In this document: piece by piece, positions 1-64,000 of the stretch
How the letters are laid out: the number at the start of each line of letters is the position of its first letter
Position numbering within the stretch: position 1 is the stretch's first letter
DNA from: Methanosarcina acetivorans C2A
GTDB lineage: Archaea > Halobacteriota > Methanosarcinia > Methanosarcinales > Methanosarcinaceae
DNA: 64,000 nucleotides
Reading direction: 5' to 3'
Assembly: GCF_000007345.1 (NCBI RefSeq)
Contig: NC_003552.1
Span: 4,960,001-5,024,000 of the forward strand
Notes under the pieces: model-generated
Seen by the model: only the letters and a program-made list of their open reading frames with translations
Told to the model about the DNA's origin: nothing
Databases searched by the model: none
Made by a program: the position numbers and the translations under genes

Positions 1-372
1 AATCTCGGCAGTAGGTACAACCTTGAAGGTACCCGTTGTGATGAATGTGGAAACTATTTCTACCCCCCCCGTAATTTTTGCGTGAACTGCAGGCGATCGG
101 GTCAGATTGAACCCTATAAATTTAAAGGCACAGGCGAAATAGTAACCTATACGCTAATTCACACAGCTGCGGAAGGTTTTGAAGGCCAGGCTCCATATAC
201 CCTTGCGATCATCAAGCTGGATGAAGGGCCCCGCCTGACCTCCCAGGTGGTTGGCGACCCTGAGAAAATCCAGATAGGAACGCGGGTCAGGTCCGTGTTC
301 AGAAAGCTCGGAGAAGACGGCGAACGCGGTATGATCTACTACGGCACCAAGTTTGTTCCGGCAGAAGAATGA
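1..372 (+). CDS. Zn-ribbon/OB-fold protein (DUF35 family), 5' truncated
   Basis: The gene is open from base 1, so its start lies before the window; 123 residues are visible. The visible N-terminus carries a rubredoxin-like zinc ribbon (C13-x2-C16 and C27-x2-C30), followed by an OB-fold-like beta region. This is the DUF35 architecture. In archaea this family is usually encoded beside HMG-CoA synthase and acetoacetyl-CoA thiolase of the mevalonate pathway, where the protein holds the two enzymes together and binds CoA. That role is from family knowledge; the neighbouring genes lie outside the window. The GTG at base 82 is internal, because the first half of the zinc ribbon lies upstream of it in frame. 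Confidence 0.85.
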   Translation, partial: NLGSRYNLEGTRCDECGNYFYPPRNFCVNCRRSGQIEPYKFKGTGEIVTYTLIHTAAEGFEGQAPYTLAIIKLDEGPRLTSQVVGDPEKIQIGTRVRSVFRKLGEDGERGMIYYGTKFVPAEE

Positions 373-472
373 TAGGGCCAGGACTTTTCCTTCCTGGAAA
401 TTTAATAAATTTACGGTTTAGTTAATAAATAACGGATTGAATCCTGAACATAACCGGAGATGTCTGGAAACT

Positions 473-1003
473 ATGATTGAAGTGGAAGTCAAGGTAAGAG
501 CGGATCACTCAAAGATCCGCCCTCTCCTTGAGAAAATCGGGGCAAATAAAATTGGAGTTGAAGAACAATCGGACACTTATTTTTCAGCTCCATATCGGGA
601 CTTTGCAAACACCGATGAAGCCCTCAGGATCCGCTCTCTGGGCGGGCAGGCTGTTTTAACCTATAAAGGGCCTAAGCTTGATAAAGTCTCCAAAACCCGA
701 GAAGAACTCGAAACTCCTGTAGATGAGGCTACAACGGCGAAAATATTTCGTGCCCTGGGGTTCTCGGAAGCCGGAGCAGTCCGCAAAAAACGAGAAATAT
801 TCAGAGCAGGAGAAGTAATCGTCTGCCTTGATGCAGTCGAGGGACTGGGAGAATTCCTGGAAGTAGAACTTGATGTGGAAGATGAAAAAGATCTTGAAAG
901 CTCCAGGGAGAAGTTGTTTGAATTTTTGTCCCAGTTTGGAGTTGATGAAAAGGACTCTATCAGGACTTCCTACCTTGAGATGGTGCTGGGAAAAAAGAAC
1001 TGA
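473..1003 (+). CDS. CYTH-domain protein, class IV adenylate cyclase (CyaB)-like
   Basis: The ATG at 473 is chosen because it opens directly on the diagnostic ExExK motif (MIEVEVKVRA), the metal/triphosphate-binding signature of the CYTH superfamily; the in-frame ATG at 437 would add 12 unconserved residues. The 176-residue length fits class IV adenylate cyclase/CyaB proteins. Other charged tunnel residues are visible (LRIRS, TYKGPK, KTREELE). Known members are adenylate cyclases, thiamine triphosphatases or inorganic triphosphatases, so a triphosphate substrate is likely but the exact reaction cannot be read from sequence. An AT-rich stretch at about 400-430 could hold the promoter. Confidence 0.8.
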   Translation: MIEVEVKVRADHSKIRPLLEKIGANKIGVEEQSDTYFSAPYRDFANTDEALRIRSLGGQAVLTYKGPKLDKVSKTREELETPVDEATTAKIFRALGFSEAGAVRKKREIFRAGEVIVCLDAVEGLGEFLEVELDVEDEKDLESSREKLFEFLSQFGVDEKDSIRTSYLEMVLGKKN

Positions 1004-1233
1004 AAGCATTTTTACCCATTAATGCTGTTGTGTCAGCAGTAAATATCATCAGCAGTAAAAATGGAATGTCCAATATAGCCGATTACAGCGTTCAGAATCT
1101 TTTTCATTATCTTATAATTCTTGAGGACTGGAGAGACAATACTGCAAATACATATAGTCTTTTTATCCAAAATGTGATAAAGAGAAGTGGAACAACGATT
1201 ATATTTTTCCTGTGACTGAAAACCTATTCAGAA

Positions 1234-2013
1234 TTAAAGGGAATACATTTTTTTCATAATATTTTCAAATCTTGTATTACTGATTGGATGATGACTGATG
1301 ACCTTCCCATTATAAATAATACAAAATGTTCCGAAAGCACAGGGTGTTTGTTGAGCTTCCTCCGAATCCTTAAGGTCGATTAGGTTAGCCTTTATTTTCA
1401 ATTTGTTTCTGGCAGTTTCCAAAATAGCATCCACGTTTTTTACTGAATAAGGACACTGGGCGGAGCGTATGATGGTCAGGCCTTCCTCATATTTCTCCAC
1501 ATTCGCTGAGATGTTTTTAAACTTCGGATCCGGGGCTTTCGGGTTGAATTTTAAAACCATCAATTCAAAATCAGGTTTAGCCTCATCGACAGGAATAAAC
1601 TCCTTTTTTAAGAAAATATCTTTCCTGGCCATAAATGGGCCATTTCTTGTAACAACCGCAACGCCCTGCATGTTTGCTTCTTTTGCATCCTTAATGCACT
1701 CCTCGATCAAAGAAGACGCATATCCTTTCCCTTTAAACTCGTTTTTGAATCCGACAAAAATGCAATGGATAAACATATATCCTTCTGCATCTACCGGGCG
1801 GTGTGCATATTTTCCCGGGATATATTCAAGCATACCCTGGTAACCGCCTTCTCTTGAGATGATTACTTTTATCCTGAGCCCTTTCGGATAGTATTCTTTA
1901 AACCAGTCAATTTTCCTTCTTAACTCAAGGTGCTTTTTTAAATCTTTGTATCCGCAAACACCATACTCAGCAATGTTTTCCGGAGTAAGGTCCATTATTT
2001 CTATGTCAGTCAT
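1234..2013 (-). CDS. GNAT acetyltransferase with YoaP-like C-terminal domain
   Basis: A 259-residue protein. The N-terminal half (about 1-150) is a GNAT fold: the acetyl-CoA loop is seen as NEFKGKGYASSLIEE, matching the Q/R-x-x-G-x-G/A pattern in relaxed form. The C-terminal part (about 155-259) resembles the YoaP-like domain found behind GNAT domains in bacteria and methanogens, with a conserved-looking CPY motif and a FGTFCIIYNGK strand. Substrate is unknown. It stands alone on the minus strand, with a 21-bp tandem repeat element upstream of its start. Confidence 0.75.
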   Translation of the reverse strand: MTDIEIMDLTPENIAEYGVCGYKDLKKHLELRRKIDWFKEYYPKGLRIKVIISREGGYQGMLEYIPGKYAHRPVDAEGYMFIHCIFVGFKNEFKGKGYASSLIEECIKDAKEANMQGVAVVTRNGPFMARKDIFLKKEFIPVDEAKPDFELMVLKFNPKAPDPKFKNISANVEKYEEGLTIIRSAQCPYSVKNVDAILETARNKLKIKANLIDLKDSEEAQQTPCAFGTFCIIYNGKVISHHPISNTRFENIMKKMYSL

Positions 2014-2043
2014 AGAGACACAATTCCATAATTCATTTACTTC

Positions 2044-2302
2044 GGCTCTTCGCTGTTTCGGGTGGGTAACTTAGATTCATCTCCTGATTATCAACTATCC
2101 GGAATGTCAAATCAACTAACCTGAATGTCAAACCAACTATCCAGTATGGCAAATCAACTATCCTGAATGTCAAAGTATCATATCTAAAATTTAGAAATAC
2201 TTATGGTTGAAAATCACATTTAAACGTGATGTTTCTCTTTTTTTGCCTGGATACTTTCTAACCGAACAATTATTTTCGGCCCGTATGAAGCAGCGAAGAG
2301 CC
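2044..2302. mobile_element. MITE-like element bounded by 12-bp inverted repeats
   Basis: GGCTCTTCGCTG at 2044-2055 is perfectly complementary to CAGCGAAGAGCC at 2291-2302, and the match continues imperfectly inward (TTTC against CTTC). The enclosed 235 bp hold no gene but four 21-bp tandem repeats. No clear target duplication was found. The size, terminal inverted repeats and lack of coding capacity fit a miniature inverted-repeat element or the remnant of an insertion sequence. The alternative is two unrelated terminator arms. Confidence 0.4.
2091..2174. repeat. four 21-bp tandem repeats
   Basis: Units start at 2091, 2112, 2133 and 2154; consensus TCAACTATCCTGAATGTCAAA with 1-4 changes per unit. 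The array sits in the gap between the GNAT gene and metG, inside the inverted-repeat element. No function can be read. Confidence 0.85.
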
Positions 2303-2350
2303 AAATAATTTTTTCAGCTTCCCGAATTTTACTTTTCCTGGATTCAATTC

Positions 2351-4477
2351 TTACCTAATTCTGGAACCCGGCTTGATTTCTTTGTCCGGCATAAGAGCTG
2401 CTACAATCGCCCCGCCGTCATCGGCTGCGAGCATCATGCCGTTTGACTCAACCCCGCAAAGTTTGGCGGGTTTAAGGTTGGCAAGCACAACTACATATTT
2501 GCCTACGAGCTCTTCGGAAGTGTAGTACGAAGCCATGCCTGCTACAAGCTGCCTTGGCTTTTCTTCTCCGATATCCACTTCAACCCTCAGGAGTTTTCTG
2601 GACTTCTTTACAGGTTCGACAAAGAGCACCTTCCCTACCCTGATGTCAAGCTTGGCAAAGTCTTCATACTCAATCTGGGGAAGGGTTTCGATTGGCACCT
2701 TTTCTTCAGCTTTTGCCGCCTTTTCGGCTACTTTTGCCTCTTCCGAAGGCCCCATCCCTTCAGACTTAGAAGGCTCTTTCTCGCCTCCCTTTGCTGCGGA
2801 TTTTTTTGCGTTTGCGGCTTTCACCCTCTGGTTTGCAATCTCTTCCATCTCTCCGATCCTGTCGTCTTCGAGTTTGGTAAAGAGAAGCTCAGGCTTTGCA
2901 AGTTTTGTGCCTGCCTTCAGGGGCACAAGGGCTTCTTCGTACCGTGAGGCATGGATATCGCTTTCCTGCCCGAGCCCTTTCCAGGCTGTTTCCATGGTCT
3001 GCGGGAGCACGGGTTCGAATATGAGGCTCAGGGCTTTTGCCAGGTGGAGGCAATTATAGATAACCTGTCCACATGCGGATCTGTCTTCTTTTATTAGTTT
3101 CCAGGGCTCGTGGGACTGGAAGTATGTGTTCCCGAAAGACGCAAGGGCCATGGCAGAATCCACGGCTTTCTTAAACTCGTACTCAGCCATTGCCTCTTTT
3201 ACTTCTTTCAGGGCTTCTTCGATTTCTGCGCTTACTTCAGGTTCGAGTTTTCCTTCGGGGACTTCTCCATAGTTCTTGAAAGCAAAGAGCATGGTCCTGT
3301 ACAGGAAGTTGCCGAGTACGGCCACCAGTTCGGCGTTGATCTTTTCCTGGAGCACGCGCCAGGAGAAGTTAAGTTCCTTGGTATGGGAGGTGTAGCTTGC
3401 AAGGTAATACCTCAGGAGGTCGGGATGGAAGCCGTGGTCAAGATAGTCTTCCCCTACCCAGACAACATAGCCACGAGTCTTGGAAAACTTTTTGTCTTCG
3501 ATTTTAACCATACCTGAGGCTACAACAGCCGTAGGCACGGAATAGTCCGCCCCGTTAAGCATGGCAGGCCAGAAGATGCAGTGGTGGTAGGTAATGTCCC
3601 CCCCGATAAAGTGGACGATTTCCCCTTCTCCCTTCCAGAACTTTTCCCAGGAGTCTCCTGCCTGTGCAGCCCATTCCTCGGTAAAAGCGATGTATCCTAT
3701 GGGAGCGTCTACCCAGACGTAAACCACAAGGTCTTCATGTCCCGGAAATCTAACTCCCCATTCCAGGTTCCTTGTGATGCACCAGTCCGTAAGTCCCTGT
3801 TTTACCCAGCCAAGTGCGTAGTTTCGAGCATTGGTGGTGCCTCCCAGGTCGTTTGAAAGGTAATCCATCAGGTAGTCGCCGAACTCGGAAAGTTTGAAAA
3901 AGAAGTGTTCCTGATGCCGGTACTCTGCAGGTCCTCCGCAGATAGTGCATACAGGGTTCTGAAGTTCTCCGGGCTCAAGGTGTTTTCCGCATCCCTGGTC
4001 GCATTCATCACCCCGGGCTGTTTCGCCACAGTGCGGGCAGGCTCCTTCCACATAGCGGTCAGGAAGGAAGCGGTTACATGCAGGGCAGTAGGCTATTTCT
4101 ATAATTTTCGGGTACACATAGTCCTTTTCAATCAGCCTGTTTACAATATCCAGAGTCCGGTTATGATTTTCAGGGTCATCGGTTGTCCCGAAAGCATCAA
4201 AGTAAACTCCGAGCTGCTTGAAAGTTTCGTCAAAGTGCTTATGATAGATCTCTACAAGTTCTTTAGGGGTGATCCCCAGCTCCTCGGCGTTTACGACAAT
4301 TGGAGTGCCGTGGGTATCCGAGCCGCAGACAAAGGTAACTTCCCTCCCTTCCTTCCGCAGGGAACGGGCAAAAATATCGGCGGGCACATAGGTTCGGAGA
4401 TGCCCTATATGGGCCTTGCCGTTGGCATAAGGCAGGCCGCAGGTGACAAGTACGGGTTTACTGGATGAGTCTGACAT
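2351..4477 (-). CDS. metG: methionyl-tRNA synthetase
   Basis: Class I synthetase that charges tRNA-Met. The HIGH signature is at about residue 23 (AHIGHLRTY), the KMSKS loop is present as KKFSKTRG, and the connective domain carries two zinc knuckles (CPAC...CPHC and CDQGC...CTIC), as in the long archaeal/E. coli-type MetG. A Lys/Ala/Glu-rich linker then leads to a C-terminal EMAPII/Trbp111-like tRNA-binding domain (from [12 protein letters not shown]), which mediates dimerisation and tRNA binding. The start is set at 4477 because GGAG lies 7 bases upstream; the ATG at 4489 overlaps this ribosome binding site. Length 708 residues, normal for the fused form. Confidence 0.95.
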
Positions 4478-4805
4478 TCTTATCTCCATAGATTTTTATG
4501 AGTGTATCCCTTCTGGACGACTGCAATTCTGAAAAATATTTCGCTTATTGTGTTTGCAAGGAAACTTATTTGAGGGATAGTTGATACTCCTATATAAAGA
4601 AAGGTGGAATGCAGAGAAACATAAATACTTGCTCTGACAATTCAGACCTGTTGAATTGACTCTTTTATTTGCAGGCTTCTTAAAAATAGATTTCTGGCAG
4701 TTTTCCGACCAGAGAATTTGCCTGCCTTTTAACTGGAGTTTTCAGCAGTAAAAAGCATAGACCGGGAACTAAAGAATAAATCCAAGAAATACGGTCCTGT
4801 CAGAT
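4478..4805. promoter_or_regulatory. divergent intergenic region between metG and sppA
   Basis: 328 bp without a gene. A TATA-like CCTATATAAAG lies at about 4590-4600 on the plus strand, and AT-rich motifs (ACATAAATACTTG) follow. It must hold the promoters of both divergent genes, but the distance from the visible TATA box to sppA is about 200 bp, so a long leader or a second promoter is possible. No repeat or ORF of note. Confidence 0.4.
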
Positions 4806-6035
4806 ATGAATGATGAAAATGTGAACCCAGAAGGTACGGATTCAAAAAGCATGAATCCGGAAGAAGCACCTGGAGACGACCTTTCGAGAAATAGTGCTTA
4901 CGAGAAAAAAGAGGCTATTATCCCTGAGGAAGGCATTTCAGAGATTACCGTCGGAGAAGACTCTCCAGATTCCGATTCTGCTCCTGAAAGGCAGGAAGAG
5001 GAAAAAAAGGATGCTTCGGGAATTCCTCCCCGGGAACCGGAGAAGAAAAGGATTGAAAGCGAGAAATCTAGCAAGAGCTCAGGCCCTTCGCCTTCCATAC
5101 AGAAAAACAAACGCAGCAACAGGTCCTATTTTTTGGTTTTACTGGCCCTTATTGCTGTTATTGCGGTCAGTATGGCTGCTATATTCTACGGGCTTGGTTT
5201 CGGAGGAGATTTCGGAACTTCTGAGAAGATCGCGGTGATTTACGTACAGGGCTCCATGCTCACCGGAAACGTCCCCTCAGGCCTCGGTTATGCAACCTCG
5301 GAAGAAATTTCTGAAAATATCCACTCCGCTGTAGCGGATGAAAATGTCAAGGCAATCGTACTCAGGATTAACAGCCCTGGGGGATCTCCTGCAGCCGCTC
5401 AGGAGATTTCAATAGAGATTGAGAAAGCCCAGGAAAAGGGCATCCCTGTTGTTGTATCCATGGGAGACCTTGCGGCAAGTGCCGCATATTATATCTCTGC
5501 GCCTGCAGATTACATATACGCGAACCCCTCCACAAGCACGGGATCGATAGGAGTTATCTGGACTTTTGAGAATATGTCTTCTTACTACGAAAGGGAAGGT
5601 GTAGAGTATTACATTTCAAAATCCGGAGAATTCAAGGATATGGGAAGTTCCTGGAGAGGACTTACGGACGAAGAAAAAGAATACGCGGATAGCGTTGTAA
5701 TGGAAAGTTATGACGATTTTGTAGGCCAGGTTGCAGAAGGGCGTAATATGAGCCGGAGTGAAGTAAAAGAGCTTGCTGACGGGCGCATATATACAGGAAC
5801 GAAAGCAAAGGAGCTCGGGCTTGTGGACGGCTTTGGAAACCTCTATGACGCAATTGATAAGGCTGCGGAACTGGGAAGTATTCAGGGAGAGCCAAAAGTT
5901 GTGTACATGAACAGAGTAAGCCTTTCAAGTTTGCTTCTTGGTTCGGAGTCAGGGAATTCCGGGGAAGAAACCAGTCAACTTGTCGATTACTTTGAGAAAA
6001 GCCCGTACGGTAAGATTCTTGCCTGTATGAGCTAA
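4806..6035 (+). CDS. sppA: membrane-bound signal peptide peptidase SppA (S49 family)
   Basis: 409 residues. Residues 1-105 form an acidic, low-complexity cytoplasmic extension; about 108-130 is a single transmembrane helix; the remainder is the S49 protease domain facing outside. The nucleophile is Ser225 in AASAAYY and the general base is likely Lys277 in GEFKDMG: their spacing of 52 equals that known for Bacillus and Thermococcus SppA. The domain occurs once, as in archaeal SppA, not duplicated as in E. coli. The family degrades leftover signal peptides in the membrane. The long charged N-terminal extension is unusual for the family. Confidence 0.9.
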   Translation: MNDENVNPEGTDSKSMNPEEAPGDDLSRNSAYEKKEAIIPEEGISEITVGEDSPDSDSAPERQEEEKKDASGIPPREPEKKRIESEKSSKSSGPSPSIQKNKRSNRSYFLVLLALIAVIAVSMAAIFYGLGFGGDFGTSEKIAVIYVQGSMLTGNVPSGLGYATSEEISENIHSAVADENVKAIVLRINSPGGSPAAAQEISIEIEKAQEKGIPVVVSMGDLAASAAYYISAPADYIYANPSTSTGSIGVIWTFENMSSYYEREGVEYYISKSGEFKDMGSSWRGLTDEEKEYADSVVMESYDDFVGQVAEGRNMSRSEVKELADGRIYTGTKAKELGLVDGFGNLYDAIDKAAELGSIQGEPKVVYMNRVSLSSLLLGSESGNSGEETSQLVDYFEKSPYGKILACMS

Positions 6036-6130
6036 TTCCCGGATTTTCTCTCTTTCCCTTTTTCGATAATATTTTTTTATTTGGACAGTTATCTGTTTTT
6101 CAGGACAGGCATTCTGCCTGAAAAATAGCA

Positions 6131-6142
6131 AAATATATATTA
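6131..6142 (+). promoter_or_regulatory. TATA box of serS
   Basis: AAATATATATTA, centred about 36 bases before the serS ATG; initiation would be expected near 6162, giving a leader of roughly ten bases. Inferred from motif and spacing only. Confidence 0.5.
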
Positions 6143-6159
6143 GCTAACATGCAGGATAA

Positions 6160-7437
<1,278 letters not shown>

Positions 7438-7645
7438 ATGCGGGTCACTTCAAAGGGTCACTTCAAAAATTCCATAGCCTGAAATTCGATAAAAAAGACG
7501 GCTCGTCACAGGCAGCCTTTCATATTACTTTGAGGAAAGCCCTAAGGGCAAATCCTCACCTGCCTGAAGAATTAGGTTCCTTCACTTTCCTTTTTTCCAG
7601 GGATTACCTTTCATCCTTCAGCCTTATACCACTCATTAGCCTGCT

Positions 7646-9622
7646 TTATTCATGATCTCCTGTGTTTCTTCTGCAAATTTTATCAAGGAGAAGGATATTG
7701 TCAAGCATGAGAGACCCACTCCAGCCAAGGGGAATTGCCCAGGCTGGTTTCCCTGAAGATTTATCCACCTGTTCGGGGAGAAGCCCCGTGCTTGTTGACC
7801 CGGCCATAGCCCATCTCAGGCATTTGACCCCCTCAATGGTCAGCTTTTTCAAATCTTCGACATATGGTCCTTCTTTTCCATTGGGAAGGTCAAGGATAAA
7901 GGCAAACATAGCCTCCGAAAGCCAGAGAGTTGTTACCACCCAGGGATTTCCGTCGATGTAACTGTCATTTTCGTAACGTTTGATTCCATAGCCTCCATTG
8001 ATAGGAATTGAGAGCTTTTTCTGGATATTTTCTATCAGGAAAAGAATCATGTCCCTTTCCACAGGGTCTTTCGGAGAGATCATCCCAAAGGGCATATAGG
8101 CTCCAAGGATGCTTGCATCAATTGTTTTATCCAGCTTTTCGTTGATGATTCCCTTTGCAAAGTAGCCTTCCTGAAGCCAGAAACGGTCAATCGTAGCCTG
8201 TTTGATGAATTCAGCCCTCTTCTTCCAGCGCCTTGCCATGCCCAACTCTCCGTTTTCTTCTGCGAGGTGAGAGGCTCCCATAAGCCCTGAGTAGATCGAG
8301 GCATTGGTATAGGTGAAAACTCCGTAATAGGTCTCCCACAGATCCATACAGCTTTCATGCAGCCCGGACTTGGTCCTCTTCATCAGGTATTCGGCAGCCC
8401 TGAGCACGGAGACCCAGACTTCTTCCAGAAATTCAACTTTTTTGAGGCCTTCGAGGATCCTGTAATATATGTCCATGGCATGAAGCGTGGCCCCGGTCTC
8501 GTCGATCTGAGTTGAATAGTCAAAATTACCCCAGGAAGGAGCTATGTCTCCATTGAGCCAGTAGCGCTGGAACCAGGAACCGTTAGGGAGCTGAGTCCGG
8601 ATGCACCACTTGAAAAATCGGTCACAATAATCGGGATATCCGGAATGCTTGAGGGCGAGCACCAGCTCCGAGGTGTCCCTGTTCCAGCAAAACCCGTATC
8701 CCCCGCATTTCTCAAAATTGGAGTCAAACTCAGGAGCAGCCACAAAAGATCCGTATTCGCGGTCGTTCAGAAGATAAAGCATGAGAAGAGACCTGTTATA
8801 GGCATTGAAGAGTTCCTGGCGCAGGTTATTATGCCCTTCAAGCCCAGGCATCTTAAGCACATGTTTTTTTGACAGCCACATTACCCAGTGTTCCCGTGTC
8901 TTTTCAAAGATATGCTCCAGAGGCAATTTAGACAACTCATGCATCCTCTTATACAGGAGGCTCCGGGAAGATGCAGCCCCCATAAAGATAACAAACTCAT
9001 TTGCCCCGTCAGCTTCCAGATCGAGGTCCCAGCCGGCAGCGTTGTTGATATTTCCGATATCTTCTTTATTCCGCTGGAGCTTTCCATCCTCCATATCGTA
9101 TTTGGAGTTTGTCCACCAGATAGTGTCCATTGCCTTTCCGATCTGCCATTCCGTAAACTCCGGCAGGGCATAGATTCCTATATAGTAATTTTGCCAGTAC
9201 TGTGCAAGCAGGCGAGCTTCGGCATCGCAAAATGCGGAGTTTTTCTTGGAAGTCTCCCCTACGTTAAAATTCGAATAGTAAAAAAATTTGCCGGACATTT
9301 TTTGCTGAGACTGCACTTTAAACCTGCGGATAAGGACAGGCACTTCGGGGTGCACAAGGTCAAGAATCGAGATCCTTATCCCGGAGTCGTGGTAGAGTTT
9401 GGTGGATACGATATTGGTATCCTCGATATAGTTCTGAATAGAGTGCCAGTCGTTATCGTTTGTCCAGAGAAGCCTATCCCCTGTATGGATACAGGCAAGG
9501 GACTCCTCTACGTGCTGGGCATGGTCTCTGCGGGGATAAAATAAGCCTAAAATCTCTCCCTTTCGCCCCATTGTCACAAGCATTTCGTCATTTCCGAGAA
9601 TGACATTCGGTTGTCGGATCAC
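7646..9622 (-). CDS. glucoamylase-like GH15 glycoside hydrolase
   Basis: 658 residues with the archaeal/bacterial glucoamylase architecture: an N-terminal beta-sandwich (about 1-250) and an (alpha/alpha)6 barrel (about 270-640). Conserved barrel motifs are visible: GFCWNRDTSE, QIDETGATLHAMD with the likely acid Glu, and GNPWVVTTLWLSEA with the likely base Glu near the C-terminus. The family releases glucose from alpha-1,4-glucans. No signal peptide is seen, so it acts in the cytoplasm, presumably on glycogen. It is the last gene of a four-gene minus-strand operon and its start overlaps the stop of the V4R gene by 4 bases (ATGA), implying translational coupling. Confidence 0.9.
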   Translation of the reverse strand: MIRQPNVILGNDEMLVTMGRKGEILGLFYPRRDHAQHVEESLACIHTGDRLLWTNDNDWHSIQNYIEDTNIVSTKLYHDSGIRISILDLVHPEVPVLIRRFKVQSQQKMSGKFFYYSNFNVGETSKKNSAFCDAEARLLAQYWQNYYIGIYALPEFTEWQIGKAMDTIWWTNSKYDMEDGKLQRNKEDIGNINNAAGWDLDLEADGANEFVIFMGAASSRSLLYKRMHELSKLPLEHIFEKTREHWVMWLSKKHVLKMPGLEGHNNLRQELFNAYNRSLLMLYLLNDREYGSFVAAPEFDSNFEKCGGYGFCWNRDTSELVLALKHSGYPDYCDRFFKWCIRTQLPNGSWFQRYWLNGDIAPSWGNFDYSTQIDETGATLHAMDIYYRILEGLKKVEFLEEVWVSVLRAAEYLMKRTKSGLHESCMDLWETYYGVFTYTNASIYSGLMGASHLAEENGELGMARRWKKRAEFIKQATIDRFWLQEGYFAKGIINEKLDKTIDASILGAYMPFGMISPKDPVERDMILFLIENIQKKLSIPINGGYGIKRYENDSYIDGNPWVVTTLWLSEAMFAFILDLPNGKEGPYVEDLKKLTIEGVKCLRWAMAGSTSTGLLPEQVDKSSGKPAWAIPLGWSGSLMLDNILLLDKICRRNTGDHE

Positions 9623-10464
9623 CGGGTGTCCCCTCTAAGCTGATATTCCTGGTTTTCACGGGAAGGAGCCAGGGAGATCACATGCTCGCAGACCTCCTTT
9701 CCTGTGGCTTTACAGCTGACTTCCCTCACACTTATGTTCTTCCCGAAATATTCGGTAAGGTAACCCGCAAAGTAGCCGCTCATAAAGGCACAGACAGGCT
9801 GGTCCGAAGCTCCGTAAACATCGGCTATAAACGAGTCTTTAACAATAATTCTTCCTTCATAGGTTTTGGGGTCGCATTCGATTTCCAGAATTCCCCAGCC
9901 AACAGCTCTGTATAGCTCTGCAATCATGCTTGCGAAGTTGCTGTCATTAATAGGCATTATACTCTTGAAATATTTTGCGGCATGACTCCCTCCCCGAAGT
10001 CCGGACAGGGTAAGAAGCCCTTCTGCATGCGGCACACTCTGATTAAGAGTTTTAATGATGTCAACAATTGCGAGTGCCCTTGCCATAACTCCCCTGACTC
10101 CTATGACATTCAGAGGAAAATCAACAGAGTATATCATCCCGAACTCCGAAATCCCAAATTCCACTGCATTTACAACTTCCAATTCTCCTATTTTTTGAGC
10201 AAGATTTGCCATATCCACATCTTTCTTAAGCTCCGTAAATATGGAGTATTCTCCAGTCGTCTGCGTAATATTATCAATATGTCCGAACTTAATGAAAGCA
10301 TTCTCTTTTTCAAGTAAATCAGTTATTACGGATAAAGAGCCGGGCTCTTTCGAATATGTAATCTTGAACCATACAATCTGCGAATCTTCATTAAATCCTG
10401 CAAACATGCATAAGTCCCTAACCATGTGACTCAAACTCCCATGAATTATATGCATACATTTCAT
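9619..10464 (-). CDS. ACT-like plus V4R domain protein in the glucan operon
   Basis: 281 residues. Residues about 15-110 look like an ACT-type regulatory fold (FKITYSKEPGSLSVITDLLE is typical of its first strand-helix). The C-terminal half is a V4R (4-vinyl reductase-like) small-molecule-binding domain, recognised by its GRIIVKDSF and VSCKATGKEVCEHVI ending with paired cysteines. Such proteins are usually sensors. It lies 4 bases after the GH57 gene and overlaps the GH15 gene by 4 bases, so it is produced with the glucan enzymes. A role as ligand-dependent regulator of glycogen breakdown is inference. Confidence 0.75.
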   Translation of the reverse strand: MKCMHIIHGSLSHMVRDLCMFAGFNEDSQIVWFKITYSKEPGSLSVITDLLEKENAFIKFGHIDNITQTTGEYSIFTELKKDVDMANLAQKIGELEVVNAVEFGISEFGMIYSVDFPLNVIGVRGVMARALAIVDIIKTLNQSVPHAEGLLTLSGLRGGSHAAKYFKSIMPINDSNFASMIAELYRAVGWGILEIECDPKTYEGRIIVKDSFIADVYGASDQPVCAFMSGYFAGYLTEYFGKNISVREVSCKATGKEVCEHVISLAPSRENQEYQLRGDTR

Positions 10465-10468
10465 TAAG

Positions 10469-11659
10469 TCATTGCGTTAAGCTCCTGAATACACGAGCCT
10501 TGAAGTCCATGAGTACTGCCATAAAGTTTACTGCTGCCTCGAAGGGGGTTGAGTGGACGCTGAAATAAGAATGCACGTCTCCGTCCCCGAGCCACTTGGT
10601 GCACATATAGTAATAGTGGTCCGAAGTCAACAGATGCTTCCATATACGCAGGATTTCGGGGTCTCCTGTTTTTTTCACAAAAGGCTCAAGCAACTTTATT
10701 TCCTCAAAACAACGCCTTTGCATATCGTTTCCAAGCCAGGCGCTGGTATCGCGTTCCATATCAGCCCAGGAAATCGTGGAAAAGTCTCCGATATCGATCT
10801 CAGCTACAGGGGAATATTTTCGGGCAACCTCTGAAGGAGTGCTGAATTCCATGCCGTTTTTGAGGACTTCTTCAGGTAGTTTTTTCAGGAATTCAAAAAT
10901 TCCGGTTTCTTCCCACTGGTGTTCTCCGAAAGTTTCGTAGTCCATAAAGATATTGATGCAATCCTCCTTAACCCCTGAAGCCCACAATGCCCATTTTTCC
11001 GCAGTGAGGGGATACCCTTCCCACCACCTTGCCGAGAACCGATAACCAATATCGTCACTCAGTTTGTAGTTCCTGAAGAGAATGGGAAGTCCCGAACCTT
11101 TTGCCCTGTAGGGCACGTTCGGAGACCTGCCATCAAGCATGTGGTCTGCGCCTTCCGTAAGGATCGCACTGTACCCAAGCTCGGAAGCGATTTTTGCTAT
11201 GGAGTTATTATAAAGAAGTTCAGTGTTCCTGAAGACCTGAGGTTTGACTCCGAGGAGATCGGAAACAATTTTTCTGTGTTCCTTCACCTCTTCGATAAAC
11301 TCGGTTTTGTCTTCAAAAAGGCTTGAAAGAGAGTGATAGAAGGTCTCGTCCAGAAACTCCACAGCCCCTGTTTCTGCGAGTTCGCGAAAACTTTCCAGCA
11401 CCTCTTCTCCCCAGAGTTCGCATTGTTCAAGCAGTGTGCCGGTAATCGAAAGGGAAAATCTGAACTCTCCTTTATGCTCGTCAATGGAGTCCAGAAGAAC
11501 TCTGTTTGCAGGGGTGTAGCATTTACGGGATACTCTTTCAAAGATCTCCTTGTTGCTTCTTTCATCGAAATAGCGGAAAAAGCCAGACCTGTCATCAGGC
11601 CAGAACCTGCGCAGCCTGAAAGGTTGATGCACCTGGAAATACATGCAAACAGAGGTCAT
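10469..11659 (-). CDS. GH57 alpha-amylase family protein, catalytic residues present
   Basis: 396 residues of the GH57 (alpha/beta)7-barrel family. Region 1 is VHQPFRL; the nucleophile is Glu169 in LTEGADH; the acid/base is Asp240 in FMDYETFGEHQ. The order and spacing match the Methanocaldococcus-type alpha-amylase branch of GH57. No signal peptide, so it is an intracellular enzyme acting on alpha-glucan. Its start overlaps the stop of the upstream GH57 paralogue by 4 bases and its stop is 4 bases from the V4R gene, so all are one transcription unit. Confidence 0.88.
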   Translation of the reverse strand: MTSVCMYFQVHQPFRLRRFWPDDRSGFFRYFDERSNKEIFERVSRKCYTPANRVLLDSIDEHKGEFRFSLSITGTLLEQCELWGEEVLESFRELAETGAVEFLDETFYHSLSSLFEDKTEFIEEVKEHRKIVSDLLGVKPQVFRNTELLYNNSIAKIASELGYSAILTEGADHMLDGRSPNVPYRAKGSGLPILFRNYKLSDDIGYRFSARWWEGYPLTAEKWALWASGVKEDCINIFMDYETFGEHQWEETGIFEFLKKLPEEVLKNGMEFSTPSEVARKYSPVAEIDIGDFSTISWADMERDTSAWLGNDMQRRCFEEIKLLEPFVKKTGDPEILRIWKHLLTSDHYYYMCTKWLGDGDVHSYFSVHSTPFEAAVNFMAVLMDFKARVFRSLTQ

Positions 11660-12792
11660 ACCCTTTCCTCCAGAACAGCTCTTCTTAAATCCGAGAGAAT
11701 GGAATAGTAGTTTACAGCCCTTTCGTACCCTTCCCGAGTGTTTTCGGGACCCATTGAAAACAGGATTTCACTCTGCTGGAGGTGGCCAAAAACCTGCTTC
11801 AATTTCTGGTAGTTCGGTTTTTCTTTAATTTCAGCAAGTTCTTCCCCAATCCTTACCAGCTCCCTAAGATAAAGCTGCTGGGCATGGTTTCCGACAGCAT
11901 TATGCATGCCATAACGGATGGTCTGTTCGCTTCCGAGAGTAGGAAGTTTCACAGGATTGAATCTGTTTACTGCTTCCGAAGGGGTAATCATTTCAATACC
12001 CCGGCTTTTAAGAGTTTCCGGAAAAGCCCTTATGAAATCGGCGATCATGCTCTTGTTCCTGTGGTGAAGGCAGAGGCTTGTATAATTTAAATAAAGAGTA
12101 AGGACATCCCCTTCTATGCCTTCAATCCAGTCTGCAAACTTATCCGGGATCAGAGGATAACCTTCCCAGCTTTTTTCCGAAAAACGCAGTTCAAGATCTT
12201 CACTGAGGTTTATGTGCCTTAAAAGGATAGGGAGTCCGTTTTCAAAAACTCGGACAGGATCGCATCCATCCATAATGTTTCTCGACCCTTCGGCAATAAG
12301 GCACCTGAAACCCATATCAGCAAGTATGCTTTCCACTCTTTCGGTATACAGAAGTTCAGTGTTCACAAAAGTCACGGGGTTTACTCCCAGCAGTTCCCTG
12401 AGCATCTCCCTGTAAACCATTACTTCCTCCCTGAACCAGGAGAGATCGGGGTAAAGGGCACTCAGGGAATGGTAACGACAGCTTCCCGTAAACTCTACCT
12501 TTTTACTCTCTGCAAGCTCCCTCATGGATTCCAGAAGCTCAGGGTCCCACCTGCATTGTTCAAGGAAAGGCCCTGAAAGGTCAAAGGCATAGCTCCCCCC
12601 ACCTTCAATGGATTCCAGAAAAAAATCATTAAGGCGCAGAAGTTCCCGGCCTGTTTTCAAGAGCCTTGAAAAGATGTGGTTCCGATCAAAATACCGGTCC
12701 ATTTCAGGCACTCCGGAAAAACCCTCTACGGGCCAGTACCACTTCGGACTGTAAGGCAAATGCACTCCCAAACACATGCACACGGCTTTCAT
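11656..12792 (-). CDS. GH57-like protein, catalytic acid replaced (probable pseudo-enzyme)
   Basis: 378 residues, clearly paralogous to the next gene (same blocks MKAVCMCLGVHLP, FVNTELLYTE, FSEKSWEGYPL). Region 1 has changed from HQP to HLP, Glu168 is kept in IAEGSRN, but the position of the essential Asp (Asp240 in the paralogue) is Asn236 in LYLNYTSLCLHH and the rest of the FGEHQ block is lost. GH57-like proteins with lost catalytic residues are known. It may be a regulatory or glucan-binding partner of the active enzyme. It is the first gene of the operon. Confidence 0.82.
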   Translation of the reverse strand: MKAVCMCLGVHLPYSPKWYWPVEGFSGVPEMDRYFDRNHIFSRLLKTGRELLRLNDFFLESIEGGGSYAFDLSGPFLEQCRWDPELLESMRELAESKKVEFTGSCRYHSLSALYPDLSWFREEVMVYREMLRELLGVNPVTFVNTELLYTERVESILADMGFRCLIAEGSRNIMDGCDPVRVFENGLPILLRHINLSEDLELRFSEKSWEGYPLIPDKFADWIEGIEGDVLTLYLNYTSLCLHHRNKSMIADFIRAFPETLKSRGIEMITPSEAVNRFNPVKLPTLGSEQTIRYGMHNAVGNHAQQLYLRELVRIGEELAEIKEKPNYQKLKQVFGHLQQSEILFSMGPENTREGYERAVNYYSILSDLRRAVLEERV

Positions 12793-12898
12793 AACAAAGT
12801 ACTGTTGTGCGGAAACCTACTAAAAACTATTGTTTCATCCAGCCTTTTGCCTAATAACGAATTATTGACAATGCTCAAAGAAATCTGTTCCAGATTAA

Positions 12899-13108
12899 TT
12901 AGGGATCCTGCTCCGGATCCCGGAAAAGGAATATCTCAGTTTTCTCTGCCTGCTCCGCAACGGATTGGACCCTGCCTACCAACCAGATAAAAAACAACTT
13001 ACAAGCCAGGACCGCAATCAAGAGAGATAAGGAGATAATATACTGAATATGCCCCAAGGCTGAGAGAATATTTTCCTTAAGCCCGGAAAAACCACTCATT
13101 TCAGGCAA
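12899..13108 (-). CDS. small single-pass membrane protein with ENILSA motif
   Basis: 69 residues: a short N-terminal amphipathic part (FSGLKENILSALGH), one hydrophobic helix (about 23-46) and a charged tail. A second small protein at 48113-48328 has the same arrangement and motif (QENILSAGEH), and the two genes share a 20-base identical segment (13058-13077 and 48302-48321). The existence of two copies with kept reading frame is the main support for a real gene. Function unknown. It precedes the glucan operon by about 106 bp on the same strand and could be its first gene. Confidence 0.55.
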   Translation of the reverse strand: MPEMSGFSGLKENILSALGHIQYIISLSLLIAVLACKLFFIWLVGRVQSVAEQAEKTEIFLFRDPEQDP

Positions 13109-13161
13109 AAACCATCAAGTAGTCCTCTTGAACGAGCGCAGCGAGTGAAAAGGACACCGTC

Positions 13162-13197
13162 CTCCCGAGACGGAACTCGGGAGACGGAACTCGGGAG
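13162..13197. terminator. hairpin with duplicated arm downstream of purL
   Basis: CTCCCGAG (13162-13169) pairs perfectly with CTCGGGAG at 13176-13183, and a second copy of that arm stands at 13190-13197, giving two alternative 8-bp hairpins. It lies about 35 bp beyond the purL stop codon. Termination or transcript-end protection is inferred from position. Confidence 0.4.
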
Positions 13198-13229
13198 ATG
13201 AAACTAGGGAAAGAAAAGGGATGAAGCGA

Positions 13230-15377
13230 TCATCCCATCATGAATCGAGTGAGGCTGCCGTAAGCTTCTGCGATTTCTTTTAAGGAAACGGAAAGCTCGA
13301 AATTCTTTCCTTTGATTTCAAGGGTCTCACCGCCCACTTTACCGATTACTGCATGGGGCACGTCTTTAAGGATTTCCCGTACGGCTTCAGGCTCGGAGAT
13401 TGCAAGCAGGGCCCTTGCGGGAGCTTCTGAAAACAGTAATTCGTCTGCCTGGGTTTCTCCTGCAAGTTCACTGAGGTCTACTTTTGCACCCATGCTCCTG
13501 CACATCCTTGCAAGCCCTGCCCCGATTCCTCCGAGGGAGAGGTCATGTGCAGAGCTCAGCTTTCCGCTTTTAACAGCTTCGATTATGGCTTTTATAAGCT
13601 CAGGGGCATTCTCCGGAACTGCGGGAACCATTCCGGCGTTTCCTGAATCCATGCAGGCATAGTATTCGGAGCCTCCCATTTCAGGAGTTGTCTCCCCTAC
13701 AAGGATAATGCTATCTCCGTCTTTTGCAAAGAAGCCTGAAGGGAGAGGAATTTCGAGATCCACTTTCCCGATCATGCCTATCGATGGGGTGGGAGGGATT
13801 GCAGTCTTGAACTCATCGCTCTCGTTATAGAGAGAAACATTTCCTCCGACAACCGGGATTGAAAGCTTTCTGGCTTCATCTCCAAGCCCGAGAACGGCGT
13901 TTTCGAACTGCCAGTATGTTTCAGGGCGCTCCGGGTTTCCGAAGTTAAGGCAATTTACGATTGCCAGAGGTTCTGCCCCTTTTACTGCAAGATTCATGGA
14001 GTTTTCAATAATTGCAGTCTTTCCTCCGTTGTAGGGGTCAAGCAGGGTGGCTCTGGGCTGGCAGCCGCAGGTAAGTGCAATTCCTTTTGTACCGGTGATT
14101 CTTAGCACTCCGGAATCTTCTCCGGGCTTGACAACGGTTCTGAGCTGGACCTCATGGTCGTACTGCCTGTAGATCCATTCCTTTGAGGCAATGTTGTAGG
14201 AAGACAGGACTTTCAGGAAAGCCACTTTCAGGTCTTCCGGAGTTTCTGGTTTTTTGCCTTCCTCCCTCAGAGTGGGGGCTTCTGAGGGCTTTTCGCAGGT
14301 AGGGGCGCCTCCCGTCAGAAAAGCTATTGGAATATCGGCAACGATTTCCCCTCCGAACTCAACGGTATAGGTGGGCTCTTTCGTAAGGTATCCGACCACA
14401 GCCCCGTTCAGGTCATATTTCTGGACCAGGGCAAGGACTGCATCGACATCTTCAGGAGCTACTTCAAAAAGCATGCGTTCCTGAGACTCGGCAAGCAGGA
14501 TTTCGTAGGCATTCATATTGGGTTCGCGCTGAGGGACCGCATCTGCAATAATGCGGGCTCCAAGGCCTCCTTTTGCAGCCAGTTCCGAGCTTGCTCCCCC
14601 AAGCCCTGCAGCCCCAAGGTCTTTGCAGGATTTCACATAGCCTTTTTCTATGGCTTCGAGGGTCATTTCCATGACAAGCTTTTCAGTGTAGGGGTCCCCG
14701 ACCTGAACGCTCGGGCGGTCTTCGGCTTCAGCGGATTCGGACAGGTCTCTGGAAGCAAAGGAAGCGCCTCCTAATCCGTCTTTTCCGGTGCTTGAACCTG
14801 CAAGAATGAGCTTGTTTTCGGCTTTCTGGGAGCGGGAGGTGGTAACATTTTCTTCCTTACAGAGCCCGACTGCAACAACGTTTACCAGCGGGTTTCCGCT
14901 GTAACGGCGATCAAAAAAAGTCTCTCCGTTTACAACTGGCACTCCTATGCAATTCCCGTACCCTGCGATTCCTTTAATGATCTGTTCGAAAAGGAAAAGG
15001 TTTTTCGGGGTGTCCAGAGGCCCGAAATAGAGGGGGTCCATAAGAGCGATCGGACGGGCCCCCATAGATATGATGTCCCTCACGATTCCTCCAATTCCGG
15101 TAGCTGCCCCGTTGTAGGGGTCTACATATGAAGGGTGGTTGTGGCTTTCCATGCCTATGGCAAGCACATATCCGTCTTCGAATTTAATGATTGCAGCATC
15201 GTCTCCGGGACCGATCAGTACATTTTCGCCAGTGCTTGTGAAAGTTTTAAGGAGAGGGGCGCTCGAGCGGTATGAACAGTGTTCGCTCCACAGATTTAAA
15301 AAACAGCCCTGCTCTACCAGGGTAGGCTCTCTCCCAAGTTCTTTTCGAATAATCTTCAGATCTTCTTCAGGTAACAT
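13230..15377 (-). CDS. purL: phosphoribosylformylglycinamidine synthase subunit PurL
   Basis: 715 residues, the small PurL form that works with separate PurS and PurQ subunits (neither gene is in this window). It converts FGAR to FGAM with ATP and glutamine-derived ammonia in step four of purine synthesis. Typical features: [10 protein letters not shown] near residue 33, the ATP-binding GPGDDAAII region, GMESHNHPS, the [13 protein letters not shown] loop, and the repeated AIRS-like halves (second half with [11 protein letters not shown] and [10 protein letters not shown]). No truncation. purC lies 6 kb away, so purine genes are not clustered here. Confidence 0.95.
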
Positions 15378-15750
15378 TGCCTTGCCTCTGATTCTTAAGC
15401 CTCATTTTGAATGCCGAAGCTCTAATTTCTTTTGTAACTTCCGTGAAATTTCAGGGTTTTTGATATAGCGATTTTTCAATATAACGATAATAGATTATGC
15501 GCACATAAAGGGACAGGGATTAGATAAATATTTCTTTAAGCCAGAGAAAAACATTTCTCCGGAACAAGCATCTGCAAACGCTTTGCCTGCAGATTTCCCG
15601 GATTTTCGGGAATAAAATCCGGAAAGAAGGTAAGAAGTGAGAAGAGATTTGAAAAAGAGAGAATGAATTAAAAAATATGAAAAAGATATCAGAAGAAAGA
15701 AGGGATTTGAGAAAAAGTCATCAGGAGAAAGAAAGAATTTAAGATATTCA
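15378..15750. other. gene-free stretch between purL and the IS481-type element
   Basis: About 370 bp. It holds the purL promoter region near 15440-15500 and a near-repeat (GATATAGCGATTTTT followed by AATATAACGATA). From 15620 to 15750 the plus strand is strongly purine-rich (GAGAAGAGATTTGAAAAAG type). No gene is supported. Confidence 0.4.
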
Positions 15751-16809
15751 GAATACGTATTCTGCTGTTTTATCCCGAAATTATTTCGCGCTAAATATGT
15801 CGGTTGTAATCCCTTATCTTTTGTGAAACTTAATGGAAAAAAGATACGTTGGATCATTGCTCAAAAATCGAAAGGTGAATCTACCTCGACGATAGCTGAG
15901 ATCCAGGGGATCTCAGCCCGTCGAGTTCAGCAGATCTACAAAGAATACGTTGAAACTGGTCAGCTTCCTCAAGTTGGCATTAATCTTGGAAGACCAAAGA
16001 ACCCCTTATCCTCCTCTGATCAGGAATTGATTGACCAAACTTACTCTGATTATAAGTTTGGAGCCTGTTACCTTGAGATTCTCATCGAAGGCAAATATAA
16101 TCGTAAGATATCTCATAACAGAATCCATAACTACCTACTTAGCATGGACCTTGCCAAGGAAAACCGAAAAAAGAAACAGAGAAGAAAATGGTGTAGATAC
16201 GAACGCGAACACAGCATGTCTGCTGCACACATCGATTGGCATGAGAATCCCCTGTTAGGACTGCAAGTCTGTGCCATTCTTGATGATTCATCAAGAATGA
16301 TAATTGCAGGTGGAGAGTACGTTCATTGCAACACGGAGAACACCATTAAAGTGATTGATGAACTTGTCAAAGAGTACTGGGACATATACCCTTTAAGAGA
16401 GCTCATTATGGATCATGGAAGTGAATTCGGGGCTCACAGGATTAATAAGGATGGTTCATGGGATAGTGACTTTAAAAGATGCATTGAAGAACTTGGAATC
16501 AAACCAATACTTGCAAGGGTAAGACATCCTCAGACAAACGGAAAAATAGAGAAATGGTTCGATACATATCAAAGGTTTAGAGGAGAGTTTGAATCATTTG
16601 AAGAATTCGTACAGTGGTATAACAAGAGGCCACATGGAGCTTTGAAACTTGAACAGTTAGAATCGCCACAGGAAGCATTCTGGAATAGATTACCAGTTGA
16701 GGCAAAGTTCAGAATAGGAGTGAGATTGTTTGGGTGGTGAAAACATGGACAAGAGGAAAAAAGTTTCAAAGCGAAATTATTTCAGGACAAAACAGAATAC
16801 GTATTCTGC
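15751..16809 (+). mobile_element. IS481-type insertion sequence with 15-bp target duplication
   Basis: The element proper is 15766-16794 (1029 bp). Its ends are imperfect inverted repeats of about 24 bp: TGTTTTATCCCGAAATTATT on the left against TGTTTTGTCCTGAAATAATT on the right (complement), beginning TG and ending CA. The 15-bp sequence GAATACGTATTCTGC stands directly outside both ends (15751-15765 and 16795-16809), as expected for a target-site duplication. The target contains the 16-bp palindrome CAGAATACGTATTCTG. One intact transposase gene fills the element, so it may be recent and mobile. Confidence 0.85.
15823..16740 (+). CDS. IS481-type DDE transposase
   Basis: 305 residues. An N-terminal helix-turn-helix (about 10-45, STIAEIQGISARRVQQIY) is followed by an RNase H-fold integrase core with the acidic triad Asp138 (AHIDWHE), Asp197 (MDHGSEFG) and Glu243 (NGKIEKWF). 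HPQTNGKIE and the final YNKRPHGAL are typical of the IS3/IS481 group. The frame is uninterrupted. It begins with GTG. Confidence 0.92.
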   Translation: MKLNGKKIRWIIAQKSKGESTSTIAEIQGISARRVQQIYKEYVETGQLPQVGINLGRPKNPLSSSDQELIDQTYSDYKFGACYLEILIEGKYNRKISHNRIHNYLLSMDLAKENRKKKQRRKWCRYEREHSMSAAHIDWHENPLLGLQVCAILDDSSRMIIAGGEYVHCNTENTIKVIDELVKEYWDIYPLRELIMDHGSEFGAHRINKDGSWDSDFKRCIEELGIKPILARVRHPQTNGKIEKWFDTYQRFRGEFESFEEFVQWYNKRPHGALKLEQLESPQEAFWNRLPVEAKFRIGVRLFGW

Positions 16810-16922
16810 AAAAACGGATATAAGGAAAAAGAGTGCAGAAAATCTGAAAAGTAACCGGCTACTAAAAAATGAAATTTGAAGCTGAAAAAGTAGAAGTTGA
16901 ATATATAAATTTGACTTATAAA

Positions 16923-17162
16923 TTAGATTTGCTGAACCATTTTTTCTACCTTAATTCCGGTTTCGGTCAGAAAGTAAACATCTTCTTTTTTTGTAATTAG
17001 CTCTTTTTCTTCCAGTTCCTCGAGAGTCTTTGCTATGGTAGGATATACTACCCGAAGAGTTTTAGAGATACGCTTTCCTTCCATTTCCCCTTTTGAGGAA
17101 AGCAGAGAGAGCACTTTTTGCCTTACGCTGTTTCCGTTCACAAAACCAACTAACTCGTTCAT
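16923..17162 (-). CDS. small winged-helix transcriptional regulator
   Basis: 79 residues forming one winged helix-turn-helix: VRQKVLSLLSSKGEMEGKRI, a recognition helix in YPTIAKTLEELEEKELI, and a wing in KKEDVYFLTETG. It belongs to the broad archaeal wHTH group acting as DNA-binding dimers. A strong ribosome binding site GGGAGG precedes the ATG by about 8 bases, and AT-rich TATA-like DNA lies upstream at 17190-17230. Targets are unknown; autoregulation would be usual. It directly follows the IS481 element. Confidence 0.8.
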   Translation of the reverse strand: MNELVGFVNGNSVRQKVLSLLSSKGEMEGKRISKTLRVVYPTIAKTLEELEEKELITKKEDVYFLTETGIKVEKMVQQI

Positions 17163-17706
17163 ATGGTACCTCCCTATATATTTGATCTCCGGATATTATA
17201 CAGATATATTTATATATATATTAAGTACATAAATATGTAACCATATAGGTTATATAAAAAGATGGGGTTCAAGCTATATTTAGCTTTTTACTGGCCGAAA
17301 AATGCTTTTTCCGGTAAAAACATAATTTTCGGGGTTTATTCTTCAGGGTACGAATCTGGTTTTCCGGCACTTTTGCTTCTTGAAGCTGCATGTACCCGGA
17401 TATTCAGATTTTTTCGAATACAAGCTCCATTTTTTATTCAAGCCTGTTAATCCTATTGGTTCAAAACTGAGAGATCCCCCTCTTTAAAGTCATTTACTAA
17501 AAAGAAAAAAGAAAAAAAATACAAAGTCCTGGTTGGCCTTTTAGATTGCTGAGAATTTCAGTATATAACTGAAATTCAGTATAAAGTGCCTTAAAAATAC
17601 CATTAGGCTTTAATACCATCATTGATAAGTACTTTATATCTAGTTAGTTATTTTCGGATGTAAATTACATATACAATGATTACAAATTTGGAGGACATAC
17701 TAACAA
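17163..17706. promoter_or_regulatory. AT-rich divergent region; promoter of aIF1 gene
   Basis: 544 bp without a supported gene. On the plus strand CTTTATATC (17632-17640) is a TATA box about 70 bases before the aIF1 ATG, and GGAGG stands at 17690-17694. On the minus side, ATATATTTATATATATA (about 17203-17220) is a TATA region for the winged-helix gene. The short frame at 17262-17450 lacks family resemblance and is not called. Confidence 0.5.
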
Positions 17707-18015
17707 ATGAGCAGCGGAATGTGCCCGGTATGCGGGCTTCCAAAAGAACTTTGCATTTGCGAAGAGGTTGCAAAAGAGCAACAGAGAATTACTGTGAAAG
17801 TAAACAGAAGGAGATATGGAAAAGAAGTCACTGTTGTAGAAGGTTTCGATGCAAGTGAAATCGACCTTCATGAACTTTCCACATATCTTAAATCAAAATT
17901 TGCATGCGGCGGTACAGTAAAAGGAAACACTGTCGAACTTCAGGGCAACCACCTGGCCCGCATGAAAGAAGTCCTCATGGAAAAGGGTTTCTCTGCTGAA
18001 CAAATTAAAAATTAA
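17707..18015 (+). CDS. translation initiation factor aIF1 (SUI1 family)
   Basis: 102 residues. A zinc-binding N-terminus ([13 protein letters not shown]) is followed by the SUI1/eIF1 fold with [20 protein letters not shown], the conserved [13 protein letters not shown] loop and the VELQGNH strand. It binds the small ribosomal subunit near the P site and enforces start-codon selection. Length is normal for archaea. Single gene with its own promoter. Confidence 0.93.
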
Positions 18016-18185
18016 ACTCTGAATCCGTCCCCCAACGGAAAAAATAGCCTGAGAACAGGATTATCAGCCTATAAATTAAGATTCGGAGTTGTACGTATCT
18101 TTTTGACAGTTTTTCGATAGCATGCATTTTCTTCCAGATATATGGCCGGAACATGAGGTCCTGCTCGGAAATCGTACAAAAAGTG

Positions 18186-18200
18186 CGTTATATATATTTA
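18186..18200 (+). promoter_or_regulatory. TATA box of the regulator-nre operon
   Basis: CGTTATATATATTTA, centred about 30 bases before the ATG at 18223. With the usual archaeal spacing transcription would begin at or within a few bases of the start codon, so the mRNA is probably leaderless. No ribosome binding site is seen before 18223, in agreement. Confidence 0.5.
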
Positions 18201-18222
18201 TCCTTGCAAGTGTTGGTCTCCA

Positions 18223-18588
18223 ATGAAAACAACATGTGAAATAATGGTACAGAAAGTCTTGCCTGCAATCAGAGCTGAGCTTTCAAGGGTGATGATTTTT
18301 GAGCATGGATGCACCCAGCAGGATGTGGCGGATATCCTTGAGCTTTCAAGAGCTGCAGTATCCCAGTATGTGAGTGAAAAACGCGGAGCTGAAGTTGATT
18401 TCTCAGAGGAGACACAGAATGAAATCCGAAAATTTGCAGCCGTACTCTTAAACGGCGGTTTATCCTCTCAGGAAAAAGTAAAGGGGATGTGCAGTATTTG
18501 CTGTTTTGTCCAGAAGTCCGGCTGGCTATACAAAAATGAGCCTGAAGCTAAAGCCTGCATCATCTGTAAGGATATGAACGAAAAGTGA
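18223..18588 (+). CDS. HTH regulator with C-terminal cysteine cluster
   Basis: 121 residues. Residues about 28-55 form a helix-turn-helix (CTQQDVADILELSRAAVSQY). The C-terminal part carries a cysteine cluster, MCSICC and KACIIC, which could bind zinc or an iron-sulfur cluster. This family is known in methanogens as predicted transcriptional regulators. Its stop overlaps the GTG start of the Nre gene (TGA inside GTGA), so the two are translationally coupled. A redox- or metal-sensing role for the cluster is inference. Confidence 0.8.
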   Translation: MKTTCEIMVQKVLPAIRAELSRVMIFEHGCTQQDVADILELSRAAVSQYVSEKRGAEVDFSEETQNEIRKFAAVLLNGGLSSQEKVKGMCSICCFVQKSGWLYKNEPEAKACIICKDMNEK

Positions 18589-19811
18589 AAGACTCACTAT
18601 GTATAAAATGCAAGGGAAAAGGACTTTGCGGGCGCCCCCGCTGCCCGATTCTTGAGAAGTTCAGGTCCCTGCAATCAATATCTCCTGCAATCTCAGGAGA
18701 TTCCGTATTTGGGGCTTCCCCCCCAGCTCTTTTTGTAGGAAGCTACGGTTACCCTAGGGTTTCGGCAGGCCCCCTTATCCCTCCTTTAGCAAGGGAAAAC
18801 GAAGCTTTGCTTTTGGAAGACCCTTCAGCCTGGGGAAACATGAAGATAGAAGACGTCATTTCCATGCGTTCCCGTATGGTCAGGGCAAACACGAACCTTC
18901 ATGTAAAAGATGCACGGGGAAAAGAAAATCCCCTTCTTGTAAAAGCCCAGGAACTGGCGCTTTCTAAAAAGCCAGTGGATACTGAAGCCTGGTTTTTTAA
19001 AGCTCCCAAACAGGAACTCAAGTTCGATGCAGTCCTGACGCCTATGGGCCCTTCCGGGCTTGTGAAAAACTTTGAGCTGGCCGAAAACCCGGATGTCCCG
19101 AAAAAGGTGGATTATCTGGTATATGATACCGATGCTCTTGCAAAGGATGCTGTTACCGAACTTTTAAAAAGCGACGTTTCCACGGAACATATCACCCGCC
19201 TTTTCTCCATAGGCCTGCTCGGGAAAGAGCGTAAAATAGTGCCTACCCGCTGGTCTATCACAGCTGTGGACGATATGGCCGGAAAGGAACTTGCAGACCG
19301 CATAAGAGATTTCCCCTGGGTTTCTGATATCAAGCTTTTCAGCGGGACACATTTCGGAAACCATTTTGAAGTCCTCATCCTTCCAAGGGCTTATTCCTTT
19401 GAACTCATCGAAATCTGGCTTCCAAAAACTGTCTGGTCCGGGGAATCAAGCTGGATAGGAGAGGACAGCGAAGGGCTTGACGGAAAGAAAGGGTACTCCC
19501 CTCTGGCAGGGGGCTATTATGCAGCAAGGCTTCCCGTACTTGAGTACCTGACAGAAATCAAAAGGCAGGCCTCGGTCTTTGTGCTGAGGGAAATTACTCC
19601 CGATTACTGGGCTCCTCTCGGAGTCTGGGTGGTCAGGGAGGGCATGAGAAATGCACTTCAAAATCCTCCCAGAACCTTCGAATCCCTGGAAGCAGCAGTT
19701 TCAGACCTTGCAGGCAGGGTGAAAACTCCAAAAATAGAATGGATTCAGCAGGCAAAGATGCTTTCAGATTTCCGTTTCCAGAAAACGCTCGATTTCTTTT
19801 TTAAGAAATAA
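18585..19811 (+). CDS. Nre family DNA repair protein with PCNA-interacting motif
   Basis: 408 residues. The N-terminus bears a small cysteine motif (CIKCKGKGLCGRPRC), then the two Nre domains (DUF650/DUF651; seen in FVGSYGYPRVSAGP and the later AGGYYAARLPVLEYL). The last ten residues, QKTLDFFFKK, are a canonical PIP box (Q-x-x-L-x-x-F-F) that docks on the PCNA sliding clamp. Haloarchaeal NreA/NreB are involved in repair of DNA damage together with PCNA. Start GTG at 18585 overlaps the upstream stop. Confidence 0.9.
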   Translation: MKDSLCIKCKGKGLCGRPRCPILEKFRSLQSISPAISGDSVFGASPPALFVGSYGYPRVSAGPLIPPLARENEALLLEDPSAWGNMKIEDVISMRSRMVRANTNLHVKDARGKENPLLVKAQELALSKKPVDTEAWFFKAPKQELKFDAVLTPMGPSGLVKNFELAENPDVPKKVDYLVYDTDALAKDAVTELLKSDVSTEHITRLFSIGLLGKERKIVPTRWSITAVDDMAGKELADRIRDFPWVSDIKLFSGTHFGNHFEVLILPRAYSFELIEIWLPKTVWSGESSWIGEDSEGLDGKKGYSPLAGGYYAARLPVLEYLTEIKRQASVFVLREITPDYWAPLGVWVVREGMRNALQNPPRTFESLEAAVSDLAGRVKTPKIEWIQQAKMLSDFRFQKTLDFFFKK

Positions 19812-19962
19812 TTATAAATCCGTTGCACAACTGCATTTTGAACACATTAAATACATATTGTCAACTCACTCGTGTTGATCTTTACTCTAAAACCATAAAT
19901 GTGAGGAGACCTTTGAAATCTTTGAATTAAAGAGCTTTATTCTTAATAGTAATTACACGGTG

Positions 19963-19991
19963 TTCAGGAGAGCGAAAAGAGCTCTCCTGAA
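19963..19991. other. 11-bp perfect hairpin beside the IS5-type element
   Basis: TTCAGGAGAGC (19963-19973), loop GAAAAGA, GCTCTCCTGAA (19981-19991). It lies 150 bp after the Nre stop and 18 bp before the left end of the insertion sequence. It may be an old terminator or a target feature. Confidence 0.5.
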
Positions 19992-20006
19992 AAACTCGAA
20001 CTCGTC

Positions 20007-20881
20007 TTAGAGCCTATCCGAAAAGTATTTTGCTTACGATTTAGGGTAATGTTTTGTAGTGACAGAACGAAAAACGGGACACGACTACGAGATCTCTTAT
20101 GAATTGTGGACTAAAATAAAAGCTTTGCTGCCATTGCCCAAACCTAAAAAGAAGGCTGGAAGACCGCGAGAGGATGATCGGAAAATAATGAATGGCATTT
20201 TTTACCTCCTTCGTACAGGTTGCCAATGGAAAGCGTTGCCAAGATTTTATGGAGTGCCAGGTACTGTCCATGATCGATTTCAGGAATGGCAAAGATCAGG
20301 CTTATTTGAGAAAATATGGCAATTAGGTCTGATGGATTATGATGATGAAGAAGGGCTAGAGTGGGAGTGGCAAGCTATTGATGGAGCTATGACAAAAGCA
20401 CCATTAGGTGGAGCTGGAACAGGAGCAAATCCTACTGATCGTGGCAAAATAGGTACAAAAAGAAGTCTGTTAACAGACGGTAAAGGCATACCGCTTTCTG
20501 TTGTCGTGGATGGAGCCAATCGTCACGATAAAATGCTTGTGAAAGGAACGATTGATGCCATTATTATTGAAAGACCTTCGCATAAAGTAACTCAGAATAT
20601 CCGCATGGATAAAGGATATGATTTTCCTGATATCAGACAATTGGTTGATGATTACGGATATACTGCCCATATCAGGAAACGTGGAGAAGAAAACATAAGA
20701 ATAGATATACCAGGTTACAGGGCAAGAAGGTGGGTTGTGGAAAGGACACATTCTTGGCTGAATAGATTCAGAAGGATGCTAATTAAATGGGAAAAGAAGA
20801 TTGAGAATTATCTCGCAATGCTACATTTAGCATGCGCATGGATAACTTTCAGAGCAGCAGGACTTTTCGAATAGGCTCTTA
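20007..20881 (+). mobile_element. IS5-type insertion sequence with TTA target duplication
   Basis: The element spans 20010-20878 (869 bp). Ends: GAGCCTATCCGAAAAGT on the left against GAGCCTATTCGAAAAGT (complement of the right end), one mismatch in 17. TTA stands on both sides (20007-20009, 20879-20881), the 3-bp TNA-type duplication known for the IS1031/IS427-like IS5 groups. One intact transposase gene is inside. Confidence 0.88.
20059..20874 (+). CDS. IS5-family transposase
   Basis: 271 residues with the N-terminal DUF4096-like block (GRPREDDRKIMNGIFYLLRT, CQWKALP) and the DDE core: Asp108 (AIDGAMTKAP), Asp184 (IRMDKGYD) and Glu229 (WVVERTHSWLNRFRR). Single uninterrupted frame, GTG start, so no programmed frameshift is needed. 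It fills the element almost completely. Confidence 0.92.
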   Translation: MTERKTGHDYEISYELWTKIKALLPLPKPKKKAGRPREDDRKIMNGIFYLLRTGCQWKALPRFYGVPGTVHDRFQEWQRSGLFEKIWQLGLMDYDDEEGLEWEWQAIDGAMTKAPLGGAGTGANPTDRGKIGTKRSLLTDGKGIPLSVVVDGANRHDKMLVKGTIDAIIIERPSHKVTQNIRMDKGYDFPDIRQLVDDYGYTAHIRKRGEENIRIDIPGYRARRWVVERTHSWLNRFRRMLIKWEKKIENYLAMLHLACAWITFRAAGLFE

Positions 20882-21094
20882 TTTAATTTCAGCCTCTTGA
20901 AGCTGGCTTAAATAGATATTCTACAGCGCCTGATTACTAAAAGCGAACATGAAATTCTTTGAACAAAAAGCAGAAAAAATGAAAGTGCTTTAGAACACTT
21001 TTATGCTGAAATTAGTAAAAAAGTATTAAAAGCCTTAATCAGGCTGTTCAAGCTTCCATAATAGACCTGATCAAGCTCAATATTTGATCATATA

Positions 21095-21808
21095 TTATTC
21101 AAAGATCTCGGGCACGATGCGCCGGGCAACTTCTTCATAAGCTTTGGAAATGTCACCCTTATCAAACCTGAAGACGTCCTTATCCATGGACTGCCCGGTT
21201 TTCTTGTCCCAGAAGCGGCAGGTGTCACAGGAAATCTCATCGGAAAGGATTATTTCCCCGTCCCTTCTTCCGAACTCAAGCTTGAAGTCGGGAAGCAGGA
21301 TTCCTTTTTCATCAAGGTAGGGCACAAGCAGCTCGTTGATCCTGAGCGCAAGTTTCCGAAGGGTAGCAAGTTCTTCGCGGGTTGCAATACCAAGCGCAAC
21401 CGCGATGTCGTCATTCAGCATGGGGTCTCCGTACTCATCGCTTTTGAAATCGAAGACGAGAACCGGGGACTCGAAAATAGTACCTTCTTTCATCGGGTAT
21501 TTTTTTGTAATGGAGCCCGCGGCAATGTTTCTGACGATGACCTCGATCTTTATGATTTCAACTTTCTTTACAAGCATTTCAATGTCAGAAAGCATGCTGA
21601 CAAAATGTGTTTTTATCCCGCTGGCTTCCAGCATCTCAAATATCTTTTTCGAGATCTGGGCATTGTAGTAACCCTTCTTTTCCATCTCGCCTTTCTTCTC
21701 CCCGTTGAACGCGGTCAGACTGTTTCGGAATTCGGCGATTAAGGTGTCGGGATTATCTGTAGCATAGATGGTCTTTGCTTTCCCTGAATAGAGCTGTTCT
21801 CTTTTCAT
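21095..21808 (-). CDS. purC: SAICAR synthetase PurC
   Basis: 237 residues from the ATG at 21808, which is preceded by GAGAGGA; the 25 further upstream codons are not conserved in the family. It ligates aspartate to CAIR with ATP in purine synthesis. Recognised by [33 protein letters not shown], the ATP/metal region [10 protein letters not shown] and [15 protein letters not shown]. Full length. Monocistronic, downstream of an insertion sequence that sits beyond its 3' end and should not affect it. Confidence 0.95.
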
Positions 21809-22290
21809 GCAGTAGTCCTCTCTAGGGATAATTCTGGATTTCCTTAGATAGAGAGATTTTCCGGAAATATTATCCCGGAACAATAGTAAATTTAATATAT
21901 GAGTTCTCTAATAACGCCTTGGCATTTCAGAAGCGGATATGGAATATGTACCGGAACTGGATTGCTTTATGGGAATGATCGAATCACTTCCCGAAGATAC
22001 TCCCTGAAACTCGAGATGCTTGCAGATTTGTAGAGATGTATTCTGAAATTATACTCTCGATTTCATGAAGAGACGGAGTAAATGATAAAGCCTTTCTAAT
22101 AGATAAAGTTATCACCTCCTGTCGGCGTTCTGTCCCTCAACAAGATCTGTCGCCTGCTTCGTAAATTATATCTTTGAAGAAAATCAATTAATATTTTTAG
22201 CAACTTAAACAAAGAATTAAGGAAATTACAGGACTTGACCACCCACCACATACTAATGGGTCCATCTCAATACGTAACGGGTAAAAAAAC
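21809..22290. other. intergenic region purC-AAA ATPase, with orphan Shine-Dalgarno and a possible gene remnant
   Basis: 480 bp. The minus strand at 22111-22120 reads AGGAGGTGAT, a perfect complement to the 16S tail, but no start codon follows at usable distance (only ATC TAT TAG). On the plus strand 21920-22007 encodes a coding-looking short peptide ending in ESLPEDTP, without a convincing start or family. Both may be remnants of lost genes. Promoters of purC and the ATPase must also lie here. Confidence 0.35.
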
Positions 22291-23577
22291 ATGTCAGGGA
22301 TTATACTAGACATAGTAGAGCTGCTTTTGACCGCAGAGATCTATAACCGCTATCCAGAACTGGACGTGAACGACCTTCCCAAGAACATTCGGAAAAGTTA
22401 CTGGAGCAGCACAGAAAAAACGGTTCCCAAACCCATAATAGCTTCATTTGTCAGGCTCGAAAAACTGTATGGGATTAAAGATATCGAAAAAAGTGTAAGG
22501 AATGTACCTTTCATAACCATTGATAGGGCTCACTTTGAACTTCGTCTGAGTGCATTTGAACTTGCTGCAGAATGGTTTGAAAAACAGGAAGGCTACCAGG
22601 AGAGAATTGAAAACAATCCTGTCCTTGCTTATTATTTCGGAGAAATCAGAAAGGTTGAGGCTGCAAACTATGCAGCCGCAAAAGCGAAGATCAGGCCGAA
22701 GGAAGTCGACAGGGAATGGATAGAATCCCTGATAGCTGAAATCAGGAAAGAGGACAAGAGCGAAGAAATGCTCAAGCTCGTTGTCATTATCGCTCCTGAA
22801 GATGTCAAACAGAAAGTCAGGGACCTTGTGCTCACCGAAGAGCAGCAGGACGAAATTGAAAAAATAATGAAAGCCATCCAGCACAGGGAATACCTGTGGG
22901 AAATCGGGTTGCACGATATAGGAAAACTCCTGTTTGTAGGACCTCCGGGCACCGGAAAAACCTCAGTTGCCCGTGCCCTTTCCGAACAGCTCTCCATACC
23001 CTTTGTAGAGGTCAAGCTCTCAATGATTACGGACCAGTACCTCGGCGAGACCGCAAAAAACATAGACCGGGTTTTCCTGCTTGCCAAAAAACTGAATCCC
23101 TGTATTCTTTTCATAGATGAACTGGACTTTGTTGCAAAAGCCAGGACTTCAGACGAAAACGCCGCAATCAAGAGGGCGGTCAATACGCTCCTGAAAGCTA
23201 TAGACGAAATCAGCCTTGTAGAGCACGGAGTCCTTCTGATTGCTGCAACAAACCACCCCAGGATGCTTGACAGTGCGGCATGGAGGCGTTTTGACGAAAT
23301 TGTTCATTTCCCCCTGCCTGACCTTGAGATGCGTAAAAATATCCTGGACATTGTGACCCGACATATAGAGGGAGACCTTGATACGAAAGAGATTGCGGAA
23401 TTGACAGAAGGTTATTCGGGTTCCGACCTGCGCATGGTTATCAGGGAAGCTGTCCTGAGCGCTCTTCTGGAAGAACGCAAGATACTCACCCAGCAGGACC
23501 TGCTGGAAGCCGTAAAGTCTTTTGATGAAAGAGCAGACCTCAAATCCGACGAATACAGAGGGAAGAATTCTTCATGA
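22291..23577 (+). CDS. AAA+ ATPase with unique N-terminal domain
   Basis: 428 residues. Residues 1-190 are a mostly helical region I do not recognise. The AAA+ module follows: Walker A GPPGTGKT (217-224), Walker B CILFIDELD (about 271), sensor 1 LLIAATNHP, an arginine-finger-like AAWRRFDEI, and the C-terminal lid with TEGYSGSDLRMVIREAV. This is the classical ATPase clade of unfoldases/remodelers near the proteasomal and FtsH groups, with one AAA domain. Its stop overlaps the start of the metallo-hydrolase gene by 4 bases (ATGA). The partner suggests a joint function, unknown. Confidence 0.85.
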   Translation: MSGIILDIVELLLTAEIYNRYPELDVNDLPKNIRKSYWSSTEKTVPKPIIASFVRLEKLYGIKDIEKSVRNVPFITIDRAHFELRLSAFELAAEWFEKQEGYQERIENNPVLAYYFGEIRKVEAANYAAAKAKIRPKEVDREWIESLIAEIRKEDKSEEMLKLVVIIAPEDVKQKVRDLVLTEEQQDEIEKIMKAIQHREYLWEIGLHDIGKLLFVGPPGTGKTSVARALSEQLSIPFVEVKLSMITDQYLGETAKNIDRVFLLAKKLNPCILFIDELDFVAKARTSDENAAIKRAVNTLLKAIDEISLVEHGVLLIAATNHPRMLDSAAWRRFDEIVHFPLPDLEMRKNILDIVTRHIEGDLDTKEIAELTEGYSGSDLRMVIREAVLSALLEERKILTQQDLLEAVKSFDERADLKSDEYRGKNSS

Positions 23578-24314
23578 GGCTAACGCTGCTCGGGACCGGG
23601 GACGCTGTTGGGACTCCGAAAATTGGCTGCAACTGCCCGGCATGTGCAGACGCCCGTAAAGGCGGAAAGAGCCAGCGTCTTCGTTTTTCGATCCTCGTGG
23701 AATCCGATCAGGGCAAAATTCTCATTGATACCAGTCCGGACCTCAGGCAGCAGTTCCTCAGGCAAAGACTTTCGGGTATAGACGGGGTGATCTGGACACA
23801 TGGGCATTACGACCACTACGCAGGCTTCGGGGAGTTTTATAGGGTTCAGAATAAAGTTGACGTCTATGGAATTCAAGAAACCCTGGACTACATAGATCGG
23901 TATGTTTCTTTCCTGAAACCCAGGTACCACTATGTAAAACTCTATGAGCCATTCGACTTAATCGGCCTTGAGTTCACTCTTTTTAAGGTTTCCCACCCTC
24001 CGGTAGAAAACCCTGCCGGCGTTGTTATCCGTGAGGGGGGTACAAAGGTTGTGATCACCGGGGATACGAACCCGGATATTCCTGAAAAAAGCCTGGAATT
24101 GATGAAAGACCCGGATCTTCTTATCGCAGATGCAATAGTTCCTCCGCACATCCATATTAAAAAGCATATGAATTCGGAAGAGGCTATGGCTCTTGCTCAA
24201 AAGCTCGACGCAAAAAAAGTAGTCTTGACCCACCTCAGTCACCTCTTCCGCCCGCACCACATCGAATCGATGTTTTTGCCCCTGGGGTATGACGGGCAGG
24301 TCTTTGAGTTTTAA
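23574..24314 (+). CDS. PhnP-like metallo-beta-lactamase fold hydrolase
   Basis: 246 residues. The start is LTLLGTGDAVGTP, then GCNCPAC (Cys19, 21, 24), the structural zinc site of PhnP-like proteins, then the active-site THGHYDH (His76, His78, Asp80, His81), the Asp in TGDTNPD and the late His in LTHLSH. Relatives include phosphoribosyl cyclic phosphodiesterase and other phosphodiesterases. No phosphonate genes are near, so the substrate is open. Translationally coupled to the AAA ATPase. Confidence 0.88.
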   Translation: MRLTLLGTGDAVGTPKIGCNCPACADARKGGKSQRLRFSILVESDQGKILIDTSPDLRQQFLRQRLSGIDGVIWTHGHYDHYAGFGEFYRVQNKVDVYGIQETLDYIDRYVSFLKPRYHYVKLYEPFDLIGLEFTLFKVSHPPVENPAGVVIREGGTKVVITGDTNPDIPEKSLELMKDPDLLIADAIVPPHIHIKKHMNSEEAMALAQKLDAKKVVLTHLSHLFRPHHIESMFLPLGYDGQVFEF

Positions 24315-24507
24315 TCTATTTGAATCTGATTTTCAATCTTTTTGGAACTGAATTTTAGTCACAACAAGACAGTTTTAAACTTATTGAGTTGTTTCACTCA
24401 TTGAGGCGCTGTCTACTTATAACAAAACAGAACCTCTTTCCGGGCATAATTTCCATTTTCATTATTCTAATGTTAGTTCTATATATCCCGGAACTCCAAA
24501 ACTGCTT

Positions 24508-25896
24508 ATGAACCCTAAACGCATCCGGACTCTAAAACCAGGGAAATCAGGGGACGGGTCTGTTGCTTACTGGATGAGCCGCGACCAGAGGGTTGAGGAC
24601 AACTGGGCCCTGCTCTTTGCGCAGGTAATAGCACAGGAGGCGAACGTCCCTGTTGTTGTGGTTTTTTGTCTGATTGAAGGGTTTCTGGGAGCTGGGAGAA
24701 GACATTATGAATTCATGCTCAAAGGGCTGCAGGAACTTGAGGAAGCCCTTTCCCGGAAAAAGATTCCCTTCTACTTTTTGCGAGGAGACCCGGGACAAAA
24801 AATTCCTGAATTTGTGAAAGAGTATGAGGTAGGGACTCTTATTACTGATTTCAGCCCTCTTCGCATAAAGGCTGAATGGGTAGGAAAAATTATTTCTGCA
24901 ATAGAAATTCCGTTTTTTGAGGTTGATGCCCACAATGTAGTGCCCTGCTGGGAAGCTTCTCCAAAACAGGAGTATGCTGCACATACTTTTCGCCCGAAAC
25001 TCTATGGACACCTCTCCGAGTTTCTTGAAGAATTTCCGGAACTTGAGCCGAACTCCGAATCTTTGAAAATTCGATCAGGCACCGGTATGCCGGGAATTTT
25101 ATTCAGGACACGAGAAACCGAAATCAAGGCCCTGTTTCCGGAGGAAATCTCCGACGAAAATAAGGATTTGCTCTTTGAGCCCGAGCATTTCGAACCCGGA
25201 GAAAAAGCTGCAAGGAAGGAAATGGAGAGTTTTCTTGCAGCGAGGCTTGATTCTTATAACACGTTACGGAACGACCCGACAAAGAATGCACTCTCAAACC
25301 TCTCCCCTTACCTTCATTTTGGGCAGATCTCGGCGCAGAGGGTCGTGCTTGAGGTGGAAAAAGCAAAAAGTGACCCCGAATCAAAGAAAGCTTTCCTGGA
25401 CGAGATCCTTGTATGGAAGGAGATTGCAGACAACTTCTGTTATTACAACCCTGGGTATGACAGCTTTGAGAGTTTTCCCGACTGGGCAAAGAAGTCCCTG
25501 AATGCACACCGGAATGATCGGAGAAAGTATATTTATACATTTGAGGAATTCGAGGCCGGAAAGACGCATGATCCCCTCTGGAATGCAAGCCAGATTGAAT
25601 TGCTCCGTACCGGGAAGATGCACAGCTATATGCGGATGTACTGGGCAAAAAAGATTCTTGAATGGAGCGAATCTCCCGAAAAAGCCCTTGAAGTTGCAAT
25701 CTGCCTGAACGACAGATATGAGCTGGACGGAAGGGATCCCAATGGTTATGCCGGAATTGCCTGGAGTATCGGAGGCCTTCATGACCGGGCCTGGAGGGAA
25801 AGAGAAGTAACAGGAAAAATCCGATATATGAGTTACGAGGGCTGCAAAAGGAAATTCAACGTCAAATTATATATTGCAAAATATTCAGCTCTGTAG
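24508..25896 (+). CDS. deoxyribodipyrimidine photolyase, class II
   Basis: 462 residues. It repairs cyclobutane pyrimidine dimers with blue/near-UV light and FAD. The N-terminal Rossmann-like domain (to about 200) opens with [20 protein letters not shown]; the C-terminal FAD-binding helical domain contains the class II signatures [40 protein letters not shown] and [19 protein letters not shown]. From memory it is very similar to the structurally studied Methanosarcina mazei enzyme, with many substitutions in the N-terminal half. Full length, single gene. Confidence 0.95.
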
Positions 25897-26193
25897 AAAC
25901 CCTCAATTTTATCCAGATGAATTCTACCATTTTTTCGTATATATTGTATACCAAAATTTTGACTTTTATCGATATGTATGCAGGCTTATTAAGGTTTAAA
26001 TTAGGGTTTGTCTCAGATAATAGAACTGCTTCACATGCTACCGGAAATATGACTTAAAACAAACCTATTTCTTTACAGAGACTGCCCTTTAAACCTAACA
26101 ATCAGCGGGTAAACAGAATTCGCATAAAAGCATTAAATTAATATTTATCTTAATGTTTTTATTTTATCAAAGGATTTTATACGGTGTACAATA

Positions 26194-26520
26194 ATGAATC
26201 AGAATTACTTTTCCTTGGATAATTACTATAAGTATTTCATAGGTCTTGACGGCATTATACTTCCTTTCTTAATAATAAAGAGTTATCCAGCGGTTGTTAA
26301 TTTAGCAACAAAAGCTAGTTTTCTTATTATGTTAGTAGGAGCATTTTGTGTGTTAATTGATAACTGGAATCGAAAGTCAATAGCTTACAGATTATACGTT
26401 GAGCTATATGAAAATGAATATCAAGCAAATTCTGACTATAAAGCTGGTAAAGTATTTGTAAACTTAATTTTTTATGTAATTTCTATATATTTAGTATCCG
26501 GTGTGTTTGATGCTCTCTGA
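26194..26520 (+). CDS. small multi-spanning membrane protein, unknown
   Basis: 108 residues with three hydrophobic segments (about 18-28, 35-56, 85-106), and a polar stretch with many Asn/Tyr between the second and third. I do not recognise a family. The gene is notably AT-rich compared with its neighbours and is followed immediately by a sequence that resembles an insertion-sequence end, so it may be acquired DNA. A TATA-like TAATATTTATC stands at about 26140. Confidence 0.5.
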   Translation: MNQNYFSLDNYYKYFIGLDGIILPFLIIKSYPAVVNLATKASFLIMLVGAFCVLIDNWNRKSIAYRLYVELYENEYQANSDYKAGKVFVNLIFYVISIYLVSGVFDAL

Positions 26521-26887
26521 CACTCGCCCGTAGGCTTTCGTGAAGGGATTATTCTTTCATGAAAGATTATTTACCCTGGGCGGGAGGTGAAAAAACCGCC
26601 CACCAGATTCGACGAGAGGACAGGCATATAATTAATTATTTTTTAACAAAGTATTTAAAATCCAAAGCTGCTTTTTATAATATCCGGTTAGAAAAGGGCC
26701 CTAAAAATAAAAAAATCCCTGTTCCAAAATAACTATTATGATTTTATTTTTTATTTTCTTCTCTAAAAGGCTCCAATTTTAAAATTAGTCACATATAAAT
26801 ACAGGTACATCCAATTTTAATATTGGGATTTTTATATTTTTCCCATCGTGGAATAACAGGAAATAAAGTAAAAGGGGAGTGATACTT
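26521..26887. other. intergenic region with possible IS200/IS605-type end and DUF378 promoter
   Basis: 26519-26545 reads TGACACTCGCCCGTAGGCTT onward, similar to the TGACACTC plus hairpin ends of IS200/IS605 elements; 26577-26602 forms a 7-bp hairpin (TGGGCGG, 12-base loop, CCGCCCA). No transposase is present, so at most a remnant. Further on, ACATATAAATAC (26791-26802) is a TATA box for the following gene. Confidence 0.35.
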
Positions 26888-27121
26888 ATGGCAGTAAGGA
26901 ATCCAGTAGACTTGATCGCCCTTATACTTGTTATAGTGGGCGGATTAAACTGGGGGCTTGTAGGACTCTTTGAATATAACCTTGTAGATGCTATTTTCGG
27001 GGTAGGAAGTACTCTTTCGAGAATTATCTACATACTTGTTGGGCTTGCAGCGCTTTATATGATCTATTTCACTGTAAGAGCCGAAACGTATCAGACTCAT
27101 GAGACCGCAGTACGTCACTAA
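26888..27121 (+). CDS. DUF378 family membrane protein
   Basis: 77 residues with two transmembrane helices. The first contains the family signature VGGLNWGLVGLF, the second IIYILVGLAALYMIYF; the tail is soluble and His/Thr-rich. ATG 26888 is preferred because GGGGAG precedes it; the GTG at 26879 overlaps the ribosome binding site. Function of the family is unknown. It has its own TATA box and stands alone. Confidence 0.85.
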   Translation: MAVRNPVDLIALILVIVGGLNWGLVGLFEYNLVDAIFGVGSTLSRIIYILVGLAALYMIYFTVRAETYQTHETAVRH

Positions 27122-27330
27122 GTAAAAAAGATTGGAAAAGCTCCTTTCCAGTATAATACTGTGAAAGGGCCCTAACCAGCTATAATTATTTTAAAAGGCT
27201 GGATGATATAAAAGTAAGATAATGTTATTTTTTCTTCTTAAAAATTCTATTCTTATTTCTTTTATCTTTATTTTTAATCTAATTTTTCGATTAGAACTAA
27301 ATCTCAGGTTTTTACCACGTATTAACAAAT

Positions 27331-27394
27331 TTTGATGCATGTAATTTTACTGATATTTACTTTTTTGATGCATGTAATTTTACTGATATTTACT
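27331..27394. repeat. two direct repeats of 31 bp
   Basis: TTTGATGCATGTAATTTTAC and the following TGATATTTACT occur at 27331-27361 and again, without change, at 27364-27394 (period 33). The array sits just after the 3' end of the peroxiredoxin gene (minus strand). Perfect identity points to recent duplication. Confidence 0.85.
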
Positions 27395-27412
27395 TTATAA
27401 CTTATTCCTATT

Positions 27413-27895
27413 TCATGTCTCTTTTAATTTTTGTAGTTCAGAAAGCACCTTTTCGGCATGTCCTGAGGCTTTAACATTGTCCCAGACCTTTAAAATTATC
27501 CCTTCGGGGTTGATAAGGAAAGTTGTCCGAACAGCGCTTATAACATCCTTGCCCCTGAAGTGTTTGGGGTGCAGGACATCATATTTTCCGTGGACTTCCG
27601 CATGTTCGTCAGAAAGCAGTTTTATTTTGAGTTCTTTTTTTTCTATAAATTTCCTGTGAGATTCCTCACTATCCCTGCTGACCCCCAGAATAACCGCATT
27701 TTCAGCTTCGAAATCTTTTTTCAGGCAGCTGAAATTTTTGGCTTCCAGACTGCAGCCCGGAGTGTTGTCCCTAGGATAAAAGTACAGGACTACCCATTTA
27801 CCTCTGAGTTTTTCAAGACAGGTCCGATTCCCTTCCTGATCCGGAAGGCAAAAATCAGGTGCAGGTTGCCCTGATTCCAGTGATGTTTTTGCCAT
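27413..27895 (-). CDS. peroxiredoxin, BCP/PrxQ type
   Basis: 160 residues of thioredoxin fold reducing peroxides with a thiol. The peroxidatic cysteine is Cys48 in PRDNTPGCSLE. In most BCP/PrxQ proteins the resolving cysteine lies five residues on; here that position is Lys53, and the nearest cysteine is Cys57. Other cysteines are Cys16 and Cys26. So it may use an atypical partner or act as a 1-Cys enzyme. Single gene on the minus strand. Confidence 0.9.
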   Translation of the reverse strand: MAKTSLESGQPAPDFCLPDQEGNRTCLEKLRGKWVVLYFYPRDNTPGCSLEAKNFSCLKKDFEAENAVILGVSRDSEESHRKFIEKKELKIKLLSDEHAEVHGKYDVLHPKHFRGKDVISAVRTTFLINPEGIILKVWDNVKASGHAEKVLSELQKLKET

Positions 27896-28050
27896 ATTTT
27901 TTCCCCCTGATAAGCCGGTGCCGCTTATATGCGGTTACTGAATAAATTTTTAAAAATTATGGAACCTAATCTGATCCACAGGTTATATTTTCTACGTATT
28001 ATTATTCGTACTTTGGTTATATTATAGCTTTTGTTGCCTCTGCCCTCATT

Positions 28051-29076
28051 TCAGCTTTTTCTCCTCCAGGGCAGAACTGCCGCTTCAAACGCCAGAACAG
28101 GCCCTATAAACCAGCCGGCCCAGAGTAAAAGCCCTGCAAGCCCAAGCCCGAAAAAGTAAAACTGTTTTCGGGTCGACTTTATACCGTACTTTTCATCTTT
28201 CAGACTAAGAATAAGGGCTGTAAGCCCAAGCCAAATACTGGCAAGAGCCAGAAAGACCGTAATGATTACTTCGGGAGAATACGAGCTCCTGCTCAGTGAA
28301 AAAAACATCTGGAATATGAAGGATAAGCCTGTGCCCAGAAAGAAAAGTCCTGCAAATATTCCTGCCCAACGTGCCGGATTAAACCCGGCTGCAGCTTCTT
28401 TTTTAAGTAAAATTACCAGAATCCCTGCCGCAAGCGTTAATCCCAGTGGAAAGAAAATAAAAGGCAGGCTCTGTCCTTCCCAGAGGTAAGTCTTGATCTG
28501 GGTTAGAGGAATTAACAACCACTCGAGAAGGGAAAAATGTTCTTTGTATCCCAGAATAACCCCATAATTGCTTCCCTCCTTGATGGAACTCACTGCTACA
28601 TAGTATGTGCCGCTTTCCGGGGCCTGAAGGTCTGCCCGGGCAAGGGAGTAGAAGGCAGCTGGAGTAAAACCTTCGTATGTTGCGCTTTCAGGCATCTCTC
28701 CCGAAAAGACCTTCCCCCCGTATCCTTCAGGCAATTCTAAGGTCTCCGGTACTTCTCCTTCCTCCGCAAGCCCGGGACCCATAAAGATCAGAACCGGAGT
28801 AAAAGTCCGGCTTTCCTCCACAGCAGGGACAATCAGTCCAATTACTATCCTTTCTCCTTCTTCTACCTCAAAACTGTAGTACTGAAGGTTTCCTTCTGAA
28901 AGCTGCCCGTAAAGGACTCTGGACTTGGCAGGGTTTTCGATTCGAGTTGCGGTTTCAGGGCTTTTGCCTCCCTCTCCAAAGGTAGGAACATGAGCAAACA
29001 CAGGTATCAGAAAAAAACATATTAGTGCCACTAGAACAAATAATAGGGCAGAATATCTCAATATCCACCGTTTCAT
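28051..29076 (-). CDS. membrane protein with extracytoplasmic beta domain, unknown
   Basis: 341 residues from the ATG at 29076 (MKRWILRYSALL), which opens a clear signal/anchor sequence; upstream in-frame codons overlap the glycosylase gene on the other strand and are not believed. After the signal comes an extracytoplasmic domain (about 30-190) with a pre-peptidase-like beta-sandwich look (QLSEGNLQYYSFEVEEGERI, SGTYYVAVSS), then four or five transmembrane helices to the C-terminus. No enzymatic motif was seen. Confidence 0.7.
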   Translation of the reverse strand: MKRWILRYSALLFVLVALICFFLIPVFAHVPTFGEGGKSPETATRIENPAKSRVLYGQLSEGNLQYYSFEVEEGERIVIGLIVPAVEESRTFTPVLIFMGPGLAEEGEVPETLELPEGYGGKVFSGEMPESATYEGFTPAAFYSLARADLQAPESGTYYVAVSSIKEGSNYGVILGYKEHFSLLEWLLIPLTQIKTYLWEGQSLPFIFFPLGLTLAAGILVILLKKEAAAGFNPARWAGIFAGLFFLGTGLSFIFQMFFSLSRSSYSPEVIITVFLALASIWLGLTALILSLKDEKYGIKSTRKQFYFFGLGLAGLLLWAGWFIGPVLAFEAAVLPWRRKS

Positions 29077-29217
29077 AGACCAGATTTTGCCTGCTGCAAG
29101 TAAATAGGTATCAGAATCTAGCATAAGAAACAGTCGCTTAGGCCTAATAAGTTCAAGCTTAAAAAAATTAAAATTTCCTGCCGAAAGACCTTTCTGAAAT
29201 GCGTTCAAGTTCATCAT

Positions 29218-29547
29218 ATGAGAATCTGGGACATCTCTCCTGAAAATATGTGCAGGCAGCACCTTCTCGGAGAACACCGCGAATTGCACGCCCTGTGGTC
29301 CATAATTACCAATGACAAGAAAGCTTATGCCCACCATCCAGAAACACTGCGTTGGAAAGGAAAGTTAAAGGCCCTCTACCTGAGGCATGAGGCTCTTGTG
29401 GAAGAAATGGGAAGAAGAGGATATAATCACCATACTCCTCTTGACCCTGCCCTTGCTACAGGAAAAGCCGTGCAGGATGAATTTGTTGATTCCTATGAAA
29501 AACAGGTCCGGATCCTCAAAGAAAGAGGGTGCGAATGCCGGGTTTGA
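29218..29547 (+). CDS. pyrimidine dimer DNA glycosylase (T4 endonuclease V-like)
   Basis: 109 residues matching the Pyr_excise family. QHLLGEHRELHAL aligns with QHLMAEYRELPRV of phage T4 endonuclease V, placing the catalytic Glu at Glu22 (T4 Glu23), with His15 and Arg21 conserved. It would cut the glycosyl bond at UV dimers and nick the strand. In T4 the nucleophile is the amino group of Thr2 after Met removal; here the aligned residue is Met1 and residue 2 is Arg, which should block Met removal. It is divergently placed from the membrane gene. Confidence 0.85.
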   Translation: MRIWDISPENMCRQHLLGEHRELHALWSIITNDKKAYAHHPETLRWKGKLKALYLRHEALVEEMGRRGYNHHTPLDPALATGKAVQDEFVDSYEKQVRILKERGCECRV

Positions 29548-29859
29548 ACGTAAGCTTCAGAAAACAAACAAGCCATCTATATAAAACCCGTAAATTTTGG
29601 ACTTCTTCGAGGGACATCTCAACTTTATTTGGGACTTTTTTAATATTTATCAAACAGCGGATTTTTCGAGATATAATATATATAATTATCGATATCTTTT
29701 AATATAATTAGAGTAGAAATATAGAGAGACAAAACGGATCTAATTAGAAAAGCTGTTAATGAGCTATGGAAGAAGAGTAAAAGAGTGGAAAAGTAAGGCA
29801 TCAAAACGGTGTATATTCAAAATATTACTCTGGACCGGATAAGAATCTAAGGGACTTCA
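29548..29859. promoter_or_regulatory. intergenic region upstream of the HTH/Zn-ribbon gene
   Basis: 312 bp, AT-rich. GAGATATAATATATATAATT (about 29669-29690) is a TATA-like tract. No ORF or repeat is supported. The start of the following gene at 29860 lacks an evident strong ribosome binding site. Confidence 0.35.
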
Positions 29860-30417
29860 ATGTCAATGACTCTTGTGTTGGATGAAGAAGAATTATGGAT
29901 TCTTGAATGCAGAAAAGAAGCCCATATAGACGAGAGATTTCATATTCGAGACGTTATAAAGAAAGTAAAAGCCGAATATGGGACCTCAAGGTCAACAGTT
30001 TACGAAATTGTGGGTTATTTGGAATTCCATGGCCATATAAAGATGAATAAAGCCGGGAACAGAGAAATTGACGAGTCAGTAGCTTATTTTGTAACATGTC
30101 TGGGGTGCGGAAAGGAAATACCGGGAAGCGAATACGTCAAAGAGAACGGAAAAACGGTATGTGAGGACTGTTACCTGGAAGGACACCAGAAAATAAAGTT
30201 TGCAGACCCTGTGGCAGTGCGTTCTAAAAAACTCTTCAGAAAACAGCACGGGTTTGAAGGGACCGACGGCCTGACCGAACTGCAAAAAGAGATCTATGGC
30301 TTTATCCTGGAGAAAGGAGGAGCAACCCCCGAAAAGATCTCGAAGCTTTTCAAGCTCACTCTGCAGGAGACCAGGAACCAGCTTGCAATACTGCGGCACT
30401 GCGAACTTTTGAAGTAG
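29860..30417 (+). CDS. HTH - zinc ribbon - HTH regulatory protein
   Basis: 185 residues: a winged helix-turn-helix (about 15-75, TSRSTVYEIVGYLEFHGHI), a four-cysteine zinc ribbon (CLGCG and CEDCY), and a C-terminal helical domain resembling a second HTH (GLTELQKEIYGFILEKGG, KISKLFKLTLQETRNQLAIL). The ribbon and C-terminal part are repeated in the gene at 30882-31259. The design suggests a DNA-binding regulator. It heads a cluster of three genes with an AhpD-like protein between the two paralogues. Confidence 0.7.
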   Translation: MSMTLVLDEEELWILECRKEAHIDERFHIRDVIKKVKAEYGTSRSTVYEIVGYLEFHGHIKMNKAGNREIDESVAYFVTCLGCGKEIPGSEYVKENGKTVCEDCYLEGHQKIKFADPVAVRSKKLFRKQHGFEGTDGLTELQKEIYGFILEKGGATPEKISKLFKLTLQETRNQLAILRHCELLK

Positions 30418-30536
30418 AGAAAAATGAGAGAAGAAATGTATATGGTGCCTTTTGACTCGTATATGGTGCCTTTTGACTCTTAAATTTAAGATAGAGTTTA
30501 GATATGTACTCTGAAGCATTCTGAGGTGAGAGGTTG

Positions 30537-30863
30537 ATGGATATTACCGAGATGAACGAAAGGATGAAAGAAATGGCCGGGGAACTCCCGGGTGTGATGA
30601 AAACTATGATGGGGCTTCATTCCGAAGTCGTCAAAGACGGAGCTTTAAGTGCCCGGACAAAAGAGCTGATGATGGTAGGGATTGCAGTTGCCCTGCGCTG
30701 TGAGCCCTGCCTCTGGAAGCATGTTCCCGAAGCCGTAAACCTTGGAGCGACCCGGGAAGAGATTCTGGAGGCTGTCAGCACTGCAATAGTGATGGGGGGA
30801 GGGCCTTCAGTAGCTTACGGATCACTGGTTGTCCTCAAAATTCTGGATGAAATGGATATTTAA
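30537..30863 (+). CDS. carboxymuconolactone decarboxylase/AhpD-like protein
   Basis: 108 residues from the ATG at 30537, preceded by GAGGTGAGAGG; the TTG at 30534 is not needed. The CMD fold is recognised by LSARTKELMMVGIAVALRCE and the redox pair Cys55-x2-Cys58 (CEPCLWKH) followed by His62, as in AhpD-type proteins that take part in thiol-based peroxide defence or related reductions. It lies between two paralogous Zn-ribbon regulators, which suggests that they sense the same stress. Confidence 0.85.
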   Translation: MDITEMNERMKEMAGELPGVMKTMMGLHSEVVKDGALSARTKELMMVGIAVALRCEPCLWKHVPEAVNLGATREEILEAVSTAIVMGGGPSVAYGSLVVLKILDEMDI

Positions 30864-30881
30864 ACTTCAGAGTGATAAAAG

Positions 30882-31259
30882 ATTACGGAAGAAAAAACCG
30901 AGTGTTCGGTCTGCGGATGTAAACTGGAAGGAGAAGACATTTACGAAGAAAATGGCAAGGTCCTTTGTGAGGACTGTTATATAGAGAGCCGCCATAAAAT
31001 CCAGGCATGTGACCCCTGGGCTGTCCGTTCGAAAAAGATTTTCAGGGAAGAAGCCGGACTTGAGGGGACTGAAGGCCTGACTGAACTGCAAAAAGCCATT
31101 TATGAATTCATCGTCTCCAGGGGAGGAGTAAAAAAGGAAGAAATTGCCAAAAAATTCGAGATATCCTCCCGCGAAGCCGAAAACCAGTTTGCTCTCCTGA
31201 GACATTGTGAGCTGGTAAAAGGCCAAAAAAGAGACGATGGCGTATCTTGTACCATTTGA
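30882..31259 (+). CDS. zinc ribbon - HTH protein with probable ATT start
   Basis: An open frame of 125 codons homologous to the C-terminal two thirds of the protein at 29860: CSVCG...CEDCY, then AVRSKKIFREEAGLEGTEGL and ELQKAIYEFIVSRGG, then ENQFALLRHCELVK. The frame is closed upstream by TAA at 30876, and no ATG, GTG or TTG precedes the zinc ribbon. ATT at 30882 stands 5 bases after AGTGAT, a ribosome-binding-site-like sequence, and reads ATT ACG GAA GAA. The N-terminal HTH of the paralogue is absent. Either ATT is the start, or a former ATG was mutated and the gene is newly silent. Confidence 0.6.
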   Translation: MTEEKTECSVCGCKLEGEDIYEENGKVLCEDCYIESRHKIQACDPWAVRSKKIFREEAGLEGTEGLTELQKAIYEFIVSRGGVKKEEIAKKFEISSREAENQFALLRHCELVKGQKRDDGVSCTI

Positions 31260-31486
31260 AGCCTGATAGATTAAAAAACGTGAATTCTTCTTTTTTTCTT
31301 TCCGGATGAGTAGAAGCTTCCACGGACTTTCCCGAAGCGAAGCTCAAGACCTGCTCACGGCTGTATGCCTGCCCAAAACTGTTTCATAATTGAAGCCCAA
31401 ATTCATATTTGAAACCAGAAATAGCAGGGATTTATACAGTATATAACTTTTTGTATGGTTAAGGGTTGCAGCCGGGGTGTTTTAAA

Positions 31487-32845
31487 TTGGAAAACTCAAA
31501 ATCTTACTTTAATCCGGAAATCGAGACCATGTACCGGGGAGAACTAGATGCTCTCATAGAGGAAAGGGTGCGGTATACGGTAAAATATGCGGCAGAAAAT
31601 TCTCCTTTTTACAGGAAATGGTTTGAAAAACACAGGGTAAACCCTGGAGATATCAAAGCCCATGAGGACCTCCTTGAACTTCCAATTATCTCCGGAAAAA
31701 CTATCCGGGAAAACCAGCCTCCTGAGAGGAAGGATTTCATGTTCAGGAGCGTGGGCTGGGAAGATGTTTTCACCATTCACGAGACCAGCGGCACGAGCGG
31801 AACCCCAAAGAGCTTTTTCCTTACCTGGGAGGACTGGGAGCGCTACGCAGAAAAATATGCCCGGATTTTCAGGTCCCAGGGCTTCGGGCCCGGAGACAGG
31901 GTTGTTGTCTGTGCCTCCTACGGCATGAATGTGGGGGCAAACACCATGACCCTTGCTGCCAGGCAGCTTGGAATGAGCATTATCCCTGAGGGCAAGTGCA
32001 CTTTCCCCCTGCGTGTTATTGAAGCCTACAGGCCCACAGGCATAGTGGGCAGTGTATTCAAGCTCCTGAACCTTGCCCGCAGAATGCAGGCTGAAGGTAT
32101 CGATCCAGAGCAGTCAGGCGTAAACAAACTGGTCGTCGGAGGCGAAGCCTTTGCTGAGGAGTCAAGGAACCATCTCTCGGAAATCTGGGGCTGCCCTGTG
32201 TATAATACCTACGGGAGCACGGAAGGGACTATGTGCGGAGAATGTAGCGAAATTACGGGGCTGCATGTTCCCGAGGACTTTGTCCATCTTGATGTTTACG
32301 ACCCGCGCCTGGAGAATTTCGTACCTGATGGAGACTGTGGAAGGGTTATCCTGAGCACTCTCTTGCCTGTCGGGGCAAAGGCAGGGAACCTGCTCTTAAA
32401 CTACGATACCGATGACACGACTGTCGTCCTTACGCGCAAAACGTGCTCCTGTGGCAGGACCCACATGAAAATCCTCACTCCCCAGCGAGAGGCAGAAACC
32501 TCCTGGGTTGAAGGAACTCCTTTTAACCGCGTTGATGTGGAAAGGGGCGTCTTCCAGAGTGGAAACATGGACTACCTGACAGGAGAGTATGAAGCTTTTC
32601 TCTACGGGGGAGAAGATGAAGGAGAAAACGCACTCAGGGTAAGTCTGGAATGCGAAAACCCCGAGACCTGTGACCGTACTATTGTGAAGGAAAACTTCCT
32701 CCACTCATTTTTTAGGTACAAACCTCCCCTTGCCAGGGCTTATGAAGACGGCACTTTCAAGATCCTTTTCAACTTTACGGGACCGGGAGAGCTTGAGTTG
32801 TATAAAATCAAGGGAAGGCCAAAGAGGCTTGTGGACAGGCGATAA
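31487..32845 (+). CDS. coenzyme F390 synthetase / phenylacetate-CoA ligase-like AMP-forming enzyme
   Basis: 452 residues of the PaaK-type adenylate-forming family. Start TTG 31487 is chosen for the GGGGTG eight bases upstream. Motifs: the phosphate loop TIHETSGTSGTPKSFF, VYNTYGSTEG, and a zinc-type CSCGRTHMK. In methanogens this family includes coenzyme F390 synthetase, which adenylates factor F420 under oxygen stress, and paralogues of unknown substrate. Which it is cannot be decided from sequence. Single gene. Confidence 0.8.
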   Translation: MENSKSYFNPEIETMYRGELDALIEERVRYTVKYAAENSPFYRKWFEKHRVNPGDIKAHEDLLELPIISGKTIRENQPPERKDFMFRSVGWEDVFTIHETSGTSGTPKSFFLTWEDWERYAEKYARIFRSQGFGPGDRVVVCASYGMNVGANTMTLAARQLGMSIIPEGKCTFPLRVIEAYRPTGIVGSVFKLLNLARRMQAEGIDPEQSGVNKLVVGGEAFAEESRNHLSEIWGCPVYNTYGSTEGTMCGECSEITGLHVPEDFVHLDVYDPRLENFVPDGDCGRVILSTLLPVGAKAGNLLLNYDTDDTTVVLTRKTCSCGRTHMKILTPQREAETSWVEGTPFNRVDVERGVFQSGNMDYLTGEYEAFLYGGEDEGENALRVSLECENPETCDRTIVKENFLHSFFRYKPPLARAYEDGTFKILFNFTGPGELELYKIKGRPKRLVDRR

Positions 32846-33126
32846 TCGGGAAAGGTGGACAGAGGAAAAAAGGATTTACATTTTATCCATTCTCCCCAGA
32901 CTTACCTATTTTATTTAAATTGTATTGTGTATTTATTTTTTGCGAATTCTTTTCCTTTTGTTTTTATTTTTTATTTATTTTTGTCTCTTTTATTAATATA
33001 TGGACGCCCCCCCCATTTCATATATTCTAAGTTTTATAGTTCCCAAACATTAATATACTGCGGAGCGAAATAACATATGAGCACTACTCTTTTATATTAA
33101 TGATCAAGTGAATAAAACATATATAG
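32846..33126. promoter_or_regulatory. T-rich intergenic region and nikR promoter
   Basis: The plus strand at 32890-33010 is strongly T-rich, likely the termination zone of the ligase gene; an eight-C run lies at 33008-33015. TTTTATATTAATG (about 33091) and CATATATAG (33118-33126) are TATA-like elements before nikR. No gene is supported. Confidence 0.4.
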
Positions 33127-33153
33127 TAATACTTACATTAACTTAATGTATTA
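33127..33153. promoter_or_regulatory. palindromic candidate NikR operator
   Basis: TAATAC, 15 bases, GTATTA, with an inner ACATTA-ACT-TAATGT palindrome. It starts next to the TATA-like CATATATAG and ends 36 bases before the nikR ATG. NikR proteins bind spaced dyads (GTATGA-N16-TCATAC in E. coli). Binding by this NikR is inference. Confidence 0.5.
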
Positions 33154-33188
33154 TCATTCGGATAAATTGCAAATTACCTGGTGATACG

Positions 33189-33611
33189 ATGGAAACAGAA
33201 CTTATGAGGATAGGGGTCTCCCTTCCAGACACCCTTCTTAGCAAATTTGATGAGATTATCGAAAAAAGAGGATACTCTTCCCGTTCGGAAGGCATAAGAG
33301 ACGCCATCAGGAGTTATATTTCTTACTATGAGTGGATGGGTGACATAAAAGGTCATCGTGTAGGGACGGTTGCTGTCATATACGACCACACAAAACGCGG
33401 ACTATCAAACGCCCTTGCCGATATCCAGCACCACTACTCTCACCTGATAAAGTCTTCCGTACACATCCACCTCGACCACGACAACTGTTTTGAAGTAATC
33501 GTTCTGGATGGAGACGGCGAAGAAATTAAAGAGCTCGCTGAAGCTATAATGGCCCTTAAGGGAGTTAAATTCTCAAAACTTACCACGGTAGCTTCAAACG
33601 AAAAAATCTAA
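33189..33611 (+). CDS. nikR: nickel-responsive regulator NikR
   Basis: 140 residues: an N-terminal ribbon-helix-helix DNA-binding domain ([34 protein letters not shown]) and a C-terminal ACT-like nickel domain. All four nickel ligands known from E. coli NikR are present by alignment: His81, His92, His94 and Cys100 ([10 protein letters not shown]). It represses nickel uptake genes when nickel is sufficient, relevant to nickel-rich methanogens (F430, CODH, hydrogenase). No nickel transporter is adjacent, so targets lie elsewhere; self-regulation through the palindrome upstream is plausible. Confidence 0.93.
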
Positions 33612-33712
33612 TTTTACCTGCCGGCGTGCGAATCCACGTACAGGCGTGATTACTCGAGAGTATTGAAGGGTGCCAGCTTATTAAACAGCAAAAAATCCCT
33701 CAATCTCTTAAT

Positions 33713-34069
33713 TTAATTTTTTTCAAAGTGCTTTTCGATGTACTTCAAGAGCAGGTTTCCGAACTCCGTAAGGTCGTAGATCTGGAAACTGCGTTCTCTC
33801 CTCGAATCCACGAGCCCTGCTTCCTTTAAGAGTTTGAGGTGATAAGAAAGTGCAGAGTGCTTCTGGTCCGTAGCTTCAACAAGCACGCAGACGCAGAGGC
33901 TCTGGACTTCGAGGGCTTTGAGAATTCTCAGACGGGTCGGATCTGCAAGAACCTTGAATAAGCCGACAATCTCTTCAACATCTTCATGCAGGGCTTTGTG
34001 AACAGTTTCGAGTACATCTTCAGGAAGAGAATAAGCATCCCGAACTTCTATTATTTTTTTCTCGGACAT
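33713..34069 (-). CDS. ArsR/SmtB family transcriptional regulator
   Basis: 118 residues with an ArsR winged helix: VLADPTRLRILKAL, LSYHLKLLKEAGLVDSRRE. The helix just before recognition carries SLCVCVL (Cys59, Cys61), the arsenic/antimony-type cysteine pair ELCVCDL in slightly altered form, so metal or metalloid sensing is likely. ATG 34069 is preferred over GTG 34078. It lies convergent to nikR; no resistance gene follows, so the regulated genes are not evident. Confidence 0.82.
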   Translation of the reverse strand: MSEKKIIEVRDAYSLPEDVLETVHKALHEDVEEIVGLFKVLADPTRLRILKALEVQSLCVCVLVEATDQKHSALSYHLKLLKEAGLVDSRRERSFQIYDLTEFGNLLLKYIEKHFEKN

Positions 34070-34259
34070 TTTTTCCACTCAGACTTTTGCACTTAACCAA
34101 TTATTAAAGCAAAAATGCGGCCATTGGTTCAATTCCAGGATTAAGGCTGCCAGTTGTTTTTTCAAATGAAAATTATGTTTATTCCTTTCACTGGAATTAC
34201 AGTAATTTCTCCCAACTTAAAGTAACTTCTTTTCATTTTTAAATTACCTTATATTTGTT

Positions 34260-34297
34260 GTTGCCCACGTTTATTGTTGCCCACGTTTATTGTTGCC
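34260..34297. repeat. 16-bp direct repeats, 2.4 copies
   Basis: GTTGCCCACGTTTATT at 34260-34275 and 34276-34291, with GTTGCC starting a third copy. It lies in the 313-bp gap between the ArsR gene and the 3' end of the glycosyltransferase gene; the rest of this gap shows only AT-rich promoter-like DNA. Confidence 0.8.
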
Positions 34298-34382
34298 TTT
34301 CCAAACAGAAGTTTACTTTTCCTGATATTCCGATCCGGAAGAACATTACCGACCGCTTTTTTACCGGTTTTTCTTCAAGGTT

Positions 34383-36134
34383 TCACATTCCTTTCAGTGT
34401 ATCGGGACTCGTTGAAAGGACCTCTCTCCACCGGAGGCCGAGCCCGGAAAGAGCAATTCCACCTCCAAGCAATGTTACCGAGTTCTTTATTATGTGGTCA
34501 AGCACAGCGACCGTAAACCCGAGTTCCGGTCTAATCCCTCCAAGCCCGAAAACTGCGGTAAGGGCTACCTCATACGTCCCTATAGCCCCGGGAGTAACAG
34601 GAAAAGTTTTTGCAATATTTCCGAGGGCTACTGCCAGAAAGATAAGGGAGATCGTGAATCCTGAAGACATATCTACCCCGGCTGTCGGAAAGGCTTTCAG
34701 GACCAGATAGCAGGTAAAGATATCCATTCCCCATATAAAAAGGGAAGAAGCAACCACTGCAAGAAAGGCACCGGGACGGACGGCAACAATGCTCATCTGA
34801 TGGATGAAAGCGGATATAAACTCTTTTATTTTATGGAGAGGTTCGCCAGAAGAAATTGCAGAAACCTTTTTCCCTCCTCTCTTTGCTATGCGACCTTCCC
34901 TGAAAGACAAGGAAAAGAGACCCACAAAGAAAATGAGGATGGCAAACCCTGAAAATCTGATAAGGGACTCCATCCAGGCGGCAAGTTCAAATCTGGAAGC
35001 TACCCCTGAAGAGGCAAGTGCGGCAATAGAGGTAATTGCAATTATGTCAAAGACCCTTTCTACGGTCAGAGAGGAAAGACTCGTCGTAAAGGCAAGGTCC
35101 TTACTCTTTTTCAGGATATACATCCTGCTCAGGTCTCCTATTCGGGCAGGAAGGATCACATTTGCAGACTGACTGATGAAAATGCTTCCCGTAAGAAAGC
35201 CAAGCCCGTAGTGGTTTCCAAGCCTGTTAAGGATCTGCTGGAAACGAATCCCCCGGAGAGGCCAGGAAATGCAATAAACAAGGGAAGCAAGAACCAGGGT
35301 GCTCAGAGACACCTGCTTTATATTATCCAGAACATCGGAAGCCCCGAGAAAGGTTGCAACAAGGGCGAGGATCAGAAGGGCAAGAGAAGCTGCCAAAAAA
35401 AGCTTTCCTTTCCCAGAAAAAAGCCCCGGAAAAAAGAGTTCCCACCAGAGGCGGAAAACCTCAGACCCCATTCCAAGAATATCCTTTACGAAATTGACCT
35501 TGCTTGACCCACCGTGTCTCCAGTAGACGGGGAACTCCAGAACCCTGTATCCCCGGTACTGAGCCCTGACCAGGAGTTCGGTGTCCCAGAACCAGTGCTG
35601 GTTATCGATTTCGTCGAGCAGTTCAAAGAGGGCGTCTCTTCTGAAAGCCTTAAATCCGCACTGGTGGTCATAGAGTTTTGAGTGCAAAAAAAGCCGCACG
35701 AGGGAGTTGTACCCTCTGCTAGCAAACTCCCGCTTGAAAGGTCTTTTTGCATCACTTTCGGGCATTATCCTCGAACCGGTGGCAAAGTCATAGCCTTCCG
35801 TACTTACAGCTCGGATCAGTTTTTCCAGATAGCTCATATCTGTTGCAAGATCCACATCAATGTAACAGAGTACCTCTCCTGAGGCAGCCTTAAAAGCCCT
35901 GTTCAGGGCTCTTCCCCTGCCCTGCCGTTCATCGGAATGAAGGTGTTTGACATAAGAGTACTGTTCCGAAAGCCGGGAAGCTATCCGGTCCGTACCGTCC
36001 GTGCTCCCATCCTCTGCTATGATGATCTCAAAAGAGTCGGTTATCTTTGAAAGAGTCTCTGCTGTTATCGAGACCGTATTTTCTATTCTGGCGGCTTCAT
36101 TGTAAGCGGGTAGAACTACTGAGACGCTGGTTAT
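34383..36134 (-). CDS. AglD-like glycosyltransferase fused to flippase-like membrane domain, probable ATA start
   Basis: 583 residues. The N-terminal GT2 domain (1-230) has SVVLPAYNEAARI, IIIAEDGSTDGT, ERQGRGRALNRAF, and the DVD of CYIDVDLATD; the C-terminal UPF0104/LPG synthase-like domain has about eight helices (SWPLRGIRFQQIL, FPVTPGAIGTYE). This is the layout of Haloferax AglD, a dolichol-phosphate sugar transferase for N-glycosylation. No ATG, GTG or TTG lies in frame before the GT2 strand: TAA precedes by 17 codons. ATA at 36134 follows GAGG by 8 bases and gives ITSVSVVLPAYNE. GTG at 35855 would delete the nucleotide-binding half. Confidence 0.75.
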   Translation of the reverse strand: MTSVSVVLPAYNEAARIENTVSITAETLSKITDSFEIIIAEDGSTDGTDRIASRLSEQYSYVKHLHSDERQGRGRALNRAFKAASGEVLCYIDVDLATDMSYLEKLIRAVSTEGYDFATGSRIMPESDAKRPFKREFASRGYNSLVRLFLHSKLYDHQCGFKAFRRDALFELLDEIDNQHWFWDTELLVRAQYRGYRVLEFPVYWRHGGSSKVNFVKDILGMGSEVFRLWWELFFPGLFSGKGKLFLAASLALLILALVATFLGASDVLDNIKQVSLSTLVLASLVYCISWPLRGIRFQQILNRLGNHYGLGFLTGSIFISQSANVILPARIGDLSRMYILKKSKDLAFTTSLSSLTVERVFDIIAITSIAALASSGVASRFELAAWMESLIRFSGFAILIFFVGLFSLSFREGRIAKRGGKKVSAISSGEPLHKIKEFISAFIHQMSIVAVRPGAFLAVVASSLFIWGMDIFTCYLVLKAFPTAGVDMSSGFTISLIFLAVALGNIAKTFPVTPGAIGTYEVALTAVFGLGGIRPELGFTVAVLDHIIKNSVTLLGGGIALSGLGLRWREVLSTSPDTLKGM

Positions 36135-36457
36135 ACGAACAACCTCTGAGTGTTTGTGATAATAATCGGGCTTTTATGTTGACTTCGATTTTACATCAAA
36201 TTCCATATACTCGAATAAATCCCGTATTTGTAATGAATTTGCAAAATCCGTTTTGAAGCGTATTTATGAAAAGTATTTATGAAACAATGTTTAGATAATT
36301 AAATAAATTAGATAATGGACCTAAACCGTGATTATTTTCCTTAGCCAGTTTTCTCTGAAAACAGATAATTATAATATCCTTTTTACGTACATTTCTTGAA
36401 TTTACCCTTTACGTACATTTCTTGAATTTACCTTTTACGTACCTTCTTTTTTGAATT
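36135..36457. other. intergenic gap with 26-bp tandem repeats
   Basis: 323 bp. 36381-36462 holds three to four copies of a unit like TTTTACGTACATTTCTTGAA plus TTTACC (36381-36406, 36407-36432, a degenerate copy from 36433 that runs over the stop codon of the DUF2298 gene at 36458). The part nearer 36135 is AT-rich and would hold the glycosyltransferase promoter. Confidence 0.6.
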
Positions 36458-36462
36458 TTATC
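36381..36462. repeat. 26-bp tandem repeats at the 3' end of the DUF2298 gene
   Basis: Two near-identical units at 36381-36406 and 36407-36432, and a third longer, degenerate unit from 36433. The last unit overlaps the stop codon, so the array probably grew from the end of the gene. Confidence 0.8.
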
Positions 36463-38629
36463 TTTTACATATCTCTTTTAATTTATATATTGTGACTGTA
36501 CCCATGTAAACCGGTTCAAAACAGGTTTCATCCTCGAATTTATCCAGTTTTACGGAATACGTCTGCCGTTCAAGATTACCGATATACACATAGCTTACGT
36601 TATATTTATCCATAAGCTCCAGAGCTTTCTTTTCATTGCCAGTTGAATAAATAGAACGGACATCTTTTATCCTCTGTTTCACTTCTCTGTGGTCTCTTCC
36701 CCAGAACCTTTCGTGCCTTGCCCACCCGATGACTGTAGGGAGCCCGGTATTTGCAGAAACCCTGGACGTATAACCATAACCACCATCATCTGCAGCAGCT
36801 TCGAGAATTACCGGAGATCCTGTAATATTTTCCTGCATCCAATTTATGGCATTGTAATCTCCCATGTCCAGCTCCTTCATGTATTCCATTCCATCAAGGG
36901 AAGGCTCGGCATTCATCTCTTTTATTCTTGTACAGGTTGAGACTACAGGAAAAAAAGAACAGGAAATAACCAGCAGCACAAGTACAGCTGCCCACGTTCT
37001 TTTTACATAAGCCCCCTTCAAAAGCCCTCTATTCCCGGACTCTCCCCAGGAAAAGGAACGAAGTGCATAATAAGAATAGGAGGCTGCAATAGCAAGGAAA
37101 ATCCATAAATGAATATAGAACTTGAAAACCGTGTTCATGCGGGCAAATTCACCTGAGATCGGGTCGTCAAGGAAAACAACTTCGCAGAGAAGACCAAGGA
37201 AGGCGGCTGTCGCGATTAGCAGAGATACAAAACCTGTTGCACTTCTTTCCGGAAGATCCTTCAGGAATATAAACAGAGAAAGGGTGAGCAAGGGCAGAAG
37301 GACTGCAAGCAGGGGAATAGCCCATGCCATAGAAAGCAGGATTGAGCCTCCGATCAAAAGGATGAAAAATCCGATTTTTCTTCCAGAGTCAAGACGGATT
37401 ACAAGAAAAGAGAAAGCCAAAAACAGGAAAAGTCCGAAAAGGATAAGGAATTTATCAATCGTTGTCCTTGATTCCGGCAAAACGAAATCGAAGCCCTCTG
37501 CTGCCTGAGGACTGAAGGAAAGGTAAAAAGGCAGGTACGGCAAGAAGCTGAAGACCGAAACAAGAATGAATGTGCTGAAAAAACCTGAAATGGAATAGGA
37601 AGTATTTTTCTTTTGAATATAATGCCCGTAATAGAATGCGAAGATAACAAAAAGGGTCAGGCCGAAATACACAGGAAAGTCCCAGGAATTGGATGGGAAC
37701 AGAAAACCCAGGGCTATTGAAAATGTAAAAAAAGACAGGCTATTTTCAAAAATTGAGTGTTCATTTTTCCTGAAATATATATTCAGGAGAAACCCCAGCA
37801 CAAGTAACTGAAACGGGATTGCAAGCATATGAGAGTGCAGGTCTCCATGTATGAAAGTGAAATATGGAAACTCGTTTATCGTAAAAGGAATAACCCTTGA
37901 ACTGCTCCAGTAGTACATACTTGAAACCTGCTCCTTGAGGACATACATGGATACGAATTCAAAAAGTCCCTGCAAATTTCCAAGCAGCATCCCGAACCCT
38001 GCCGTAAGGAGCCCATATCGGATTTTCCCATGAGTAAGGTTATACCCAATGCCAAAAAAGAGGTTGAAGGAAAGAGCAAAAGTAAGGGCAACTGCCAGGT
38101 TAAAAAGGATGGAAGGTTTGACAGCACAGAGTACTCCCGGAACACCCACGGAAAGGTACCCAAAATAATAGTAAAAATCCAGAGACCCGCCTGCAAACCA
38201 GGGATCGGCAGGAGGAAAAGAGGAAGTCCTTATTACCGCATTTAAAAAGGCAGAATCCATAAATTTCTCATGCATATATATTTCCGGGAGATGAACGCGT
38301 ATAATTAAGAAAAAAAAGAACGCTGTGAGGAACACGAGTTCATTGACTAGCAGAATCTTTCTCTCGGGGAAAATTCTCTTTTTCCGATAAAGGCCAATTG
38401 ACAGTAGGCAAAGAACAAGAACAGAGATCAGAATTGTAACACGGTTAAAGCCCCAGATGTAAGAAAATATCCAGGAAAAATAAGCTACAAGCAGAATTCC
38501 CAGAGTTTTTGCTGCCGAAATACCTCCGTCAGCCAGTCTGTTCCCGGCATTTTCAGCAAGTGGAATAGAAAGCAAGCCCAGGAGCTCTATAAGAAAAAAC
38601 CATAAAATTACTTGAAGGTAATCTGACAC
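36458..38629 (-). CDS. YYY-family membrane protein (DUF2298, TIGR03662)
   Basis: 723 residues with many transmembrane helices (about 15-18). The name-giving motif YYYFG is at 153-157 (SLDFYYYFGYL), preceded by the ADPWFAGG loop. A soluble-looking C-terminal part of about 120 residues has WMQENITGSPVILEAAADD, as in related membrane glycosyltransferase-like proteins. The family occurs in some archaea and Chloroflexi, usually with a TIGR03663 (Agl23-like) protein, which is present here at 48379. A role in lipid-linked sugar transfer is inferred. Start is GTG. Confidence 0.85.
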   Translation of the reverse strand: MSDYLQVILWFFLIELLGLLSIPLAENAGNRLADGGISAAKTLGILLVAYFSWIFSYIWGFNRVTILISVLVLCLLSIGLYRKKRIFPERKILLVNELVFLTAFFFFLIIRVHLPEIYMHEKFMDSAFLNAVIRTSSFPPADPWFAGGSLDFYYYFGYLSVGVPGVLCAVKPSILFNLAVALTFALSFNLFFGIGYNLTHGKIRYGLLTAGFGMLLGNLQGLFEFVSMYVLKEQVSSMYYWSSSRVIPFTINEFPYFTFIHGDLHSHMLAIPFQLLVLGFLLNIYFRKNEHSIFENSLSFFTFSIALGFLFPSNSWDFPVYFGLTLFVIFAFYYGHYIQKKNTSYSISGFFSTFILVSVFSFLPYLPFYLSFSPQAAEGFDFVLPESRTTIDKFLILFGLFLFLAFSFLVIRLDSGRKIGFFILLIGGSILLSMAWAIPLLAVLLPLLTLSLFIFLKDLPERSATGFVSLLIATAAFLGLLCEVVFLDDPISGEFARMNTVFKFYIHLWIFLAIAASYSYYALRSFSWGESGNRGLLKGAYVKRTWAAVLVLLVISCSFFPVVSTCTRIKEMNAEPSLDGMEYMKELDMGDYNAINWMQENITGSPVILEAAADDGGYGYTSRVSANTGLPTVIGWARHERFWGRDHREVKQRIKDVRSIYSTGNEKKALELMDKYNVSYVYIGNLERQTYSVKLDKFEDETCFEPVYMGTVTIYKLKEICKR

Positions 38630-38884
38630 TTTTTCTGTACCTGCCTGTGAAATTCATTCGTTTAGCTGCCGAAAACATACGGTTTGCAAAGCAAACTTCT
38701 TACTTAGATCCTGCGAAATAACATTCCTGAAATATCTTAATCTACAGATAAAAGCACATCTGGAGTCCAAATCCTATATCCAGAGGCCAGCCTTATCAGA
38801 GATTTTAAGTCTCTAAACCCCCTGAGACTTTTAAAATCGGAACCATACAAATATTTTTCTGCTTCTTCCAGTGATTTTGTATTG

Positions 38885-39068
38885 GTACCTTGCATCCTTA
38901 TGGTACATTATATTCTTGCTGATACATTGTATCCTTATTGGTACATTGTATCCTTATTGGCACATTATATCCTTATTGGTACATTGTATCCTTATTGGCA
39001 CATTATATCCTTATTGGTACATTGTATCCTTATTGGCACATTATATCCTTATTGGTACATTGTATCCT
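38885..39068. repeat. 19-bp minisatellite with 38-bp higher-order structure
   Basis: About ten units. From 38930 the units alternate strictly between TACATTGTATCCTTATTGG and CACATTATATCCTTATTGG, so the true period is 38 bp. Two overlapping open frames here (38871-39179) are products of the repeat and are not genes. The array fills the middle of a 595-bp gap (38630-39224) between the DUF2298 and aldehyde dehydrogenase genes; the flanks hold only AT-rich promoter-like DNA. Confidence 0.9.
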
Positions 39069-39224
39069 GTTAACCATGTAATTTGTAAATATACTTATAT
39101 GCCTGTCGAAAAGGAAGTTATTTTTTTACTCACTATACTGTTGCACTTATCTTTAAAACCGTTAAATCTAAAATTGTAAAACACTTTGTTAGCTTAAAAT
39201 AGGGCTTTGTAAATAGTGGTAGCT

Positions 39225-40655
39225 ATGAAAATGCAGATCAACGGAAAAGCTGTAGAAGCATGTGGAGGAGAGGTCTTCGGGATTAAAAACCCTGCAACAG
39301 GAGAACTTATCGAGCAGGTCCCCCGGGGTACAGAAGAAGACGTGGCTGTTGCGGTCGAAGCTGCTTCGTCCGCTTTCACAGGCTGGGCTTCCGCATCTCC
39401 ACAGCAGAGAGGAGAAGTGCTTTACAGGGCTGCGGAAATTGTCCGACAGAGGAAAGACGAGCTTGCTTCCCTGCTGACACAGGAACAGGGAAAGCCTATT
39501 GTAGAAGCCCGAAATGAAATCGAAGGTTTTGCCCATGTTCTTGAGTATTACTGCGGGCTTTCAGGTAGCCAGCGAGGTGACTTCATTCCGGTTCCGGGAA
39601 ATGGGTATGCATTTACCGTAAAAAAACCTCTTGGGGTCTGTGCAGCCATAATTCCCTGGAACATGCCTGCCCTGATTATGGGCTGGAAAATTGCCCCTGT
39701 TTTGATTTCCGGAAATACTCTGGTACTGAAGCCGGCAAGTAACACCCCTCTTACAAACCTGACTCTTGCTTCTATCTTTGTGGAAGCCGGACTGCCGGCA
39801 GGTGTGCTGAATGTGGTAACAGGACCTGGGGAGACCGTAGGGGAAAGCCTTGTTCGCAGTCCTGAGGTAAGAAAAATTTCTTTTACTGGAGAAGCCAGAA
39901 CCGGAAAAAGGGTAGCTGAACTTGCAGCCTGCGGGATGAAAAGGATTACCCTGGAGCTGGGAGGAAGTGACCCTATGCTTGTGTGTGACGATGCTGACCT
40001 TGAAAGTGCTGCTGCCGGAGCCCTGAGAGGGAGGTTTTATAACTGCGGCCAGACCTGTACTGCTGTCAAGAGGCTGTATGTTTTCGAATCCGTAGCCGAA
40101 GAGTTCATAAAAAAACTTGAAACGGGAATAAAGAGCTTAAGGCTCGGAAACGGGATGGACAAAAATATCAGTATGGGCCCGCTTAACAACCGCACCCAGT
40201 GGGAATACATAAAAGAGCTTGCGGCCGAAATTGAGGAAAAAGATGCAGGCAGGATAATTACCGGAGGGAAAGTACCTGAGTTCAAAGATTCCGAGAAAGG
40301 GTACTTCTTTGAACCCACTCTTGTTTCAGATGTACCCGGAGACTCCAGGCTTTTGAAAGAAGAGGTTTTTGGACCTTTGCTCCCCGTGGTAACTGTAAAA
40401 AACCTTGATGAGGCAATAGTGGGAGCAAACAGCACCTGTTACGGGCTTGGGGCATCCATCTGGACAAAAAATATAGACAGGGCACGGAAAGGATGTGAAC
40501 AGTTGAATGCAGGGATCATATGGATCAATCAACACCTGAAGGTAGCCCCCGAAGTTCCTTTCGGAGGAGTTAAGGAAAGTGGGTTCGGAAGAGAAAACGG
40601 ACCCGAATCCCTCTCCGAATATCTGGAAACAAAAACCATAATGCTAAAAATCTGA
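39225..40655 (+). CDS. NAD(P)-dependent aldehyde dehydrogenase
   Basis: 476 residues of the ALDH superfamily. Visible: IIPWNMPALIMGWKIAPVLI, KPASNTPL, the nucleotide-site FTGEARTG, the catalytic Glu in LELGGSDP, the nucleophile Cys in YNCGQTCTAVKR, and the C-terminal EVPFGGVKESGFGRE. The oxidised aldehyde cannot be read; candidates are lactaldehyde (F420 synthesis) and succinate semialdehyde, both served by this branch. ATG 39225 is chosen among nearby starts (GTG 39216, ATG 39231). Single gene behind the minisatellite. Confidence 0.9.
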   Translation: MKMQINGKAVEACGGEVFGIKNPATGELIEQVPRGTEEDVAVAVEAASSAFTGWASASPQQRGEVLYRAAEIVRQRKDELASLLTQEQGKPIVEARNEIEGFAHVLEYYCGLSGSQRGDFIPVPGNGYAFTVKKPLGVCAAIIPWNMPALIMGWKIAPVLISGNTLVLKPASNTPLTNLTLASIFVEAGLPAGVLNVVTGPGETVGESLVRSPEVRKISFTGEARTGKRVAELAACGMKRITLELGGSDPMLVCDDADLESAAAGALRGRFYNCGQTCTAVKRLYVFESVAEEFIKKLETGIKSLRLGNGMDKNISMGPLNNRTQWEYIKELAAEIEEKDAGRIITGGKVPEFKDSEKGYFFEPTLVSDVPGDSRLLKEEVFGPLLPVVTVKNLDEAIVGANSTCYGLGASIWTKNIDRARKGCEQLNAGIIWINQHLKVAPEVPFGGVKESGFGRENGPESLSEYLETKTIMLKI

Positions 40656-40786
40656 ATGTTAAAGCCTGGGTGCTAAAATCTGGATGTAGAAAAATCTGAA
40701 GGTTAAGGCAGATGTAAAGTTAACTGTTAAAAAGCCAGCTAATTATTGGAGGAGTCGTGTTTGAAAATAGGAAATAAAGATCTTCA

Positions 40787-40810
40787 GTGAGCCATCATCA
40801 ACCGGCTCAC
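40787..40810. terminator. hairpin between convergent genes
   Basis: GTGAGCC (40787-40793), 10-base loop, GGCTCAC (40804-40810), followed by AATTCTTTTA on the plus strand. It stands between the ends of the aldehyde dehydrogenase and DUF3303 genes and could serve both directions. Confidence 0.4.
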
Positions 40811-40864
40811 CGAATTCTTTTAGGTAAACTGAAGTCGGTCAAACTGAATTCCGGTCTTTTCAAC

Positions 40865-41134
40865 TTACTTTTTGTACTTGGGCAGAAGCTGCATAAATTC
40901 AGAAGCTTCCATCACCGGGACACTGTCAATCACGCAGATGTCGGACCAGGGCAGGTTGAAGGCTCCGTAAGCCTCAGCACTTTCTGCTTCGTAAAGGATA
41001 TAATAGCGGTTTCCGGAAAGGTCAACCCACTGGTTGATAATATCGATTCCATCTGGAATTTCCAGTTTCTTGAAGTGTTCAAGGATCTTGTCGCGATTCG
41101 AAGGGTCCCAGGTACTAACGTCCATGAATAACAT
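40865..41134 (-). CDS. DUF3303 family small protein
   Basis: 89 residues: MLFMDVSTWDPSNRDKILEH, IIINQW-type strand (DIINQWVDLSGNRYYILYEA) and AYGAFNLPWSD. This is the dimeric alpha-beta barrel-like DUF3303 family, common in methanogens, function unknown. Convergent with the aldehyde dehydrogenase gene. Confidence 0.75.
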   Translation of the reverse strand: MLFMDVSTWDPSNRDKILEHFKKLEIPDGIDIINQWVDLSGNRYYILYEAESAEAYGAFNLPWSDICVIDSVPVMEASEFMQLLPKYKK

Positions 41135-41781
41135 CTTTTACCACTCCTTTTACTCTGTTATGCCGCCCATACCCCTGCCCGGAAGCTCAGGCAGCCCCTA
41201 TTCAGCATCCGGGTTCTTATTTGAGAGCCTTAATGGAAAACATCCGTTCCCCTCTGTCAGCCCCTTACAGGCATGACCTGTGTGCCCCCAAAAGCCGATT
41301 TGCGGCAGAAATTCAGAACATTTTTTAAGTGATCCTGTCTCCCCCATCTGCCCCTCTCAAATCCCCTTGAGTGACAAATCCGGCAAGACAGAGCCCATGC
41401 AGAAAGAAGTTCTGCAGGCATAAACAGAACAATATTATCCCTTAGGCTATATAATAGTTCGTCCTGAGGGATTGTTTAAAGTTAAATATCCACATTAATA
41501 CACAAAACTTTATTTTTTAGATATTATATTTATCTTGGAATATTTGAAAGAATACTCACACCGAATAACAAATATAGTTGAAAAGGTAAGAGATTTTCGT
41601 TCTCTTTTTCCTCACAATATCAACCATACAAGGGTGGAAGACCAAACCTTCTTGATGGAACCAAAACTTCGACACGGAACCATAACTTCCAGCACGGAAC
41701 CATAACTTCCGGGATAGAAATATATATTCTATGCCATATATTCTATGCCTGCGGGATTTCTTAACTCACTTTTTCCGGAAT
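41135..41781. other. 647-bp gap between DUF3303 and flavin oxidoreductase genes
   Basis: Holds the DUF3303 promoter side (41135-41200), a GC-richer part with no convincing ORF (41160-41420), AT-rich DNA near 41480-41560 and a 20-bp tandem repeat at 41655-41713. No gene is supported. Confidence 0.5.
41655..41713. repeat. three 20-bp tandem repeats
   Basis: Units ACGGAACCATAACTTCCAGC (41674-41693), a copy at 41694-41713 and a diverged copy at 41655-41673. They lie just beyond the 3' end of the oxidoreductase gene. Confidence 0.8.
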
Positions 41782-43095
41782 TTAATTTCCTTTTTCTTTC
41801 ATCAGCAGCTCTGCGGATTCAAACCCGGCTTTTACCGAACCGTTCAGACTCCTTTCCGGATAATTGGTTGAAGAGAACATACCTGCAAGATAAAGCCCAG
41901 AAGGGCCTGCAGTAAAAGGAAGCACATTTTTGAGATAGCCCTGCTCGTATACGGGGGCGGTATCTATTCTGCGGTAGAGCTTCGTCCAGCGAACCTTTGT
42001 TCTTGAGAATCCGGGAAACATTTTTTCAAGCCCTTGAAGGTAAGAATCAAGGACATTTTCTTCCTTTTGCGTCCAGAGAGCACTCTTTTCGTCCTGAAAA
42101 TAAGCAGTCACATAGACCAGATGTTCCCCATAGTCTTCAAAAGGCATATAATTGGTGTGTTCGATCACGGCTCCAAAAGGCACATCGGCTTTTATGTTCA
42201 TCCAGTAATTCCCGTCTTCCATAAGCGGCCTATCAAGCCCGATCAAAGCACACGCAGTCCCTTGATAATGGATATTTTTTAAAGAATCATGCAGGAGTTC
42301 TAGCTTGCCTCCGGTGATCGCATCAAGTACCGCGGGTTCTGCAGTCGAAATAACCGCATCGCAAGCTATAAACTCCCCGTCCACCACCACTCCCTGTACG
42401 GCATTGTTTTTGATCACAAGTTCAGTTACTTCCTTATTTGTCCGAATCTCTCCCCCATTTGCAGTTATTTCCCCTTCCAGGGCTTCCAGAAGAGAGTTAA
42501 AGCCGCCTCTCATGTACCCCAGTTTCTCCCCTTCTTTTCCCCTATCCGACCTTATTTTCACCCTCCCGATTAACCAGGCGGCAGAAACGTTTTCGGCGTT
42601 ATCTCCGAATTTGCTTTTCATAAGAGGGGCAAAAAAGTTTTCATACACCGACTTTCCCGCAGTATCGAGAATCCAGTCCTTTGCCTTTATCTGGTCATAG
42701 GGCACCGTGTCTTTTATCAGTCTGATCCTGAAAACCAGCAGACCAAGTTTTGCCAGGTCAAGAATGGATAGAGGGCTAAAGTGTAAGATCTCAAGAGGAG
42801 TGTTCATAGGATAGTTCTTACCATCCACGAAATAGGCATCTTTTGCTTCCAGCCACAGCATCTGCTTTTCAAGCCCGAGTTCCCTTATGAGGGCAAGGAG
42901 TTCCGAATCGGTCCTGAATATATGGTGGTAGTACCTTTCAATAAAGTATTTTTTCCCGGATTGTTCCAGACAGTAACTTGCTGCCATCCCCCCGATATCT
43001 GGATCTTTTTCAAAAACGGTTACTTCGTTAGATTTACATAGCCTGTAACCTGCGGATAAACCGGCAAGTCCGCTTCCGATTATTACTATCTTCAT
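41782..43095 (-). CDS. FAD-dependent oxidoreductase, amine oxidase/protoporphyrinogen oxidase-like
   Basis: 437 residues. The N-terminal dinucleotide fold is explicit: VIIGSGLAGLSAGYRL (GxGxxG), EVTVFEKDPDIGGMAAS, and the C-terminal FAD motif GLYLAGMFSSTNYPERSLNG. The middle resembles NAD(P)-binding Rossmann amine-oxidase-like proteins of polysaccharide loci (WLIGRVKIRSDRGKEGEKLG). Reaction unknown; relatives act on isoprenoids, porphyrins or sugar nucleotides. Its proximity to glycosylation-type genes is loose. Confidence 0.82.
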   Translation of the reverse strand: MKIVIIGSGLAGLSAGYRLCKSNEVTVFEKDPDIGGMAASYCLEQSGKKYFIERYYHHIFRTDSELLALIRELGLEKQMLWLEAKDAYFVDGKNYPMNTPLEILHFSPLSILDLAKLGLLVFRIRLIKDTVPYDQIKAKDWILDTAGKSVYENFFAPLMKSKFGDNAENVSAAWLIGRVKIRSDRGKEGEKLGYMRGGFNSLLEALEGEITANGGEIRTNKEVTELVIKNNAVQGVVVDGEFIACDAVISTAEPAVLDAITGGKLELLHDSLKNIHYQGTACALIGLDRPLMEDGNYWMNIKADVPFGAVIEHTNYMPFEDYGEHLVYVTAYFQDEKSALWTQKEENVLDSYLQGLEKMFPGFSRTKVRWTKLYRRIDTAPVYEQGYLKNVLPFTAGPSGLYLAGMFSSTNYPERSLNGSVKAGFESAELLMKEKGN

Positions 43096-43271
43096 GGATA
43101 TTTTTTCCCTCTATTCATTAATTTTTAAGCTAATTTTTGAGAATTGGGCTTTAAAACCCTGTAATTTCCATATGGAAAAACAGATAGATTCCAAATCTTT
43201 TTTTACAGGAAAAGGTCTTGTAGAACTATAAATATTACAAAAAAACCCTTTGCATATCGATATGTCTAACC

Positions 43272-43282
43272 GCTATATATAC
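43272..43282 (+). promoter_or_regulatory. TATA box of the P-type ATPase gene
   Basis: GCTATATATAC, about 80 bases before the TTG start at 43360; a further palindrome CATATCGATATG lies just upstream (43252-43263). Confidence 0.45.
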
Positions 43283-43359
43283 ATTAAACTCATTTATATT
43301 ATAGCGCGGTACATACCGAGTACAGAGCTATCGGGTTACAAAAAGACGAGGGTCAGGGT

Positions 43360-46089
43360 TTGTACTACGATCGGGAAATTAGCTCGGTTCTTGAGGAGCT
43401 GAAGACTTCAGAGGAAGGATTGAGCTCCGAAGAAGCTGAAAAAAGGCTGGAAGAGTATGGGAAAAACGAACTTAAAGAAAAAGAAAAAGTCTCGGTCTTG
43501 CGACTCTTTCTCTCACAATTCAAAAGTATCTTAATTTTCATCCTGATAGTTGCTTCCATTGTTTCGGCTTTACTCGGGGAAACCATTGACTCGGTGGTGA
43601 TTTTATTTACTGTTTTTCTTGCCGGAGTTCTTGGTTTTGTACAGGAGTATAGAGCTGAAAAAGCAATTGAACTCCTTAAGTCCCTGACGTCTCCCGAGGC
43701 AACCGTAATAAGAAACGGGGCTGAAAAAAAGATCCCTTCAACCGAACTAATCCCGGGAGACATAATTCTGCTTCAGACCGGAGACCGCATCCCCGCTGAT
43801 GCCAGGATAATTAAAGAGTTCAACCTTAAAGTTGACGAGTCCTCGCTCACCGGTGAGTCCGTGCCTGTCCAGAAAATTACCGATGCTCTGCCCGCAAGCA
43901 CTTCCAAAGCTGACAGGAAGAACATGGTCTATGCAGGGACTTCAGTTGCTTACGGAAGAGGAAAGGGGGTCGTCACGGCAACAGGCATGAAAACATCTTT
44001 TGGGGAACTTGCCGGACTTCTCGGGACAATAGAAAGGTCCAGAACCCCTCTGCAAGAAAGCCTCGATAAATTCGGGAGATGGATTGGCGGGGCAACTCTC
44101 GTAATTGTAGCTTTTGTTGCAGTGCTAGGGGTTTTTTCCGGCTTCCCTCCGCTGGACATGTTTCTCTGGGGTGTTGCACTTGCAGTTGCCGCTATCCCTG
44201 AAGCCCTTCCTGCGGTTGTGACAGTAGGGCTGGGGCTTGGAGTAAGGCGTATGGTCAAAAGACATGCTCTTGTGAGAAAACTTCCTTCGGTAGAAACGCT
44301 CGGGGCTACTGATGTAATTTGTTCTGACAAGACAGGCACGCTTACACAGAACAAAATGACAGTTGAAAAGATATATGTTAATAAACAGAACCTCAAAGTC
44401 ACGGGAAACGGGTATAATCCTGAAGGAAAATTTTTAAAAGAGGACTCGGATAAAGAAGACCCTGAGGTCTCTGAGGACGATTTACATCTTCGGACTCTTT
44501 TGCTTGGGGCTGCCCTTTGCAACGATTCAAACCTTCATAAAGAAGAAGACGTGTGGAAAATTACAGGAGACCCGACAGAAGCAGCTCTTGTGGTCGCTGC
44601 GGCAAAGGCAGGGTTTGAAAACTCCGAACTAGAACGAAAATACCCGCGACTTGCAGAAATACCCTTTTCTTCCGAAACTAAGAGAATGACCACCTTCAAC
44701 AAACTGGAAGACGGCCCCGGAAGCATTCTTGATTCCGAACTTGTGGCTTTTTCGAAAGGAGCTCCGGAGGTAATCCTTGCCTCCTGTACGAAGATTTTGC
44801 TTGACGGCGAAACGAAAGTTTTAACTCAGGAGCAGATACAGGAGATCTCCGAGCAGGTTAAAGAACTTGCTGATCAGGCCCTGAGAGTTATGGCTCTTTC
44901 TTTCCGCCCGCTTGAAGAGGGTTTCTCCCCCGAAAAAGTTACTTCCGGGGAAATCCCTGCAGAAGAAATTGAAAAGGACATGATCTTTTCAGGGCTAATA
45001 GGTATGAGAGATCCCCCGAGGGAAGAAGTAAAAGCTGCTATCAAAACCTGTGAAGAGGCGGGCATCAAGACAGTAATGATAACCGGGGATCATAAGATCA
45101 CAGCGGCTGCAATTGCAAGAGAACTCGGGATTTTAAAGGAAAACGACCTCACTCTTACGGGTTCGGAACTTGACAACCTTGACGAGATTGAGTTTGAGGA
45201 GAAAGTTGAAAAGGTTTCGGTTTACGCGCGGGTCTACCCTACTCATAAACTGAGAGTGGTAGAAGCCCTAAAGAAGAAAGGCTATGTTGTGGCAATGACC
45301 GGGGACGGAGTTAACGATGCTCCTGCCCTGAAGGCTGCGGATATGGGCATAGCAATGGGCATTACGGGCACTGATGTCAGCAAAGAAGCTTCCAGCATGA
45401 TCCTGACAGATGATAATTTTGCGTCCATTGTCTCGGCAGTTGAAGAAGGAAGAAACATATTTAAAAACATCAAAAACTTCATAGCCTACGGACTTACAGC
45501 CCATATCGGAGAAGTCCTGATCGTCCTCACAGCAATTCTGGGCTGGCAGATCCTACCTTTGATTGCAGTACAGATCCTCTGGATCAACCTGATTACGGAC
45601 GGGCTCCCTCCCATGGCTCTTTCTGTTGAACCTCCTGACAGGGGGCTTATGAGGCAGAAACCAAGGGATGTTGAAGAAGGACTTATCACCCGCCGTGAAA
45701 TTGCTGCCGGGCTTGGGATTGGAGGGCTTATTGCCACTCAGGCCCTGATAGTTTTAGTCTGGGCTCTGAACAGCGGTTTTCCCATTCCGAAACTACAGAC
45801 CATGATCTTCACACTTGTAGTCTTTTCAGAGATGTTCAACGCTTTCAACTGGCGTTCTGACAGGTATTCGATTTTTTCTCTCGGGCTCTTTACAAACAAA
45901 GCTCTGGTCTATGCAGTCCTGACCACAGTAATCCTGCAGTTGCTGGTGGTTTACACCCCTTTCCTGCAATTTGCTTTCAGGACAGTCCCTCTTTCCCTTT
46001 CTGAGCTGGGAATCATAACGGCTTTAGCTTCCACCACCCTCATCTCAATGGAGATTGTAAAGTACCTGAATGCAAGGAAGTATTACTGA
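43360..46089 (+). CDS. Ca2+-type P-type ATPase (P2 class)
   Basis: 909 residues, full-length P2 ATPase with ten predicted helices. The phosphorylated Asp is in ICSDKTGTLTQNK (about residue 325); TGES actuator motif in SSLTGESVPV; hinge MTGDGVNDAPALKAADMG. Ion-site helix 4 has AAIPEALPAVV and helix 6 has NLITDGLPPMALSVEPPD, which correspond to SERCA PEGLP and NLVTDGLPATALG, so calcium export is the best guess; other cations cannot be excluded. Start TTG gives MYYDREISSV at the usual distance from the first helix. Promoter TATA at 43272. Confidence 0.92.
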   Translation: MYYDREISSVLEELKTSEEGLSSEEAEKRLEEYGKNELKEKEKVSVLRLFLSQFKSILIFILIVASIVSALLGETIDSVVILFTVFLAGVLGFVQEYRAEKAIELLKSLTSPEATVIRNGAEKKIPSTELIPGDIILLQTGDRIPADARIIKEFNLKVDESSLTGESVPVQKITDALPASTSKADRKNMVYAGTSVAYGRGKGVVTATGMKTSFGELAGLLGTIERSRTPLQESLDKFGRWIGGATLVIVAFVAVLGVFSGFPPLDMFLWGVALAVAAIPEALPAVVTVGLGLGVRRMVKRHALVRKLPSVETLGATDVICSDKTGTLTQNKMTVEKIYVNKQNLKVTGNGYNPEGKFLKEDSDKEDPEVSEDDLHLRTLLLGAALCNDSNLHKEEDVWKITGDPTEAALVVAAAKAGFENSELERKYPRLAEIPFSSETKRMTTFNKLEDGPGSILDSELVAFSKGAPEVILASCTKILLDGETKVLTQEQIQEISEQVKELADQALRVMALSFRPLEEGFSPEKVTSGEIPAEEIEKDMIFSGLIGMRDPPREEVKAAIKTCEEAGIKTVMITGDHKITAAAIARELGILKENDLTLTGSELDNLDEIEFEEKVEKVSVYARVYPTHKLRVVEALKKKGYVVAMTGDGVNDAPALKAADMGIAMGITGTDVSKEASSMILTDDNFASIVSAVEEGRNIFKNIKNFIAYGLTAHIGEVLIVLTAILGWQILPLIAVQILWINLITDGLPPMALSVEPPDRGLMRQKPRDVEEGLITRREIAAGLGIGGLIATQALIVLVWALNSGFPIPKLQTMIFTLVVFSEMFNAFNWRSDRYSIFSLGLFTNKALVYAVLTTVILQLLVVYTPFLQFAFRTVPLSLSELGIITALASTTLISMEIVKYLNARKYY

Positions 46090-46169
46090 TCGGAAGGTTA
46101 TCTAAGCTCATCCGGGTCTTGGCTTTAAAAAAGAGGGGAGAGCTCTGATCTTTTTCCGGATCTAAACTG

Positions 46170-47351
46170 TCATTCTATGGTCCCATTATCGGCTTTGTTT
46201 TTTCTTTCATTTCGAATCGCAAACTTTAGAAGCGGAGGTGAAACCAGGAGGGATATAATTACCATAAAAACCATCGCTGAGAATACTTCCAGTCCGATGA
46301 TCCCTGCGCTCCTGCCTATGCTCAACACCACAAGTTCTATCCCTGCTCTCGGCATAACCCCTATCCCGAAGATAAGGCTTTCATAAAAATCGAACCCTAT
46401 CGCTTTTGACCCTATAAAGCCTCCTATCAGTTTTCCGGAGAGGGCCAGGAGGACAACCAGGGGGACAAAAATACCTGCATTTACCAGGTCTTGAAGGTCA
46501 ATTGAAAAACCTATAAAAGCAAAAAAAAGAGGGACCAGGATCCCGTAAGCCAGCCCTTCTACTTTGCTCTGTACGTCCTGAATTTTGGCAAGAGGAATTT
46601 CCGAAATTAAGACCCCTCCGATAAATGCCCCTATTGTTGCATGAAGGTCGAAAAACTCTGCAAGGTAGGCAGAAAAAAGAGCTACCATAACCACAACGGA
46701 AAATACTGCTTCTTTTTCGTGCATTTTCTGGGCATAAACAAAAATCCTGGGGAAAAAGTACTTTCCAAGGATGTACATGATCAGCAGAAAGAGCAGGATT
46801 TTTCCTGCAATTGTAAGAACGCCCAGAGCCGAAGGCATGAGATTGAAACGGGTAAAAGTAATCAAGATAGAAAGCAGGGATATCCCTATAATATCGTCAA
46901 GGATTGCCGAAAAAAGCATTATTGTCCCGGGTCTGCTGGAAAGATAGTTCAGGTCTATAAGAGTATTGAGCACTGTTCCTATGCTTGTCGGACTAAAAGC
47001 AACTGCTATGAAGAGGCTTTGAAGAAAACTGAAATTAAAGATCTCTCCAAGCATGAAACCGAAAACAAAGGCAAAAAATATCTGAGAAAATGTAGGGACA
47101 AAAGCAACTAATGCTGCGGGTTTCAGTTCCCTTAAGCTCACTTCTTTATATCCTGCAGTAAAAAGCAGGAAAATAGCCCCGAGCTGAGCAAAGAAAGCGA
47201 TTACCACGGTTTCTACATCAAGAAAAAGTACTCCGAGTAAGATACCTGCAAGAATTTCCCCCATGATTGAAGGGAATCCTGCTCTTTCTGACGCTTCCCC
47301 CAGGATTTTCACACTGAAAATAAGAAATAGTATCTGAAACAGAGCACTCAC
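46170..47351 (-). CDS. CPA2-type cation/proton antiporter
   Basis: 393 residues, about 12 transmembrane helices, no C-terminal TrkA domain. The family motif is seen in FSAILDDIIGISLLS (two adjacent Asp, as in electrogenic NapA-like antiporters) and PSIMGEILAGILLG. It would exchange Na+ or K+ for protons. It follows the CBS-domain gene by 31 bp on the same strand; the two likely form an operon with the CBS protein as regulator. Confidence 0.87.
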   Translation of the reverse strand: MSALFQILFLIFSVKILGEASERAGFPSIMGEILAGILLGVLFLDVETVVIAFFAQLGAIFLLFTAGYKEVSLRELKPAALVAFVPTFSQIFFAFVFGFMLGEIFNFSFLQSLFIAVAFSPTSIGTVLNTLIDLNYLSSRPGTIMLFSAILDDIIGISLLSILITFTRFNLMPSALGVLTIAGKILLFLLIMYILGKYFFPRIFVYAQKMHEKEAVFSVVVMVALFSAYLAEFFDLHATIGAFIGGVLISEIPLAKIQDVQSKVEGLAYGILVPLFFAFIGFSIDLQDLVNAGIFVPLVVLLALSGKLIGGFIGSKAIGFDFYESLIFGIGVMPRAGIELVVLSIGRSAGIIGLEVFSAMVFMVIISLLVSPPLLKFAIRNERKNKADNGTIE

Positions 47352-47382
47352 TGCTGTTAGTCCCCCACTGTCCTCTCTTGCT

Positions 47383-48042
47383 TTAGCCCAAGCTCACCTT
47401 TTTTCTTCTCCTGCAAATCTCTTTTACGAGATCTTTCTTGGAGATAATTCCTGCCAGTTTTCCATTATTGCTGACACATACGCGGTCAAACCTGTGCTTC
47501 ATCATCAGGTCCGAAGCGTCTTTGAGTGTAGCATCAAGAGAAATTGTCACCGGATGTGTGATCATTATATCTCTGGCTTTTCCACCAAGAGACCTTATAG
47601 CCGTAAGGGGGGTATGTTTTGATCTGGGGACCAGGCACAAGAGCAAGATTTCTAGAACAACATCAAGGTCAATGATCCCCACAAGCTCATTATTCGCATT
47701 CACTACGGGAAAAGTATGGTAGGGGAATTTCCCAAAAAGCGAAAAGACTTCTTCCAGAGGAGCATTTTCTTTTATTGTGACAACATTTCTGGTCATTAAG
47801 TCTTCAATTGTCATCCAGAGGCAACTCTCAAATCTCTCGCCTTCCTTCTCGGATGGCATAAAGTCTTCCAGAAACTCTTCAAAAGTATCGGATAATTCTT
47901 CTTCCCTTTCTGGAACCTTTTCCGGATGCCTCTCATTTCCATTTTCCTTTTCTTCCTCCTCTTCATAGCTGTTTCCTTGAGAGAAGTTTCTTCCTGCAAG
48001 ATTATTTGTTAGAGAGAATATTTTGCCCATAAATAGCTCCAT
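47383..48042 (-). CDS. CBS-domain pair protein upstream of antiporter
   Basis: 219 residues: a charged Glu/Lys-rich N-terminal 65 residues, then two CBS motifs (TIEDLMTRNVVTIKENAPLE... and KARDIMITHPVTISLDATLK...), forming one adenylate-binding Bateman module. A second ATG at 48030 has GGAG at better spacing than the first. CBS modules commonly control channels and transporters by ATP/AMP level; here the antiporter gene follows directly. Confidence 0.85.
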   Translation of the reverse strand: MELFMGKIFSLTNNLAGRNFSQGNSYEEEEEKENGNERHPEKVPEREEELSDTFEEFLEDFMPSEKEGERFESCLWMTIEDLMTRNVVTIKENAPLEEVFSLFGKFPYHTFPVVNANNELVGIIDLDVVLEILLLCLVPRSKHTPLTAIRSLGGKARDIMITHPVTISLDATLKDASDLMMKHRFDRVCVSNNGKLAGIISKKDLVKEICRRRKKVSLG

Positions 48043-48112
48043 TTAAGAATTCTCCCCTTTTTACATATTATTTGTGTTCTTCGGTATTTTTTTCGCTTTT
48101 TTCCGGGTTTTT

Positions 48113-48328
48113 TCATCTGTTTTTCTCCCTATTCCGATTGGCCGGGGAAATCAGTTGACCTGTTTCGAATCCAGGAATAAAGCTCTCAGATATTTCTTCC
48201 TGAACCTCACGTGATCGGAAACAACCCGTCATCCAGAGAAAAAACAACAAGAAAAACAATGCAATGGGTAGAAGAGGGAATATGCTGAAGAAATGTTCCC
48301 CGGCTGAGAGAATATTTTCCTGACTCAA
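48113..48328 (-). CDS. small single-pass membrane protein with ENILSA motif, second copy
   Basis: 71 residues: MSQENILSAGEHFFS, one strongly hydrophobic helix (about 16-35), then a charged tail. It is the counterpart of the protein at 12899-13108 and shares 20 identical bases with it across the ENILSA region (48302-48321). It lies 50 bp after the Agl23-like gene, on the same strand, so the two may be cotranscribed. Function unknown. Confidence 0.55.
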   Translation of the reverse strand: MSQENILSAGEHFFSIFPLLPIALFFLLFFLWMTGCFRSREVQEEISESFIPGFETGQLISPANRNREKNR

Positions 48329-48378
48329 GACTGTTTTTTAACTCGTGGAAAAAGAGATTTAGAAAAGAAAATCTGGGC

Positions 48379-50058
48379 TTATCCGCCCATTTCAAATTTC
48401 TTCTTGTAATAGAGGGTGAAATTTCTCCCCGGACGCAGAGTAAACTTATAAGAGGAATACTCTTCTGCTGAGATTTCCCTGTACATATCATAGGATGAGG
48501 GCACAATAATGGCCTCGTATTTACTGCTGGACGGGGGTTTTGAAGCATATCCTACTTTATTGTAGTCCCGCAGGTACCAGGGCAGGGGCCAGTAAAGCTT
48601 ATTCGGGTCAACCACGTAAAGCCTCAGGGTCTCAGGCCTTCGGTCGAATCCCTCTATCTTCTCCATAAGCTCCCGGATATCCAGAGAAGCCTGTGTATAA
48701 GTCATCAGCTCTGCAGGATCCATACTCCTGTAGTAATTTACCGAGATACACTGACCAAGAGAGATTAGCAGGGAAAGAGCCAGAATTCCTGCAGTTAAAT
48801 TGAAAACTTTTCTGGAGTGTTTTTTCCGAAAAGAGGTTGAACCTGTCAGAGGACTCCGATCTCCTTTCGGAAACGCCTGTTCTTCCGGAAGTTCCTGTTC
48901 CTGTGGAATTGATTCAGGCTTCCGGAGAAATGTTTCTCCCAGATAAGTTCCTGCCAGGATCCCGAAGGGCAGGACGATATGCACAACGAGCCAGGGGACT
49001 TTTTCCTGAAGATAGGAATAGAGCAGCAGGCTGCTAAAGGCCCAGTAGCAGAGAAAAAAGAAAAATGAAGCATTCTCCCTTTTACTTTTCAGGAAATAGG
49101 AAAAACCTGCCAGCCCGAAGATTACAACCGGAAGCTCATACCGCAGGAGAATTGGGATATAATAGTAAAAGGGGCCTCCTATCCTCTCCATCCTGTGCAT
49201 TGCCAGCCAGTGATGAAAAGCCCTTTCTACGATTGAAAAAAGGGAAATGTCGTTCCTGAAAAGGCTGGTATAAAAAAACATTATAATGAAAATGGCAACT
49301 GCTCCCGAGAGAAGAATTTCAGGGAGGAAGCGTAAAAGAGTCGAAACTTTGCGGAGGAGGGTCTTTTGCAAACCCAGGTTTTCTCTCTTCCAGTCGGAAT
49401 AAATCCAGTATAGTAAACCCATCCCGGCATAAGCTCCGAATATAAGTATGATTACATAGGCGTTTTCCTTTGCAGTCACGGCAAGGGCAAGGGACGACGC
49501 TGTCAGGAAAAGGTAAGGGAAGCGCTTGAAGCTGTGGATGTTGTCGAGATAACGGAAAGCGCCCGCAACAGCCGCCAGGGTGCAGAACACAATTATCATA
49601 TCGTTTCTGAAGAACCTTGAAAAGTACACCATACTTGGAGAAAATGCAAGCAGAAACATCGACCAGAGCACGCCGTTCTTTCCCAGTTCTTTTTTCAGCA
49701 AAAAGAGCAGTAGAATAGTTGCCACTCCGAAAAAAACAGGGATCAGGCGAGCTGTTGCATCGTTTATTCCAAGGAAGTGAAAGACGGCTGCAGTAGAATG
49801 GTAAAGAAAGGGGCCGTGATAGGCAGGATTATAACTATATTCACCCTGTTCGAGCAACTTGAGAGTGAAACTGCCATGTACGCTCTCATCATGGTGGAAA
49901 ACCCTCTCTCCAAGCTCAAAGAGCCTGAGGGCCAGGGCAAAGAAAACGATCAGAAGCCCAAGAAGCCTGTACTTTGTGTCGGAGAGCCCTGATGAATTTA
50001 CGGACAGCCTCGATGAGTTTACGGAGTTATTCGAGTCATTGTATGGATTTTGCTGCAT
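48379..50058 (-). CDS. Agl23-like membrane protein (TIGR03663), PMT-related
   Basis: 559 residues, about 11-12 transmembrane helices, with the N-terminal features reported as invariant for the family: the DE dipeptide at 57-58 (FHHDESVHG) and the HGP tripeptide at 81-83 (AYHGPFLYH), similar to dolichyl-phosphate-mannose mannosyltransferases. The C-terminal 90 residues are soluble (RPETLRLYVVDPNKLYWPLP). A Ser/Asn-rich short repeat (SVNSSRLSVNSSG) opens the protein. The family is linked to protein or lipid glycosylation and co-occurs with the YYY family, found at 36458. Confidence 0.85.
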   Translation of the reverse strand: MQQNPYNDSNNSVNSSRLSVNSSGLSDTKYRLLGLLIVFFALALRLFELGERVFHHDESVHGSFTLKLLEQGEYSYNPAYHGPFLYHSTAAVFHFLGINDATARLIPVFFGVATILLLFLLKKELGKNGVLWSMFLLAFSPSMVYFSRFFRNDMIIVFCTLAAVAGAFRYLDNIHSFKRFPYLFLTASSLALAVTAKENAYVIILIFGAYAGMGLLYWIYSDWKRENLGLQKTLLRKVSTLLRFLPEILLSGAVAIFIIMFFYTSLFRNDISLFSIVERAFHHWLAMHRMERIGGPFYYYIPILLRYELPVVIFGLAGFSYFLKSKRENASFFFFLCYWAFSSLLLYSYLQEKVPWLVVHIVLPFGILAGTYLGETFLRKPESIPQEQELPEEQAFPKGDRSPLTGSTSFRKKHSRKVFNLTAGILALSLLISLGQCISVNYYRSMDPAELMTYTQASLDIRELMEKIEGFDRRPETLRLYVVDPNKLYWPLPWYLRDYNKVGYASKPPSSSKYEAIIVPSSYDMYREISAEEYSSYKFTLRPGRNFTLYYKKKFEMGG

Positions 50059-50138
50059 TGTTTCCCAAACCTTAAGGTGATGGCTGCTTCTTATAAGGCA
50101 TAGGTATATTTAAGGAGTAGGATGAAATAGTCTTCCTC

Positions 50139-50432
50139 ATGGCTGAAGTAAAAGTGAAGTTATTTGCAAATCTACGTGAGGCCGCAGGCACCCCGGAACT
50201 CCCGCTTTCCGGAGAAAAGGTTATTGATGTCCTTTTATCCCTCACCGACAAATATCCCGCTTTAAAATATGTTATTTTTGAAAAAGGCGATGAAAAAAGC
50301 GAGATTCTGATACTTTGCGGTTCAATAAATATTCTGATTAACGGAAACAATATCCGGCACCTGGAAGGGCTTGAGACTCTCCTTAAGGACTCGGATGAAA
50401 TCGGGATTCTGCCCCCTGTTTCCGGGGGATGA
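50139..50432 (+). CDS. MoaD/ThiS-like ubiquitin-fold protein
   Basis: 97 residues with a beta-grasp fold (KVKLFANLREAAGTPELPLS, GEKVIDVLLSLTDKYP) and the C-terminal Gly-Gly (PPVSGG) that is adenylated or thiocarboxylated by E1-like enzymes. It may serve as MoaD in molybdopterin synthesis or as a small archaeal modifier. The gene 21 bp downstream is moeA, which favours the molybdenum/tungsten cofactor role. Confidence 0.88.
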   Translation: MAEVKVKLFANLREAAGTPELPLSGEKVIDVLLSLTDKYPALKYVIFEKGDEKSEILILCGSINILINGNNIRHLEGLETLLKDSDEIGILPPVSGG

Positions 50433-50453
50433 TTTTTTCCAGGGGGCAGGAGT

Positions 50454-51647
50454 ATGGGAAGGATATTTAAAGAACGTACTTCCGTTGATGAAGCTCTGCA
50501 GCTTTTCCTTGAAAACATCTCCCCGCTAAGGCATGCAGAAGAAGTGCCCCTTGAAGCCTGTACAGGCAGGGTACTTGCAGAAACCGTAGTTTCCGGAAGA
50601 GATATACCTCATTACAGGCGGGCTGCGATGGACGGATACGCTGTCAGGGCAGCTGATACGCCGGGTGCATCTCCCGCAAATCCCGTGCTTTTACAGCTGT
50701 CGGACAGCATTGAGGAAGGGACCTCCATGTGGGTCCATACCGGAGCCGCCCTCCCGGAAGGTGCCGATGCGGTCGTAATGGTTGAAGACACCGTGACTGT
50801 CGGGGACATGGTTGAAATCAGGGCTCAGGTCTATCCGGGGAGGAACGTGGGGCAGATTGGAGAGGATATAAGAAAAGAAGAGCTGGTTTTTAAGGAGGGG
50901 CATCTCCTCCGCCCCTGTGACGCTGCCGTACTCGCCTCCCTCGGACTCGACAGGGTGAAGGTTTTCCGAAAACCTCTGGTCGCAGTCATCCCCACAGGAG
51001 ACGAACTGATAAGCCGCAAAAGAGCCGGAGAGATCCCCCCTCCCGGAATGGTGCTTGAGACCAACGGGCTGATGGCCGCCCTTTATGCGGAAAAGTGGGG
51101 GGGGATTTCACGATGCACGGAGATTGTGCCTGACCGCCCGGAGAGTTTAAAAGAAGCAATGGAATCTAACCTGGACGCCGATATTATCCTCCTTTCAGGT
51201 GGGACTTCAGTCGGGAAAAGAGACCATGCCCCGGAGGTTGTAACGTCTATGGGAGAACTGCTTGTGCACGGGGTCGCGCTCAGTCCCGGAAAGCCTGTAG
51301 CTCTTGGGGTCATAGGAAAAGTTCCCGTAGTTTGCCTTCCGGGATATCCGGTTGCCGGGCTTGTTGCCCTGTATTTCTTTGTCCGCCCCGGGATTCGGAA
51401 ACTGGGTTCGATCCCTGAAGTACCGGGAATTGTCCTTAGAAAGCGCCTGGCTGCAAAAATAAGTTCAAAAATCGGATACGTTAATTTCATCCGCGTTGTC
51501 TTTGAAGGAGACAGGGCACGCCCAATTATGGGAGCAGGAGCAGGAGTCCTGAGTTCGGTTGCAAAGGCTGACGGCTATGTTCTCGTGCCTGAGAACCTGG
51601 AAGGCTATGAAGAAGGACAGGAAGTGGACGTCTTTCTGATCGAGTAA
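50454..51647 (+). CDS. moeA: molybdopterin molybdenumtransferase MoeA
   Basis: 397 residues. Domains in order: N-terminal MoeA domains with DIPHYRRAAMDGYAVRA, the GAALPEGADAVVMVEDT loop, the MoCF-binding domain (VAVIPTGDEL, LSGGTSVGKRDHAPEV), KPVALGVIGKVPVVCLPGYP, and domain IV. It inserts molybdate or tungstate into adenylated molybdopterin, needed for formylmethanofuran dehydrogenase in methanogens. Forms an operon with the MoaD-like gene. Confidence 0.93.
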   Translation: MGRIFKERTSVDEALQLFLENISPLRHAEEVPLEACTGRVLAETVVSGRDIPHYRRAAMDGYAVRAADTPGASPANPVLLQLSDSIEEGTSMWVHTGAALPEGADAVVMVEDTVTVGDMVEIRAQVYPGRNVGQIGEDIRKEELVFKEGHLLRPCDAAVLASLGLDRVKVFRKPLVAVIPTGDELISRKRAGEIPPPGMVLETNGLMAALYAEKWGGISRCTEIVPDRPESLKEAMESNLDADIILLSGGTSVGKRDHAPEVVTSMGELLVHGVALSPGKPVALGVIGKVPVVCLPGYPVAGLVALYFFVRPGIRKLGSIPEVPGIVLRKRLAAKISSKIGYVNFIRVVFEGDRARPIMGAGAGVLSSVAKADGYVLVPENLEGYEEGQEVDVFLIE

Positions 51648-51724
51648 ACTTGGAATCAAGAAGCTGGTATGTAAACAGATACGGGTGGCTTCTTTTACTA
51701 CTTCGCTATATGAAATGAATAAAA

Positions 51725-51775
51725 TTTTATACTAACAGGAGGTAATGGGAAGGACGTAACCGTCCTTTACTCCAA
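51725..51775 (+). promoter_or_regulatory. promoter and hairpin leader of the crcB pair
   Basis: TTTTATACTA (about 51725-51734) is TATA-like. It is followed by AAGGACG-TAAC-CGTCCTT (51750-51767), a 7-bp hairpin extended by GGAG/CTCC (51738-51741 with 51770-51773). A structured leader before fluoride channel genes recalls the fluoride riboswitch, but the conserved GATGG and CTGATGAC blocks of that riboswitch are not present. Regulatory role unproven. Confidence 0.35.
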
Positions 51776-51800
51776 TTTTCAGTAATATAAAGTGAAAAAA

Positions 51801-52181
51801 ATGCCCTCCCAAGATAAAGAGATAGATAAGATTTTTTTAATAGGAGCCGGCGGCTTTCTAGGAGCAGTTTGCCGATTTTTGCTCTGTGAGCTTGTGGAAG
51901 GGCAACTTGGAATCCTGTCCGTAAACGTAATTGGGAGCTTCATGCTGGGCATGATAATGTACGATACCGAATACCTTGGCTTCATAGGCCCTAAAGGAAA
52001 AATTGCGTTCGGGACAGGCTTTATGGGAGCGTTTACGACCTTTTCCACTTTTGCAGTCCAGTCGTTCAGCCTGCCTTTCATCCCGGCTCTCGGGAATATC
52101 AGTGCAAATATCTTTCTTACCCTTACAGGCGTGTTCTTCGGCAGGAGTGTCATAAAAGCCCTCTCAAGCAGGGAGATCTGA
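51801..52181 (+). CDS. crcB: fluoride channel subunit CrcB, first of pair
   Basis: 126 residues, four transmembrane helices. Signature GGFLGAVCRFLL (GxxGAxxR), VNVIGSFMLG and [11 protein letters not shown], the phenylalanine/threonine ladder of Fluc fluoride channels. GTG 51792 is possible, but ATG 51801 is preferred. It is followed after 3 bases by a second crcB, so the channel is likely a heterodimer of antiparallel subunits. Confidence 0.9.
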   Translation: MPSQDKEIDKIFLIGAGGFLGAVCRFLLCELVEGQLGILSVNVIGSFMLGMIMYDTEYLGFIGPKGKIAFGTGFMGAFTTFSTFAVQSFSLPFIPALGNISANIFLTLTGVFFGRSVIKALSSREI

Positions 52182-52184
52182 GAT

Positions 52185-52553
52185 ATGTTCCCTACTTCAG
52201 GCATAGGAGAACTTTTTTTGATAGGCACGGGTGGTTTCATAGGGGCATCCCTCCGTTATACGATTTCAAGCCGCGTGCCAAAAATCCAGAATATTCCGGC
52301 AGGAACCCTTACGGTAAACCTTCTGGGCAGCATAGTGCTCGCACTCTTAACTTTTTCTTCGGAACCGGAATCCGTGGTCTATCTGGTAAACATAGGAATG
52401 CTTGGCTCCTTTACAACTTTCTCTACCTTTGCCTATGAAACTTTCAGGCTGCTTGAGGACGGGCAAAACATTTCATTTTTCCTCAATATCTTTCTGAATG
52501 TCATGCTCTGCCTCCTGGGAGTAAGCATCGCATATCTTGCCCTCATGCTTTGA
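52185..52553 (+). CDS. crcB: fluoride channel subunit CrcB, second of pair
   Basis: 122 residues, four helices, [21 protein letters not shown] and [12 protein letters not shown]. Same fold as the preceding gene but only moderately similar, as usual for paired Fluc subunits. Together they export fluoride passively from the cytoplasm. Cotranscribed with the first. Confidence 0.9.
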
Positions 52554-53009
52554 TTTTGAATAAATCCCCCAAGCAGGTACCCAGACCAGGTTAAAAAACT
52601 GTTTAGTAGTACTAAGGCATCCTGTCGGTTCTGAATTTATTTGTATTGAAGCGTCGGTCATAATAGTTTCAGATTAATTTGTAGGTCCATTCCGAAACCC
52701 ATGGGAGAATCACTTATTTCTCCTGCGCCGCACGGTGAGGGAACAGGCCCGACAGCCAGAGAGATACTTCCTTAACTCCGGGGACCGCTTCTCAATTCAT
52801 GAAAAAAACACAAAAGCCTCCACCAGCCGGCCCGGTAGTTCGTCAAAAAGAAGTACGGATTCATGTGGTGCATCTCTATCAAAAAACGAAGCTCCGGATA
52901 AAGATAGAGAAACCTATAGAGAAATTAATTTTTTGAGAATTAGTGTAAAAAAGACCGTCAGTAACTTAAAAAATAGAACTAAAAATGGTAAAATGGGAAA
53001 GCCCTGAGG
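52554..53009. other. 456-bp gap between crcB and DUF5350 genes
   Basis: No supported gene. The 90-codon frame at 52735-53007 is Ser/Lys/Arg-rich, without family resemblance. No repeat was noted. Confidence 0.4.
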
Positions 53010-53761
<752 letters not shown>

Positions 53762-54478
53762 GTGATTTCCGTAAAAAATAATCCAATTGAAACCAGACTT
53801 ACCGAAGTGCGAGAAGAACTGCGGGACTTAAAGAACTTTCCGGACTCAAAATTTGTCGGCATAATCAAAGAACTGGGATTCAGGTGTGAACTCTGTGCCC
53901 GCTGCTGCACTAAAGAGTTTAACGACCACGTATTTCTTCTCGATTCGGATCTGGAAATAATAAAACAAATCGACCCGTATGCCGTCACTCCTGCCCCGTA
54001 TTACGAGTTTTGCGACCAGAACGGAAGGTTCTATGTCTCCGGCTATGCCCTGAAAACAAAACCTGACGGTTCCTGCATTTTCCTGGAAAATAAGAGATGC
54101 AGGATTTACGAAAGCCGCCCCTCAATCTGCAGGGTGTATCCCCACATGCTGCACAGGGAAGCCGACGAAACTGGAAAAGTAGACTGGCGGCAGATAAGCG
54201 GCTTAAACGAACACGGGAGCTATCATTCGGAACTCGATGACTCTACGTGTGAAGCAATTGCACAGGAGACAAAGGCTTATGAAGAAACCTATCTGGTGCA
54301 GATGATCGGGTTTCTCGAAGCTTTGGAGGCTCACTTCCGGAAGAACAACTTAAAACATGTCCAGAGGACCTATGACCGTAAAATGAGGGAATTCCTTAAA
54401 GGGGAATGCAAGATTGAAGTATTTGTATACACTGAGAAAGGGTTTGAGAAACATAATCTTCAGCCCGGAACTGATTAA
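53762..54478 (+). CDS. YkgJ-type cysteine cluster protein
   Basis: 238 residues. Eight-cysteine pattern of the YkgJ/CxxCxxCC family: FRCELCARCC near residue 45, CIFLENKRCRIYESRPSICRVYP near 110-125; these bind a zinc or iron-sulfur centre. The family is often a maturation or oxidoreductase accessory protein; function unproven. The start is uncertain: GTG 53762 overlaps AGGTGAT (53760-53766), the best ribosome binding site, and no ATG, GTG or TTG lies shortly after it. Confidence 0.8.
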   Translation: MISVKNNPIETRLTEVREELRDLKNFPDSKFVGIIKELGFRCELCARCCTKEFNDHVFLLDSDLEIIKQIDPYAVTPAPYYEFCDQNGRFYVSGYALKTKPDGSCIFLENKRCRIYESRPSICRVYPHMLHREADETGKVDWRQISGLNEHGSYHSELDDSTCEAIAQETKAYEETYLVQMIGFLEALEAHFRKNNLKHVQRTYDRKMREFLKGECKIEVFVYTEKGFEKHNLQPGTD

Positions 54479-54590
54479 TTAACGAACTCATCCCAAAACT
54501 TTGCTCCTTGAATCCCATTATTAATAGAACTAAAAAATAACTTCATTTTTCCTGTAGAAGGATTTCAAGGCCCAAACTGGAGAGAACAGC

Positions 54591-55101
54591 ATGTCTTTTA
54601 AAAGTTTCCTGCTGAAGAGATTGATTGATTTGGATGGCATCCCCTATCACCTGAGATGGAAAAAATCCGTCAGTGGCATTGGAACGATATATGCGAACAC
54701 TCTTGAAGTGATGCAGGAAAATGTGGAAACGATAGTGTAAACAACTTAAATGAAGTTATGTACAATATTGGGCTTGGACAGTCAACCGAAATTCTTGAGA
54801 TGCTGGATTTAAAAAAAGATCTGGAAGGGTGTGCCTATGTGTTGCTGGCAGTTCACCGGATTTTCGGAATCAAAAGTAAAATAGTACAGAAAGATAAGAA
54901 CAAAGTAATAATTCATGCTCGGAAGTGTCGTTGGGGGGACATATAACAAAATGGAATGACAGGACCTGCTTATCTATAGATAACTATGAGGCAGGGTTGA
55001 TTGAAGGAATACTTCCGCATTCGGAACACGCATATACTAAAAGAAGAAGTTGCGGCGATAATGTTTGTGAACTTATTATCAATTTCAATGAGAATAATTG
55101 A
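54591..55101 (+). pseudogene. frameshifted gene of about 170 codons
   Basis: Three consecutive frames read as one protein: 54591-54740 (MSFKSFLLKRLIDLDG...), then from about 54710 the +2-shifted frame through 54946 (QSTEILEMLDLKKDLEGCAY, HARKCRWG), then after the six-G run near 54932 the third frame to TGA at 55101 (CLSIDNYEAGLIEGILPHSE, SCGDNVCEL). The ending with GDNVCE recalls ligand-binding families such as V4R or ATC hydrolase, without certainty. At least two frameshifts are needed, so the gene is dead. Confidence 0.65.
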
Positions 55102-55184
55102 TTTTTCCAACCGCCGTTGTCGGGACTGAAAACGACATGACGTGGATTTCACAAGCGAAGTCAAAAAGAAGTTAAGAAATAATC

Positions 55185-55868
55185 TTATTTTTTCCCTTTG
55201 ATCTTCCACTTAAGAAGTATTCCATCCTCAATTTTTTCAGCCGAAAGCAGTTCAAGTCCGAGGAGTTCGGCTTCCGTGAACCCTTCTCCGTCCGTGAAAG
55301 TCGGGGCTGTTTTTCCTCCGATAATGAGGTTTCCAACAAAAGTATAGACCTCATCAACAAGGCCTGCGGAGAGCATTCCCCAGTTCAGAGTAGCACCTCC
55401 TTCGACCATTAAAGTGTTTATACCCATTTCCTTTAATAGTACCGCAAGTTCTGGAAGGTTAACTTTAAAGTCTCCGGTTTTAATGACTCGAGCTTTTTCT
55501 TCCAGGCTTTTGATTTTCTCTGCGGGAGCTGAATTTGAAACGGCAATTATCCTGAGCCCCTCACCTTTTTTGAAGATATCGGCATCAAGAGGAGTTCTTG
55601 CGGCACTATCAATAATAATCCTTACCGGATTTTCACTTTTTCCGGCGGCTTTTCGGGCGGCTTTCCTTTCAGGAGATTTTACCGTCAGGCTGGGGTCATC
55701 GGCAAGTACGGTGCCTATCCCAACCATGATTGCATCTGCCTGAGCCCGCAGTTCATCCATCCTCTCAAAATCGAGTTTTCCTGAGATCTTTACCTGTTTT
55801 CTCTCTTTTGTTGAGAGTTTGCCGTCGGCTGACATAGCGGAGTTTATAAAAATAAAGGGCCTGTCCAT
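55185..55868 (-). CDS. 2,5-diamino-6-ribosylamino-pyrimidinone phosphate reductase (archaeal riboflavin/F420 pathway)
   Basis: 227 residues, RibD C-terminal/DHFR-like fold. ATG 55868 is chosen for GGAG 7 bases upstream and for the conserved start RPFIFINSAMSADGKLS. Further motifs: DAIMVGIGTVLADDPSLTV, VRIIIDSAARTP and LMVEGGATLNWGML. In archaea this stand-alone reductase (ArfC, MjaRED) uses NAD(P)H in riboflavin synthesis, which also feeds F420 formation. Single gene. Confidence 0.92.
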   Translation of the reverse strand: MDRPFIFINSAMSADGKLSTKERKQVKISGKLDFERMDELRAQADAIMVGIGTVLADDPSLTVKSPERKAARKAAGKSENPVRIIIDSAARTPLDADIFKKGEGLRIIAVSNSAPAEKIKSLEEKARVIKTGDFKVNLPELAVLLKEMGINTLMVEGGATLNWGMLSAGLVDEVYTFVGNLIIGGKTAPTFTDGEGFTEAELLGLELLSAEKIEDGILLKWKIKGKK

Positions 55869-56079
55869 GTTATGGCTCCGGAAAAAAGTATTAAATAAAA
55901 AGATACTTTGTATAAAAATCACCGTTACACATTAGAATTCTGAAATAAACCAGGTTTAAAGTGAGAGTTTTTCCGGTTTTTTGATCTGTTTTTATTTTTA
56001 GACTGAAATAAGTTTGAGCTGGGGTTTAAACTATTTTTAACCCGGCTCAAAACTGTATTCAACCCGCATTTAGCCTGGC

Positions 56080-56934
56080 TTATTCCGATTCTACCAGAGG
56101 CTTAAGAAGGTCGTGGTCTCTTAAGAGGCCCTGAAGCTTGCGGTTTGAATTAATAATCGGTATCTGGTCAATCCTATTACGTTTCATTTTTCTTGCGCAG
56201 TCGCTGACAGATGCAATGTAGGTAGCTGTGATCGGTTCCCGGATCATGACATCGTTTCCGATCAGGTTAGGGACCTTAATCCTTGACACGCTATAGTAGA
56301 TGCTCATGGTATCCCTCATGGACTCCCATGTCCAGGCATCGTCATCCTGCCCTGCGGACATATCCGACATTTCCACGCTGTCTTCAATAACGCTCGCGGC
56401 GATTACGTCTCGGTCCGAGATGATCCCTATGAGTTCAAGAGCTGCATCAAGTACGGGCACAGCCTTGACCCCGGCAAGTTCCATGATCCTGGCTACAACA
56501 GGCAAGGGGGTCTCGTTGTAGATTGCAACTACTTCCTTTTCCACATAGTCCTTGATAGGAATATCGATATTCATATCCGCAATTGTGCCCACTACATCTG
56601 CAACCGTGACAAGCCCCACAAGTTTTCCGTCATCGACAACCGGAAGCCTTCTGATACCGTGCTGCAGAAGCAGGCGTGCAGCAGTCTGCAGGTCCGATCC
56701 AGGGGATATGGTTATCGGGTCTCGTGTCATAAGGAGGGCCAGCTGTTCCTCTTCAGGGTTTTGTAACAGGTTTGTCCGGGTTACTATTCCTACTACTTTG
56801 GAATCCTTGAGTACCGGGACTCCCGAGATATGTTTGTTCTTAAGAATTTTAAGAACCTCGTCCCTGGAACCTGGCAGGGTCGCACATGCAACGTCCCTTA
56901 CCATGATATCTTCTATGAAGATGTTTTTTGGCAT
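56080..56934 (-). CDS. four-CBS-domain protein
   Basis: 284 residues made of four CBS motifs: IEDIMVRDVACATLPGSRDE, LALLMTRDPITISPGSDLQ, IKDYVEKEVVAIYNETPLP and IGNDVMIREPITATYIASVS. This gives two Bateman modules, likely for adenine nucleotides or S-adenosylmethionine as in methanogen CBS proteins. It is third in a minus-strand series with the amidohydrolase and UspA genes (85 bp gap). Confidence 0.87.
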   Translation of the reverse strand: MPKNIFIEDIMVRDVACATLPGSRDEVLKILKNKHISGVPVLKDSKVVGIVTRTNLLQNPEEEQLALLMTRDPITISPGSDLQTAARLLLQHGIRRLPVVDDGKLVGLVTVADVVGTIADMNIDIPIKDYVEKEVVAIYNETPLPVVARIMELAGVKAVPVLDAALELIGIISDRDVIAASVIEDSVEMSDMSAGQDDDAWTWESMRDTMSIYYSVSRIKVPNLIGNDVMIREPITATYIASVSDCARKMKRNRIDQIPIINSNRKLQGLLRDHDLLKPLVESE

Positions 56935-57019
56935 ATTGATCTACACCTGTATTGTCCTCTGAATCCTGGATTTTTTGATCAATCGTTTCTCTTCAAAAGG
57001 CTTCCAGTCAATAGCAATA

Positions 57020-57481
57020 TCAGCCTGTTTCTCCACTCCGGACGACCATTACCGGAACATCTGAACTTCTGACTACCTTTTCTGCAACACTTCCCATGAG
57101 GAATCTGTCAAGTCCGGTTTTTCCAAGCGTTCCCATGACTATCAGGTCAACATTGTTTTTCTCTGCGAACTCGAGAATCGCAGAACTCGGATTCCCTTCC
57201 CAGACAATTTCTCTTATGTCTTCTACCCCTGCAGCCTTTCCTTGCTGCTTGACGGCAGAGACTGCGCTCTGGCCCTCTTTTCTCAGGATTTCGAACATTG
57301 CTTCCCAGCCGCCGTCCGAGCTCATGGGTATCGACGAAAAAGAAGATGTGTCCACTACATAAAGTGCGTGGACTGTGGCGCCGCTGAGTTTTGCAATCTC
57401 AATTCCGTAAGAAATTGCTCTCTGGGTATTCTCAGATCCGTCTGTTGCAATTACTATGTTCCGGTAAAATTCGCTCGTCAT
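57020..57481 (-). CDS. universal stress protein UspA
   Basis: 153 residues. N-terminal VIATDGSENTQRAISYGIEI, and the ATP-binding pattern G-x2-G-x9-G-S (MGTLGKTGLDRFLMGSVAEK), then VPVMVVR. ATP-binding subgroup. It lies 19 bp after the amidohydrolase gene and before the CBS gene; all probably one operon. Confidence 0.9.
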   Translation of the reverse strand: MTSEFYRNIVIATDGSENTQRAISYGIEIAKLSGATVHALYVVDTSSFSSIPMSSDGGWEAMFEILRKEGQSAVSAVKQQGKAAGVEDIREIVWEGNPSSAILEFAEKNNVDLIVMGTLGKTGLDRFLMGSVAEKVVRSSDVPVMVVRSGETG

Positions 57482-57500
57482 ATCTCGTTCTCCATTTGCT

Positions 57501-64000: not shown

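Follow-up and report, generated by a model that had tools for sequence, protein, structure and literature searches.

The window analysed is a stretch of 64,000 nucleotides of the Methanosarcina acetivorans C2A chromosome (G000:C1:4960001-5024000; G000, the genome itself, is a single contig of 5,751,492 bp). It contains a three-gene cluster formed by a small gene at 30882, its longer paralogue and an AhpD-like gene (Table 1). The small frame reads TAA (30876-30878), AAG, ATT (30882-30884), ACG GAA GAA AAA and so on to TGA (31257-31259). An earlier note on this DNA had reported that the frame, with TAA at 30876 and ATT at 30882, lacks an ATG, GTG or TTG start, and direct reading showed that none of these occurs in any of the 125 codons. 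In seven genes of the window the three codons together account for 4.8% of all codons, so that 125 codons without any of them would be met with a p of about 0.002 per gene. The ATT at 30882 is real as a fact of sequence.

The encoded protein has the layout of a LIM-type zinc ribbon followed by a helix and then a winged helix (model pLDDT 84). The Pfam LIM match lies just above the cut-off, and the CxxC...CxxC ligands (C8, C11, C29 and C32) are invariant or nearly so. Profile and fold searches matched LIM domains and regulators of the ArsR/MarR type (such as ZitR, AdcR and HlyU), in every case only weakly. The Pfam match, the weak profile matches and the predicted fold liken the protein to both LIM zinc ribbons and ArsR/MarR-like winged-helix proteins, and structure comparison found no solved structure that combines the LIM ribbon with the winged helix. 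We conclude that the protein is probably a DNA-binding regulator. Its homologues include orthologues throughout the Methanosarcinales and proteins of many bacteria, and the homology to the protein at 29860 claimed in the earlier note holds at about 53% identity.

Table 1. Features at the 30882 locus, at the glycosyltransferase locus and at two loci outside the window (window positions unless a chromosome position is given)
Feature	Position	Strand	Remarks
Block duplicated elsewhere in the chromosome	29237..31289		88% DNA identity; partner L061:5915-7954 = G000:C1:3587914-3589953
Sister HTH, zinc-ribbon and winged-helix gene	29866..30417	+	TGG to TAG at 30415-30417
AhpD/carboxymuconolactone decarboxylase-like gene	30534..30863	+	Between the two regulators; TTG start common to the duplicate
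Shine-Dalgarno (SD) AGAGTGAT	30869..30876	+	Weaker than the duplicate's GGAGGGAT and than those of all orthologues
In-frame TAA	30876..30878	+	Two codons before ATT; same TAA in the duplicate
LIM-type zinc-ribbon/winged-helix CDS	30882..31259	+	Putative ATT start; 125 codons; TGA stop
ATT at start-codon position	30882..30884	+	From orthologue comparison; ATT in own-genome duplicate too
2-bp deletion relative to duplicate and orthologues	about 31242..31246	+	VYLVPFE tail becomes VSCTI
GT2/flippase-domain glycosyltransferase	34383..36134	-	Putative ATA start; 583 codons
ATA at glycosyltransferase start	36132..36134	-	ATA/ATT in Methanosarcina, mostly ATG/GTG in sister clades
Shine-Dalgarno AGAGGTT ahead of ATA	36141..36147	-	
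In-frame TAA before ATA	36174..36176	-	13 codons between, no canonical start among them
SAM-dependent methyltransferase-like gene	G000:C1:4929111-4929869 (L249)	+	Putative ATC start; outside the window
Probable ablB	G000:C1:4882137-4883097 (L216)	-	ACG/GCG behind GGAGG

The codon aligned with the ATT was ATG in 9 and TTG in 10 of the 19 distinct Methanosarcina orthologues (19/19), and the spacing of the SD ahead of the start was conserved among them. The leader and start read AGAGTGATAAAAG followed by ATT ACG GAA GAA AAA ACC in the window, and GGAGTGATAAAAG followed by ATG GTC GAA GAA AAA ACC at L067. A canonical codon at the exact position behind the same SD in all orthologues points to a substituted start and not to a frameshift; no upstream ATG cut off by a frameshift was found, and the earlier note's view of the ATT as the true start position is borne out. 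A one-base deletion converting AAAATGATT to AAAAGATT was likewise rejected, because the orthologues, with AAAAG directly before ATG, indicate a substitution. By these comparisons the ATT at 30882 very probably functions as a start codon.

The gene is part of a block of ∼2.05 kb that is present twice in the chromosome and comprises the three-gene cluster together with a fragment of the upstream glycosylase gene. In the duplicate the start reads GGAGGGATAAAAG followed by ATT ACA GAA; the in-frame TAA two codons ahead is present here too, and neither copy in the genome has ATG, GTG or TTG near the N-terminus. A sequencing error as the source of the ATT was rejected, since the same codon stands at two separate loci. 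Relatives show the same neighbours as the window, including the downstream AMP-binding gene, and this synteny marks the window as the ancestral location. At the other locus, the duplicated block starts inside a truncated pyrimidine-dimer glycosylase gene (L061:5608-5954, G000:C1:3.5876-3.5880 Mb) adjoining a transposase-like frame, which suggests that the block duplication was transposon-linked.

Both copies carry a 3-codon deletion relative to the orthologues, so that the ATT is most simply older than the duplication. Alternatively, one copy could have acquired the ATT from its partner by gene conversion, and the ATT would then be younger. The duplicate looks intact apart from its start codon, keeps the wing tail and has an SD (-11.6 kcal/mol) as strong as those of the orthologues.

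The AhpD-like gene ends just 18 nt before the ATT, and coupling to it could help initiation. Translation might accordingly begin elsewhere, by reinitiation or frameshifting from that gene or at a near-cognate AAG or ACG codon. In the window, however, TAA, TGA and TAA lie in frame ahead of the ATT, and in the duplicate the AhpD-like gene is in a different frame; on these two grounds frameshifting or readthrough from it was rejected. The ACG of the window is ACA in the duplicate, whereas the ATT occupies the orthologous start position in both copies. We regard a start at any of these other sites as very improbable.

Selection was examined by comparing the two copies and by fitting a branch codon model to nine sequences. 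Between the copies the ATT gene showed a dN of 0.025 and a dS of 0.133 (ratio 0.19), and the ratios of two neighbouring genes with canonical starts were the same (0.20 and 0.18). After the duplication the joint omega was 0.24, which differed from 1 (p=0.007) and did not differ from the background of 0.155 (p=0.40). For the single copies the tests against 1 were underpowered (window p=0.30, duplicate p=0.17), and the point estimate of 0.07 for the window branch is accordingly not distinguishable from 1. As judged from these substitution patterns, the pair is under purifying selection since the duplication, and the relaxed selection for which the earlier note proposed a dN/dS test is not seen on the pair. 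The missing canonical start in both copies could also mean that both are dead or non-coding and that the open frame is a relic. Such a reading is hard to reconcile with the rejection of neutral evolution for the pair, with frames that contain no internal stop and a dN/dS ratio that matches that of the neighbouring genes, and with intact zinc-ligand cysteines and HTH; we consider it improbable.

The window copy itself is not free of damage, as the earlier note had supposed it to be apart from its start. Near the 3′-end the 2-bp deletion changes GTATATCTT to GTATCTT, and the conserved wing tail (GVYLVPF), intact in the duplicate, is frameshifted. According to the family's AlphaFold2 model (pLDDT 84), the altered tail corresponds to the last wing strand. 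The description of the gene as an intact zinc-ribbon/HTH gene therefore stands for the cysteine ligands and the winged HTH and fails for the wing tail. The SD of the window copy (-5.6 kcal/mol) is the weakest of 21, the others ranging from -8.5 to -12.5. The predicted products of the copies differ in a peptide, LEGEDIYEENGK in the window copy vs. LEKEDIYEENGK in the duplicate.

The sister gene is also affected, for its TAG at 30415-30417 cuts off the conserved WRKMGEEMYMVPFDS tail. At this position tryptophan was found in 14 of 17 homologous stretches, other sense codons in 3 and stops in 0, with some genomes counted twice among the 17. The frame stays open past the TAG to a TAA at 30481-30483, and a 21-bp tandem duplication in the conserved tail leaves the frame unchanged. 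Methanosarcina can read TAG as pyrrolysine, so the tail of the sister protein might still be made; pyrrolysine readthrough and truncation are both possible.

The 2-bp deletion, the weakest SD and the TAG of the sister gene, all limited to the window copy, raise the possibility that this copy is decaying and that function rests mainly on the duplicate. The sequence of events would then be loss of the start, followed by the 3′ frameshift, the weaker SD and the sister TAG, with function moved to the copy at 3.589 Mb; a window-branch omega that is not distinguishable from 1 agrees with this. Yet the intact-looking duplicate shares the ATT, which is thus in itself no sign of gene death. Apart from the damage listed, the window frame stays open, contains few replacements and has a low omega point estimate, and the sister frame runs on past a TAG readable as pyrrolysine. 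We hold decay of the window copy to be possible, with the chances leaning against it; it concerns that copy only and is compatible with the explanation we prefer for the pair.

These data suggest that the 30882 gene is probably a real gene whose ATG was replaced by ATT before the block was duplicated, and that it encodes a small, probably DNA-binding regulator initiated at AUU, in keeping with a habit of the lineage. The proposed course is that (i) in the M. acetivorans lineage a single substitution would have turned the ancestral ATG into ATT before the ∼2-kb block was duplicated; (ii) initiator Met-tRNA, positioned by the SD, would begin at the AUU, probably at lowered efficiency, giving the N-terminus Met-Thr-Glu-Glu-Lys; (iii) after removal of Met the N-terminal peptide would be TEEKTECSVCGCK from either copy; and (iv) the gene would be one instance of a wider use of AUA, AUU and AUC starts behind a good SD.

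A second gene in the same window bears on point (iv). It encodes a glycosyltransferase with a GT2 domain and an LPG_synthase_TM/flippase domain. In the program-made list of open reading frames its start is set 93 codons too late, at an internal GTG; with this first canonical codon as the start, 93 residues and with them about half of the GT2 catalytic domain would be lost. Read from the ATA, the predicted N-terminus is Met-Thr-Ser-Val-Ser. The codon at the start position was ATA or ATT in 29 of the 29 Methanosarcina genomes with a readable site, and in 26 of these a canonical codon is absent back to the in-frame stop (nearest stop four codons upstream). Among six Methanosarcina paralogues, four have ATT, one has TTT and one has an ATG three codons upstream.

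The pattern extends beyond the genus. The codon at the start position is ATA in both sequences of genus g12 (2/2) and GTG in the single g4 sequence. In family f2 it is ATT in 11/11, for example AGGAGAATCAGCT followed by ATT, and in family f5 ATA in 9/11, for example TAG GGA GGT ATT CAT followed by ATA. For families f3 and f4, 6/7 sequences show ATG or GTG there, which identifies the ATA/ATT position as the start. ATG, one step away, stands there just once outside f3 and f4 (L206), and ATC was never found at the start in the sequences read, although it makes up 33% of the isoleucine codons in window genes. By this comparison across families, the glycosyltransferase is a stronger case for a near-cognate start than the 30882 gene, and its weak start may be maintained by selection.

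The frequency of such starts was estimated from frames conserved between 664 kb of G000 and 600 kb of G009, with an excess of third-position changes required. An unfiltered first survey was swamped by antisense shadow frames, most of which the third-position filter removed. About 4 of 139 conserved genes, a set that still includes a few antisense shadows, were convincing genes without a canonical start: the 30882 gene, the glycosyltransferase, a methyltransferase and ablB. The orthologues of the methyltransferase in Methanosarcina have ATA in seven cases and ATG in one, and its paralogues have ATG; the SDs ahead of the start are GGAGGAGTATTT and similar, and some orthologues contain an upstream in-frame canonical codon. 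The fourth gene is probably ablB, named here by its place after a lysine aminomutase-like frame and by the make-up of the operon. It has ACG or GCG where ATG stands in the barkeri-like clade. It possibly behaves like the other near-cognate-start genes, and the case is less clear because GCG is not a near-cognate start.

A different kind of frame was seen at G000:C1:5041424-5042498 (+). This proteasome-activating-nucleotidase-like frame is 97% identical to its counterpart in G009, and its N-terminal part is swapped for unrelated AT-rich sequence with 54 codons lacking a canonical start.

Judged from the conserved frames, a few per cent of the genes of the Methanosarcinales appear to start at AUA, AUU or AUC preceded by a good SD. 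The earlier note had likened the ATT gene to infC and its self-control, a parallel that found no backing. The protein showed no similarity to initiation factors in the libraries searched and has a zinc-ribbon/winged-helix fold. The rare start is not conserved in the regulator, whose orthologues have ATG or TTG, but only in the glycosyltransferase. Nearby, the remaining genes with AUA, AUU or AUC at the start, those for the glycosyltransferase and the methyltransferase, do not specify initiation factors either. A simpler reading than self-control is that these archaea tolerate AUA, AUU and AUC starts behind a good SD.

Near-cognate starts are known from other systems. The infC gene (IF3) starts with ATT in Escherichia coli and ATC in Streptomyces (PMC5472188). 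The likeness lies in the AUU/AUC codon; the infC product judges start codons and so creates feedback, whereas the archaeal products are a regulator, a glycosyltransferase and a methyltransferase. The sigR gene of Streptomyces starts with GTC (PMC5472188); it too is regulatory and has a rare start codon misplaced by annotation, but the codon and the domain of life differ, and the sigR start was tested experimentally whereas the archaeal starts are deduced from sequence. For a tubulin gene of an Asgard archaeon (Kariarchaeaceae), alignment and the spacing of the RBS led to the inference of an ATT start (PMC13394414). It resembles our cases as an archaeal ATT start deduced from sequence; there, however, one gene in one genome is concerned, and here there is conservation across families (glycosyltransferase) and a matched pair of copies (30882). 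Ribo-seq of M. mazei reported unannotated small ORFs with ATG, TTG, GTG and CTG starts, ATT not being mentioned (PMC11456600), and aIF1 of Sulfolobus disfavours non-canonical starts (cited in PMC6237735). The literature searched yielded no papers on these loci or on conserved AUA/AUU starts in Methanosarcinales.

A broader proposal, to which we give nearly, though not quite, even chances, has two parts: the Methanosarcinales would regularly use AUA, AUU and AUC as start codons for a few per cent of their genes, and in at least one gene, the glycosyltransferase, the persistence of a weak start and the avoidance of AUG in several families of the order would reflect selection on the weak start itself, which aIF1 might read as a translational setting. 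Gene finders as a rule take only ATG, GTG and TTG, so genes with AUH starts are missed or shortened. Individual genes that carry ATG, ATA or ATT in different sister species offer a natural test of the effect of a weak start. If initiation at AUA, AUU and AUC is routine in this well-studied archaeal order, gene annotations would need revision, as would proteomics databases and the models of how archaea select their starts.
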